NCBI RefSeq assembly: GCF_008711175.1
Contig: NZ_VWNF01000008.1
Span: 1 to 44,995, forward strand
Direction: 5' to 3'
Length of the DNA: 44,995 bases
Origin: Nesterenkonia ebinurensis
GTDB lineage: Bacteria > Actinomycetota > Actinomycetes > Actinomycetales > Micrococcaceae
A program made the position numbers and the translations under genes. The notes beneath the pieces are model-generated. The model was given only the letters and a program-made list of their open reading frames with translations. It was not told the origin of the DNA and did no database searches. Each line of letters starts with the position of its first letter. Positions within the stretch are counted from its first letter, which is position 1. Positions 1 through 44,995 of this stretch are shown in pieces.

Positions 1-273
1 ATCCACACTGGTATAAGGAACCTCAGCAATGCTGATGGTGTTGTTCTCACTGGCCAGGATCGCCTCAGAGAGATCCTTACCCACCTTCTTATCATCAACA
101 TCAAAGGCAGCCACGAACTGAACATCAGAGACGTGATAATCACCGAACTGCACATGCATCAACCCCGGCACATCCTGATCAACAGGAGCATCCCTGTAGT
201 ACTCCACGCCCTGCACCAAAGACGCCGCGCAATTACCCACGCCCACCAGGGCCACACGAACCGGGTTAGTCAT
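1..273 (-). CDS. ino1: Inositol-3-phosphate synthase, N-terminal part (runs off the window)
   Basis: Reading leftward from an ATG at 273-271, 91 codons are open to the window edge. The product begins [18 protein letters not shown], a Rossmann dinucleotide-binding start (GVGNCA), followed by [12 protein letters not shown] and [16 protein letters not shown]. These are typical of the short actinobacterial form of this cytosolic enzyme, which converts glucose-6-phosphate to inositol-3-phosphate with NAD+. Inositol phosphate feeds phosphatidylinositol and mycothiol synthesis in actinobacteria (family knowledge). The start codon overlaps the TAA of the upstream DedA gene by 8 nt (ATGACTAA), so the two are probably translationally coupled. 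Only the N-terminal quarter or so is visible. Confidence 0.93.
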
Positions 274-940
274 TGATTTTCTCCTTTGTGAGTATGAGGT
301 TGCTTGAATGAAGTGCCGTGATAGGTTCTTGCACACGTTTTGTGCGCAGTGGTCGTCCACGGGTGCCGATGTAGGCCACAGCAGCTCCCGCCAAGCTGCC
401 GGCTGAGATGCCGATAACTGTGCTGAGCCAAGTCGGGAGATCTGTCACAAGAGCCGGCAGATACCCCAGCCCCAGCAGCCACCAGGTCCAGAGAAACCCT
501 CCCGTTACTGCCAGCCCAAGCAGTCGGCCCCAATCGAGGCGGATCATCCCCGCCGTGGCGAATGCCGCAGAGCGGCCAAACGGCATCGCAATGATCAACA
601 GCAGGCCGAACCATGTATGGGAGCCGCCAGCACGCACTGAGATCCGCAGGATCTTCCGATGCAGCTGACGCCCCCACCTCCAGCGGTAAAGCACCCGAAT
701 GAACTTGTACCGGAACAGGGCGTACAACCCAATGTCCCCGATCAGACAGCCGAGGAAGGTTGCGATGAATGCCCCGAAGAGAAGAAAGACACCCTCGGCG
801 GCCATAGCACCAGAAGTGATCACCATGAACTCTGCAGGCAGGGGAGGGATCAGTGCGGTCAGCGCGACAGCTACTCCTTGTAGCAGAAAGAACCAGAAGC
901 CCCACTCCGTGTGGAACTCCGGGAAATTGAAAGCCAACAC
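266..940 (-). CDS. DedA (VTT/SNARE-associated) family membrane protein
   Basis: A 224-residue polytopic membrane protein. It has the DedA pattern PPLPAE near residues 32-37, a [14 protein letters not shown] block, and the re-entrant-loop [13 protein letters not shown] with its conserved Arg. DedA proteins are linked to undecaprenyl-phosphate or phospholipid flipping and membrane homeostasis. The start is GTG at 940-938, supported by an AAGAGGAGA ribosome-binding site at 951-959 with a 10-nt gap. It overlaps ino1 by 8 nt, so it is the first gene of a dedA-ino1 unit. A clear paralogue (shared core [10 protein letters not shown]) lies at 34700-35290. The upstream region carries a TetR-type operator copy at 1016-1065, which may control this gene. 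Confidence 0.85.
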
Positions 941-1015
941 CTGATCAGATTCTCCTCTTGAGACGTGGAGTCCCGCGGCCTTGGCGCACGCCTTGGGACA
1001 GACTCAACCACCAAA

Positions 1016-1065
1016 CTGTGTAAGTTGTAAACAGAGTATGACACATACTGTGTATCATATGCACA
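1016..1065 (-). promoter_or_regulatory. Duplicated TetR operator/promoter upstream of dedA-ino1
   Basis: Read on the minus strand, these 50 bp match 7934-7983 (the promoter of the intact ABC exporter) at 45 positions. The 21-bp operator is identical: arms CACAGTATG and CATACTCTG around TGT, at 1032-1052 here. The start codon of the exporter gene is changed from ATG to ACA (1028-1026), so the copy no longer starts that protein and instead faces dedA. The TetR protein at 7130-7915 could bind both sites (inference). The rest of 941-1207 holds only a faint trace of the exporter's first codons next to the dedA ribosome-binding site. Confidence 0.7.
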
Positions 1066-1207
1066 TTTTGGGCTCGCGTGAGTCCACACAGAACGCGCTC
1101 ACATTTTTCCAGCACCTGCCACTTGGCGGGAAGGTCAATCTGCACCGGTTGAGGCCACCGTCAGACCGGCGCAGCCTTCTGCGCCCAGGCAGTAGTGACT
1201 GAGCAGC

Positions 1208-1704
1208 TCAGCGACGCAGTTGCCGGTATGTTGACACCGCCAGGGGAAGGAATATTGCGACGAGCAGTCCCGGCCACACAATTGCAAGGATCGATGCATG
1301 TTCAGCAAACCAGGTCTGCCCTCCCGCTATCGGAGTGACGAGGAGTTCCCGGACCGTGGTAGCGGTGGCCGAGAGCGGGTTGGCATCAGCGATAGTTCCC
1401 AGCCACCAAGGCATGGTCGCAGTATCGGTTAATACACTTGAGAAGAACAGGATCGGCCAGACCAACATGTTGATCGGCCCGAGCGGCTTAGGAGTGCGGG
1501 CCTTCAGCCCCACAAAGATTCCGGTCCACAGCATCGCTACCCGGAGCAAAAGCGGGAAACCAAGGCCGGCGAGAGCTCCGGAGACGGTGGCGGTCGCCAC
1601 CCAAAGGCCAGTCCTGCACCAATCGCCACCGTGAGCGAGACGAGGGAGCCTAGTAGGCCCGCGATGCAGCGCTGAGCAGGACTGCCTTCAACGACCAGGC
1701 GGGC
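1208..1704 (-). pseudogene. ABC-2 type permease remnant (DrrB-like)
   Basis: The last 130 codons are open from 1600 to 1208 and resemble the C-terminal half of a daunorubicin-resistance-type ABC-2 permease: hydrophobic segments, a PxxFFSSVLTDTATMPWWL stretch, an ANPLSATATTVRELL stretch and a final hydrophobic helix ending YRQLRR. Further permease-like sequence (LLGSLVSLTVAIGAGLAFGW) lies just upstream in another frame, so a frameshift falls near 1590-1600. The N-terminal half is missing, apparently removed by a deletion joining it to the ATPase remnant. It is a dead paralogue of the intact permease at 8875-9732. Confidence 0.75.
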
Positions 1705-2088
1705 TCACCCCAGCATGGAGACCCGGTCAGCAAGCTGACCTGCTCCCTGCAGACACTGCGTGGTCAGTAACACGGTGGTCCCCCGCGACCGCTGAGAGCT
1801 TCATCCACCGCCGCGTACTGACCAACTAACCCGATACGGGAACGCGCCCGTCCCGACTCGTGTTCAGCATCTGCACCGACGACCAGCACTCTGCCTACAT
1901 CGGGGGAAAGGAGCGTAGTCATGATCCGCACAGGGGTGGTCTTGCCGGCTCCGTTCAGTCCTAATAGCCCGTGCACACCCCCTCGGGCAACCTGGAGGTC
2001 CAGGTTTATCCATCACCAAGTGTCCCTTAGCTCCTCTATAGCTCTTCTGCACGCCCTCCAGCGAAATGGCGGCTTCAATGTCCCGCAT
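1705..2088 (-). pseudogene. ABC transporter ATPase remnant (DrrA-like)
   Basis: It starts at ATG 2088-2086 (MRDIEAAISLEGVQKSY) after a GGAGA ribosome-binding site. A frameshift occurs before the Walker A motif (GLNGAGKTT), and the text continues through QYAAVDEALSG, which also occurs in the intact ATPase at 7971-8882. An internal deletion then joins directly to GTTVLLTTQCLQGAGQLADRVSMLG, removing the signature motif and Walker B. The gene therefore cannot encode an active ATPase. It lies divergent from the TetR pseudogene at 2282-2991, the same architecture as the intact cassette. Confidence 0.8.
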
Positions 2089-2121
2089 TCTCCAACCTTT
2101 CTGACGCCGTTTCTTACGGTG

Positions 2122-2142
2122 TACGGTGACAGAGTCACGGTA
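2122..2142. promoter_or_regulatory. Probable TetR operator of the decayed cassette
   Basis: Palindrome with 9-bp arms TACGGTGAC and GTCACGGTA around AGA, one mismatch between arms. It sits between the divergent ATPase remnant (start 2088) and TetR remnant (from about 2282). The 9-3-9 geometry with one mismatch is the same as in the operator of the intact cassette at 7947-7967, but the sequence differs. This suggests a related repressor of different specificity. The rest of 2089-2281 shows nothing else recognisable apart from a possible out-of-frame N-terminus of the TetR remnant near 2240-2290. Confidence 0.55.
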
Positions 2143-2281
2143 ACCTGATCCGGTTCGCACATGAACAGGTCCACCCGGCTGGCTAGCCCCTGAATGCAGG
2201 CAACATAGGCACCAAGAAGACCGCCCCGCAGATATTGGACAGCCTGTATCCGCTCTGGGGTCACCACCCCGAACCTGGTAA

Positions 2282-2991
2282 AACCGGATCGGCGTGAGAC
2301 GAATCGTTGAAACGGGAATCGAGCTGGCTGACAACCGCGAACTAGAAGCCGCTTCCATACGAAAGTCGTCCAGCACTTCGGTGTAAGCCCCATGGCGCTC
2401 TACAGCCACGTACCCAGCAGAGACGAACTGTTAGCACTGATGGTCGACTCTGTCTACGCTGACCTGTACACCGATACCGACGCAATCAGAACCATCAGCT
2501 CCTGGCGAGCCGGTCTGCAGTACGTGGCCGAACGTAACTGGAAGCTCGTCAACCAGCACCTTTGATTACTTGACGTCCACGATGTGCGCAGCCTGCTGGG
2601 ACCCAATACCAGCCGAAAATACGAAACAGAGCTAAAGACGCTCGACGGTATCGGCCTGTCCGACCTAGATATGGAAGCCGGCTTGACCACGTTGCTGAAT
2701 GTCGTGTGGGGCGCGGCGAGAGACCAGCGCAGCGGCTCCAACTCACGGGAGAACTCTGGCCCTACCTTTTCAGAGTGGTAGAACATCATCGCCCCAGCCC
2801 TCGACCATCTCATGCAGGAAGACGACTACCCAGTCTCAGGACGAGTCGGACCAACTGTCAGCGAGACCTTCAACGCCACCCGGAACTCGCAAAGTACTTT
2901 CTATGCCGTGGTCAACCTTGTGCTGGACGGCATAGAAGCAATAATCAGTACCCCAGAGAGATCATCGGCTGCTCCGCCTGCGACTGTGTGA
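2282..2991 (+). pseudogene. TetR-family regulator remnant
   Basis: Homology is spread over several frames. First comes RRIVETGIELADNRELEAAS, then after a frameshift GVSPMALYSHVPSRDELLAL (the recognition helix region typical of TetR proteins). After a TGA at the end of the VNQHL stretch follow LDVHDVRSLLGPNTSRKYE and LDMEAGLTTLLNVVWGAARD. A last segment, IIAPALDHLMQEDDYPV to VVNLVLDGIEAI, lies beyond another frameshift and a TAG. At least three disruptions are visible, so it is dead. It is divergent from the ABC remnant at 1208-2088, showing that a whole TetR-ABC cassette decayed in place. Confidence 0.8.
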
Positions 2992-3167
2992 GGCCTTCTT
3001 TCGCGTCAACGCCATCGCAATCCATGCCTCTTGCTCGGTGGTGACGGACCTTGCCCTCAGTCCTACGTGCGACGACAGCATCCAGGTGAAACCGCGCTGG
3101 CGGTGTCGTGCTCACAACGTCGAAGGCGAGGAATACGATCCTCGCCATGCTCAATTTATACCGCACG
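2992..3167. other. Stretch without a recognisable gene; one hairpin
   Basis: No open frame here looks like a known protein on either strand. The only structure seen is a hairpin at 3125-3146 (GGCGAGG and CCTCGCC arms, 8-nt loop) with no T-run after it. It separates the dead TetR gene from the palindrome at 3169-3189. Confidence 0.4.
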
Positions 3168-3168
3168 A

Positions 3169-3189
3169 GGGGCCTTGCCGCAAGGCCCC
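3169..3189 (+). promoter_or_regulatory. Probable rifamycin-associated element (RAE)
   Basis: A perfect 21-bp palindrome with arms GGGGCCTTG and CAAGGCCCC around CCG. From memory it closely matches the RAE consensus described in actinobacteria upstream of rifamycin-inactivating enzymes and of helR, where it confers induction by rifampicin. It lies about 150 nt before an MFS exporter followed by a HelR-type gene, exactly the expected context. It is not followed by a T-run, so a terminator is less likely. I cannot place a -10 box with confidence in 3190-3340. Confidence 0.7.
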
Positions 3190-3340
3190 TACCTTAGGGC
3201 AAAATCTAGGACTCGAACGCATTCTCAGGTGAAAGAGGGGCTCACCAAACCTGCCACGATCCCCCACCACTGGAGATCCCTCCCCCGTTGCAAAGCGGAT
3301 ACCTACGCCTGCCCGATACTCATGTTTGGAGACAACAACC

Positions 3341-4846
3341 GTGCCTCGCACCGCAGCCACGCCTGTGACGATCGCGCTCACTGTGATCGCAGGGACGCTC
3401 ATGATCGGCATAGACATGACGATCATGAACATTGCAATTCCCCAGCTCTCGCAGGAGACCGGTGCTTCTCTGCCTGTCATCCAGTGGACAGTGACTGGGT
3501 ATACCTTGGCTCTGGCCGGGGCAGTACCGGCCACTGCGTGGGTCATCAGCAGATTCAGTGCAAGGCGGGTCTTCCTAACCACACTGGGGATCTTTACCGC
3601 CGGGTCAGCGCTGGTGGCGTTCTCGTGGAATGTCGAATCGCTTATCGCCTTCCGGGTACTCCAAGGGCTCGGGGGCGGCTTCGTCCTACCTGCGGCTATG
3701 ACCATCGCGCTCAGTTCCACTCCTCAGGCTGATCGCGGTCGTGTAATGGCGATCCTTGGCCTCCCAGTCCTGGTCGGTCCTGTGCTGGGGCCCGTCTTAG
3801 GTGGGGTCCTCATCGATACGCTCTCCTGGCGCTGGATGTTCCTGCTCAACGTGCCGGTCGGGGTGCTTGGACTCGCCTTGGCTCTGCGCAACCTGCCGCG
3901 GCTCCCCTCCGGGCCCGTCCCCCTGCTGGACGTTCGCGGCCTTCTGCTGCTGCCGCCCGCTATGGCTCTACTCGTGCTCGGCACATCATTTGCTGAGGAC
4001 AACCACATGATATGGATGGTGCTGACGCTCAGCACCGGCTTGGTGCTCACCGCAGTGTTCTTCCGGCACGCTCAGCGGTCAGCAATGCCTCTACTTGATG
4101 TTCGTCTTCTGCGGCGTCGTCTCACAGGAGCCGGCACTATCATCCTGTTCCTGTTCTCCAGCGGATACACCGCGTCGATGGTTCTCCTCCCGATTTATTG
4201 GCAAGTGGTGCGCGGGGAAAGCGCTACCGCGACAGGACTGTTCCTCGCCCCCGCAGGACTCGCAGCCGGGATCGCAATCCAAATCTCCGGGCGTCTCATC
4301 GACCGACTTCCACCAATCCGCGTGATCGGCACGGGCCTAGTCATCGCCACGCTTGCGACAGCAGTCCTGATGCTCCTCCTGGACACAGAGACCCCGGCCT
4401 GGCAGCTGGTGGTGCTCTGGACGGTGATCGCAGTCGGCGCGGGATTCACCATCATGCCGACCACTACCATCGCTACCCGTTCTCTCGAGGGGCAAGAAAT
4501 TCCGTCAGGTTCGACGATTGTGAGCCTGATCAGCCAGGTCTCCGGAGCCATATGCGTTGCCGGTGTCTCTGTGCTGCTGGCTGCTCAGCTAGTGCTCCGG
4601 CTCCCCGCAGCGGCGGACGGCGGCGTGGGCTCGCTATATGCGCTACCTCCGAGGGAGCTCACCGAGCTCGCACCAGAAATTGCCGGAGCTCTCCAGATAG
4701 CTCTCTGCTTGCCGGTGATTCTGACAGCAGCAGCGACGGTGGTCGCGCTCATCACTCTTCGAAACGTACCGGCACCCCAGGCAACTCAATTGCCCGGTGA
4801 CACCGACTCGCAACTTTCCACAGACCAAGACACTGCCACCCACTAA
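3341..4846 (+). CDS. MFS drug exporter, DHA2 (EmrB/QacA) type
   Basis: A 501-residue membrane protein with about 14 hydrophobic segments. An early acidic residue in helix 1 (IGIDMTIMNIAIPQL) and the antiporter motif C region (GLPVLVGPVLGPVLGGVLID, then WRWMFLLNVPVG) are diagnostic of proton-driven drug exporters of the DHA2 group. I chose GTG 3341 (MPRTAATPV) because GGAG at 3328-3331 lies 9 nt upstream; a TTG at 3326 is in frame but lacks a ribosome-binding site. It is followed 30 nt later by helR and preceded by the RAE-like palindrome, so the substrate is probably a rifamycin or similar compound (inference). It has no link to the divergent TetR modules that would suggest another regulator. 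Confidence 0.88.
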   Translation: MPRTAATPVTIALTVIAGTLMIGIDMTIMNIAIPQLSQETGASLPVIQWTVTGYTLALAGAVPATAWVISRFSARRVFLTTLGIFTAGSALVAFSWNVESLIAFRVLQGLGGGFVLPAAMTIALSSTPQADRGRVMAILGLPVLVGPVLGPVLGGVLIDTLSWRWMFLLNVPVGVLGLALALRNLPRLPSGPVPLLDVRGLLLLPPAMALLVLGTSFAEDNHMIWMVLTLSTGLVLTAVFFRHAQRSAMPLLDVRLLRRRLTGAGTIILFLFSSGYTASMVLLPIYWQVVRGESATATGLFLAPAGLAAGIAIQISGRLIDRLPPIRVIGTGLVIATLATAVLMLLLDTETPAWQLVVLWTVIAVGAGFTIMPTTTIATRSLEGQEIPSGSTIVSLISQVSGAICVAGVSVLLAAQLVLRLPAAADGGVGSLYALPPRELTELAPEIAGALQIALCLPVILTAAATVVALITLRNVPAPQATQLPGDTDSQLSTDQDTATH

Positions 4847-4876
4847 CACAGACCCACGATCGAAAACGGAGCAGCC

Positions 4877-7042
4877 ATGACATCTTCTGCCACCAGCGCT
4901 TTCAACCTCCCCGACAAGCTTGCTGCGAAAGACGACCCTCTGCTGATCGGGCACGACGATCAGCACCTTTCAAGCATCGCAGACAGCCTGGAGCACAAGA
5001 TTGCTGAGCTCAAAGACCGCCTCAACGCATTACGTCGTGAGCCCGGGGGAAGAGGCCAGGCTGGGGTTCAACGCGACACCGAGATCCACCAGGTTGCGCG
5101 GCAGCTGAACCTGCTGCAGCGCTTCGGCATGGACCTGTGCCTAGGCCGGATTGTTCGAGCTGACTATTCAGAACCGATCTACATCGGTCGAACCGGCCTC
5201 ACCGCCGTGGGCGGGCGCCGGCTGCTGGTGGATTGGCGCACCCCTGCGGCTGAACCGTTCTTCGCCGCGACGCACGCGACTCCGATGGGCCTAATCAGCC
5301 GTCGTCGATACCGCTGGGCCCATGGACGGGTCGTGGATTACTGGGACGAAGCGTTCACCCCGGGGGAACTCGACGAGGGACACGCAGCCCTCGATGATCA
5401 GTCAGCATTCATCGCTAGCCTAGGGGCCAGTCGCTCACCACGGATGCAGGACGTACTGGCAACTATCCAGGCCGACCAGGACGCCATCATCCGGGCTGAC
5501 TCTCGAGGTGCTCTCGTCGTGGACGGAGGGCCGGGCACCGGGAAAACCGTGGTGGCTTTGCACCGGGCCGCTCGCCTCCTCTACTCGGATCCACGCCTCA
5601 CTGGCCGCACGAGCGGTGTGCTCTTCATTGGCCCTTCCCAGGCCTATCGAGCGTATGTGGATGATGTCCTACCCAGTCTCGGCGAAGACAACGTCCAGAT
5701 CTGCACCATCCCCGACCTGCTTCCCGAGGGAGAGTCCGCCGGCGAAGAGTCTGATGTGCAGGTGGCTCAGCTCAAATCCTCAACGCAACTCACGAAAGCC
5801 ATAGAGACAGCTGTGACGTTCTACGAACAACCGCCCGCCGAAGAGGTGAGCGTCGAGACACCGTGGGCAGATCTCTGGATCGGTCGGCAGGAATGGCAGG
5901 AGGCCTTCAACGCAGTCGACCCCGGCACTCCACACAATGAAGCGCGCGCCCAGGTGTGGGATGCTCTCCTGGAGATCCTGGCCAACCAAGTCGATGACCA
6001 TGATGAGGTCCCTGTCCACCAACTGCACCGATACGCAGCACAGGCTGAGGAGCTGACCCAGACCTTCACCAAGGCATGGCCCCTATTGGATCCATCAAGC
6101 CTAGTCGCCGATCTGTGGTCGTCCCCAACCCACCTGAGCATGTGTGCTCCGTGGCTATCCCCTGAAGAAGTTAACCTGCTCCAGCGTGCGGAACCGCTGG
6201 CTTGGACTCAGTCTGACCTGCCTCTGCTGGACGCAGCACGCCAGCGGGTCGGCGACCCTGAGCAGGTACGGCAAGAACGTCGGCGCAAGGCGGCTCTGCA
6301 GGCGGAGCGGGAGCAGATGTCCCTTGTAATCGATGACCTGATCTCTGCAGATCATGATGGCAACGACGGAGAAGGTCTCGTGACGATGCTCCGCCAAAAT
6401 GACCTGCAGGATCCACTTATCGATCAGGGCACCCTGCCCCGCGTGGCCCCGGACCTCCTATCTGGCCCGTTCGGACACATCATTGTTGACGAGGCACAGG
6501 AGTTCACTGATGCACAGTGGCAGATGATCCTGCGGCGATGCCCCTCCCGCAGCCTCACCATCGTCGGCGACCGGGCCCAAGCCAGGCACGGGTTCACCGA
6601 GACCTGGACAGAGCGGCTCGAACGAATCGGAGTCAGCCCCGTGTCCTTGACCTCTCTGAACATCAACTACCGCACTCCCAAGGAGGTCATGGCTGAGGCA
6701 GCACCTGTGATCCGTGCCGCTCTGCCGGACGCCAATGCCCCCGAATCCATCCGCAGCAGCGGCATCCCCGTGACCCACGGAACGTTAAGCGACCTCGATT
6801 CAATGCTTGACGATTGGCTCCGCGCACACCAGGATGGCACCGCCTGCGTCATCGGCGACCCCACGTTCACTGCAACCCCGAGGGTACGATCCATGACACC
6901 GGAGAACGTCAAGGGCCTGGAGTTCGACTTCGTCATCCTGGTGAATCCAGTGAGCTTCGGCACGGGCATTCAAGGGGCCGTCGACCGTTACGTGGCGATG
7001 ACCCGGGCGACCCAACAGCTTGTCATCCTTAGCAATAGGTGA
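4877..7042 (+). CDS. helR: HelR/HelD-type RNA polymerase-recycling ATPase
   Basis: A 721-residue superfamily 1 helicase-like protein. It has a charged coiled-coil N-terminus (about 30-55), a LLVDWRTPAAEPFF block (about 116-129), Walker A GGPGTGKT at 217-224, a long insertion, Walker B VDEAQEFT at 537-544 and a GDRAQ motif near 564. The C-terminal domain carries VKGLEFDFVI. HelD proteins bind RNA polymerase and remove it from DNA. The HelR branch in Streptomyces and mycobacteria also dislodges rifamycins and gives resistance (family knowledge). ATG 4877 follows GGAG by 5 nt. The gene follows the MFS exporter by 30 nt and shares its RAE-like upstream element. This makes HelR more likely than housekeeping HelD. 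Confidence 0.85.
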   Translation: MTSSATSAFNLPDKLAAKDDPLLIGHDDQHLSSIADSLEHKIAELKDRLNALRREPGGRGQAGVQRDTEIHQVARQLNLLQRFGMDLCLGRIVRADYSEPIYIGRTGLTAVGGRRLLVDWRTPAAEPFFAATHATPMGLISRRRYRWAHGRVVDYWDEAFTPGELDEGHAALDDQSAFIASLGASRSPRMQDVLATIQADQDAIIRADSRGALVVDGGPGTGKTVVALHRAARLLYSDPRLTGRTSGVLFIGPSQAYRAYVDDVLPSLGEDNVQICTIPDLLPEGESAGEESDVQVAQLKSSTQLTKAIETAVTFYEQPPAEEVSVETPWADLWIGRQEWQEAFNAVDPGTPHNEARAQVWDALLEILANQVDDHDEVPVHQLHRYAAQAEELTQTFTKAWPLLDPSSLVADLWSSPTHLSMCAPWLSPEEVNLLQRAEPLAWTQSDLPLLDAARQRVGDPEQVRQERRRKAALQAEREQMSLVIDDLISADHDGNDGEGLVTMLRQNDLQDPLIDQGTLPRVAPDLLSGPFGHIIVDEAQEFTDAQWQMILRRCPSRSLTIVGDRAQARHGFTETWTERLERIGVSPVSLTSLNINYRTPKEVMAEAAPVIRAALPDANAPESIRSSGIPVTHGTLSDLDSMLDDWLRAHQDGTACVIGDPTFTATPRVRSMTPENVKGLEFDFVILVNPVSFGTGIQGAVDRYVAMTRATQQLVILSNR

Positions 7043-7129
7043 TGCTCCGTTGATGAGGTAGTAGTCGCCTACGCCCCGGGAATGCAGCAGCTCATGACTC
7101 CTTGACGACTCAGGATGCGACTTACCCCG

Positions 7130-7915
7130 CTACTCGGTGTCGACAGGGTTCTGCCTTCTCTGCTGCTCCATTGCTTCCAAACCGGCGATGAGCAGGTCAA
7201 GACCAAGATCATATTCAGGGTCGATACCGTGGTCAGATTCGATCACGGGGGTGTCATCGGCTATGTAATTACCGGACTCCATCACTGGTACCAAGTGGGG
7301 GAACCGCTCTGGGGTGATGACTTCGGATAGCGCTTTGACGCCCTCAGCAGGAACAGCGACGACTCCTTGATCGGCCAGGTTCTGCTCAAGCTCAACAGAT
7401 CCCGCCACATGCTGGGAGATCACCAGAATCACACCGATCTTCTCATCGTTAGTCAGCGGCAAGTCTCTCAAGGCAGCTAGTCCATGGTTTGCACCCCGAA
7501 CACTGTTGGGCATCAGAACGGAGACGGGTCCGCGCGGGATGTCCAATGCCCAAGAGTGGGAACGGTACGCCACACGAATCACTCCCGCCCAAACCCTTAG
7601 CGCCTCACGCCAGTCAGCTGGAAGCTTCAGCTTCTCCGGGATAGCAAGGGCAGCATCCTGCATCAGCCAGAGCAACTCCTCCTTGCTGGAGACATACCGA
7701 TAGAGCGACATCGTTGTAAAGCCCAGAGATTTAGCAACTGCCTGCATGGTGACTGCAGCCAGCCCCTCGGCATCGGCAATCTCAATAGCGGCTCCAACAA
7801 TTCGCTCATGACTCAGCCCACGACTCGGTCCACGCTGAGGCACCTCCTCCATCCCCCAGGCAATGGCGACTGCTCGAGGCAGCCCGGTATCAGTGGTCTC
7901 GACCATGTCTCCCAT
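7130..7915 (-). CDS. TetR-family transcriptional repressor of the adjacent ABC exporter
   Basis: 261 residues. The N-terminal helix-turn-helix is clear: HERIVGAAIEIADAEGLAAV, then VAKSLGFTTMSLYRYVSSKEEL (about residues 40-90). The long C-terminal ligand domain is of the type often seen beside DrrAB-like exporters in actinobacteria. It is divergent from the ABC genes starting at 7971 and shares with them the 21-bp operator at 7947-7967. A CATAAT -10 box (7927-7922) lies 6 nt before ATG 7915, so its mRNA is probably leaderless and the operator lies just upstream. It may also bind the copy of the operator at 1032-1052. The 87 bp between its end and helR hold nothing clear. Confidence 0.87.
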   Translation of the reverse strand: MGDMVETTDTGLPRAVAIAWGMEEVPQRGPSRGLSHERIVGAAIEIADAEGLAAVTMQAVAKSLGFTTMSLYRYVSSKEELLWLMQDAALAIPEKLKLPADWREALRVWAGVIRVAYRSHSWALDIPRGPVSVLMPNSVRGANHGLAALRDLPLTNDEKIGVILVISQHVAGSVELEQNLADQGVVAVPAEGVKALSEVITPERFPHLVPVMESGNYIADDTPVIESDHGIDPEYDLGLDLLIAGLEAMEQQRRQNPVDTE

Positions 7916-7970
7916 TCTTTCATTATGCCTCGATGTGCATGTAATACACAGTATGTGTCATACTCTGTTT
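7916..7970. promoter_or_regulatory. Divergent promoter region with TetR operator (7947-7967)
   Basis: The operator has arms CACAGTATG and CATACTCTG around TGT, with one mismatch between arms. Leftward, CATAAT (7927-7922) is a -10 for the TetR gene. Rightward, CATACT (7959-7964) within the operator lies 6 nt before ATG 7971 and no ribosome-binding site is visible, so the ABC mRNA is probably leaderless and repressed by occlusion of its -10. Confidence 0.65.
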
Positions 7971-8882
7971 ATGAGTTACACAGATACGCCGCTCGTCGAG
8001 ATCGCAGGACTCTCCAAGAGCTACGGCAAACACCACGTCCTGAAAGACCTGAACCTCACCCTCCCCCCGGGAATCCATGCCCTACTGGGCCCCAATGGAG
8101 CAGGCAAGACCACGCTGGTCAACATCCTTTCCACTCTCATCCCCTATAGCGCCGGCCAGGCGCGAGTGCTGGGCCTTGATGTCCAACGCGACCGCAAGCA
8201 GCTCCAAGGCCTCATCTCCCTGACAGGCCAGTACGCCGCCGTAGACGGTGCACTCTCCGGGATGGAGAACATGCTGATGATGGGCCAGCTCTTTGGCCTC
8301 ACTCGCCGGGACGCAAAACGCCGGGCCGATGACCTGCTTGAGCGTTTCGAGCTGACCAAGGCGGCTGGCAAACGAGCAGCTACCTACTCCGGTGGCATGC
8401 GTCGCAAACTGGACATCGCCGCGAGTCTCATCGCAGGTCCCCAGCTGATTTTCTTGGACGAACCGACCACCGGCCTAGATACCCGCAGCCGTCAGGCACT
8501 CTGGGACGAGATCAACACCCTGGCCGCAGCTGGAACGTCCATCTTCCTAACCACCCAGTATCTGGAAGAGGCTGACGTGCTCGCCGAGCGAATCATGGTG
8601 CTCAACGGCGGCGGAATTGTCGCAGACGGGACAGCTGCTCAGCTGAAACAACGCGTTGGTGGCTCAACCATCCAACTTCACGATGACGCCGGGCACATCA
8701 TCGAGACTTTGCCCACCCATGGGGATGCTGCTGACGTCGCCCACCAGTTGGCGGCTATTTCCGAGCAGCGCCCCGAAGTCAGCGTGACCGTACGCAAACC
8801 CACTATGGACGAAGTGTTCCTTGAACTCACTGGCGCGCCAGTGCCGACGAACAGCAACAAGAAGGAGGCAACCAGTGAGTAA
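7971..8882 (+). CDS. ABC transporter ATP-binding protein, daunorubicin-resistance (DrrA) type
   Basis: 303 residues. Walker A GPNGAGKT (40-47), Q-loop in TGQYAAVDGALSG, signature YSGGMRRKLD (139-148) and Walker B LIFLDEP (159-165) are all intact. These are followed by TTQYLEEADVLAERI, characteristic of the DrrA/CcmA-type ATPases that drive ABC-2 drug exporters. ATG 7971 (MSYTDTPLVEI) is chosen over upstream in-frame codons because those fall in the promoter/operator. The permease start overlaps its stop by 8 nt (GTGAGTAA). The linked TetR and operator suggest induction by the exported compound, whose identity cannot be told. Confidence 0.92.
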   Translation: MSYTDTPLVEIAGLSKSYGKHHVLKDLNLTLPPGIHALLGPNGAGKTTLVNILSTLIPYSAGQARVLGLDVQRDRKQLQGLISLTGQYAAVDGALSGMENMLMMGQLFGLTRRDAKRRADDLLERFELTKAAGKRAATYSGGMRRKLDIAASLIAGPQLIFLDEPTTGLDTRSRQALWDEINTLAAAGTSIFLTTQYLEEADVLAERIMVLNGGGIVADGTAAQLKQRVGGSTIQLHDDAGHIIETLPTHGDAADVAHQLAAISEQRPEVSVTVRKPTMDEVFLELTGAPVPTNSNKKEATSE

Positions 8883-9732
8883 CACTGCTACCCGACCCAC
8901 AACCGAGCAAGCGGCCCGCAGCGCGGCACCACGCAGCAATGAGCCAATGTCCGGTGCCAACTTCTTGACCGGTTTGATTGTTTTCTCGATAAGGAGCCTC
9001 AAGCACTCGTTCCGAGACGCAGAGTCCCTATTGATGGCGGTGATCCTGCCGGTCATGCTCATGCTCATCTTTACCTACGTGATGGGCGGAGCAATGGATG
9101 TCACTGGAGACGGATCCACCTCCAGCGCTCAGTATCTCTCCTATGTACTCCCAGCGATTGTGGTCACCGCAGCTGGCTTCGGCGCCTCATACACGGCCGT
9201 TGTTGTCAGCAACGACATGACCACTGGATTCATGAACAGACTTCGCACCATGCCTTTTCCCTCAGTCACCGTACTGTTAGGGCACACGGTGTCCTCAATG
9301 GTACGAAACCTACTGGCCACCGCCGTGGTCTTCGCGGTGGCCCTCGCGGTCGGGTTCCGCACCGACGCCTCAGCGGCGCAGCTGGCTGGTTCAGTAGGCC
9401 TAGTTGCCCTGTGGATCCTGGTGATTACCGTAGTCTTCGCAGTGCTTGGAATGGTGGCAGGATCAGCCGAATCAGCAAGTGGATACGGATTTATGCTTCT
9501 CTTCCTGCCCTACGTCTCATCTGGCTTCGCGCCGGTAGAGTCCATGCCTAACTGGCTGCAGGGCTTTGCCCAGCACCAGCCCATGACTCCCATCATCGAC
9601 GCCTCCCGCGCTCTGCTCAACGGAGAAACCCCGGGCAACGAGTGGTGGATCGGCATCCTGTGGTGCGCCGGATTCGTCGCGCTGGCCGTGTGGATGGCAG
9701 CTGTACTCTTTCCCAAGAAGGTTGCCCGCTAG
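8875..9732 (+). CDS. ABC-2 type permease, DrrB-like
   Basis: 285 residues with about six hydrophobic segments. The pattern SIRSLKHSFRD before helix 1, the DMTTGFMNRLRTMP cytoplasmic loop and the SSGFAPVESMPNWLQ segment near the C-terminus is that of ABC-2 permeases of the daunorubicin-resistance class. The start is GTG 8875 (MSNTATRPTT), with AAGGAGG at 8861-8867 seven nt upstream, and it overlaps the ATPase gene. It forms the membrane part of the exporter with the ATPase at 7971-8882. A dead paralogue lies at 1208-1704. Confidence 0.92.
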   Translation: MSNTATRPTTEQAARSAAPRSNEPMSGANFLTGLIVFSIRSLKHSFRDAESLLMAVILPVMLMLIFTYVMGGAMDVTGDGSTSSAQYLSYVLPAIVVTAAGFGASYTAVVVSNDMTTGFMNRLRTMPFPSVTVLLGHTVSSMVRNLLATAVVFAVALAVGFRTDASAAQLAGSVGLVALWILVITVVFAVLGMVAGSAESASGYGFMLLFLPYVSSGFAPVESMPNWLQGFAQHQPMTPIIDASRALLNGETPGNEWWIGILWCAGFVALAVWMAAVLFPKKVAR

Positions 9733-9733
9733 A

Positions 9734-10354
9734 GTGTCAGACTCAACTCAAAGCACCACTCTACGCGGTCGACTGCGTGAGCTATGGGGACGATTTGTCG
9801 GCCCTGAGGCCGGGCGATTGGACCATGCTCTCACCGCTGTCACTACTGTGGCCGGGGCGATCGCCGCAGCGGCGACAACCCGCAACCGTGGGGGAAGCTC
9901 AGTCACCTCGACCGGATCGGCGCTCCTAGCGGCTGATCTGGTCGGGGGTGCCTACGTGAACAACAGTCTCGCCAGTGCGCGCTGGTATGAGCGGCCCGGG
10001 CAAGGCGACCGCGAGCACCTGCTCTTTGCGGCCTGCCATATTCACCCGGCAGTAGTGGCTTGGATAGACCGCGGGCCCCCTGGGCGAATCCCCGGCTCAA
10101 TGTGGGCAAGTGCCCACTATGCGTACCTGATGGGCGCCACCCTGGCCATCCGGAAGCTACCACGATTCAGACGTCCGCTCGGAGTCGCACTTACTGTCGG
10201 CGGAATCGTGCTAGATCAATCACTGGAGCAGTCTCGACTCGTGCCATGGTTTGCCTGGAGCTACTACCCCAAGCTGCTCATGGGCCACGCAGGGGCCTCC
10301 CTGTGGTCTGACCACCAGCTCACCTCGACCAGTCACACAGGACCCATGAGCTGA
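9734..10354 (+). CDS. Small polytopic membrane protein of unknown function
   Basis: About 206 residues with five or six moderately hydrophobic stretches (for example AVTTVAGAIAAAATT, LLAADLVGGAYVNNS, ASAHYAYLMGATLAI, PLGVALTVGGIVLDQ). I do not recognise a named family. GTG 9734 begins one nt after the permease stop (TAG 9730-9732); a TTG at 9722 would overlap the permease. The tight spacing places it in the exporter operon, so it may be an accessory or immunity-type membrane protein (inference). Confidence 0.6.
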   Translation: MSDSTQSTTLRGRLRELWGRFVGPEAGRLDHALTAVTTVAGAIAAAATTRNRGGSSVTSTGSALLAADLVGGAYVNNSLASARWYERPGQGDREHLLFAACHIHPAVVAWIDRGPPGRIPGSMWASAHYAYLMGATLAIRKLPRFRRPLGVALTVGGIVLDQSLEQSRLVPWFAWSYYPKLLMGHAGASLWSDHQLTSTSHTGPMS

Positions 10355-10596
10355 CGAGGTTTGGGCAGAGGAGCACGTCACTGGTTCGGCCCAGCTCACC
10401 TTCACGGCGCTGGTCGAACGAGTCCAACACGACCACCATTACACCTACCAAGGTCTCATCGAAAGCGATACTGATAAACTAATAACCATTCAATATATAC
10501 AAATATACATCTGCACCATACAGCTAATACCAATATACCTAAACGCGTCACAACATCTTGTTTTGTTTATCAGATTGTCTCTACAGAATGGCGTGA
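10355..10596. promoter_or_regulatory. AT-rich intergenic region upstream of the heterodimeric ABC exporter
   Basis: Base composition falls sharply from about 10460 to 10590. Two imperfect direct repeats occur, at 10479-10500 (CTAATAACCATTCAATATA...) and 10524-10539 (CTAATACCAATATACC), possible regulator sites. CAGAAT at 10584-10589 could be a -10 box with a 7-nt gap to ATG 10597. A two-codon minigene (ATG GCG TGA, 10588-10596) immediately precedes the start. 10355-10460 shows no recognisable gene. Confidence 0.4.
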
Positions 10597-12429
10597 ATGT
10601 CTAATAGAACCACTATTACGCGTTACAACACTTTACCCAAGGTAGATCGGACTCTCAGGAGTATCCCCGTGGACTGGGCTGAAAAATCAGCTAAAAGATC
10701 AGTGACAGCTAAGGACAAGAAGTATGGGCTTCTGGATCCGCCCGAGCATCCTCCGGAGGACTACAGGCTCGCTGTGGAGCGCGGGTTAAGCCCTACGAGG
10801 TTGTCCTGGCGAATCATCCGGGCTTCGCTGCGGTATGTGATCCCTGGCTCGCTGCTCCTGATGCTGTCCAACGTTGCCGCGATGCTCATCCCTCTGGCGG
10901 TGGGCACAGTGGTCGACGACGTCATCGCCCCTCTTACAGACGGAGGCACCTGGGGCTCGGTGGCCAGCATGGCCGCTTGGTGGCTGGCAGCCCTGGCTGG
11001 ACTGTACCTGGTGCGCACCCTCGGCTTCCGGTTCGGTGGGAGACTTGGGTGGTACGCGGTGCAACGCAATGCGTTCGAGCTCTCGCAGCAGGTGCTGGCC
11101 CGGATCTTCCACCCGCGGGGAATTGAAGGGGCTGCTCGACCATCTGGACAGCTGCTGTCCATCGCGACCTTGGACACCCGGGCCGCGGGCAGCTCTATCT
11201 GGGTAACGATCTACCCGCCGGGTTTCGTGGTGGGGATTCTGGTGTCCATGGTCATGCTGTTTCTCATCCATCCGTGGCTGGGGCTGTTTGTGTTGCTGCT
11301 GCTGCCGGTGTTGATGACTGGCTCTCAGCTGCTGGCCCGTCCACTGCGGCGGCGCAGCACGGCAGAGCAGGGTGCACTCGCTGCAAACACTGCCGCGGCC
11401 ACGGACTATCTGCGCGGCTACCGGACCATCGCCGGTCTACACGCTCAGCAAGAAGTATCAGAGCGGTACATAGCCTCCAGCCAAGAGGCACTGACACACG
11501 CCGTCGCCTCCACTGATGCTCGCAGTGCTTTCCGGGGCCTGAGCGTAAGCACCTCTCAGATCTTCGGGGCTGCGATGGTGGCGCTGGCTGCATGGTTGGC
11601 GCTGGAAGGCAGTATCACCGTGGGTGAACTGGTCACCGTAGCCGGCCTGGTCGTTGCGCTGGTGATCCCGATCGAGGAGCTCATCGACACCCTGGGTCAA
11701 GTGTGGTCCCGGGCACAAGCTGGGGCCGAGCGAGTCACCAGATTCCTCAATACCGGGCATCATCCAGCGGCCCAGGGCCGTGAACCAGTCCCAGAGGAAG
11801 CCCCGGATGGGGTGGAGCTGAGTATTCAGGGACTCGAGGTCGAACCAGGGGAACAGCTGAATCTTCAACTGAGGCAAGGTGACTTCCAGGTCCTGGACCT
11901 TGACCAAGCTCAGGTTGCGGTTCTGGAGGATATATTGGGATTGCGACGTGAGATCCTCGACGACGTTGAGGTGACGGTGCGCCGCAGTCCACTTGCCGAG
12001 CTTGACCCGGAAGCCCTGCGGGCTACGGTTCTGGCGGTCCCGCACCAGCCAGCCATCTTCAACGGCAGCATCCTGGATAACGTGCTGCCTGGCCATACCG
12101 ACACGGATGCAGAACGGCGAAAGGCAGCCAAGGCTCTCCGCACTGCCGGAGTCGCGGACCGCGAGTTTCCGCAAGGGCTGGACCAGGACACCGGAGACAA
12201 TGGCTCTGCGCTCTCTGGAGGCCAGCAGCAGCGCGTCGCCCTTGCCCGGGCGCTGGCCGCCGAGCCCGAGGTGCTGGTGCTGATCAACCCGACCAGCTCA
12301 GTCGACGTGGTGACCGAGAACTTGATTGCGCAACGAGTGGCGTACCAACGTCGCAATCTCACCACCCTGGTGGTCACGGACGCCAGGGCATTCGCTACCC
12401 ACCGAGCGCGGGAGGCTGCCGATGCCTGA
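10597..12429 (+). CDS. ABC exporter half-transporter with degenerate nucleotide-binding site (subunit A)
   Basis: 610 residues: a charged N-terminal extension (1-65), a six-helix type-I exporter domain (about 75-370) and an ATPase domain (about 400-610). The signature LSGGQQQR (539-546) and D-loop SSVD (567-570) are intact. The P-loop is absent: residues 430-445 read FQVLDLDQAQVAVLED instead of GxxGxGKST. Walker B has lost both acidic residues (VLVLIN at 559-564) and the H-loop His is Asp (VTDA, 593-596). This subunit therefore cannot hydrolyse ATP but can lend its signature to the partner. It overlaps subunit B by 8 nt. There is no clear ribosome-binding site, so translation may be leaderless. 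Confidence 0.88.
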   Translation: MSNRTTITRYNTLPKVDRTLRSIPVDWAEKSAKRSVTAKDKKYGLLDPPEHPPEDYRLAVERGLSPTRLSWRIIRASLRYVIPGSLLLMLSNVAAMLIPLAVGTVVDDVIAPLTDGGTWGSVASMAAWWLAALAGLYLVRTLGFRFGGRLGWYAVQRNAFELSQQVLARIFHPRGIEGAARPSGQLLSIATLDTRAAGSSIWVTIYPPGFVVGILVSMVMLFLIHPWLGLFVLLLLPVLMTGSQLLARPLRRRSTAEQGALAANTAAATDYLRGYRTIAGLHAQQEVSERYIASSQEALTHAVASTDARSAFRGLSVSTSQIFGAAMVALAAWLALEGSITVGELVTVAGLVVALVIPIEELIDTLGQVWSRAQAGAERVTRFLNTGHHPAAQGREPVPEEAPDGVELSIQGLEVEPGEQLNLQLRQGDFQVLDLDQAQVAVLEDILGLRREILDDVEVTVRRSPLAELDPEALRATVLAVPHQPAIFNGSILDNVLPGHTDTDAERRKAAKALRTAGVADREFPQGLDQDTGDNGSALSGGQQQRVALARALAAEPEVLVLINPTSSVDVVTENLIAQRVAYQRRNLTTLVVTDARAFATHRAREAADA

Positions 12430-14155
12430 GATCCCACAGCTTCTGCCCTCCTCCACCGGCAACCAGGCCGCCTGCGAAATCTGGGGCAGGCTCCGCAGCC
12501 GGCGACTACGGCTGACCGGAGCACTGATCTTGTTCCTGGCCGCTGCCGCTGCGGCCAATCTCATTCCACTGGTGATCGGCTGGTTGGTAGACCACGTCGT
12601 CCTCGGTTCTGAGGCAGATTCCCAGTTCTGGGGGTATGTGGTAGCGATCGCCCTAGCCGCTCTCGCCGCGGGGGTCTTCACCTGGTGGGGATCCCGAATC
12701 CTCGGCCGAGTGACCGAGGCCGTGATCGCTGGGCTACGAGAAAGCTATGTGGCAGCCGCGCTGCGGCTCTCCCGGGCTCGGGTGGAGCGTGCTGGGATTG
12801 GGGATCTGGTCACCCGGGCTTCCGACGACGTCGCCAAAGTCTCCGAGACGCTGCCTCAGATTCTTCCCAGGGTGGCTGTCACCGGGCTCACCGCAGTTTT
12901 AGCCGGTGTCGCTCTGCTGACGCTGAACTGGCGATTCCTAGTGGTCTTCGCAATACTGGCACCCGTCTACGTGCTGATCGCCCGCTGGTACCTGACGGTC
13001 GCTCCACCGGTCAATGTGGCCGAGCGTAACGCGTTCTCCGTCCGCGGCCAGTACGTGCTGGGTTCGCTCAATGGGTTAGATACAGTCACAGCTCATCGGC
13101 TGGGGCTCAAACGTCAGTTGTTGACACGGTACGCGACCTGGCAGACCGCGCGTTGGGCGGTGCGCGCCCGGATCGTGTTTAACCGGCTGACGAGTCGGCT
13201 GAACATCACCGAGTTTACTGGGGTGATCTTGATGCTCGGGGTTGGGGCATGGTCCGTCTCGGAGGGGGTGGTGACCCTCGGAATGGCCAGCGCCGCGGCC
13301 CTGCTGATGCTGCGTACTGCCACCTATATCAACAGCCTGCTTGCGGTGATGAATGATCTGGTCGCCGGGCTGGCCGCACTGACTCGGATCATCGGTATCC
13401 TCCAACAACCAGAGCCGGACACCGCAGCACCGGTCCCGGATGAATACCCCACGGACAGAGGAGAAGCTTGCCACTTGCGCAACGTCAGCTTCAGCTACAC
13501 CGGCACCAGGAAAGCGCTGGAAGGCGTGAACCTGAGCATCCTGTCTGGTGAACAAGTGGCAGTCGTCGGTGCCACCGGATCCGGAAAGTCCACCCTGGCT
13601 GCCGTAGTGGCCGGAGTATTCCCCCCGGACGAAGGGACCGTGCGGCGCGGGGCGCCGGCGTCCCGGGTCATGACCGCCAACCAACAGGTACACCTCTTCA
13701 CTGGTACGGTGCGAGAGAACCTGGTTCTAGCTGCACCGGACACTACAGCCGAAGCACTGGACGCGGTTCTCGCCGAGACCGGAGCTGACACCGTGATCGC
13801 TCAGCTTCCTCAGGGGCTGGACACGCAGATCGGAGCCGGCGGGCTCAGTCTGACGCCCGCTCAAGCCCAACACCTCGCTCTAGTCCGCCTGCATCTGGCT
13901 GACCCGCAACTGGTGATTCTCGACGAGGCCACTGCCGAGGCCGACACCGCGGACACGCAGATGCTCGATAGCGCCGCGGAGTATGTGATGGCTGATCGCT
14001 CTTCCCTGGTGATTGCTCACCGACTAAGCCAGGCCATGCGCTGCGACCGCATCGTGGTGATGGAGGCCGGGCGCATCGTCGAAAGAGGCTCGCACCATGA
14101 GCTCGTGGCCCAAAACGGCCGCTATGCGGAACTGGTTTCTGCTACCAATGCCTAA
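12422..14155 (+). CDS. ABC exporter half-transporter, catalytic partner (subunit B)
   Basis: 577 residues: membrane domain (about 25-330) and ATPase domain (about 345-577). Walker A GATGSGKST (383-391), Walker B LVILDE (497-502), D-loop AEAD (505-508) and H-loop AHR (532-534) are intact. The signature is degenerate: LTPAQAQ (478-484) in place of LSGGQ. With subunit A this gives one competent ATP site (Walker A/B of B plus signature of A) and one doubly defective site. ATG 12422 overlaps the stop of subunit A and has GGGAGG six nt upstream, which decides it over an in-frame ATG at 12326. The substrate is unknown. Confidence 0.9.
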   Translation: MPEIPQLLPSSTGNQAACEIWGRLRSRRLRLTGALILFLAAAAAANLIPLVIGWLVDHVVLGSEADSQFWGYVVAIALAALAAGVFTWWGSRILGRVTEAVIAGLRESYVAAALRLSRARVERAGIGDLVTRASDDVAKVSETLPQILPRVAVTGLTAVLAGVALLTLNWRFLVVFAILAPVYVLIARWYLTVAPPVNVAERNAFSVRGQYVLGSLNGLDTVTAHRLGLKRQLLTRYATWQTARWAVRARIVFNRLTSRLNITEFTGVILMLGVGAWSVSEGVVTLGMASAAALLMLRTATYINSLLAVMNDLVAGLAALTRIIGILQQPEPDTAAPVPDEYPTDRGEACHLRNVSFSYTGTRKALEGVNLSILSGEQVAVVGATGSGKSTLAAVVAGVFPPDEGTVRRGAPASRVMTANQQVHLFTGTVRENLVLAAPDTTAEALDAVLAETGADTVIAQLPQGLDTQIGAGGLSLTPAQAQHLALVRLHLADPQLVILDEATAEADTADTQMLDSAAEYVMADRSSLVIAHRLSQAMRCDRIVVMEAGRIVERGSHHELVAQNGRYAELVSATNA

Positions 14156-14284
14156 TCCCGATACTCCTACAGTAAGCGGTGCAGGCTATGGTGCCCCCCA
14201 GCAGAGTCTGAGCGCACCAACACCCCAAGACAGCAATCCGCCAGCCGCAATCACAATCCACCCGCTGAAGAAAGAACCCAGCGT

Positions 14285-14867
14285 ATGAACAAACATGAGC
14301 CTCCTGTACACGACCACGGACACCAGCGGCCGCGACAAATATGGACCGAGCTGCTGACGGAGAGGTTGCGCCTGCGAACCCCGGATGAGGGTGATGTCGA
14401 GTTTGTGCAAGACATGTATTCGCATTACGAGGTGACCCACCATATTGGCAGCCACGACTGGGTAGAGACCACCAGAGAACAGGCAATGAGGCGGATCGAG
14501 CGTTACCGTTCCACGTTTGGCCCGGCCTCCGGCGCCTTGCTCTACGAACTCCGTACGGAGAGCACCCCGCTAGGCTTCACGATGATGCAGCATATCCCGT
14601 TCTCCGATCATGTAGAGGTAGCGGTACAGGATACTGAGATCGGCTGGCACCAACATCCCAGCGCCTGGGGACTCGGGTTTCACCACCGAGGCAGCACAGG
14701 CCCTGGCAGGCCATGCCCGCAATGCGGAGCTGAAAAGTTTGGTGGCCGTCACCCGATCCGCGAACACTGCTGCGCAAGCGGTGGCCAGGCGCCTCTGCAT
14801 GATCCCTTAAGGCACCATTGACCGTTACTACAACGCCACCGGCGAACTGTTCACACCCGACTTATGA
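14285..14867 (+). pseudogene. GNAT-family N-acetyltransferase, frameshifted
   Basis: The first part (ATG 14285 to about 14680) reads TELLTERLRLRTPDEGDVEF and IGWHQHPSAWG, a RimJ/RimL-like GNAT start. Homology then continues in another frame as FTTEAAQALAGHARNAELK, SLVAVTRSANTAAQAVARRL and CMIP. After an in-frame TAA comes GTIDRYYNATGELFTPDL, ending at TGA 14865-14867. One frameshift near 14670-14685 and one nonsense codon inactivate it. The acetyl-CoA loop region is the part that is out of frame. It follows the ABC exporter by 129 nt that contain nothing else clear. Confidence 0.78.
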
Positions 14868-14939
14868 GCGACAGCAGGAAGAACCCCATCGACAGTCAAC
14901 ACCAGTCACCGCGAATCGCTCCGCCAAGTACAAGCAGAA

Positions 14940-15026
14940 GATGGCTCACCCGAGCATCTGTAACAGAAACCTCGAGCGCTGAAAGGCAATTCAGATGAAT
15001 TCCAACCCCCGATGGCTCACCCGAGC
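14940..15026 (+). repeat. 16-bp direct repeat flanking the GNAT start
   Basis: GATGGCTCACCCGAGC occurs at 14940-14955 and again at 15011-15026, 71 bp apart. The second copy is inside the start of the intact GNAT gene. This looks like the footprint of a short duplication or of a recombination that joined the broken and intact acetyltransferase genes. Confidence 0.7.
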
Positions 15027-15510
15027 CGAAACACCTGAAGACATCCACGCCATCCACGCCCTGAACCGTGCCGCCTTCGACACCGCGCTGGAAGCTGAAC
15101 TGGTGGACGCGCTGCGACAGGACCCGGCCTGGATCGAAGGGCTCTCTGTGGTCTCCACCACCGCTGAGGGCCTCGTCGTGGGCCACGCCCTGCTCACTCG
15201 CTGCCATGTCGGTGAGGTCCCTGCACTATGCCTGGCCCCGTGTGCCGTCTTACCGGCCCATCAGCGCACCGGTGCAGGTTCCGCAGCGATCCGCGCCGCA
15301 CTACAGGCGGCGCGCGAGAAAGCAGAGGTCTTCGTGGTCGTCTTGGGGCATCCCGACTATTACCCGCGTTTCGGCTTCGAACGGGCCTCCGCACACAGGA
15401 TAAAACTGAGCATCGAAGTTCCGGACGAGGCGCTGATGGCGCTCACTCTGGATCCTGACCGGGCACTGCCGGCCGGCACCGTCCGATACGCCGCACCCTT
15501 CGGGATCTGA
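14995..15510 (+). CDS. GNAT-family N-acetyltransferase (YhbS-like)
   Basis: 171 residues and complete. It contains GLVVGHALLTRC (strand beta 4 region), then LAPCAVLPAHQRTGAGSAAI, the acetyl-CoA-binding motif A (R/Q-x-x-G-x-G-A), then VVLGHPDYYPRFGFERAS, typical of the YhbS branch. ATG 14995 is preceded by a modest AAAGG. The substrate cannot be inferred. It is co-directional with the broken GNAT gene upstream but belongs to a different GNAT branch. Confidence 0.85.
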   Translation: MNSNPRWLTRAETPEDIHAIHALNRAAFDTALEAELVDALRQDPAWIEGLSVVSTTAEGLVVGHALLTRCHVGEVPALCLAPCAVLPAHQRTGAGSAAIRAALQAAREKAEVFVVVLGHPDYYPRFGFERASAHRIKLSIEVPDEALMALTLDPDRALPAGTVRYAAPFGI

Positions 15511-15563
15511 GCATAGAGTCGTGGAACCAGCATGGCTCCACGACCGTGTTTACTCCACACCGC

Positions 15564-15854
15564 CTACCGTCTTCTCCAACGTTCCCGCGCCACAGGGAGC
15601 ACATCAGCGCGGAACTCACTGGGGTATGGCTTTGGCACCACAACTACCCTTCCAGACCCGAGGCAACCGAGCCACATCAGGGTATCCACAGTATGTACAC
15701 CCTTTTCGTCCTCATCGAGGAGCGCCAAGGTGGTACGTGGGTTCGCAAGCTCCAAGATGCTGCACGCATCTGCGGCTACGAACCACGCTTCACCGTCTTT
15801 GATGACGGTGCGGACGGGCGTATCGTTGTAGCTGAATGTTTCTAGGACGTTCAT
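15564..15854 (-). pseudogene. Truncated phage antirepressor with BRO-N domain
   Basis: Starts at ATG 15854 after AAAGGA. It reads MNVLETFSYNDTPVRTVIKD, then GEAWFVAADACSILELANPR and DEKGVHTVDT, a good BRO-N (Bro/phage antirepressor) N-terminus. After about residue 60 the expected continuation (a GLY-LI-RS-KPEAK-F-W pattern) is absent and the frame runs into unrelated sequence to a stop after 96 residues. It is a 3'-truncated prophage gene; the break near 15675 may mark the edge of the island. Confidence 0.75.
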
Positions 15855-15934
15855 CTTGATTCCTTTCTTGGGGTCACGCCCTCGCAGCTGGCACTGCGGG
15901 GGCACTTTTCTTTGGGGTGGATAGGGTTGGGGGC

Positions 15935-16415
15935 ATGGAAGCCGTTGAGATTTGGACTCTTGCCATTGCCTCTGCGGGCATCCTCATTAGTGGAGGGTTT
16001 GCATGGCGGGCGGTCTATGTGTCCGGCCAAGCGAGAGATGCGGCCAAAGAGGCCAACGAAACTGCGCGGGATGCCAACACCCTTGCTGAGCGCGAGTTCA
16101 GGCGAACCACAGAGAGCCATGCCATCTTCTGGAACTGGCAGTGGAGCCGCGAGTCCATGACCCTCACGGTCACTAACATTGGTCTCGATGATGCCCATGG
16201 GGTCCGACTTGCAGTTTTCAAGAAGCCCATCAAGCCCGATCAGAAAACTTTCAAAGCCTATGTGACCGCCTCGAAGGTGAAAGCAGAGGGCGGAGAAGTC
16301 GCCATGCACCTTTACGGATTACCCTGACAAGTCCAGTGAGTTCGGCAGGGTCACTCTCAGCACGTCGGAAGTTTTGGTCTTCTTGCGCTGGAAAACCCCC
16401 TGCCGGCAACCCTGA
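15935..16415 (+). pseudogene. Small membrane-anchored protein, probably frameshifted near its end
   Basis: ATG 15935 opens a 130-codon frame that stops at 16327. It has an N-terminal membrane helix (WTLAIASAGILISGGFAW), then an amphipathic, charged stretch (RDAAKEANETARDANTLAE) and a beta-rich C-terminus (SMTLTVTNIGLDDAHGV). A plausible continuation in another frame (FTDYPDKSSEFGRVTLSTSE, then VLVFLRWKTP) runs to TGA 16413-16415, so a frameshift near 16300-16315 is likely. No named family is recognised; similar small proteins occur on mobile elements. GTG 15917 is an alternative start. Confidence 0.55.
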
Positions 16416-16451
16416 CGCAAGCTCCGGGACTCAAAAAACAGTGTGGATAAC

Positions 16452-16724
16452 TCATCGGACGCCGCCTATCCGCACGCCGTCAACATAGTGCGCAGAAGCG
16501 CCCTGTATGCGGTGCTTGCACCCCCCTGGGTCGGTGAATGTGGTCACCCGGGCCTCTTGCTCAATATAGTCAGCCAGGAAGCCTGCGACGGCACTGCTGA
16601 TTTCTTCCTGAATGACGCGCTTTCTCTTCACGTGCCCCCTAAGCATTGCCGCTGCCATCGAGGCAGCGGCACCCATCGACACGCCTGCCGTGATCCACGC
16701 TGCGAGTTCACGAGGTTTCATCAC
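16452..16724 (-). CDS. Small membrane-anchored hypothetical protein of the phage-like island
   Basis: 90 residues. A hydrophobic N-terminal helix (AAWITAGVSMGAAASMAAAM) is followed by a basic stretch (HVKRKRVIQ) and a soluble tail with a GGCKH motif. The start ATG overlaps the stop of the XRE gene upstream (ATGA, 16721-16724), so the two form an operon. No family is recognised. The arrangement with a repressor suggests a lysogeny-module gene of unknown role. Confidence 0.6.
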   Translation of the reverse strand: MMKPRELAAWITAGVSMGAAASMAAAMLRGHVKRKRVIQEEISSAVAGFLADYIEQEARVTTFTDPGGCKHRIQGASAHYVDGVRIGGVR

Positions 16725-16981
16725 GCCGCCACCACTTTGCGCGGATCGGGTACGGCATCTGAGGTCACCACATAGGTGATGGTCTCTATGCTGACGCCAA
16801 GCTCATCGGCAAGCTTGGGGAGCATTGTGGTGGACGGCTGTTTCCGCCCGGATTCCAAGTTGGACAGGTATGAGGGTGTGATTAGAAGGCGTCCGGCGAG
16901 ATTCTGTTGGGAGATACCTGTCAGCTCCCGAATCTTCTTCAAGGCCGGCCCATGTAGGAGTCCTTTCCTCACGCCAGACAC
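16721..16981 (-). CDS. XRE-family DNA-binding repressor
   Basis: 86 residues from GTG 16981 (GGAG lies 9 nt upstream; a TTG at 16990 is in frame but directly abuts that site). The helix-turn-helix is classic: LKKIRELTGISQQNLAGRLL, then ITPSYLSNLESGRKQPS. It diverges from a second XRE gene at 17151. This is the arrangement of phage or ICE immunity regions (CI/Cro). It probably represses one or both promoters in 16982-17150 (inference). Confidence 0.85.
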   Translation of the reverse strand: MSGVRKGLLHGPALKKIRELTGISQQNLAGRLLITPSYLSNLESGRKQPSTTMLPKLADELGVSIETITYVVTSDAVPDPRKVVAA

Positions 16982-17046
16982 ATTAGTCAACTCCAGGAAA
17001 TTTGCCTAGTTAAAGTTGGGAAAGTTTAGAAATCCGTGTGATTGCG

Positions 17047-17079
17047 GTGCAAAACAGGTGAATTACACGTGTGCAAAAC
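17047..17079. promoter_or_regulatory. Candidate XRE operator repeats
   Basis: GTGCAAAAC occurs at 17047-17055 and 17071-17079, 24 bp apart, in the intergenic region between the two divergent XRE genes. A second pair of AAAGTT words lies near 17011-17028. These are plausible repressor half-sites, judged on position alone. Confidence 0.4.
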
Positions 17080-17150
17080 CTCCCCAGGACCGTTTTTGAC
17101 CACGTACCCTTGGTTTGTCTTTTCCTCTCTATGTACAAGAAAGTGAAACC

Positions 17151-17615
17151 ATGCTCACTGGCGAAGAGATACGCAGAGCGCGTCAACGTGCCGGGTGGTC
17201 CCAAGAGGAACTAGCCGAACGCGTTGGCTCGACTTATCGCACGGTAGGAAACTGGGAGCGCGGTAAGACCCGTCCCGACCAGAAAGAGACTGTGCTGCGC
17301 TCTGTGCTGTCCCGGTATTGGGATGCCGATGTTCACCAATCGGTGCCTTTGACCGCAGCCAGTGACATCGAGCTTCTGGGTGAACTCGCCCGAAGGCTCG
17401 GGCGTTCACAATCAATCGAGCAAGGAAAGGTGGTGAGGTCCGATGAACAACGTACCGTCCCCATGAAGCAAGCCGGCGATGAGCCGGCCACAGAAGACGA
17501 CGAGAAGGTGCATCACCAGACATTCGGTGGTGCACCGGAGGATGAGGAAGAGCCCGTAGCGGCAGAGAAGGGCCACGAGGGGATCGGGCCGGATGAACTA
17601 CCGGAGACGACGTGA
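17151..17615 (+). CDS. XRE-family regulator with acidic C-terminal tail
   Basis: 154 residues from ATG 17151. The N-terminus is a helix-turn-helix (EIRRARQRAGWSQEELAERV, then GSTYRTVGNWERGKTRPDQ). The C-terminal half is low-complexity and acidic (EDDEK, PEDEEEPVA), probably disordered. It is divergent from the XRE gene at 16721-16981 and followed closely by the DUF3800 gene, with which it is probably co-transcribed. An alternative in-frame start at 17115 lies too close to the operator region. Confidence 0.8.
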   Translation: MLTGEEIRRARQRAGWSQEELAERVGSTYRTVGNWERGKTRPDQKETVLRSVLSRYWDADVHQSVPLTAASDIELLGELARRLGRSQSIEQGKVVRSDEQRTVPMKQAGDEPATEDDEKVHHQTFGGAPEDEEEPVAAEKGHEGIGPDELPETT

Positions 17616-17643
17616 ATCACTCGCGCCGAGAGAGGGGTAGCAC

Positions 17644-18492
17644 TTGAGTCACTGGCCGTCTGGGTGGCCAGAAGATCCACCGGAGCATCAAACGTCCAAG
17701 GATACGGGCGCCCACCCGCCGGAACCGACAGCACCCGCATGGAGAACTACACTTCGACCTCCGCGGATCCTCTATGCCTACCTGGATGAATCCTTCGCGG
17801 AAGGACACTTCTATGTGGCCGGCTTCGTGGTGGACGGCGTTCAACTGCGACGCCTCAACGATGAGATGCAGTCGTTCATGAAATGGGGAGTCTCCCCAAA
17901 GTTCGGCATTCCCTGGGAGACAGAACTTCATGGGAATGAGATCATGCAGGGGAAGAAGGGGTGGAAGTGTCTACGGGGCAACACTGGCGAGGCTATATGG
18001 GTTTACCGAGAAGTGCTCTCCATCCTTAACCCTGTCGGCGCTCGGACATTTGTCCAGGGAGTAGATACTGATCGCCTGTATGCGCGCTACAGGGAGCAAG
18101 CCCAAAGCCCCTACCTAATCGCACTACGTCACGCTCTAGAGCGGATTGATGCCTATGCCTCCGCCTGGAAGTATGACCGGGTGCAGGTGGTGGCAGATTA
18201 TGTAGATGATCAGAACATCTACCACCAGGCGATTACTGGATACAAGCAGAACGGCACTCCCGGCTACCAACGCTCCAAGCTCACCCGAACATCTGAGCCA
18301 ATTTCATTCGAAGACTCAAAGGACAGTTACGGCCTCCAGATGGCAGACCTGATCGCTCATATATCCCGACGACATCTAGATGCGAATAGCAGTGCAAGCT
18401 ACCGCTCTGTGAGAGAAGCTGCAAAGCTCTACCAATACGTGTGGGACCAGATAGCGGACCAGAACCGTCGTCGCACCAAATGGGTGCCATAG
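17644..18492 (+). CDS. DUF3800 domain protein
   Basis: 282 residues. The DUF3800 signature is present: YAYLDES (44-50) followed by FYVAGFVV, and near the C-terminus FEDSKDSYGLQMADLIAHI. The conserved Asp residues suggest an RNase H-like, metal-dependent fold, but the family's activity is not established. DUF3800 genes are common on phages, plasmids and in defence islands. The start is TTG 17644 with AGGGG nearby; the first 40 residues are proline-rich and may not be translated. It follows the XRE gene by 28 nt. Confidence 0.82.
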   Translation: MSHWPSGWPEDPPEHQTSKDTGAHPPEPTAPAWRTTLRPPRILYAYLDESFAEGHFYVAGFVVDGVQLRRLNDEMQSFMKWGVSPKFGIPWETELHGNEIMQGKKGWKCLRGNTGEAIWVYREVLSILNPVGARTFVQGVDTDRLYARYREQAQSPYLIALRHALERIDAYASAWKYDRVQVVADYVDDQNIYHQAITGYKQNGTPGYQRSKLTRTSEPISFEDSKDSYGLQMADLIAHISRRHLDANSSASYRSVREAAKLYQYVWDQIADQNRRRTKWVP

Positions 18493-18500
18493 ATAGCACA

Positions 18501-18526
18501 AAGCCCCCACCGTTGGGCGAGGGCTT
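18501..18526 (+). terminator. Hairpin after the DUF3800 gene
   Basis: AAGCCC and GGGCTT pair across an inner CCAC/GTTGGGC region, 8 nt after the stop at 18492. There is no strong T-run after it, so termination is likely but not certain. Confidence 0.5.
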
Positions 18527-18564
18527 CGGCAGACAGTGCACCTGCTAGGGGTGCATCCGTAGTT

Positions 18565-18634
18565 CTACAATATACGACAATCGGCGACAATCAACCCCAA
18601 TAGCCGACAATAGACGTCACATCTAGACAACAGT
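18565..18634 (+). repeat. 10-bp phased tandem repeat array, consensus CGACAATnnn
   Basis: Seven units at exact 10-bp steps: CTACAAT (18565), CGACAAT (18575), CGACAAT (18585), CCCCAAT (18595), CGACAAT (18605), CGTCACA (18615), AGACAAC (18625). The three bases between units vary. The phasing puts every copy on nearly the same face of the helix, as in iterons, centromere-like sites or co-operative operators. It lies between the DUF3800 hairpin and the ImmA remnant, where no gene is seen. Confidence 0.7.
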
Positions 18635-18702
18635 CTCATACGCAGCGTTCTTACCCCACCCTGACCTGGAGTGATGTCTGACCCTCCGGGTATCTTCTCT
18701 GT

Positions 18703-19096
18703 ATGGCGCATCTTGAGGGGATCGCCCTGGACTTGGGCGTACGCATCGAGCACTATGATCACCTGCCGCATGGCCGGTGGGGTGAGTACCGGCACCGGCG
18801 GCGGGAGGTCAGGCTGCTGAGGCATATGGCACCGGTCCAGTACCGCTCGACGCTGGCCCATGAGCTCGGCCACGCTGCCTATGGGCACAGGCGCTCGACA
18901 GCGCGTACGGAGCTCGAAGCCGACGCGTGGGCCAGCCAGGCACCTGATTCGCTCGGACTGCTGGAGACAAGTCACAGCGGCCTACGAGGACGTACTGACG
19001 GTCGCTGACGAGCTACAGGTGCTCCCCCGGCTGGTGGTGGTGTACGCGGAACATCTGGCACGGCATCCGGCGGTGAGGGCTGATTTTGGGTGGTGA
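18703..19096 (+). pseudogene. ImmA/IrrE-type metallopeptidase, frameshifted
   Basis: ATG 18703 opens a frame with the zinc-protease motif HELGH (residues 53-57) in STLAHELGHAAYGHRRST, then TELEADAWAS, the ImmA pattern. After about 18935 the homologous text moves to another frame (HLIRSDCWRQVTAAYEDVL, then VADELQVLPRLVVVYAEHLA) and ends at TGA 19094-19096. One frameshift therefore separates the catalytic part from the C-terminal helices. In mobile elements ImmA proteases cleave the XRE repressor to induce excision; here the XRE genes are nearby. 19097-19238 contains no gene. Confidence 0.75.
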
Positions 19097-19238
19097 CTTT
19101 GTTCTAATATTGCTGCAATTCCTGTCATGATTAGTCATGCGGCTAGATGCGTTGCCTGCTGCAAAGTCTCTTGTAAAGTCACTAGCTCAATGCTCCGAGT
19201 GGCGTATGTCACACCAGTTTCAGGGCAAAATAATACCC

Positions 19239-19267
19239 CTGCATCCCAGTAAACACAAGGGATGCAG
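19239..19267 (-). terminator. Rho-independent terminator of tRNA-Arg
   Basis: CTGCATCCC and GGGATGCAG form a perfect 9-bp stem with an 11-nt loop. On the minus strand it is followed by a T-rich stretch (TATTATTTTG) and lies 18 nt beyond the tRNA 3' end. Confidence 0.75.
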
Positions 19268-19284
19268 AGGTGATTCACAGTTCG

Positions 19285-19358
<74 letters not shown>

Positions 19359-19428
19359 ATGTTCATTGTTTTGAACCTTGAAGACTATACACGCACTTCT
19401 CAGGCGCGGGCAAGTCATTGGGTCGTGC

Positions 19429-21546
19429 TCAGAAGCGGCCGCCGCCTCCGCCGCGGGAACCGCCACCGAAGCCTCCACCCCCACCTCCGCGCGACCCGCC
19501 ACCGCCTCCGAATGACCGGCCTCCGCCGAACGATCCTCCGCCTCTGGAGCTTCCGCCTGTGCTGTAGTAGCCGCCACTGCCGTTGCCCCCGAAGACCCCG
19601 TTGAGTGCACCGATGACCAGACCCACCGCCCCGCCGAGGACAAGCCCTCCTGCACCGAGCTCCGCGGCACCCCAAACGCCACCGATCACCCCACCCAGGC
19701 AGCCACCGCCGGCCACTCGGGCACCGCTATCGCCACTGGAGCTGGAGCTGCTGCTGGCCGCTGCGGTTGTCCTGCTCCGGCGTGCCGCCCTGGCCCGGGC
19801 GGTCGATCCGCTGGATCCGCTGCTGGCGGGCTGGGCATTGCGGTAGTTGATCTCCGCATTGCTGCGGGCGGTATTGGCCAGCCGTTCAGCATCACGCAGC
19901 ATCTGTTCGGCCTGCTCAGAATCCTGGGTGGCCTTAGCCTGCTCAAGCATCTCCGAAGCCTGAGCAATCATGTTCCGGGCATTCTCCCCGATCACATCAC
20001 CGGAGGTGGTGATGTAGTCCTGCACCATGGAGACTCGAGACTCGACCCGGTCGATCCGCCGCTCCACCAGACCCCTGGAACGCCGCTGGTTCTCCTCCTG
20101 CTCACGGTGCGTCTTCAGCGCAGCATCAAGGTCAGACTCGGCATCCTCCAGTTGAGCCAGCGCCGCAATCGGATCACCGCGGCGCTCTTTGGCCTCCTGG
20201 GCGGCGGCAAGTGCCTGCTGTGTGGCCTCCCGGGCCGGGATCACGGCGTCGTCATCATACTTCTCCGTCGCCGCCAGGTCTTCCTGCAGAGAGGTGATCT
20301 CCGCGTCCAGCTTGGCGAAGGAGTCCTCCAGCAGCTCGGAGGCTTTGTCCACATCTCCCAGCAGAGTCACCGCGTCAGCCACCGCCTCTTCAGCGATCTG
20401 CACATGGGTCAGCGCGGTCTGCGGGTCTTTGCGCTCCAGGCGCTGGCGGCCCTCGGCCACCGATTCCCTGGCCGCGGTCAGAGTCTGGGCAATCTCCTCC
20501 GGGATCTCCCGCACCGAGGTCAGCGCCTCCTGGCTGAACTGCCGGGACAGGGCTGTGATCCGGGCCCGGGCGGAGTCCAGCTGGGCCTCCAGCTCATCGG
20601 CGCGGGTTTCCAGCTCATCGAGCTTCTGCGGGGCTTTGGCCCGCAGATCGCGCAACTTCTGGAACTTCTTCTGCTTGGCGGTGATGGTCTCGGCGACCTT
20701 ATCGGCCTTCTTCAGCACCTGGTGGTGGGCTTCACGCAGCGAGTCCTCATCGGTGTAGTAGCCGTCATCAATGCGGGACTTGATCCGGAAGGCTTCGCGT
20801 TCAACGTTCTTCGCCTCCCGCAGTGCTTCCCGGAAGGGGTCGGTCTTCTGCAGGCCAAACTCTGCGGTGGCGAACTGCAGCTCCTGTTCGGAGGCACGCA
20901 GCACCTCGTCGATCTCCACCAGGGCAGAGCCCGTTCTGGTGCCCAGCTCCTCCAGCGGCAGGCGCAGCGGATGATCGGACGGCAGCTTGGCCAGCTCACG
21001 AGCCTTGACCGCCCGATCCTCCCGCTTGGCCTTGATCCGGCGCCACAGCCAGACTCCGCCCCAGACCAGCAGTGCCACACCCAGCAGCGGCAGCGCAATG
21101 GTCAGCAGGCTGCCGAGCACATCTCCGAAGGTGGTGGGGGTAGCCAGATCCTCAACCCCTTCACCGAAGGCCAGTGCTGCTTCCGCCCAATCCTCCCCAG
21201 AGAGGTGAGGCACTACGTCTGACTCGGCCATCGAGGTGAGGTCACCCGAGCTGAAGGCCCCGGCATCATCAGCATTGACTCCCCAAGACCGCTCCTCCAC
21301 AGCCACGGCCAGCAGCGGGTTGTTGGTGCCCAGGTTGGCAGACTCTGCCAGGTCTGCGGCGAAGCTGGACCCGGAAGCCCCGCCAAAGTCCTCGGTGAAG
21401 TAGACGTAGATGACCTGGCCGGTCTCATCGGTGAGCTCAGCGTAGGCGTCCTCGATCTCGGTGAGCTCATCGGGACTGAGCACCCCGGCGTCGTCGGTGA
21501 TCCGGTCATCCAGCGTGATGTCAGCAGCAGAAGTCACGAGGACCAT
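19429..21546 (-). CDS. TPM-domain protein with long coiled coil and Gly/Ser-rich tail
   Basis: 705 residues. A TPM domain (about 10-140, with ITDDAGVLSPDELTEIEDAY) is followed by a membrane helix (about 148-168, SLLTIALPLLGVALLVWGGV). Then comes a long helical region (about 175-560) rich in Glu, Ala and Arg, a Ser-rich linker, a glycine-rich hydrophobic stretch and a C-terminal tail of SRGGGG and FGGG repeats ending GGGGRF. TPM proteins are implicated in membrane-protein quality control and envelope stress, but this actinobacterial form is uncharacterised. No signal peptide precedes the TPM domain, and an in-frame TAG lies only 11 codons upstream of ATG 21546. Confidence 0.8.
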   Translation of the reverse strand: MVLVTSAADITLDDRITDDAGVLSPDELTEIEDAYAELTDETGQVIYVYFTEDFGGASGSSFAADLAESANLGTNNPLLAVAVEERSWGVNADDAGAFSSGDLTSMAESDVVPHLSGEDWAEAALAFGEGVEDLATPTTFGDVLGSLLTIALPLLGVALLVWGGVWLWRRIKAKREDRAVKARELAKLPSDHPLRLPLEELGTRTGSALVEIDEVLRASEQELQFATAEFGLQKTDPFREALREAKNVEREAFRIKSRIDDGYYTDEDSLREAHHQVLKKADKVAETITAKQKKFQKLRDLRAKAPQKLDELETRADELEAQLDSARARITALSRQFSQEALTSVREIPEEIAQTLTAARESVAEGRQRLERKDPQTALTHVQIAEEAVADAVTLLGDVDKASELLEDSFAKLDAEITSLQEDLAATEKYDDDAVIPAREATQQALAAAQEAKERRGDPIAALAQLEDAESDLDAALKTHREQEENQRRSRGLVERRIDRVESRVSMVQDYITTSGDVIGENARNMIAQASEMLEQAKATQDSEQAEQMLRDAERLANTARSNAEINYRNAQPASSGSSGSTARARAARRSRTTAAASSSSSSSGDSGARVAGGGCLGGVIGGVWGAAELGAGGLVLGGAVGLVIGALNGVFGGNGSGGYYSTGGSSRGGGSFGGGRSFGGGGGSRGGGGGGFGGGSRGGGGGRF

Positions 21547-21576
21547 GTAACCACGCTGGGCTGGGAAGGGTAAGGA

Positions 21577-22074
21577 CTACACGAAGGTGGTCAGAGCCGC
21601 GTCGCGGCCCTCCAGTTCGGCCCAGGGCTTGTCCACGGTGAAGACGGCGAGACCGGCCGGCGGCCAGTGTGAGGCCATCTGCAGCACGGCTTGTTCATCT
21701 GAGTCCGCACGGGCCAGCTCGGTGCTGAGGTCCTGGACCCCCGGCATATGGGCCACCAGCAGCAGGGTATGCACGGTTTCGGGAGTTTCGTTGATCACTG
21801 AACACAGAACCCGCGACGACGCCAGGTACAGCCGGTCATCAAGGCTGGGAGTGGGTGCCTTCTCGCCGAGTTCGTGGTTGAGCCAGATGCAGGTCTGCCG
21901 GGTGCGCATGGCCGAGGAGACTACGGTCATCTCCGGGATGTGCTGGGCAGCCAACAGCCAGCGGCCCACACCGCGGGCCTGCTGCTGGCCACGCTCGGTG
22001 AGGGTGCGCGAGTGATCATCCCCGGTGAAGCTGTGACCGGCCTCAGCATGCCGCAATACGAGCAGAGTTTTCAT
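21577..22074 (-). CDS. SixA-like histidine phosphatase
   Basis: 165 residues with the phosphohistidine motif LRHAEA (7-12), MRTRQTC and the second catalytic histidine in LLVAHMPGV. The size and the SGDDHSRTLTERG-like region (here TGDDHSRTLTERGQQQA) fit the short SixA branch, which removes phosphate from phosphohistidine proteins or small phosphoesters. ATG 22074 has GAGG four nt upstream. It lies 30 nt before the TPM gene on the same strand and may be co-transcribed with it. Confidence 0.88.
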   Translation of the reverse strand: MKTLLVLRHAEAGHSFTGDDHSRTLTERGQQQARGVGRWLLAAQHIPEMTVVSSAMRTRQTCIWLNHELGEKAPTPSLDDRLYLASSRVLCSVINETPETVHTLLLVAHMPGVQDLSTELARADSDEQAVLQMASHWPPAGLAVFTVDKPWAELEGRDAALTTFV

Positions 22075-22137
22075 CAGGCCTCGTCTTGAGTCTTAGGTGA
22101 GCTTCTGTGGTGGATGAGCCGCAAGGGGCGGGCGGAG

Positions 22138-22192
22138 CCCTGACATTGGAGCCCCGTGCAAACGTAGCGCGTTTGTGCGGCCCGTGTCAGGG
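22138..22192. other. Nested inverted repeat between the winged-helix gene and sixA-like gene
   Basis: Outer arms CCCTGACA (22138-22145) and TGTCAGGG (22185-22192) enclose inner arms CAAACG and CGTTTG. The transcript would form a long two-part hairpin on either strand. It is not followed by a T-run. The rest of the 201-bp gap (22075-22275) shows no gene. Confidence 0.5.
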
Positions 22193-22275
22193 AGGAGGCG
22201 GTAGGAAACCATAAGGTGCCGCAACCGACCCGAGCGCAGCATATCGCCGCCACAGGAGCGTCCATCGATGCAGCG

Positions 22276-23076
22276 CTAGATTGAATACTCCGGGGCGGCC
22301 CAGACGGTGACTTCGGGGTGTTCGTAGAACCGGTACCCCTGGCCCCGGATGGTGCGGACAGTGTTGGCCAGGCGGCCGAGCTTGGAGCGCAGGCGGCGGA
22401 TGTGGACGTCGATAGTGCGCTCATTGGGCATTTGCTCGAGATCTACGTGGCGCCAGAGCCGCTGCAGCAGTTCGTCGCGGCCCACGGTGCGTGATGAGTT
22501 GTCCACCAGGTAGTTCAGCAGCTCGAACTCCTTGTAGGTGAGGTTCAGGCCCTCGCCGTCCAGCTGGACCTCACGCCGGGCCAGGTCGATGAGCACCCCG
22601 GAGGAGGAGTGGGCCGACGGCGTGGCCTGCACCGGGGCTGGCTGCTCGGGCTGGGTTTTGCTGCCAACGGTGGGGTCGCCCAGGGCCTGCCGGACCACCT
22701 CGAGGTCGGTGCCCTCAGCTGCGGGCGAGGCCATAGCCATGGCGATGTGCACCTGGGATTCAGGAGCGATGTGCTCCACATAGTCGCGCAGTTCGGTGGC
22801 GATCCGGTGCAGCGAGGTGCCCTCGGCCTTGGCAGTGTCCTCGTCCAGTCCTACGTAGATGACGAACCCGCGGGCCACCACATCCGGGTGCACAATCTGG
22901 GTGCCGTTGATGCTGGGAGCCAGCACCGGAATCGGAGCAGTGCGGGGGTTGCCGTTTGCGCTGCCGGCGGCGCTGCCGTTGCGCATCTGGCGGGCCAGCT
23001 CAGCTCGTCGGGCAGCGTTTCTCACGGAAACGTGGACATACCCTGGATTTTGGGCCTGACTGAGCGGTGCAGACAT
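22276..23076 (-). CDS. Orphan OmpR/PhoB-type winged-helix regulator
   Basis: 266 residues. The N-terminal part (about 60-125) is a conserved actinobacterial region (VLAPSINGTQIVHPDVVARG, FVIYVGLDEDTA) without a receiver-domain Asp pattern. After a Pro/Gln-rich linker, a winged-helix domain follows (LTYKEFELLNYLVDN, NERTIDVHIRRLRSKLG, TVRTIRGQGYRF, about 175-255). Such proteins occur near upp in related actinobacteria, but their targets are not known. ATG 23076 begins MSAPLSQAQ. No ribosome-binding site is obvious. Confidence 0.82.
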   Translation of the reverse strand: MSAPLSQAQNPGYVHVSVRNAARRAELARQMRNGSAAGSANGNPRTAPIPVLAPSINGTQIVHPDVVARGFVIYVGLDEDTAKAEGTSLHRIATELRDYVEHIAPESQVHIAMAMASPAAEGTDLEVVRQALGDPTVGSKTQPEQPAPVQATPSAHSSSGVLIDLARREVQLDGEGLNLTYKEFELLNYLVDNSSRTVGRDELLQRLWRHVDLEQMPNERTIDVHIRRLRSKLGRLANTVRTIRGQGYRFYEHPEVTVWAAPEYSI

Positions 23077-23201
23077 AAGTTATCGTGAGTCTTCCTGGCT
23101 TGCGGCCGGGCGATGGGCCTTCTCAGCATCCCCGTAATATTTCTGAATTGCAAGTAACATAAGCCCCAAACTTCCAGATAATGAGATTTCTGAGGCGTTT
23201 T

Positions 23202-23215
23202 GTGGCATACGCCAC
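23202..23215 (-). terminator. Small hairpin after upp
   Basis: GTGGC and GCCAC pair around a 4-nt loop directly after the upp stop (23219-23221). It is followed by AAAA rather than T on the minus strand, so it is a weak terminator candidate. The remainder of 23077-23218 is AT-richer than its neighbours with no gene. Confidence 0.35.
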
Positions 23216-23218
23216 TTA

Positions 23219-23854
23219 TTATTCGGCCAGCCCGTACAGCCGGTCTCCAGCATCTCCCAGGCCCGGAACAATATAGGCCTTCTCGTTGAGCCTCTCATCG
23301 ATGGCGGCCACGAACAGCTCCATGTCCAGCTCGCCCACCTCCTGTTCCAGTCGCTGGATGCCCTCCGGGGCGGCCAGCAGGCAGATGCAGGTGATCTTGG
23401 CCGCTCCGGCCCGCTGCAGGAACCGCACAGCCTCGGCCAGGGTTCCCCCGGTGGCCAGCATCGGGTCCAGCACGAACACCTGCCGCCCGGTAAGGTCATC
23501 AGGCAGCCGCTCAGCGTAGGTGACGATGTGCAGGGTCTCCTCATCCCGGGCCATGCCCAGGAACCCGACCTCCGCGGTGGGGATCATGGCGGTCATCCCA
23601 TCCAGCATGCCCAGCCCAGCGCGCAGGATCGGCACCACCAGCGGCTTGGGCCCGGCCAGGGTGGTGCCGGTCATCGCAGCCACCGGAGTCTGGATTTCAA
23701 GCCCCTCGGTGGGCATGGAGCTTGAGGCCTCATAGGCCAGCAGCGAGACCAGCTCACGGGTGAGGTCGCGGAAGGTGTTGGAGGGGGTCTCCACCCGGCG
23801 CAGCTGGGTCAGCTTATGATCGATCAGCGGATGCGAGACAGCATGGGTGCGCAT
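23219..23854 (-). CDS. upp: Uracil phosphoribosyltransferase
   Basis: 211 residues, the normal length. It converts uracil and PRPP to UMP in pyrimidine salvage. The family blocks are all present: [19 protein letters not shown] at the start, [15 protein letters not shown] (73-87), the PRPP loop [12 protein letters not shown] (128-139) and the uracil-binding C-terminus [22 protein letters not shown] -10 box lies 6 nt before ATG 23854, so the mRNA is probably leaderless. It is divergent from tadA, 43 bp away. Confidence 0.96.
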
Positions 23855-23897
23855 GAGATCAAACTAGCACCGCTGGGATCACAGTAGTGTGTCCTGC
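23855..23897. promoter_or_regulatory. Divergent leaderless promoters of upp and tadA
   Basis: On the minus strand TAGTTT (23866-23861) ends 6 nt before the upp ATG. On the plus strand TAGTGT (23885-23890) ends 7 nt before GTG 23898 of tadA. Neither gene has a ribosome-binding site, which fits leaderless transcription from both. Confidence 0.55.
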
Positions 23898-24383
23898 GTG
23901 AGCTTCTCCCCCAGGGACACGCAGACTCAGCACCGGTTGATGGGCCGGTGTCTTCAGCTGGCTGCCCAAGCGCCGGTTTGCGGGGATGTGCCGGTGGGCG
24001 GCGTCGTCGTCAGTGCTGACGGCGTGGTGCTGGGTGAGGGGTTCAACACCAGAGAGCGCGACGCCGCACCCGCCGGTCATGCTGAGCTGAACGCCTTGGC
24101 TGCCGCCGCTGCTGCCATGGGGACCTGGCGGTTGGACGGGTGTTCGCTGTTCGTAACCCTGGAGCCCTGCGCTATGTGCGCCGGGGCGATCAGCCAGACC
24201 CGGATCTCCACGGTGGTCTTCGGCGCCTGGGATGAGAAGGGCGGTGCTGCAGGCAGCGTGTTCGATGTGCTGCGCGAACCGCGGCTTAACCACTGGGTGG
24301 AGATCCAGCCCGGGGTACGGGCCTCGGAGTGTGCGGCGCTGCTGCAGGAGTTTTTTTCCTCCCGGCGGGACAGCGCTGGTTAA
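23898..24383 (+). CDS. tadA: tRNA-specific adenosine deaminase
   Basis: 161 residues. The zinc deaminase signature is complete: HAE (61-63) and PCAMC (90-94), with GDVPVGGVVV and the ISTVVFGAWDEKGGAAGS block typical of TadA. It deaminates A34 of tRNA-Arg(ACG) to inosine; that tRNA is encoded at 19285-19358. GTG 23898 is chosen because a TAGTGT -10 box ends 7 nt upstream; an upstream GTG at 23889 overlaps that box. Confidence 0.92.
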   Translation: MSFSPRDTQTQHRLMGRCLQLAAQAPVCGDVPVGGVVVSADGVVLGEGFNTRERDAAPAGHAELNALAAAAAAMGTWRLDGCSLFVTLEPCAMCAGAISQTRISTVVFGAWDEKGGAAGSVFDVLREPRLNHWVEIQPGVRASECAALLQEFFSSRRDSAG

Positions 24384-24419
24384 ACCACCCGTCGCTACCT
24401 GATCTCCGTAAGTGGTTTA
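24381..24419 (+). terminator. Inverted repeat at the tadA stop codon
   Basis: TAAACCAC (24381-24388, including the tadA stop) and GTGGTTTA (24412-24419) are perfect 8-bp arms around a 23-nt loop. It may act as a weak terminator or a regulatory stem before the flotillin gene, 64 nt downstream. Confidence 0.4.
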
Positions 24420-24482
24420 GGGTATGAGGTACCGCCAAGGGCGGCGGGGTACGAAATCTGAGCTTATGAGCGGAGGGCTCTC

Positions 24483-25916
24483 ATGAACATTTTTGACGGT
24501 GGTGTCATCCTGCCGGTCATCGGGCTGGTGCTGGTCATCGCGATTGCGATCGGCGCGATTGTCTCGCGGTACAAGATCGCCCAGCCCAATGAGGCGATCA
24601 TCATTACCGGCTCAGGGTCGAGCCGGCGCAGCGATGATGGCCTTCCGGCGGCTCAGAAGATTGTCCAGGGCGGGGGAACCTTTGTCATCCCGTTCGTGCA
24701 GCAGGCCCACCGGATGTCGCTGGAGTCGCGGAAGATCACGGTCTCCGCCTCGGCGATGTCCAAAACCAATATTGAGATGAACCTCACCGCCATCGCGATC
24801 GTGAAGGTGGGCGGCTCGGATACCTCGGTGCGGGCTGCCGCCCAGCGCTTTTTGTCCAAGCAGGATGAGATCGTGCCGTTCACCACTGAGGTGCTGGAAG
24901 GCTCACTGCGCTCGATCATCGGCACGATGACCGTTGATGAGATCATCCGGGACCGCTCCGCCTTCGCCACCCAGGTGGCCCATGAAGCGGCCTCCTCCCT
25001 GGAGGGTCAGGGCCTGGAGCTGGACACCTTCACCATTCAGCGGATCGCCGATGACGGCGACTACCTGCAGAACCTGGGCCGGCCTGAGGCAGCTGATGCC
25101 CGGCGCCAGGCGGAGATCGCTGAGGCCAACGCCGAGCGCGAGTCCGAGTCCGCACGCATCTCCGCCCAGCAGGCCATTCTGGACAACCAGCGCGAATACG
25201 ACCTGCGCGAGGCTACCATCCGCGAGGAGACTGACCAGGCCAAGGCCCGTGCCGAGGCCGCCGGCCCCCGGGCAGAGGCCCAGGCCCAGCGCGATGTGGT
25301 CGAGCAGCAGCGCGAAACCGCCCAGCGGCGCGCCGAGCTGCGTGAGCAGGAGCTGATCGCCGAGGTCCACAAGAAAGCTGACGCCGACCGCTACGCCACT
25401 GAGCAGGCTGCCGAGGCCCGCAAGGCCGAAGAGATTGCCCAGGCCCAGGCCGAGGCGGAGCGGGTGCGTTTGGCCGCCCAGGCTGACCTGGAACGCCGTG
25501 AGGCTGAGTCTAAGGCGGTGCGGCTTGAGGGTGAGGCCGAGGCTGATGCCATCCGCGCCCGTGGTGAGGCTGAGGCAGAGGCGATGAACAAGAAGGCTGA
25601 CGCCTACGCCCGGTACGGTGAGGCTGCCATCCTGGACCAGATCGTCGCCGTGCTGCCTGAGGTGGTCCGCGAAGCAGCCAAGCCCATGGAGTCCATCTCC
25701 AGCCTGACGGTCATCGACTCCGCCGGCGCCTCCAAGGTGGTCAAAACCGGCCTGGAGAACGCCACCCAGGGCATGGAGCTGCTGAAGTCGCTGACCAATG
25801 TGGACCTAGCTGAGCTGATCAGCCGCTTCGGCGGGGATATCGCCGTGGGAACCGAGGGTGATCCAGAGAACGACGACGCCGCCGCGACAGTGCCGCTGAG
25901 TGACGAGGACTCATGA
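24483..25916 (+). CDS. Flotillin-like membrane scaffold protein
   Basis: 477 residues. An N-terminal membrane helix (about 8-28) is followed by an SPFH/band-7 domain (about 30-195) containing FVIPFVQQAHRMSLE and MTVDEIIRDRSAF. Next comes a long Ala/Glu/Arg coiled coil (about 200-385) and a flotillin C-terminus (MESISSLTVIDS). Flotillins organise membrane microdomains. GGAGGG lies six nt before ATG 24483. It overlaps by 4 nt (ATGA) with an NfeD-like gene, the usual partner in Gram-positive bacteria, so the pair forms one unit. Confidence 0.9.
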   Translation: MNIFDGGVILPVIGLVLVIAIAIGAIVSRYKIAQPNEAIIITGSGSSRRSDDGLPAAQKIVQGGGTFVIPFVQQAHRMSLESRKITVSASAMSKTNIEMNLTAIAIVKVGGSDTSVRAAAQRFLSKQDEIVPFTTEVLEGSLRSIIGTMTVDEIIRDRSAFATQVAHEAASSLEGQGLELDTFTIQRIADDGDYLQNLGRPEAADARRQAEIAEANAERESESARISAQQAILDNQREYDLREATIREETDQAKARAEAAGPRAEAQAQRDVVEQQRETAQRRAELREQELIAEVHKKADADRYATEQAAEARKAEEIAQAQAEAERVRLAAQADLERREAESKAVRLEGEAEADAIRARGEAEAEAMNKKADAYARYGEAAILDQIVAVLPEVVREAAKPMESISSLTVIDSAGASKVVKTGLENATQGMELLKSLTNVDLAELISRFGGDIAVGTEGDPENDDAAATVPLSDEDS

Positions 25917-26404
25917 CCTGGTTCATCCTCATCGCCCTGGGGTTCTCCGTCATCCTGATGCTGGCAGTGATCTTCGACGGCGTGCTGGATGCTGTCAACC
26001 TGGACTTCGGCGGGGACGGAATCCTCTCTGCCACCACTATGTCGGCGGCGGTCGCCGGCTTCGGCTACGGCGGCTGGATCGCGATGGCAGGGTTCGACGC
26101 CTCAATGGGAGCGGCCGTGGGGGTCGGACTCGGCGTGGCGGTGCTCATCGCGCTGATCGCCGCTAAGTCGGTGCGACTGATCCGGCGGGCCGAGACTCCA
26201 GGCAATGATCCTGAGGAGAAGATCGGTCGGACCGGCACGGCAATCACCGGGGCCGCCGCGGGCGATCCTTTCGAGTTCTCCCTGGTGCACCGGGGCCAGC
26301 CGCGCAAGCTGACCGCCGTGGCCGATGAGGATGTCAGCCCCGGGGAGGCCCTGACCATTGAGGCGGTCCTCTCCCCCAGCCGGATGAAGGTCACCAAGAC
26401 ATAA
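25913..26404 (+). CDS. NfeD-like membrane protein, flotillin partner
   Basis: 163 residues. Two or three membrane helices (3-20 and around 40-90) are followed by a soluble C-terminal beta domain (about 105-163: GRTGTAITG, RKLTAVADEDVSPGEALTIE). This resembles the OB-like fold of NfeD/YuaF proteins. No ClpP-like protease domain is present, so this is the short membrane form. The start overlaps the flotillin stop by 4 nt. Its role in flotillin assembly is inferred from the pairing. Confidence 0.75.
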   Translation: MTWFILIALGFSVILMLAVIFDGVLDAVNLDFGGDGILSATTMSAAVAGFGYGGWIAMAGFDASMGAAVGVGLGVAVLIALIAAKSVRLIRRAETPGNDPEEKIGRTGTAITGAAAGDPFEFSLVHRGQPRKLTAVADEDVSPGEALTIEAVLSPSRMKVTKT

Positions 26405-26461
26405 GAGGCTCCGCGGGGTTGCCGAGCTGGTAACATGGATAGGCGCGTTTTCGCGCGTCAA

Positions 26462-26549
26462 GGTAGCGTGTCCGAGCGGCCGAAGGTGCAGCACTCGAAA
26501 TGCTGTGTTGGGTAACCCCCAACCGTGGGTTCAAATCCCACCGCTACCG
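26462..26549 (+). tRNA. tRNA-Ser (anticodon CGA)
   Basis: 88-nt class II tRNA. Acceptor GGTAGCG pairs with CGCTACC, the anticodon loop CTCGAAA gives CGA, there is a long variable arm (GTTGGG...CCCAAC), and the T arm is GTGGG-TTCAAAT-CCCAC. The CCA end is encoded at 26550-26552. TAACAT at 26431-26436 upstream is a possible -10 box. Confidence 0.95.
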
Positions 26550-26637
26550 CCAGCCCCGCTACGGCGGTATCATGGGAGCGGATTCGCCCCACCAGGACAG
26601 GGCTACTCACTGTAATCCTGGTTGGTTCCCGCTGCTC

Positions 26638-26724
26638 TTACGATTTTCGTCTGCGGGTAGCGAGCTTCTCGATGCCCATGACAGTGCAGACGAAAGTGGT
26701 GAGGATGAAAAGGAGCTCGATCAT
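26638..26724 (-). CDS. 28-residue membrane microprotein
   Basis: Minus-strand frame from ATG 26724 to TAA 26638: a 15-residue hydrophobic helix (LLFILTTFVCTVMGI) between an acidic start (MIE) and a basic tail (TRRRKS). An ideal ribosome-binding site, AAAGGAGG at 26738-26731, lies 6 nt before the ATG, the best such site seen in the window. This argues that it is translated. The reading is N-out or N-in single-pass; the basic tail favours a cytoplasmic C-terminus. The family is not recognised. It sits alone between tRNA-Ser and rlmH, with an inverted repeat (ACCAGGA/TCCTGGT, about 26591-26620) after its stop. Confidence 0.6.
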   Translation of the reverse strand: MIELLFILTTFVCTVMGIEKLATRRRKS

Positions 26725-26819
26725 GTCCTGCCTCCTTTCCAACCAGCCAGACGGCCCGGTCGGCATCTTCAGAGTAGATGGCCGGTCGGACTTCTGCTGA
26801 AGGGCTGTGGATAACTCTC

Positions 26820-27278
26820 GTGAGCATTTCTGTTGTGGCCGTGGGCAAGAAGCATGAGTCCTGGGTTGCCGAAGGTATTGAGCGGTACAGCAAGCGGCTG
26901 CGCAAGCCGTATGACCTGAGCTGGAAGCTGCTGCCACATTCATCCAGAGAGCACGACGCCGCCCGAGACGAGGAATCTGCCAAGATCCTCAGTGCACTCA
27001 CACCGCACCAGCATGTGATCCTCCTGGATGAGCGCGGCACCGATATCTCCTCTCCCAAGCTGGCAGCCCGTCTGCAGCGACAGTTCGACACTGCCCGCGG
27101 CGTCGTCCTGATCATCGGCGGGGCCTACGGAGTCAATGCTGAGCTGCAAGCTCGAGCAGATTTCACCTGGAGCCTGTCCCAGCTGGTCTTCCCGCACCAA
27201 CTGGTGCGCCTGATCCTGGCCGAACAGATCTACCGTGCCCAGGAGATCAGCGCCGGAAGACCCTACCACCATGAGTGA
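26820..27278 (+). CDS. rlmH: 23S rRNA (pseudouridine-1915 N3) methyltransferase
   Basis: 152 residues of the SPOUT methyltransferase family. Diagnostic blocks are present: SISVVAVGKKHE at the start, LLDERGTDISSPKLA, then VVLIIGGAYGV, forming the SAM-binding knot, and the C-terminal LSQLVFPHQLVRLILAEQIYRA with its Y-R-A end. It methylates N3 of pseudouridine 1915 in helix 69 of 23S rRNA. GTG 26820 is the natural start by family length. Its TGA overlaps the ATG of the next gene by 8 nt. Confidence 0.95.
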   Translation: MSISVVAVGKKHESWVAEGIERYSKRLRKPYDLSWKLLPHSSREHDAARDEESAKILSALTPHQHVILLDERGTDISSPKLAARLQRQFDTARGVVLIIGGAYGVNAELQARADFTWSLSQLVFPHQLVRLILAEQIYRAQEISAGRPYHHE

Positions 27279-27960
27279 GTCAACAGTGGCGGAGGCCGGG
27301 ACCAGCAATGTAGTGGGCATTCTCGGGGCTGGCCGAGCCGGCACCGCCCTCGCCCGGGTGATGCTGGCCGCCGGGATCCAGGTGGACATCTGCTCCACCC
27401 GGCCGCCCAAAGCGCTGCGCCACCACCTGAAGATCTACGCCCCTGGGGCCGAGTCGGTCTGGCCGGAGGAGGTGGCAGTGCGAACTCTGCAGCGGGGGGC
27501 CGGCGTCGTCGTGCTGGCCGTCCCCCAGGAGGAGCTGGACGAGGTCGATCCGGAATGGGTGGCTGGCACCGTACTGGTGGATGCCACCAACACCTGGCAT
27601 GACGAACTGCTGCCCGGCTGGCTGCAGGCTGCGGTGGATGAGCAGCTGCCCAGTTCAATGGCGATCGCCGGACGGTTCGGCGGGTCCGGTGGGGCAAAGG
27701 TGGTCAAGGCGCTGAATCACATCGCCCACCACGATCTGGAGGAGACCGCGCATCCGGAGCTGCCCCTGGCACAACGCCGAGCAGTGGCTCTGGCAGGCGA
27801 TGACCAGGATGCCTGCGCCCGGGTGATGGGGCTGTTGGTGCGGATGGGCTTCGACCCGGTGCGCCTGGGCGGACTGCCGGCTGGGAAGATCATGGAGCCG
27901 GATGGACCGCTCTTCCACCGCTCGTTGCGCCGTGATGACCTGCTGAGGTACGCCACCTAG
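27271..27960 (+). CDS. NAD(P)-binding oxidoreductase-like protein (F420-dependent oxidoreductase type)
   Basis: 229 residues. The N-terminus is a Rossmann fold (VVGILGAGRAGTALARVMLA) followed by VDICSTRPP, VVVLAVPQEEL and VDATNTWH. The C-terminus has KVVKALNHIAHHDL, like NADPH:F420 oxidoreductase and NAD-binding domain 2 proteins. The substrate is not known. ATG 27271 overlaps rlmH by 8 nt, so the genes are coupled; the link to ribosome modification is probably only positional. Confidence 0.75.
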   Translation: MSESTVAEAGTSNVVGILGAGRAGTALARVMLAAGIQVDICSTRPPKALRHHLKIYAPGAESVWPEEVAVRTLQRGAGVVVLAVPQEELDEVDPEWVAGTVLVDATNTWHDELLPGWLQAAVDEQLPSSMAIAGRFGGSGGAKVVKALNHIAHHDLEETAHPELPLAQRRAVALAGDDQDACARVMGLLVRMGFDPVRLGGLPAGKIMEPDGPLFHRSLRRDDLLRYAT

Positions 27961-28039
27961 CTCCGTTGCCCCACCCACCCGCGACCGACATCTCCCTCCT
28001 TGGGATTGGCCGCCGGCAGCGATAGTCCGCCCCACACCC

Positions 28040-28045
28040 TAGAGT
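28040..28045 (+). promoter_or_regulatory. -10 box of lhr
   Basis: TAGAGT ends 6 nt before ATG 28052. The GGAG between them is too close to the ATG to serve as a normal ribosome-binding site, so leaderless initiation at the ATG is likely. Confidence 0.5.
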
Positions 28046-28051
28046 GGAGTG

Positions 28052-31000
28052 ATGGGCTCACTGGACCGTTTCTCGGAGGCGACGCGTACCTGGTTCGCGG
28101 CCTCCTTCGGCGCCCCGACCCCTGCTCAGGAGGGGGCTTGGGAGGCCATCTCCCTGGGGAAGAACGCCCTGGTGGTGGCCCCCACCGGGTCCGGCAAGAC
28201 TCTCTCCGCTTTCCTCTGGTCCATCGACAGGCTGATGAGTCAAGCAGCCGACGAGCCTTCAGGTGCGGAGGTCGGCGCCGCCGCAGCCGGCTCAGAGCCC
28301 AGCGGGGTCTCCCCGCCGGCGGGACTGATACAGGTCCTCTACATCTCACCGCTGAAGGCGCTCGGAGTGGATATCGAGCGGAATCTGCGCAGCCCGCTGG
28401 TGGGCATCGGACATACTGCACGGAGGCTTGGGACCGAGCCCGGGGAAATCTCGGTGGGGGTGCGCACTGGGGACTCCACTCCCAAGGAGCGCCGGGATCT
28501 GGTGCGGAATCCCCCGGAGATCCTCATCACCACCCCGGAGTCCCTGTACCTGATGCTCACCTCTCAGGCGCGCCGGACACTGACCGGGGTGAACACGGTG
28601 ATCATCGATGAGATCCATGCCCTGGCCGGGACCAAGCGCGGTGCCCATCTGGCGGTCTCCCTGGAACGGCTGGATGAGCTGCTGCGCACCGGTGCGGCGG
28701 GCCGGCCCGCACAGCGGATCGGGCTCTCCGCCACTGTGGAGCCTAAAGATGAGGTGGCCCGGTTCCTAGGTGGGCATACCCCTGTCGAAGTGGTGGCCCC
28801 GCCCGCAGAGAAGAAATGGGATATCACCGTCTCGGTCCCCGTGCCGGATATGGCCTCACCCACCTCAGAGAGCGTTGAGAACGACGACGCCGGCACCAGC
28901 TCTAAGCCTCTGACGCCCTCCATCTGGCCGCACGTAGAGCGGAAGGTGGCCGACCTCATTGCCGCCAACCGCTCCACCATCGTGTTCGTCAACTCCCGAC
29001 GACTTGCCGAGAAGCTGACTGGCCGGATCAACGAGATCGCGACAGGCGCCTCCGCTACTGGAGACCCGAAGAATCCAGAGGATTCTTCGGACAGTGGTGG
29101 GGAATTGGCCAAGGCCCACCACGGCTCGGTATCCAAGGAGCACCGCAAGCAGATCGAGGAGGACCTCAAATCCGGCCGGCTGCGCTGTGTGGTGGCCACC
29201 AGCTCCCTGGAACTTGGCATCGATATGGGCGCGGTTGACCTGGTGGTCCAGGTGGAGGCCCCGCATGCGGTCTCCGCGGGGCTGCAGCGGCTGGGCCGGG
29301 CCGGCCACCAGGTGGGAGAGGTCTCGGTGGGCTGGTTCTTCCCCAAGCATCGCGGCGACCTGCTCAGCTCCGCGGTGGTGGTGGACAGGATGCTTGCCGG
29401 GCGGATCGAAACGCTGCGAATCCCCCGCAACCCACTGGACATCCTGGCCCAGCAGACCATCGCGGCAGCCGCCACGGACACCCTGGATGTGGAGGAGTGG
29501 TTCGAGACGCTGCGCCGCTGCGCCCCCTTCGCCACCCTGCCGCGCTCCGCCTATGAGGCCGTGCTGGATCTGCTGGCCGGCAAATATCCCTCCGACCGCT
29601 TCGCCGACCTGCGACCCCGCCTAGTCTGGGACCGCGACGCCGGGACTCTGAGCGGCCGACCTGGGGCCCAGCGGCTGGCGGTCACCTCCGGGGGCACCAT
29701 TCCTGACCGCGGCTTGTTCGGCGTCTACCTGGTGGGCGCTGAGGATTCCCGCACCGGCGGTCGCCGGGTGGGCGAACTGGACGAAGAGATGGTCTACGAG
29801 TCCCGGGTGGGCGATGTCTTCGCCTTAGGCGCCACCAGCTGGCGGATCGAGGAGATCACCTTCGACCGAGTGCTGGTCTCTCCCGCCTTCGGCCAGCCGG
29901 CCAGTCTGCCGTTCTGGCGCGGCGACGGAATCGGCCGGCCCGCGGAGCTGGGCGAGGCGCTGGGGTCTTTCACCCGCCAGCTGCGCAGCACCTCCGAGCC
30001 CGAGGCCATCGGCCGGCTCTCCGAGCTGGGACTGGACGAATGGGCACAGCAGAACCTGCTGCGGTACCTGCAGGAGATGCACGAGGCCGCCGGGGCGGTC
30101 CCCACCAACCGCACCCTGGTGGTGGAGCAGACCAAAGATGAGCTGGGCGACTGGAGGATCATGCTGCACTCCCCCTACGGGATGCAGGTACATGCCCCCT
30201 GGGCGCTGGCCGTCGGCGAGCGCCTGCATGCCCGCTACGGTATGGACGGGGCGGTCTTCGCCGATGACGACGGGATCGTGCTGCATGTTCCGCTGATGGA
30301 TGATGAGCCCCCGGGCGCTGAGCTGTTCCTCTTTGAGCCTGATGAGCTGGAGGAGATTGTCATCCGTAAAGTCTCATCCTCCGCGCTGTTCGCCGGCAGG
30401 TTCCGTGAGGCTGCCGCCCGTGCTCTGCTGCTGCCGCGGCAGAATCCTGGCGCCCGTACGCCCCTGTGGCAGCAGCGTCAGCGCTCCGCCCAGCTGCTGG
30501 AGGTCGCCCACCAGTACCCGGACTTCCCGGTGATTATGGAGACCATGCGTGAGGTGCTGCAGGATGTTTATGACCTGCCTGCTCTGGATGCGCTGACTCG
30601 CAGGATCGCCCAGCGGAAGGTCCAGCTGGTCGAGGCGCGCACCCCGACCCCCTCCCCCTTCGCTCAATCCCTGGCCTTCGGCTATATCGCCCAGTACCTC
30701 TATGAAGGGGACTCTCCGCTGGCCGAGCGCCGGGCCGCCGCCCTGAGCCTGGACCCCAAACTGCTCAACGAGCTGCTGGGCCGGGTGGAGCTGCGTGAGT
30801 TCCTGGACTCGGAGATCATCGCCGAAGCTGAACGCTATGCTCAAAGGCTGACCTCCGAGCGCCGACTGCCGGCTGATGGCGAACGCGGCCCCGAATCGGT
30901 GGCGGATCTGCTTCGACTGCTCGGCCCACTCACTTCAGAGGCCCTCGCCGAGCGGCTCAGAACAGAGAACGACGACGCCGATAGCGTGAGTGACGCGCCT

Positions 31001-32872
31001 GAGATCGGGGGTCCGCCTCGGCCGGCTGCGGCGGCCCCGGCCTCAGCGCCTAAAGTCCCAACACACATCGCCGCTCAGCTTGCCGAGGAGCTCGTCACCG
31101 CTCAACGGGTCATACCAGTCACGGTTCAGGGACAGCATCGCTACGCTGCGGTGGAGGACGCCGCCCGGCTGCGTGACGGGCTGGGGGTCAACATTCCACC
31201 CGGGGTTCCTCAGACCTTCCTTGAGCCGGTGGCTGATCCGCTGGGTGATCTGGTGGGCCGCTATGCCCGCACCCATGGTCCCTTTACTGCTGAGCAGCTC
31301 AGCAGTGCCCTGGGCCTGCCGATGGCGGTGGTCGCTGATGTGCTGGGGCGTCTGGTGAGCCAGCATCAGGTGGTCGAAGGGCTCTTCACCCCAGCGGCTC
31401 AAGCCCCGGTGGAGTACGTGGAGGCAGGCATGCTGCGCCGGATCCGCCGTCGTTCCTTGGCCGCTCTGCGCGCTGCCGTGGAACCTGTGCCGCAGCGGGC
31501 CTATGCTCAGCTGCTGGCCGAATGGCAGCAGGTCAGCCCGGAGCCGCAGGCCTCAGGCATCACTGGTCTGGCCGAAATCATCGCCCAACTGGCCGGGGTG
31601 CCTGCCCCGGCCAGCGCCTGGGAGCGGTTCATCCTGCCTGCCCGGGTCCATGACTACACCGGCTCCATGCTGGATGAGCTGCTGACCCGCGGTGAGGTGA
31701 TCGCCGTCGGCCGCGGGGCACTCACCGGGCATGACGGCTGGCTGGCCCTCTACCCCGCCGAGGATGCTGCTCTGATCAGTGCAGCAGCGCAGTCCAGTCC
31801 TGCGGCACCTCCCGCCGAAGAGGGGTTGACCGGCCAGGTGCTCGCCGTGCTGGAACGCGGCGGGGCCTGGTTCCCCGAGGCCCTCGCCAGACAGTGTGCC
31901 GAATTCCCGGAAATAGCAGAGCAGACAGACTCATTCGGGGGAAATCAGCACACCGTCTCGGTGCAGGAGGTGACTGAGTCGCTCTGGGAGCTGTTCTGGG
32001 CCGGCCGAGTGCATCCGGATAGCTTCGTCCCGCTGCGGGACTTTATGGCCGGCGGGTCCACTGCGCACCGAGCCAAGCCCAGCGCCCGCAGTCGGCGGGT
32101 CTCCCGACGCACTGCCCTGCGCCAGGCCGTGGCCGCCGTCCGCGCTGAGACGAGCAGCACCTCCGGCGGGCGCTGGCAGCTGATCTCCCAGCACCGTGCT
32201 GAACCCACCGAGGTAGCCCACGCCCGGGCTGAGATCCTGCTGGACCGCTACGCGGTGCTGACCCGCGGGTCGGTGACCGCCGAGCAGGCCCCGGGCGGAT
32301 TCGCTGCCGCCTACAAAGTGCTCGTCGCCGCTGAGGAGGCCGGAAGCGTGCGCCGCGGCTACTTCGTAGAGGGCCTCGGTGCTGCCCAGTTCACCATCAG
32401 CGCCACCATCGACCGGCTGCGTGAGATCGCCGAGGCCCTGGAGAACCAGGATGCGCTTGCCCCTTCCGCCTTACCCGGCTCCGCTTCGCTATCAGTGCTG
32501 GCTCTTGCCGCCACCGATCCAGCCAACCCCTTCGGCGCAGCCCTGGACTGGCCTGAACCACCGGCCGCTGAAGGAAATCCGGCCGCTAAAGCACGCCCGG
32601 GCAGGAAAGCCGGCAGCGTCGTCGTCCTCTGTGCCGGTGAACTGGTGCTCTACATGGAGCGCGGCGGGCGGACCATGCTGCTCTACACCGAGGACTCCCA
32701 GCTCATGGATGCCGCAGCCGGAGCTCTGGTGGCTGTCCTGCGCCGGGCCAGAACGGCGAAGCTCGCAGTGCAGAAGGTCAACGGGGAACCGGTGCTCGGT
32801 CACCGATTCGCCGACTCTCTGAAGACTGCCGGATTCCACTCCGTCCCTTCCGGGCTGCGCTACACGCCCTGA
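28052..32872 (+). CDS. lhr: Large ATP-dependent helicase Lhr
   Basis: 1606 residues, the long bacterial Lhr form. Superfamily 2 motifs are clear: Q-motif region (FGAPTPAQ), Walker A APTGSGKT (about 43-50), DEIH (about 186-189), SAT (about 225-227) and a helicase C domain with VATSSLELGIDMGAVDLV and QRLGRAGHQ (about 381-425). The large Lhr winged-helix and C-terminal domains follow. Lhr translocates 3' to 5' on single-stranded DNA and unwinds RNA:DNA hybrids; it is tied to DNA repair in actinobacteria. It uses a TAGAGT -10 box close to its start. It is co-directional with neighbours but stands apart with its own promoter. Confidence 0.94.
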   Translation: MGSLDRFSEATRTWFAASFGAPTPAQEGAWEAISLGKNALVVAPTGSGKTLSAFLWSIDRLMSQAADEPSGAEVGAAAAGSEPSGVSPPAGLIQVLYISPLKALGVDIERNLRSPLVGIGHTARRLGTEPGEISVGVRTGDSTPKERRDLVRNPPEILITTPESLYLMLTSQARRTLTGVNTVIIDEIHALAGTKRGAHLAVSLERLDELLRTGAAGRPAQRIGLSATVEPKDEVARFLGGHTPVEVVAPPAEKKWDITVSVPVPDMASPTSESVENDDAGTSSKPLTPSIWPHVERKVADLIAANRSTIVFVNSRRLAEKLTGRINEIATGASATGDPKNPEDSSDSGGELAKAHHGSVSKEHRKQIEEDLKSGRLRCVVATSSLELGIDMGAVDLVVQVEAPHAVSAGLQRLGRAGHQVGEVSVGWFFPKHRGDLLSSAVVVDRMLAGRIETLRIPRNPLDILAQQTIAAAATDTLDVEEWFETLRRCAPFATLPRSAYEAVLDLLAGKYPSDRFADLRPRLVWDRDAGTLSGRPGAQRLAVTSGGTIPDRGLFGVYLVGAEDSRTGGRRVGELDEEMVYESRVGDVFALGATSWRIEEITFDRVLVSPAFGQPASLPFWRGDGIGRPAELGEALGSFTRQLRSTSEPEAIGRLSELGLDEWAQQNLLRYLQEMHEAAGAVPTNRTLVVEQTKDELGDWRIMLHSPYGMQVHAPWALAVGERLHARYGMDGAVFADDDGIVLHVPLMDDEPPGAELFLFEPDELEEIVIRKVSSSALFAGRFREAAARALLLPRQNPGARTPLWQQRQRSAQLLEVAHQYPDFPVIMETMREVLQDVYDLPALDALTRRIAQRKVQLVEARTPTPSPFAQSLAFGYIAQYLYEGDSPLAERRAAALSLDPKLLNELLGRVELREFLDSEIIAEAERYAQRLTSERRLPADGERGPESVADLLRLLGPLTSEALAERLRTENDDADSVSDAPEIGGPPRPAAAAPASAPKVPTHIAAQLAEELVTAQRVIPVTVQGQHRYAAVEDAARLRDGLGVNIPPGVPQTFLEPVADPLGDLVGRYARTHGPFTAEQLSSALGLPMAVVADVLGRLVSQHQVVEGLFTPAAQAPVEYVEAGMLRRIRRRSLAALRAAVEPVPQRAYAQLLAEWQQVSPEPQASGITGLAEIIAQLAGVPAPASAWERFILPARVHDYTGSMLDELLTRGEVIAVGRGALTGHDGWLALYPAEDAALISAAAQSSPAAPPAEEGLTGQVLAVLERGGAWFPEALARQCAEFPEIAEQTDSFGGNQHTVSVQEVTESLWELFWAGRVHPDSFVPLRDFMAGGSTAHRAKPSARSRRVSRRTALRQAVAAVRAETSSTSGGRWQLISQHRAEPTEVAHARAEILLDRYAVLTRGSVTAEQAPGGFAAAYKVLVAAEEAGSVRRGYFVEGLGAAQFTISATIDRLREIAEALENQDALAPSALPGSASLSVLALAATDPANPFGAALDWPEPPAAEGNPAAKARPGRKAGSVVVLCAGELVLYMERGGRTMLLYTEDSQLMDAAAGALVAVLRRARTAKLAVQKVNGEPVLGHRFADSLKTAGFHSVPSGLRYTP

Positions 32873-32958
32873 CCCCCGAGAGAACCTGGTACACCCCTCT
32901 AGTCTCAGATTGAGCCTGTTGCACCCCGGGGGTCTCCGGGGAATCAAGCAGCATAGGC

Positions 32959-32964
32959 TAATGT
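32959..32964 (+). promoter_or_regulatory. -10 box of the VOC gene
   Basis: TAATGT ends 6 nt before ATG 32971, with no ribosome-binding site. The upstream gap (32873-32958) also has CCCCGG/CCGGGG arms near 32923-32941 that could end lhr transcription. Confidence 0.45.
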
Positions 32965-32970
32965 GTCACC

Positions 32971-33546
32971 ATGATTCTCTGCCTGCCGTTTCTGATGTTC
33001 CAGGGCCGCGCCCAGGAGGCTATCGACCATTACCTGAAGGCCTTCCCCAATGCTGAGCTGCTGGAGATCATGCACCATCCTGAAGGCACCGAGATCTTTG
33101 ACCCTGCCCATCAGGGTGACGCCGCCGCTCCTGATGCCGGCACCTTCCCCACCGGATCGATCACTAATCCCGATACGGCGGCGATGGAGACGGTGGTGGA
33201 CTGGGAGAAGACCCTGGTGGCCACCGCGCAACTGCAGCTTGGTGGACAGATCCTGATGATCCAGGACTCCCTGGTCAAGCACGAGTTTGACTTCACCCCT
33301 TCGATTTCGATCGCCGTGGTGGTGGAGTCAGCTGAGGAGTTCAGCCAGGTCACCGAATCCCTGGCCGAGGACGGGGAGTACCTCATGGAGCCTGGCGACT
33401 ACGACTTCGCGCAGAACTATGCCTGGGTCAGAGACAAGTTCGGGGTGACCTGGCAGGTCAACCACCCGCACCGCACCCCCGCCCCGGAGGAGGCTCCCGA
33501 CTCAGCGGCCCATGCTGCCCCGGCCCGTGCCCCGGAGTGGAGCTGA
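32971..33546 (+). CDS. VOC-superfamily (PhnB / 3-demethylubiquinone methyltransferase-like) protein
   Basis: 191 residues. The start LPFLMFQGRAQEAIDHYLKA and the end DYDFAQNYAWVRDKFGVTWQ are typical of PhnB-type VOC proteins (beta-alpha-beta-beta-beta repeats). No methyltransferase site is expected despite the family name. The C-terminal 25 residues are Ala/Pro-rich and probably disordered. The function is unknown. The start is set by a -10 box 6 nt upstream. Confidence 0.83.
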   Translation: MILCLPFLMFQGRAQEAIDHYLKAFPNAELLEIMHHPEGTEIFDPAHQGDAAAPDAGTFPTGSITNPDTAAMETVVDWEKTLVATAQLQLGGQILMIQDSLVKHEFDFTPSISIAVVVESAEEFSQVTESLAEDGEYLMEPGDYDFAQNYAWVRDKFGVTWQVNHPHRTPAPEEAPDSAAHAAPARAPEWS

Positions 33547-33576
33547 GCTGCACTGACATGAAGCTTAGCCGCTGAG

Positions 33577-34665
33577 ATGCCCCTGAACTCCCCACTGCCG
33601 GTGCGCCGCGGCGTCAACGCCACCCGGCTGCACCTACCTGAGACCGGCCCCTGGCCCACGGTGCACGACTATCTGCTGGAGCGGTTCGGGCATATCGACC
33701 CCGCCAGCATCACCACCCGGTTCCACGACGGGGAGGTGGTCGACTCAGCCGGGATCCCGCTGAGCACCAGCACACCCCTGGGTGCCGCCGAGTTCATCTG
33801 GTACTACCGCAGCCTGCCGGAGGAGACCCTGCTGCCGGTGACTGAGGAGGTCCTGTTTCAGGACGATCATCTGGTGGTGGCAGATAAGCCGCATTTCCTG
33901 CCCACTACCCCGGCCGGCCGATATGTGCAAGAGTCACTGCTGGTGCGACTACGCAACCGGCTGCACCTGCCGGATCTCACCCCCATCCACCGACTGGACC
34001 GGGGTACGGCCGGATTGGTGCTCTTCGCCAAGAACCCTGAAACCCGGGGAAAGTATCAGCTGCTGTTCGAACGCCGCCAGGTCGACAAGACCTATGAGGC
34101 GATCAGCGCCGTCACCGGTGACCGGCAGCTGACCGCGGCCCGGTTCCCGGTGACCGTGCGCAACCGGATCGCCAAGACCAAAGGGGTGCTGACCAGCCAG
34201 CTGATGCCCTACGCAGCAGAAGACTCCAGGTGGGAACCGCGACCTCTGGGACCTGTGCAAACGCCTGAGCGTTGGTACGGGCCAGGTCGTGGCGCCTCCC
34301 ATGACCACCTGGCCCGCGTCCGCCGCCGGAAGAAGACCGGCACCGGCCCTAACGCGTCCTCCCGTATCGAGCTCCTTGAGCTGGGGCTGAGCCGGGCAGG
34401 CCGCAGCGTCGTTCATCTGCGGCTGACTCCGCATACCGGAAAAACCCACCAGCTGCGGATCCACCTGGCGATGCTGGGCTTGGGCATCCTGCACGATCGG
34501 TTCTACCCGGAGCTGCTGGAGGATGCTCCGGACGACTTCAACGCCCCATTGCAGCTGTTGGCGCGCCGTATCAGCTTCATCGACCCGCTCAGCGGTGCCG
34601 CCCGCAGCTTCACCTCCACGCGTAGACTTGTCGAGGCCCCGGTCAGCACGGGCCAGGAGGCATGA
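33577..34665 (+). CDS. RluA-family pseudouridine synthase
   Basis: 362 residues. An N-terminal S4-like region (about 28-80: VHDYLLERFGHIDP) precedes the catalytic domain with HRLDR at 138-142 (Asp141 is the nucleophile). GLVLFAKNPETRGKY, DKTYEA and HTGKTHQLRIHLAMLG follow. It isomerises uridine in rRNA or tRNA; which target cannot be told. A charged insertion (about 208-265) is unlike Escherichia coli RluA. ATG 33577 lies 30 nt after the VOC gene; DedA follows 34 nt later. Confidence 0.9.
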   Translation: MPLNSPLPVRRGVNATRLHLPETGPWPTVHDYLLERFGHIDPASITTRFHDGEVVDSAGIPLSTSTPLGAAEFIWYYRSLPEETLLPVTEEVLFQDDHLVVADKPHFLPTTPAGRYVQESLLVRLRNRLHLPDLTPIHRLDRGTAGLVLFAKNPETRGKYQLLFERRQVDKTYEAISAVTGDRQLTAARFPVTVRNRIAKTKGVLTSQLMPYAAEDSRWEPRPLGPVQTPERWYGPGRGASHDHLARVRRRKKTGTGPNASSRIELLELGLSRAGRSVVHLRLTPHTGKTHQLRIHLAMLGLGILHDRFYPELLEDAPDDFNAPLQLLARRISFIDPLSGAARSFTSTRRLVEAPVSTGQEA

Positions 34666-34699
34666 GCGGAGCGCCCGGGGCGGGCTGGAGGGGGGTTCG

Positions 34700-35290
34700 A
34701 TGACTGAGCTGCTGGAGGACTGGGGAATTTGGTTCCTCCCGCTGCAGGCCCTGCTCGTCGCATTGACCGCGTTGGTGCCGCCCTTCCCCGCCGAGATCAT
34801 GGTGATCGCCTCCGGGGCCTTCGCCTCCGCGGGGCAGCTTTCCCTGTTCTGGGTGATGGTTGCCACCACCGCCGGCTGCCTGGCCGGTGATCTGCTGCTC
34901 TACATGCTGTTCCGGTATCAGCTGATCCGGGTGCTCTACCGCTGGCGCTGGGGCCGGCGGATGCACCGCGGCATGCTGCGCGCTTCGATCCGGGCCGGAA
35001 GCGTCACCACCCTGGTGGGGCTGCTGCTGGTCCGCTGGATCCCGGGTGGCCGGGCTGCTTCGATGGCCACTGCCGGGATCATGCGCCTGCCGATGCCCCA
35101 GTTAGCGGTGCTGTCTGGTCTCGGCGCGCTGATCTGGAGCGCCTGGCTGGTCGGCTTAGGTTACATTACGGGAACAACTACCGGAGCACCCCCCTTGGTG
35201 AGCACTCTGATCGCCCTGGGGATCGGTACCCTAGTGGGGTTGACCATTGCCGGGCTGGCAGCCAGACGACGTCGGAGGGAGGCCACGTGA
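34700..35290 (+). CDS. DedA-family membrane protein, second copy
   Basis: 196 residues with the DedA blocks PPFPAEIMVIASGAFAS, AGCLAGDLLLYMLFRY and a conserved-Arg loop (RWIPGGRAASMATAG). It is paralogous to the DedA at 266-940 (shared [16 protein letters not shown] and MVI-SGA segments). ATG 34700 has GGAGGGG just upstream and is preferred to in-frame upstream codons that lie within the RluA gene. The GTGA overlap with the next gene (35287) suggests coupling. Confidence 0.85.
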   Translation: MTELLEDWGIWFLPLQALLVALTALVPPFPAEIMVIASGAFASAGQLSLFWVMVATTAGCLAGDLLLYMLFRYQLIRVLYRWRWGRRMHRGMLRASIRAGSVTTLVGLLLVRWIPGGRAASMATAGIMRLPMPQLAVLSGLGALIWSAWLVGLGYITGTTTGAPPLVSTLIALGIGTLVGLTIAGLAARRRRREAT

Positions 35291-37209
35291 GCGAGCTACC
35301 ACGTCCTGAGTCCTCCACACCCGGTTCCGGCAAGTCAGCCGATTCACCTGATTCGACCACAGCTGAGACTGAGCCTCCAACCAGTACGACCACACCCGAT
35401 GAGCCGGGGACTTCCGGTTCCGCACCGAGTGCCGGCTCCCCTGAAGAGCTTGAGCCTGCGGAGTCTGCGAGCTCCGTGCCGAGCGCTGACTCCCCCGGCT
35501 CTGCTGAGGAAGAGGACTCAGACGAAGACCAGAACTCTGATGAGCAGACTTCTTCAGTGCCTGCAGAGCCCAAAGAGCCAGCAGCGCTGACCGAGCCCCC
35601 GACCCGCACCGGGGTGGCTCCGATCATCAACGTCCCCTCCGGACCAGATAAAGGGCTCGGCGGGTTCTTCGACACTCTGGACGAACGAGCCAAGATCTGG
35701 TGGGCCACCAGGGATGAGCGCAAAGCCCGGCGGAAGACCAAAGCCGAGGCTGCCCGGAAACAGAAGGAGGCCCGGGCAGCAGCAGCTCCAGCCGCTGCAT
35801 CACAACGTGTGGAGAGCCCGGCGCAGCACACAGCTACACCTCTCGGGCGCACCAGCTCTGCTGATCTCAGCCTGCCCAAGCCCCCGCCGCCGGAGCAGCG
35901 TCCGCCCGGCCAGCTGTTCACCGGCGCTATCCCGCAGGTCGGTGCAGATCCCTCCGAAGATCCTCTGCCTGAATCCCCCGGGGACACAGACGCTCTGCCT
36001 GAGTTCCCGGTGCGCCCTGAGGCCGGCGAGGACCAGACCACGGTGATTCCGCCCTACCGCGATGATCCGGCTGCGCCCGAACCTGCCCCGGGGTCTGAAC
36101 CAGCACAAGATTCCCGAGTCCGCCGGGAGCTGGACGCCCAGCGCCAGCGCACAGTGATCGCGCAGAAGGCCGCCGCCATTGAGAAGGCCACCTCTGAGCA
36201 CAGTCCGCGCCCCTACGGTGGTGCCGGGACCATTGGTGCCGGCACCGCAGGCACCGACTACCCGCTGCCGGCCTATGAGTTCGCCGACGACGAGGAAGAT
36301 CTCTACACCTATATCCCGCCCTATAATCTGCCTTCCCGGGACCCCGGGTCTGCGCCCACCCAGTGGGATCTGGCCCGTCGGATCACCGTGAGCCTCGGTG
36401 CGGTGTGCGCACTGCTCTCGTCCTTCTGGATGTTGGGCTGGTTCGGCACCAGCGAGGAGCGCCCGGCCATCCTTCGTCAGAACGGGCTGAAAGAGGAGCT
36501 GGCCTCCGGCATGTTCTCCGGGGAGCATGCGCTGCTCTCCCCGGACCACACCTGGTACTGGATCTGGCCGCTGATCACCATTGGCGTGGTGGTCCATGCC
36601 CTGTACCAGTGGCGCCCCTCCCAGCACTCCACTCCCCGGCAGCAGCGCTCCGGTTGGCTGGTGGCTGCGGCCAGCATCTTCATGCTGGTGATGACCTATG
36701 CGCTCTACAGCGGGCGGTTCACCATCGCCCTGTTCAGCTCCCTGGTGATTGCCGCAGCGCTCACTGAGGCGATCCGCCAGTTCAATCTGTATACGGCGCG
36801 CTCGAACACCGAACGTCAGCTCACCGATGACATCGTGGGCCTGTTCTACGGGTTTGCGCTGGTCCAGCTGATGAGCGCCCTCTCCGTCTGGCTGACCAAC
36901 CGGGGGTGGGAGCTCCTCGGCCTGCCGGCACTGTTCTGGGCCGGGATAGGACTGTTTCTGGCGGTGTGGACGGCGTCGTTCTATGCGATGACCGAACGCG
37001 GCCGGATCACCATCGCTATGGGCTTAGCCTGGGGGCTGTTCTGGCTGATCTTCCCCCGCATCCTCGGCGAGGTCACTTCCACCACGGTGGCATTAGGGGC
37101 TGCCCTGGGCGCCTTCATCGTGATCATCTGCACCCAGTCCCGTCGGCACCGGATCAACCACGCCGAGCGCCGCGCCGCCATGGGCCGCCCCCTCGAAGAC
37201 ATCATCTGA
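35287..37209 (+). CDS. Large membrane protein with long disordered N-terminal region
   Basis: 640 residues. Residues 1-120 and about 160-340 are Pro/Ser/Glu-rich and probably disordered; a conserved short block PIINVPSGPDKGLGGFFDTLDERAKIWW (split as two parts, about 112-140) lies between. The C-terminal third has about eight membrane helices (from about 365), some Trp-rich. No named family is sure; similar proteins occur beside DedA genes in Micrococcales. GTG 35287 overlaps the DedA stop by 4 nt. Confidence 0.7.
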   Translation: MSELPRPESSTPGSGKSADSPDSTTAETEPPTSTTTPDEPGTSGSAPSAGSPEELEPAESASSVPSADSPGSAEEEDSDEDQNSDEQTSSVPAEPKEPAALTEPPTRTGVAPIINVPSGPDKGLGGFFDTLDERAKIWWATRDERKARRKTKAEAARKQKEARAAAAPAAASQRVESPAQHTATPLGRTSSADLSLPKPPPPEQRPPGQLFTGAIPQVGADPSEDPLPESPGDTDALPEFPVRPEAGEDQTTVIPPYRDDPAAPEPAPGSEPAQDSRVRRELDAQRQRTVIAQKAAAIEKATSEHSPRPYGGAGTIGAGTAGTDYPLPAYEFADDEEDLYTYIPPYNLPSRDPGSAPTQWDLARRITVSLGAVCALLSSFWMLGWFGTSEERPAILRQNGLKEELASGMFSGEHALLSPDHTWYWIWPLITIGVVVHALYQWRPSQHSTPRQQRSGWLVAAASIFMLVMTYALYSGRFTIALFSSLVIAAALTEAIRQFNLYTARSNTERQLTDDIVGLFYGFALVQLMSALSVWLTNRGWELLGLPALFWAGIGLFLAVWTASFYAMTERGRITIAMGLAWGLFWLIFPRILGEVTSTTVALGAALGAFIVIICTQSRRHRINHAERRAAMGRPLEDII

Positions 37210-37366
37210 GCACTGCCCTGTCCCGGCGGCGGGCCCAGGTGCCGCAGCTACGGTGCTCCACGATCGCTTTGGAAGACCTCGGGCAAGCGCGAGTCCTTCA
37301 CTCGGCTCCATCGGATCACCTGTTTGTCTCTCGGCTGCGCTGCCGCTGCCATCACGCCCGAAGTCA

Positions 37367-37390
37367 CTGCAACGCTTCGCTTGCAGCTCA
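37367..37390. repeat. Intergenic hairpin with repeated 18-mer
   Basis: CTGCAA and TTGCAG pair around CGCTTCGC. The 18-mer at 37373-37390 recurs at 40840-40857 with one change (CGCTTCGCTYGCAGCTCA). The rest of the gap 37210-37422 holds no gene. Probably a small interspersed intergenic repeat. Confidence 0.45.
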
Positions 37391-37422
37391 CAGCCAAAGT
37401 GATGTCATGAGACGATGAAAGT

Positions 37423-37965
37423 ATGTCCGTGCGTACACCTGATCCGAATCCCGGCTGGCTCAGTGAAGATGACCTCTATGAGGCCCGGCGCCGGCTGCCC
37501 ATGGTCTACGTGGAGGCCATCCCGGTGCGGCTGGATGCCCTGGGCTATATCACCGAGATCGGCCTGCTCTACACCGCTGACGATGACGGCCGGTTCTACC
37601 GCACCGTAGTCTCCGGGAGGGTCCTCTACCGTGAGACCATCCGGGCCGCCCTGATCCGACATATTGAGAAGGACCTCGGCTCCCTGGCCCTGCCGCAGCT
37701 GCCAGTCTCTCCGGTCCCTTTCACGGTGGCCGAGTACTTCCCCTACCCCTCGGAGACCGGTTTGGTGGACGATCGCCAGCATGTGGTCTCCCTGGCCTAT
37801 ATCGTGCCGGTCAATGGGGAGTGTTCCCCCCGCCAGGACGCACTGGAGCTGTCCTGGCTGACTCCTGAGCAGGCCCTGGCGCCGGAGGCGCAGGCTGAGT
37901 TCATCGGCGGCCGGGAGCAGCTGATCCGGCAGGCCCTGGCCCATGTAGGACACACTGGCTCATGA
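37423..37965 (+). CDS. NUDIX hydrolase-like protein (DUF4916 type)
   Basis: 180 residues. PNPGWLSEDDLYEARRRLPM at the start and the ALIRHIEKDLGSLALPQLP and PFTVAEYFPYP blocks match the DUF4916 NUDIX-like family of actinobacteria. The classic NUDIX box (GX5EX7REUXEEXGU) is not conserved, so activity is doubtful. It overlaps by 4 nt (ATGA) with the next membrane-protein gene. Substrate unknown. Confidence 0.78.
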   Translation: MSVRTPDPNPGWLSEDDLYEARRRLPMVYVEAIPVRLDALGYITEIGLLYTADDDGRFYRTVVSGRVLYRETIRAALIRHIEKDLGSLALPQLPVSPVPFTVAEYFPYPSETGLVDDRQHVVSLAYIVPVNGECSPRQDALELSWLTPEQALAPEAQAEFIGGREQLIRQALAHVGHTGS

Positions 37966-38483
37966 CCACTCCTGCACCAGAGCGCACCAACGCACGACGC
38001 CGCCCCCGCACCACCCGCGAAGACTCCCCTCAACCGCAACTGAAACTGGGTCTGGTGGGCTGGATCATCTCCTGGCTGGCGCCCACCGCTCTGATGGGCG
38101 GGGTTCTGCTGGCGCTGAGCTTCTTTCCCGGGCTGGACGGGGAAGGGTATCTGACCCCACTGATCCCGCTGCTGGGCGCGGCGGCCGTCCTCGTGGGTGT
38201 CCCCGGGACCCTGCTGGTGAACTGGCTGCTGCGGCACCAGCTCAACCCGGTGGTGCATGTGCTGGGCTATGTGCTGGTGGGTCTGCTCTACGGGCCGGTA
38301 GTGCTCTTCGCCGGAGCCGGTGGGCTGGTGCCGATGCTGATTCCGATCATCGGCTTTCCGGCCGGTGTGCTGCTGGGCATCGGCCGCTGGATCGCCCAGC
38401 CCCTGGCTGAGATCACTGACCCGGAGAGCACCGAGGCCGCCACAGGGTCCCAGACCAGCACAGAACCACAGACCAGAGTCTGA
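37962..38483 (+). CDS. Polytopic membrane protein of unknown function
   Basis: 173 residues. A basic, disordered N-terminus (about 1-28) is followed by four hydrophobic segments (WIISWLAPTALMGGVLLALS, LIPLLGAAAVLVGVPGTLLV, HVLGYVLVGLLYGPVVLFAG, LIPIIGFPAGVLLGIG) and a polar tail. No family recognised. The ATG overlaps the NUDIX-like gene stop by 4 nt, so the two are coupled. Confidence 0.7.
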   Translation: MTTPAPERTNARRRPRTTREDSPQPQLKLGLVGWIISWLAPTALMGGVLLALSFFPGLDGEGYLTPLIPLLGAAAVLVGVPGTLLVNWLLRHQLNPVVHVLGYVLVGLLYGPVVLFAGAGGLVPMLIPIIGFPAGVLLGIGRWIAQPLAEITDPESTEAATGSQTSTEPQTRV

Positions 38484-38493
38484 AAAAGAAATG

Positions 38494-38526
38494 GGCTCGG
38501 GCGGTGCCGTTCTCACCGCCCGAGCC
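38494..38526 (-). terminator. Strong terminator facing the histidine kinase gene
   Basis: GGCTCGGGCGGTG and CACCGCCCGAGCC form a perfect 13-bp stem around a 7-nt loop. On the minus strand it is followed by CATTTCTTTTTC, so it ends transcripts coming from the kinase gene; it may also act on the plus-strand operon, whose stop is at 38483. The region 38527-38692 contains a further imperfect stem (near 38553-38600) and a 15-bp palindrome at 38678-38692, but no gene. Confidence 0.75.
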
Positions 38527-38692
38527 ACAGGTCGGACGAGCCGTACTGGAGCCGTTGCACCGAAACTCCAGGTGCTCAAGTCCCACCTGAGTGGAGTGCA
38601 CCGTTTCTGCACTGCCTCATAGATTCTGGTCCATGACCTGAGCCCGGGCTAGTCAACTTTTGGCTAATTCTTGGCACAAGCTGCGGCAGCTT

Positions 38693-39904
38693 TCAGGAGC
38701 GTTTCATCCCAGAAACCCGCACCTCCCACTGACCTTGATCGTTGTATCCGGCCTGGGCGGTGCCACCGAAGGCCTCTGCACGGTCGCGGACCCCGATCAG
38801 CCCAGTGCCGGTGGCACTGAAATCGGGCCCTCCCCTGTATGAGTCCTGCACGGTGTTGGTCACACACATGGCCACGTGTTCGCCGCCTACCTCGATCTCG
38901 ATCCAGCATGCGGCGCCCTGGCCTGCGTATTTGGCCACATTGGTGGTGCATTCCTGAAGCATCCGGTACAGGGCGGCCCCCACCGATCGGGAGAGCTGGT
39001 CTACGTCTCCACTGAGCTCGCGGTGCACTGTGATGCCCAGGCTTTCCAACCGTTCAGCGAAGATCTCGGTTCCGCTGCGGATCTCCAGCTCGCTGGCGTT
39101 GGAGATGGGTGCGGCGGCGTCGTCCAGAATCTTCTCGGTCTTCAGCAGGTCCAGCATGCGGCGCAGATCATTCAACGCGGCCCTGGATGAGTCACCGATC
39201 ACCCGGACCGCCTCCCGGTAGGCGGAATCGGTATCGCGCAGCTGGGCGGCCCGAGACTGCATGGCGATGATAGTAATGTCATGGGCCACAATGTCGTGCA
39301 AGTCCCTGGCGATGGATTTCCGCTCCGCGGCTTTGGCCTGCTCATGGCGCTGCTGGATCTCCTCAAGATCCCGAGTGGACTGCAGCGACTCATCAGTGGC
39401 GTGCCGGAAGGATGAGCCCAGACCGTAGGCGGCGAGCAGGCCGGCAGTCATCCCCAAGAAGGTCAGGGAGCCCAGGGCGGCGTCGTCGATGGTCACGCCC
39501 AGTCCGGCACCCCACAACACTAACAGCCCCAGGCCGACCCGGCGGAAGGGCTTGGTAGTGTTCTGTGCAGCTAGTCCGGCCAGCAGCAGAGCCAGCAGCA
39601 CCGAGTAGACCACCCCATCCACGAACAGTGCCACGATCAGCATGCCCAGGCCGGTGGCTACCGCGTAGGTGACGTTGACCCAGAGCAGCATGATGCAGCC
39701 GATGGAGATGATTCCGGCCACCGCCAGACCCACCGGTGCCTGATCGCTGTAAACCAGCTCGTAGATGACATCGGCCCCCAACGCGATGCCGAACGCCAGG
39801 GTCACGATGATCAGAAGCCACTTGTTGAGGTCGCGGCAAGACCAGAATCCGCCTGCCTCAAACTCCTCGACGACGGTCTGTGACGATTCGAAGGGCGGTG
39901 CCAT
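38693..39904 (-). CDS. Sensor histidine kinase, NarL-partner (HisKA_3) type
   Basis: 403 residues. Five or six membrane helices fill about 28-165, with no extracellular sensor domain. The HisKA_3 domain follows with the H-box ERKSIARDLHDIVAHD (His203), then an ATPase domain with an N-box (ECTTNVAKYA) and G-box (GTGLIGVRDRAEAFGG). This is the class that partners with NarL/FixJ regulators, here the divergent gene at 39993. The signal is unknown; sensing within the membrane is likely. A TACACT -10 box lies 6 nt before ATG 39904. Confidence 0.92.
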   Translation of the reverse strand: MAPPFESSQTVVEEFEAGGFWSCRDLNKWLLIIVTLAFGIALGADVIYELVYSDQAPVGLAVAGIISIGCIMLLWVNVTYAVATGLGMLIVALFVDGVVYSVLLALLLAGLAAQNTTKPFRRVGLGLLVLWGAGLGVTIDDAALGSLTFLGMTAGLLAAYGLGSSFRHATDESLQSTRDLEEIQQRHEQAKAAERKSIARDLHDIVAHDITIIAMQSRAAQLRDTDSAYREAVRVIGDSSRAALNDLRRMLDLLKTEKILDDAAAPISNASELEIRSGTEIFAERLESLGITVHRELSGDVDQLSRSVGAALYRMLQECTTNVAKYAGQGAACWIEIEVGGEHVAMCVTNTVQDSYRGGPDFSATGTGLIGVRDRAEAFGGTAQAGYNDQGQWEVRVSGMKRS

Positions 39905-39992
39905 GGCTCCAGTGTAGAGACCCGCTTCGTGCTCACCGGAAGCACACAGGGAGCGTCCAGGAAATGATCGGAAGTCCCTCTAGGATTGCACC
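39905..39992. promoter_or_regulatory. Divergent leaderless promoters of the kinase and regulator
   Basis: On the minus strand TACACT (39916-39911) ends 6 nt before the kinase ATG. On the plus strand TAGGAT (39981-39986) ends 6 nt before the regulator ATG. The 64 bp between the two boxes is the likely shared control region. Confidence 0.6.
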
Positions 39993-40724
39993 ATGACCAT
40001 AGACGAGCACAACGCTGACAGAAGGGCCACAGGCAAGAACGCCGAAAGCACCGGGGCTGTCGATGTGCTCATCGCTGAAGATCATCCGATGATGTCCACC
40101 GCGCTGCGCACCTATGTGGATTCCTCCCCCGGGATGCGCTGCGTGGGCGAGGCCCGCAACGGGGAGTCCGCTGTGCAGATGTGTAAGACCCTGCACCCCG
40201 ATGTAGTGATCATGGATCTGCATATGCCCTCCATGGACGGGATCGCAGCCACCAGGAGCATCTGCGAGTGCTTCACCGAGGTTGCAGTGCTGGCGGTGAC
40301 CACCTTCTCCACTGAACGCTATGTGATTCCTGCCCTGCGCGCCGGCGCCGGGGGCTATATCGTCAAGGATGCCGAGCCCGAGCAGATCATCCAGGCCGTC
40401 CGAGAGGTGCATGAAGGCCTGGCGCCCTTCTCCCCCGCAGTGGCTCACCAGCTGATGGTCTCGGTGAAGAACGACCCGGCCCAGGTAGCCACCGCACTGC
40501 AGCGTTTCCCCGAGGCCCCGCATATTCCGGCCCGCGAGCTGGAGGGACTGGAACTGCTGGCTCAGGGCTGTTCCAATGCTGAGATCGCCAAAAAGATGCT
40601 GGTCTCCGAGGCCACCGTGAAGGTGTATATGGGCAGGCTGATGCATCGCCTGGAAGTCCGCGACCGGGTACAGCTGCTGATCCGCGGTGTAGAACTCGGG
40701 CTCGTCGAGCCCTCGTTGAGTTGA
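39993..40724 (+). CDS. Response regulator, NarL/FixJ family
   Basis: 243 residues. The receiver domain (about 23-140) has acidic pocket ED (29-30), phosphoacceptor Asp75 (VVIMD), the Thr of AVTTF and Lys125 (GGYIVKD). The C-terminal LuxR-type helix-turn-helix (about 180-235) reads CSNAEIAKKMLVSEATVKVY. It is divergent from its probable kinase at 38693-39904 and both promoters are leaderless. Target genes are unknown. The following gap 40725-40895 holds no gene. Confidence 0.93.
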   Translation: MTIDEHNADRRATGKNAESTGAVDVLIAEDHPMMSTALRTYVDSSPGMRCVGEARNGESAVQMCKTLHPDVVIMDLHMPSMDGIAATRSICECFTEVAVLAVTTFSTERYVIPALRAGAGGYIVKDAEPEQIIQAVREVHEGLAPFSPAVAHQLMVSVKNDPAQVATALQRFPEAPHIPARELEGLELLAQGCSNAEIAKKMLVSEATVKVYMGRLMHRLEVRDRVQLLIRGVELGLVEPSLS

Positions 40725-40839
40725 TCCTGGCGGGTGGGGCGGACACCTGACCTCTGGGCCCCGCGCGGATGCGGAGCTGCCGAGTGTGCCAGGCCAGGAA
40801 CCCCGCTCGCCTCTCATTCTGCTTCCGCGGAACTTCACG

Positions 40840-40857
40840 CGCTTCGCTCGCAGCTCA
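40840..40857. repeat. Second copy of the 18-bp intergenic repeat
   Basis: CGCTTCGCTCGCAGCTCA differs by one base from 37373-37390. It lies in a gene-free gap between the response regulator and the acyl-CoA dehydrogenase. Confidence 0.4.
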
Positions 40858-40895
40858 GTTCTGGCGACCGGGCAGCCACATAAGTGACCTTCGGG

Positions 40896-40918
40896 TAACA
40901 TGTGTCGTATGACACATG
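40896..40918 (+). promoter_or_regulatory. Promoter and palindromic operator at the acyl-CoA dehydrogenase start
   Basis: TAACAT (40896-40901) ends 7 nt before ATG 40909. A palindrome with perfect 8-bp arms, CATGTGTC and GACACATG, around GTAT spans 40899-40918. A bound repressor would therefore cover the -10 end, the transcription start and the first codons. Confidence 0.6.
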
Positions 40919-42147
40919 CGCCTGATTCATCTGCTGATCTCACATACGACGTCGCAACCCCTCTAGACCTGGACTACTACGGCGTCTTCGCTAACGTTCC
41001 TGAGGTCGATAAACGCTGGTGGGCTACCGCCCGCCAATTCGGCACCGGACTTGAGGAACGGATGACAGAGCACTGGGAGAAGGCCGAGTTCCCCACCGAT
41101 CTGGTGCGCGAGGCGGGCAAGCTGGGCATCTTCACCGACGGGGTGGATGTTTCAGAGATCGGCTTAGAGACTCTCTCCCCGATGGCTGCCGGGCTGGTCA
41201 ATATGGAGACCTCGCGGATCGACGGGTCGCTGGGCACCGCGCTGGCAGTCCAGGGTGGACTGGCACTGCGCACCCTGGCCCTGTTCGGCTCCCAGGAGCA
41301 GAAATCGCAATACCTTGCTGATGTGGCCTCTGGACAGGTGCTGGGCGCCTTCGCACTGACCGAGCCCACTCACGGCTCGGACTCCGTCTCCCTGGAGACC
41401 GCCGCTGAACTGCGCGGGGATGAGCAGACCGGAAGCTATGTGATCAACGGTGCCAAGAAATGGATAGGCAACGGCGCCTCTGGAGGCGTGACCTTTACCT
41501 GGGCCCGGGTCGCTGGCGGGGAGTTCGACGGCCAGGTGCGCTGCTTCCTGGTGCCGCAGGAAACCCCGGGGTACCGGGCAGAGGTGATCCAGCACAAGGC
41601 CTCCCTGCGGGCCATCCACCAAGCGCTGATCCAGTATGACAATCTCGAGGTTCCGGCCAGCGCAGTACTGCCCGGGGCGAAGTCATTCAAGGATGCTGCC
41701 ACCGTGCTCTTTGCCACCCGTCTAGGCGTGGCCTGGTCAGCGGTAGGCCATGCCGCGGCCTGTGTGGAGGCCGCGCTGAGCTACGCCAAGGCGCGTAAGC
41801 AGTTCTCCAAGCCGATCGGGGCACACCAGCTCGTTCAGGAGCGGCTGACCTTCATGGTCTCCGAGCTGACCAGTATGCAGCTGCATGTGCGGCGGGTGAC
41901 CGAGCTCGACGCCGCCGGCCAGCTCTCCGGCCCGCAGGCTTCCATGGCCAAGTACCACAACACCCGCAAGGCCCGGCAGATCGCTCAGGTGGCCCGGGAC
42001 ATGCTCGGCGGCAACGGCATCCTGCTCTCCAATAAGGTGGCCCGGCATATGGCCGACATTGAGTCGGCCCACACCTATGAGGGCACCGAGTCGGTCCAGT
42101 CGCTGATCATCGGCCGCGACCTCACCGGCTTCTCCGCCTTCGCCTGA
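40909..42147 (+). CDS. Acyl-CoA dehydrogenase, glutaryl-CoA-dehydrogenase-like
   Basis: 412 residues of the FAD acyl-CoA dehydrogenase fold: N-terminal helices, a beta domain with ALTEPTHGSDS (FAD/substrate loop) and KKWIGNGASGG, then a C-terminal helical domain with LGGNGILL. The catalytic base is Glu391 in TYEGTE, the position used in glutaryl-CoA and short-chain enzymes. The substrate is not certain. ATG 40909 (MTHAPDSS) is preferred over ATG 40900 because a TAACAT -10 box lies 7 nt upstream of it. Its last 28 bp are repeated at 43688-43715 beyond the DUF4143 gene. Confidence 0.9.
   Translation: MTHAPDSSADLTYDVATPLDLDYYGVFANVPEVDKRWWATARQFGTGLEERMTEHWEKAEFPTDLVREAGKLGIFTDGVDVSEIGLETLSPMAAGLVNMETSRIDGSLGTALAVQGGLALRTLALFGSQEQKSQYLADVASGQVLGAFALTEPTHGSDSVSLETAAELRGDEQTGSYVINGAKKWIGNGASGGVTFTWARVAGGEFDGQVRCFLVPQETPGYRAEVIQHKASLRAIHQALIQYDNLEVPASAVLPGAKSFKDAATVLFATRLGVAWSAVGHAAACVEAALSYAKARKQFSKPIGAHQLVQERLTFMVSELTSMQLHVRRVTELDAAGQLSGPQASMAKYHNTRKARQIAQVARDMLGGNGILLSNKVARHMADIESAHTYEGTESVQSLIIGRDLTGFSAFA
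42119..42146 (+). repeat. Direct repeat, left copy (3' end of acyl-CoA dehydrogenase gene)
   Basis: 28 bp matching 43688-43715 with two G-to-A differences. The core is CCTCACCGGCTTCTCC followed by two RCCT-type triplets. The two copies bracket the DUF4143 cassette, as attachment-site duplications bracket integrated elements. Confidence 0.75.
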
Positions 42148-42300
42148 CTCTATGTCAGTCCAGGACATTGAAACCTGCATCGGCCTCTGCTAAAAATACT
42201 GCATCAGTTGCTGCGGATATTCTGCACTTATTTATCTCGTTGAGCGTGCGGAACAGTTGTTCGACAAGTATTTTTACAGGAGACAAGGACCACTCATGTG

Positions 42301-42369
42301 GAATATCCGCACCAGATAATGCAGGATGTCCGCATTCTTCGATGTAGAATGTCCGCAAGCCGCTTGAAC
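42301..42369 (+). repeat. 23-bp tandem repeat upstream of the DUF4143 gene
   Basis: GAATATCCGCA (42301), GGATGTCCGCA (42324) and GAATGTCCGCA (42347) recur at exactly 23-bp steps. A reversed copy, TGCGGATATTC, is at 42212-42222 and is the exact complement of the first. TAGAAT (42345-42350) overlaps the third unit and could be a -10 box. The gap 42148-42428 is otherwise gene-free except for the possible N-terminus of the next gene. Confidence 0.65.
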
Positions 42370-42428
42370 CTACCTACCGCCGCCGCTTCGCCCAGGACCT
42401 TCTCCTCGAGAAACTGTCGCACAGTCCT

Positions 42429-43646
42429 GTGGTCATTGTTGAAGGGGCGCGGGCCGTCGGCAAGACCCGCCTGGTCCAGACCCTTGTCGAATCAGGACAT
42501 ATTGCCCAGTACGTCACTCTGACCGATCCGGAGACTCTCCTTAGAGCACAGTCAGATATCAAGAGCTGGCTGAGGGCTTTGCGGCAGCCATTCGTCATCG
42601 ACGAGGCCCAGCAGCTTCCCGAACTTCCGCTAGCCCTCAAGCACTTCCTCGATGAGAACGCCGATCAGATTTCCTGTGTTCTCACCGGCTCCGCAGCCCT
42701 CGGCCGCCAGGGATTCGGTGGCAGTGATCCCCTGACACGACGGGCAATGCACCTGAGACTGGAACCTTTGACCGAAGCTGAGCTCTTCGGGGAGGCTCCT
42801 GAGGCTTGGTCAGTTGTGGATAAGCTATTCACCGCAGATCCCTGGGTACAGCATCCCAACGACGACGGTGCCTGGTGGAGGACGGCCCTGGTCCAGGGAG
42901 GAATGCCCAAGAACCGGCTCTCGCCGCGCCCTGCAGCAGGCCGTCTCTTTCAGACTCGCGTTCGGTCAGAGGCAGAGGGAATCGTGACCGATGATGTGCT
43001 TCCGGGTGAACGGTTCGACCGTGACCGGGCTCTGACGATCCTGGAGTATGTTGTTCAGAATCCTGCGGGAGAGATCAATGCTGAAGCCATTTCCCGAGCG
43101 GCGGACAGTGACCCACGCACCGTGCAACGCTATCTGGACATTCTGGAGCGTCGTTTCCTCATCCACGAGCTACGGAATCTGCAACTGCCGAAGAAGAAGT
43201 CCACCCGGAGCACGGCCAAGGCGTACCCCGCAGATATTGCGCTCTCCCCGTCTTTCCTCAATCTAGAGGGCATTGATGACGCTGACGATATGGCCAGAGG
43301 CGGCCTGCTGGAAGCATTCGTGGTGCAGCAGATCCGCGCGCATGCCACATGGGCTGAGTGTCACGTGCAGGTTCTCCACTGGCGGTCGTACCGCAACAAA
43401 CGAACCGTGGAGGTAGACATTGTCCTGCGGGACGCCCGCCGCCGATTGGTGGGGATCGAGGTGAAGTCTTATCCCTGGATCCGCAGTGACACTTTCCACG
43501 GGCTCAAAGCCCTGCGGGAAAAGTATCCCGACCATTTTCATCGGGGCTACGTCATCGCTCCAGGTATGGAACTCGGTCCCTACGGAGAGGGAATGTGGAC
43601 CCTTCCACTAGACACTCTCCGTGATCCCTCCCTTTGGGAACATTGA
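42429..43646 (+). CDS. AAA-type ATPase with C-terminal DUF4143 domain
   Basis: 405 residues. Walker A GARAVGKT (6-13), Walker B FVIDEAQQLPELP (55-67), a DPLTRRAMHLRLEPLTEAEL block and a winged-helix-like region (AISRAADSDPRTVQRYLDIL) are seen. The DUF4143 C-terminus has a nuclease-like VEVDIVLRD...GIEVKS pattern (about 333-353). The function of the family is unknown. GTG 42429 is the first legal start, yet homologous-looking codons (RRRFAQDLLLEKLSHSPVVIV) extend upstream to about 42350 with no ATG, GTG or TTG in frame, directly after a TAG. The true start is thus unclear. Confidence 0.85.
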   Translation: MVIVEGARAVGKTRLVQTLVESGHIAQYVTLTDPETLLRAQSDIKSWLRALRQPFVIDEAQQLPELPLALKHFLDENADQISCVLTGSAALGRQGFGGSDPLTRRAMHLRLEPLTEAELFGEAPEAWSVVDKLFTADPWVQHPNDDGAWWRTALVQGGMPKNRLSPRPAAGRLFQTRVRSEAEGIVTDDVLPGERFDRDRALTILEYVVQNPAGEINAEAISRAADSDPRTVQRYLDILERRFLIHELRNLQLPKKKSTRSTAKAYPADIALSPSFLNLEGIDDADDMARGGLLEAFVVQQIRAHATWAECHVQVLHWRSYRNKRTVEVDIVLRDARRRLVGIEVKSYPWIRSDTFHGLKALREKYPDHFHRGYVIAPGMELGPYGEGMWTLPLDTLRDPSLWEH

Positions 43647-43687
43647 ACACTCGCCGAATCCACCCAGTCGCAAGTTCACCGGCTGTC

Positions 43688-43715
43688 ACCTCACCGGCTT
43701 CTCCACCTTCACCTG
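43688..43715 (+). repeat. Direct repeat, right copy
   Basis: Near-copy of 42119-42146 (26 of 28 bp), lying 42 bp after the DUF4143 stop in otherwise non-coding sequence. It has no reading-frame reason to resemble a dehydrogenase C-terminus. Confidence 0.75.
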
Positions 43716-43742
43716 GGCCTGGAGGGATCTAAGCCGCCGAAT

Positions 43743-44126
43743 CTAGACTTCCGATTCGACCTTCTGATTATCAATGGCCAGATCGCACGCGATCTGCAGG
43801 GATCGCAGCCGCTGGACAGCAGCACCAAGACCGACTCTCGCCAGCCGCCTAGCAAGGGCAAGACTGACCGCGGCACGGCTATTGAGCACGCGACTCAGGG
43901 CAACGCGAGACACGCCAAGTCGCAGAGCAGCTTCACTCACGCCAAAACCTAACTCGTCGACGATTTCTGCCCGAAGGCTCTCTCCAGGATGGATCGTGAG
44001 GTATATTTTACTACCGTTATCTCCTAGTGGTAGTCCTTGTAGCCAACCAATTCGACGTCGTGTCCCACGAACCTGAAGGTCACTCGCCAGCTCCCATTCA
44101 CACGGATTGACCAGTGGCCGACCCAA
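43743..44126 (-). CDS. higA: HigA-type antitoxin, degenerate start
   Basis: The homologous part runs from about 44000 to the stop at 43743: TIHPGESLRAEIVDELGFGV, SEAALRLGVSRVALSRVLNS and LRSLQIACDLA, a HigA-family XRE antitoxin. No ATG lies at the expected place; the in-frame codon at 44006-44004 is ATA, after GGAG. The only open legal start is TTG 44126, which lies inside the higB remnant and in another frame than higB. The antitoxin start may therefore be lost. It follows the higB remnant, giving the usual toxin-first order. Confidence 0.65.
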   Translation of the reverse strand: MGRPLVNPCEWELASDLQVRGTRRRIGWLQGLPLGDNGSKIYLTIHPGESLRAEIVDELGFGVSEAALRLGVSRVALSRVLNSRAAVSLALARRLARVGLGAAVQRLRSLQIACDLAIDNQKVESEV

Positions 44127-44236
44127 TCGCCTTTGAGCTGATGGACCCTGAACGACGGCAGACTCACATCCTCTGGCGTCTAAGCCACATCCAGGTGTCC
44201 AAGTAACACGTCACCGCTGCTTAGCCGAACCGCTGG
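44024..44236 (-). pseudogene. higB: HigB-type toxin remnant
   Basis: The C-terminal half is recognisable: TPEDVSLPSFRVHQLKGDW, then VGHWSIRVNGSWRVTFRF and VELVGYKDYH up to TAG 44026-44024. This is the HigB (RelE-like mRNA interferase) end. Directly before TPED there is an in-frame TAG in place of a residue. Upstream only a short related piece remains (LLGHLDVA), and the N-terminus is missing. The toxin is dead, which would relax the need for its antitoxin. Confidence 0.75.
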
Positions 44237-44265
44237 GGGTCAAATAAGTCTATAGGGTGCTCGGT

Positions 44266-44880
44266 CTACCCGTGCTGGACGAGGTCTGCGAGGATCTCCC
44301 CGACCACCGGCACAAATTTGAACCCGTGCCCGGAGAACCCCCAGGCGATAGCTACCTGGTCATGCTCGGGATGGGACCCGATCACGAAGTGCTCATCCGG
44401 AGTCACTGAGTACAGGCAGGTCTTCGCCTGCACCACCGGGTAGCCCAAGTGGGGAAGCAACTCCCGGGCCCGGGCCAGCATGGTCTCGTTCTCCTCCTCA
44501 ACCACAGCCCGGTCCACCGTGCTGGCCATGGTCGGAGTGCCCAGCCGGAAGAAGCCGAGCTTGAAACCCACCGGCCGGCCCGTCGGTCATCGGGAACCTA
44601 TAGATCTGATGGTTGCCATAGGTCTGCTCCACATAGACCGGGTGCTGCTGCTCGTCCCATGCAGCCTGCGGCGCTGCGGCAATGTCCGGCCAGGGCGCGC
44701 ACCTCGATTCCCCCCCCCCAGCGGTGGCTGACCACCAGGTGGCAGGCTCCCCGAAGCGCAGATCCGCCCCGTACCGGGCAGTCATCTCGGCGTTGGCGAT
44801 CACCGTCTACTCCGGGCGCACGTAGCCGGCGTTGTCCTCGTGGAGCCCTAAGGCGTCCTCTTGCGGAACTTAGAGCGTGC
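44266..44880 (-). pseudogene. Sarcosine / N-methyltryptophan oxidase-like FAD enzyme, broken
   Basis: The C-terminus reads VGFKLGFFRLGTPT-like text, then CLYSVTPDEHFVIGSHPEHD and FSGHGFKFVPVVGEILADL, the signature end of monomeric sarcosine oxidase (covalent-FAD Cys and final FSGHGFK motif). Upstream, in another frame, come YGNHQIYRFPMTDG and RYGADLRFGEPATWW, then EDNAGYVRPE followed by an in-frame stop. At least one frameshift (near 44572) and stops break it, and the middle and N-terminal dinucleotide-binding part are missing. 44127-44265 carries only the higB remnant. Confidence 0.75.
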
Positions 44881-44910
44881 GCCAGTAGGCGGTGTGTCGG
44901 TGACCCAAGA

Positions 44911-44979
44911 CAGGCACGGGCCCCGGTAAAGGAAGAGGTGTTCTACGCCGCCTTCCTTCCCCGAGGTGACCCGTGCCTG
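44911..44979. repeat. Large imperfect inverted repeat at the window edge
   Basis: Outer arms CAGGCACGGG (44911-44920) and CCCGTGCCTG (44970-44979) are perfect. Inner arms AAGGAAG and CTTCCTT (about 44929-44958) pair again. This may be a REP-like element, a terminator, or the end of a transposon that continues outside the window. Confidence 0.5.
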
Positions 44980-44995
44980 CACTGCCATCATTCAT

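Follow-up and report, generated by a model that had tools for sequence, protein, structure and literature searches.

A rifamycin-associated element ahead of an MFS exporter gene and helR in Nesterenkonia ebinurensis: a predicted two-gene inducible unit

The locus at 3169 to 7042 of a Nesterenkonia ebinurensis contig raises the question of whether an exporter gene and a helR gene that stand together behind a rifamycin-associated element (RAE) are switched on together by rifamycins, and what the exporter contributes. The window, that is, the whole stretch of DNA analyzed, comprises 44,995 nt. A first-pass annotation had claimed a perfect 21-bp palindrome about 150 nt before an MFS exporter gene, itself separated by 30 nt from a HelD/HelR gene, and all three claims were reproduced. 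The palindrome GGGGCCTTGCCGCAAGGCCCC occupies positions 3169 to 3189; it is a perfect odd palindrome of 21 bp with one central base, with TTGC readable on both strands. The distance from the palindrome to the MFS gene was 151 nt, and that from the MFS stop codon to helR was 30 nt.

The RAE palindrome and its flanking boxes

The RAE is described as a 19-bp palindrome in the available text of PMC10719064. The 19-bp pattern GGGNCTTGCSGCAAGNCCC, which was built from loci gathered in this analysis and not from published sequence, was matched exactly at 3170 to 3188. Across the 3.74-Mb genome, only positions 3169 to 3189 showed fewer than 3 mismatches to a 21-nt RAE-like pattern, and no match to the palindrome within 3 mismatches was found in 100 dinucleotide shuffles of the window. 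A sense −10-like box, CAAAAT (3200 to 3205, + strand), lies 19 nt past TTGCCG (3175 to 3180) and fits the published promoter 2, the −35 of which overlaps the RAE according to the same part of PMC10719064. This box is predicted to fire toward the MFS gene and helR. An antisense −10-like box, TAAATT (3153 to 3158, − strand), mirrors the sense box across the center of the RAE. Both flanking boxes are at the standard distance, and the element stands upstream of a resistance gene and overlaps the −35 that belongs to the sense box. The palindrome had been called RAE-like on first reading, and this identity was upheld, because the element and its promoter-like boxes match those before other helR genes and rox-like genes. 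The RAE promoters escaped a standard promoter scan; their 19-nt spacer falls outside the 16 to 18 that the scan allows. Rfam showed no match in positions 2400 to 8000.

The helR product and the arrangement of the two genes

The second gene (4877 to 7042, + strand) encodes a 721-aa protein of the RNA polymerase recycling and rifamycin-protection ATPase family. The protein scored 1171.8 bits against NF041254 (Class II HelD, cut-off 750), whereas a HelD paralogue in the same genome scored 444.7 bits. In a tree of 33 rows selected by the analyst, 21 HelR and 12 HelD rows were split at 100/100, and the window HelR was grouped with that of Nesterenkonia haasae at 99/94. The HelD of M. smegmatis, which the available text of PMC8655204 assigns to a "potential helR" group, formed a long branch on the HelD side. 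The family score and the tree bear out the identification as HelR made in the first-pass annotation, and the protein lies outside the housekeeping HelD clade. The ATPase motifs are intact (Walker A GGPGTGKT and VDEAQ), and an acidic SADHDGNDGEG stretch aligns where the tip of the PCh-loop lies in mycobacterial HelD, the exact Glu-Asp pair of which was not present letter for letter in the window HelR or in most other aligned HelRs. These motifs and the sequence kinship are common to HelR and HelD, and would also suit a housekeeping HelD that merely recycles stalled polymerase. This is highly improbable, because the family score and the tree reject it, the same genome encodes a separate HelD, and the HelR clade is present in only 2 of 30 genus members, which is the pattern of an accessory gene.

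The RAE (up to 3 mismatches) was found in 40 of 40 family genomes carrying this HelR and in 25 of 26 GTDB helR loci, so orthologues share the palindrome in their upstream regions, a point on which the first-pass reading depended. In 38 of the 40 family genomes the RAE stands directly before helR, at 20 to 169 nt; the exceptions are the window and N. haasae. The order RAE, exporter, and helR is thus unusual in the family sample as judged by sequence comparison, in agreement with the initial impression that it was not a standard arrangement. In the window, the distance from the RAE to helR is 1,688 nt with the exporter between, compared with at most 169 nt in those 38 genomes, and such a distance would fit an escape of helR from the RAE, in which only the MFS gene depends on the element and helR is read from a promoter within that gene or directly behind it. 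We regard such an escape as improbable. The two genes are on the same strand and closely spaced, and three terminator-like sites were listed in positions 2900 to 7900, of which the two on the + strand are both inside helR; no + strand terminator-like site therefore lies between the palindrome and helR. No + strand sigma-70-like site turned up in a crude scan of the same range. In addition, genome G385 (L187 and L214) likewise has a two-gene RAE unit, in which an Rgt-like gene is followed 100 nt on by a full-length helR whose product is 62% identical to that of the window. The first gene in that genome is of glycosyltransferase type, in contrast to the exporter of the window, and scored 491.7 bits against NF000354, under the cut-off of 800. 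The window helR has its own GGAG.

Because the exporter lies between the RAE and helR, we predict that both genes are induced together. Our main reading, to which we give about an even chance (roughly 0.5), is that the locus is a two-gene unit of RAE, DHA2-type MFS gene, and intact helR, predicted to form a single rifamycin-induced operon. A single transcript would span the exporter gene and helR, the substrates of the exporter would include rifamycins, and HelR would strip rifamycin from RNA polymerase while the exporter would likely pump the drug out. In S. venezuelae (SVEN_6029) and M. abscessus (MAB_3189c), the available texts of PMC10719064 and PMC8655204 likewise place an RAE upstream of a Class II HelD/HelR gene, where it overlaps the −35 of a sense promoter. 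The window differs from these two in the MFS gene between RAE and helR, and the mirror-image antisense box is noted in the present analysis.

Origin and substrate of the exporter

The first gene (3341 to 4846, + strand) encodes a 501-aa MFS exporter of the DHA2/EmrB type (TIGR00711, PF07690). A GGAG stands ahead of its GTG start, and full-length relatives span the query from this start onward. The protein scored 278.8 bits against TIGR00711, above the cut-off of 230.2 for DHA2/EmrB drug:proton antiporters, and no drug-specific NCBIfam model within the best 25 of 52 matches exceeded its own cut-off. Relatives with 60 to 63% identity follow DrrAB ABC exporters in nine Nocardioides regions (L162 to L170), forming DrrA-DrrB-MFS-TetR islands, with a facing TetR gene in eight of the nine. 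Unlike the window, the regions examined contained neither an RAE nor a helR match. The best other exporter matches were 36 to 37% identical in the family sample and 38 to 40% identical in the phylum sample. Exporters with 69 to 75% identity (P0002 to P0005) are also on record. No match was found at E 1e-100 in 398 genomes of the Curtobacterium family. This negative is weak, because the search lacked a positive control there and because Microbacterium sp. C7(2022), which we take to belong to that family, has an exporter on record with 61% identity. An ABC/MFS/TetR efflux island like those of Nocardioides is the most likely source from which the exporter reached its place behind the RAE.

The case for a rifamycin exporter is positional, and the original substrate may be another drug, because the closer Nocardioides relatives travel with DrrAB and TetR in regions that lack an RAE. 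The same association would suit an exporter that is only a passenger, co-induced by its position and exporting another compound, that of its DrrAB/TetR island, so that only HelR matters for rifamycins. Two further lines of evidence point in this direction. In the window, the unit lies between two DrrAB/TetR sets. Set 2, a neighbor outside the RAE unit, consists of a TetR-family regulator gene (7130 to 7915, − strand) divergent from a DrrA/DrrB-type ABC exporter pair with open frames (7863 to 9732, + strand); the regulator is 79% and the pair 85% and 91% identical to their N. haasae counterparts. Set 1 consists of broken remains of DrrB, DrrA, and TetR (1208 to 2990; the far end of the TetR remnant was judged by eye from the sequence), which are open frames of 278, 333, and 262 aa in N. 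haasae. The second line is the decay of the exporter in N. haasae, where the RAE and an open helR frame are kept and the 787 nt between them hold exporter scraps only. The scraps match residues 1 to 84, 171 to 222, and 464 to 493, with one stop and differing frames. The pump is therefore dispensable in N. haasae, which has lost the exporter but retained helR. The site of the window's RAE, exporter, and helR is occupied in N. haasae by an RAE-like element and then an Rgt-like gene. Against the passenger reading, a full-length exporter holds the first position behind the RAE in the window, the place of known rifamycin-resistance genes (rox, arr, rph, and helR) elsewhere. The Rox, Arr, and Rph inactivating enzymes share the RAE frame of the window, with the RAE before the gene, but the first gene in the window encodes an exporter instead of a drug-modifying enzyme. 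We consider a passenger exporter a real possibility, although short of probable.

A proposed mirror-image promoter frame at RAE sites

Of 105 distinct RAE sites, 103 have a −10-like hexamer (NANNNT) on each strand that begins exactly 21 nt from the dyad center. The first base of the antisense hexamer was T in 111 of 112 rows, and that of the sense hexamer was a base other than T in 107 of 112 rows. A single match in a viral contig (L193) had neither box and was taken as chance. Because the hexamers are mirrored with constant polarity, the RAE has the appearance of a −35 that two back-to-back promoters share. We propose tentatively, at slightly less than even odds, that the RAE is the shared −35 core of mirror-symmetric promoters, that the near-consensus antisense promoter restrains the weaker sense promoter until rifamycin is present, and that the slot behind the element takes in resistance genes of various types (rox, arr, rph, rgt, helR, and, in Nesterenkonia, an exporter), also ahead of helR, and loses them again by decay. 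A rifamycin-responsive dimeric factor at the palindrome would make polymerase leave the antisense promoter for the sense promoter. The factor by which actinobacteria sense rifamycins through the RAE is called unknown in the available portions of a 2022 review and a 2026 paper.

The mirrored −10 boxes with their constant polarity would also suit a switch that works by competition of polymerases between the back-to-back promoters, with no dedicated regulator. Such a switch has a precedent in the regulator-free alarm of B. subtilis helD and pps, where, as here, a sense and an antisense promoter precede a rifampicin-protection gene (PMC12802891, available text). However, the promoters of that alarm are convergent and can be co-occupied, whereas the two RAE boxes face outward in opposite directions and their promoters share a −35 over one palindrome. 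According to the same text, placing the alarm promoters 17 bp closer makes the polymerases mutually exclusive and abolishes induction. The outer GGG/CCC of the RAE, moreover, is conserved at 0.96 to 1.0 in helR loci retrieved through homology (the best site was used, allowing up to 4 mismatches), which exceeds what a −35 needs. An RNA hairpin formed from the palindrome was also tried and rejected as the basis of the switch, because only 24 of 60 clustered sites have complementary bases at the variable pair 3/15, with G-T in 2 more. We consider a switch without a dedicated regulator, whether by competition or by a hairpin, less likely than not.

The mirror-image frame is a concrete claim about the RAE switch that lends itself to testing by mapping of the antisense start and mutation of its −10. 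If the unit of N. ebinurensis works as predicted, efflux and polymerase protection would be coupled in one inducible operon, and the RAE would be able to recruit new kinds of gene.

HelR and the layout of its locus

In a profile search, the 721-amino-acid protein scored 1171.8 bits against the motor_HelR model (cut-off, 750), 429.3 bits against motor_HelR_2, and 392.4 and 99.8 bits against the two HelD models. Elsewhere in the same genome, a HelD-type paralogue reached 444.7 bits, and the third match was weak (27.6 bits). A tree of 33 chosen rows separated 21 HelR from 12 HelD sequences with full support and paired the window HelR with that of the sister species Nesterenkonia haasae (73% identical). 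HelD of M. smegmatis was placed on the HelD side of the same tree on a long branch, whereas the accessible part of PMC8655204 assigns it to the potential helR group; because these placements differ, the HelR/HelD boundary is provisional for mycobacteria. The alignment showed that the window HelR retains the Walker A motif, VDEAQ, and the PCh-loop region, with an acidic loop tip (SADHDGNDGEG). Neither this protein nor most of the other aligned HelRs have the exact Glu-Asp pair that was mutated in M. abscessus. Within the genus, 2 of 30 genomes (26 of them at least 90% complete) carry this HelR clade.

The window is a complete contig of 44,995 bases from a 3.74-Mb genome (Nesterenkonia, Micrococcaceae). 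The RAE palindrome GGGGCCTTGCCGCAAGGCCCC (3169-3189) precedes an MFS gene (3341-4846), which is on the same strand as helR (4877-7042) and separated from it by 30 nt, and no terminator-like site was listed on this strand between the palindrome and helR. The palindrome is flanked by an antisense box, TAAATT (3158 to 3153), and a sense box, CAAAAT (3200-3205). Left of the RAE are a VTT gene and the first DrrA-DrrB-TetR set (set 1, in pieces), and the second (set 2) lies on the right-hand side of helR; no match to an Rgt-like glycosyltransferase gene was found within the window. The broken DrrB-DrrA-TetR set spans 1208-2990, and the same set has open frames in N. haasae (loci L096 and L215).

RAE spacing and the genes behind it

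All RAE-helR distances were measured to a helR start extrapolated from tblastn. Among 26 GTDB loci in which helR was found by homology, 25 had an RAE 18 to 91 nt before helR, and none of the 26 stretches contained a match to the window exporter. In the family sample, HelR exceeded the cut-off in 39 of 245 genomes; all of these loci and one split copy (G167) were examined, and 38 of the 40 had an RAE with up to three mismatches 20 to 169 nt before helR (three mismatches in L095, L205, and L208). The distance was larger in the other two, at 1688 nt in the window and 787 nt in N. haasae. Past the far end of helR in L077, which belongs to the 38, there is an MFS match of 25% identity. On plasmids, 8 of 30 matching records were examined, and the RAE was 67 to 232 nt before helR in six. 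No recognizable RAE was found in the scanned upstream stretch of the other two, L161 (Embleya) and L210 (Streptomyces sp. NBC_01237), or of the remaining GTDB locus, L023 (Actinomycetota MAG).

The exact 19-mer RAE occurred at 55 sites in 55 of the 245 family genomes, followed by rox-like genes (24), helR (30), and the exporter (1). The rox-like reference was the L113 gene, which is above the rif_monoox cut-off, and all rox rows examined were 37 to 100% identical to it. In the phylum sample, 17 of 184 genomes carried a total of 22 exact sites, including two already counted in the family sample; the sites precede rox-like genes, helR, arr (L180 and L181), rph (L192, L194, L195, and L197), and one Rgt-like gene. 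At L192 (genome G387; 1501-1870), a 93-amino-acid frame resembling a rox start lies between the RAE and rph, and the rox query did not match this frame. Genome G385 contains a second two-gene RAE unit (L214, reverse-complement coordinates), in which the RAE at 1690 is followed by an Rgt-like gene (1769-2977) and, after 100 nt, by a full-length helR (3078-5258) whose product is 62% identical to the window HelR. In genome G418 (L186 and L216; reverse-complement coordinates 2035-2589 of L216), the RAE and a full-length helR are separated by a remnant of about 28 codons that resembles the beginning of this Rgt-like gene. Here too, as in N. haasae, the first gene between the RAE and helR has decayed.

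The exporter and a probable exchange site

The 501-amino-acid MFS protein exceeded the cut-off of the EmrB/DHA2 model (278.8 versus 230.2), and no drug-specific model was above its cut-off among the 25 families listed of 52. Of 1207 protein matches, 120 were listed; within this list, the best other relatives were 69 to 75% identical, and exporters of Nocardioides, Microbacterium, and Blastococcus were 60 to 63% identical. The exporter was found in 16 of 215 Nocardioides genomes at an E value of 1e-110, and larger regions covering 14 of these were compared. None of the 14 had an RAE. Nine showed the same-strand order DrrA, DrrB, MFS (MFS 60 to 63% identical), eight of them with a facing TetR gene, and the remaining five (MFS 54 to 56% identical) lacked this order. 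In the family sample, the next best match was 36% identical (E value, 3.2e-72); a search across 398 Curtobacterium-family genomes, run without a positive control, was empty.

In N. haasae, the RAE is followed by exporter scraps and then by helR. The scraps correspond to residues 1-84 (58% identical), 171-222 (57%), and 464-493 (63%, with a stop) and are not all in one frame, although a 224-amino-acid open frame still begins there. Beyond helR are the VTT gene, set 1 (DrrB, 278; DrrA, 333; and TetR, 262 amino acids), an Rgt-like gene, and set 2, whose TetR, DrrA, and DrrB are 79%, 85%, and 91% identical to those of the set behind the window helR. The RAE-helR unit is on opposite sides of set 1 in the two species. 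The Rgt-like gene (L217, 2851-4091; 411 amino acids) scored 395.2 bits against the Rgt model, under the cut-off of 800, and stands behind its own RAE-like element, which has two mismatches and lies 58 nt upstream of the ATG. In their customary positions, this element has a sense box, CAAAAT, and an antisense box, TATATT.

From the placement of VTT, set 1, and set 2, the two TetR genes enclose a single site, which is occupied by RAE-exporter-helR in the window but by the Rgt-like gene in N. haasae. Because different RAE units occupy this site, RAE units appear to have been exchanged there, and each species has retained parts that decayed in the other. Further comparisons, including the Rgt-like gene of N. 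haasae and its RAE-like element, strengthened this reading.

Promoter-like boxes and a proposed RAE switch

An alignment of 56 distinct upstream regions revealed two extra conserved boxes beside the RAE. Among 105 distinct exact sites with 60 nt of context, 103 had a NANNNT hexamer on each strand whose first base lies exactly 21 nt from the centre of the dyad. When sites were clustered so that flanks were below 70% identity, the count was 58 of 60. Every other offset from 12 to 30 occurred on both sides at no more than one site. Counted by single sides, offset 21 was found in 207 of 210 and the next commonest, 27, in 68; base composition predicts a frequency of about 4% on a single side and 0.2% on both together. 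The two exceptions were L159, in which one side is shifted by one base, and the viral L193. Because sites were picked by the inner 19 bases only, the boxes are not a search artefact. The near-invariant A and T are the most important positions in bacterial -10 elements.

The polarity of the two boxes is constant. Of 112 rows, 79 have helR and 33 a rox-like gene downstream. In 111 of them (exception, L159) the antisense hexamer began with T, and the first base of the sense hexamer was C (92 rows), G (11), A (4), or T (5). Without four rows that repeat a site (L122, L123, L124, and L178), the antisense count was 107 of 108, and the sense counts were 88, 11, 4, and 5. Within about 5 to 28 nt upstream of the RAE at helR loci, conserved C-rich positions (-24 to -28) lie beyond the antisense -10 box and would be the first bases of an antisense transcript. 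The sense promoter is compatible with promoter 2 in the accessible part of the review PMC10719064, whose -35 element overlaps the RAE. The same text also reports promoter 1, starting ~20 bp upstream of the RAE, which the box frame leaves unexplained. The accessible parts of published RAE and HelR accounts contained no mention of the antisense box.

We infer that the most likely mechanism of the RAE switch is occupancy of the antisense promoter followed by a factor-driven shift to the sense promoter. Without drug, polymerase would sit on the near-consensus antisense promoter and thereby be excluded from the overlapping sense promoter. A two-promoter alarm of B. subtilis, as described in the accessible part of PMC12802891, serves as a working analogue and not as a member of the same family. 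Its promoters converge, unlike the RAE pair, and placing them 17 bp closer abolished induction; both points count against a switch operated by polymerase only, which remains a rival. In the factor-driven shift, a putative dimeric factor at the GGG..CCC palindrome would tip the balance between the promoters in the presence of drug, and the sense transcript would then cover both the exporter and helR.
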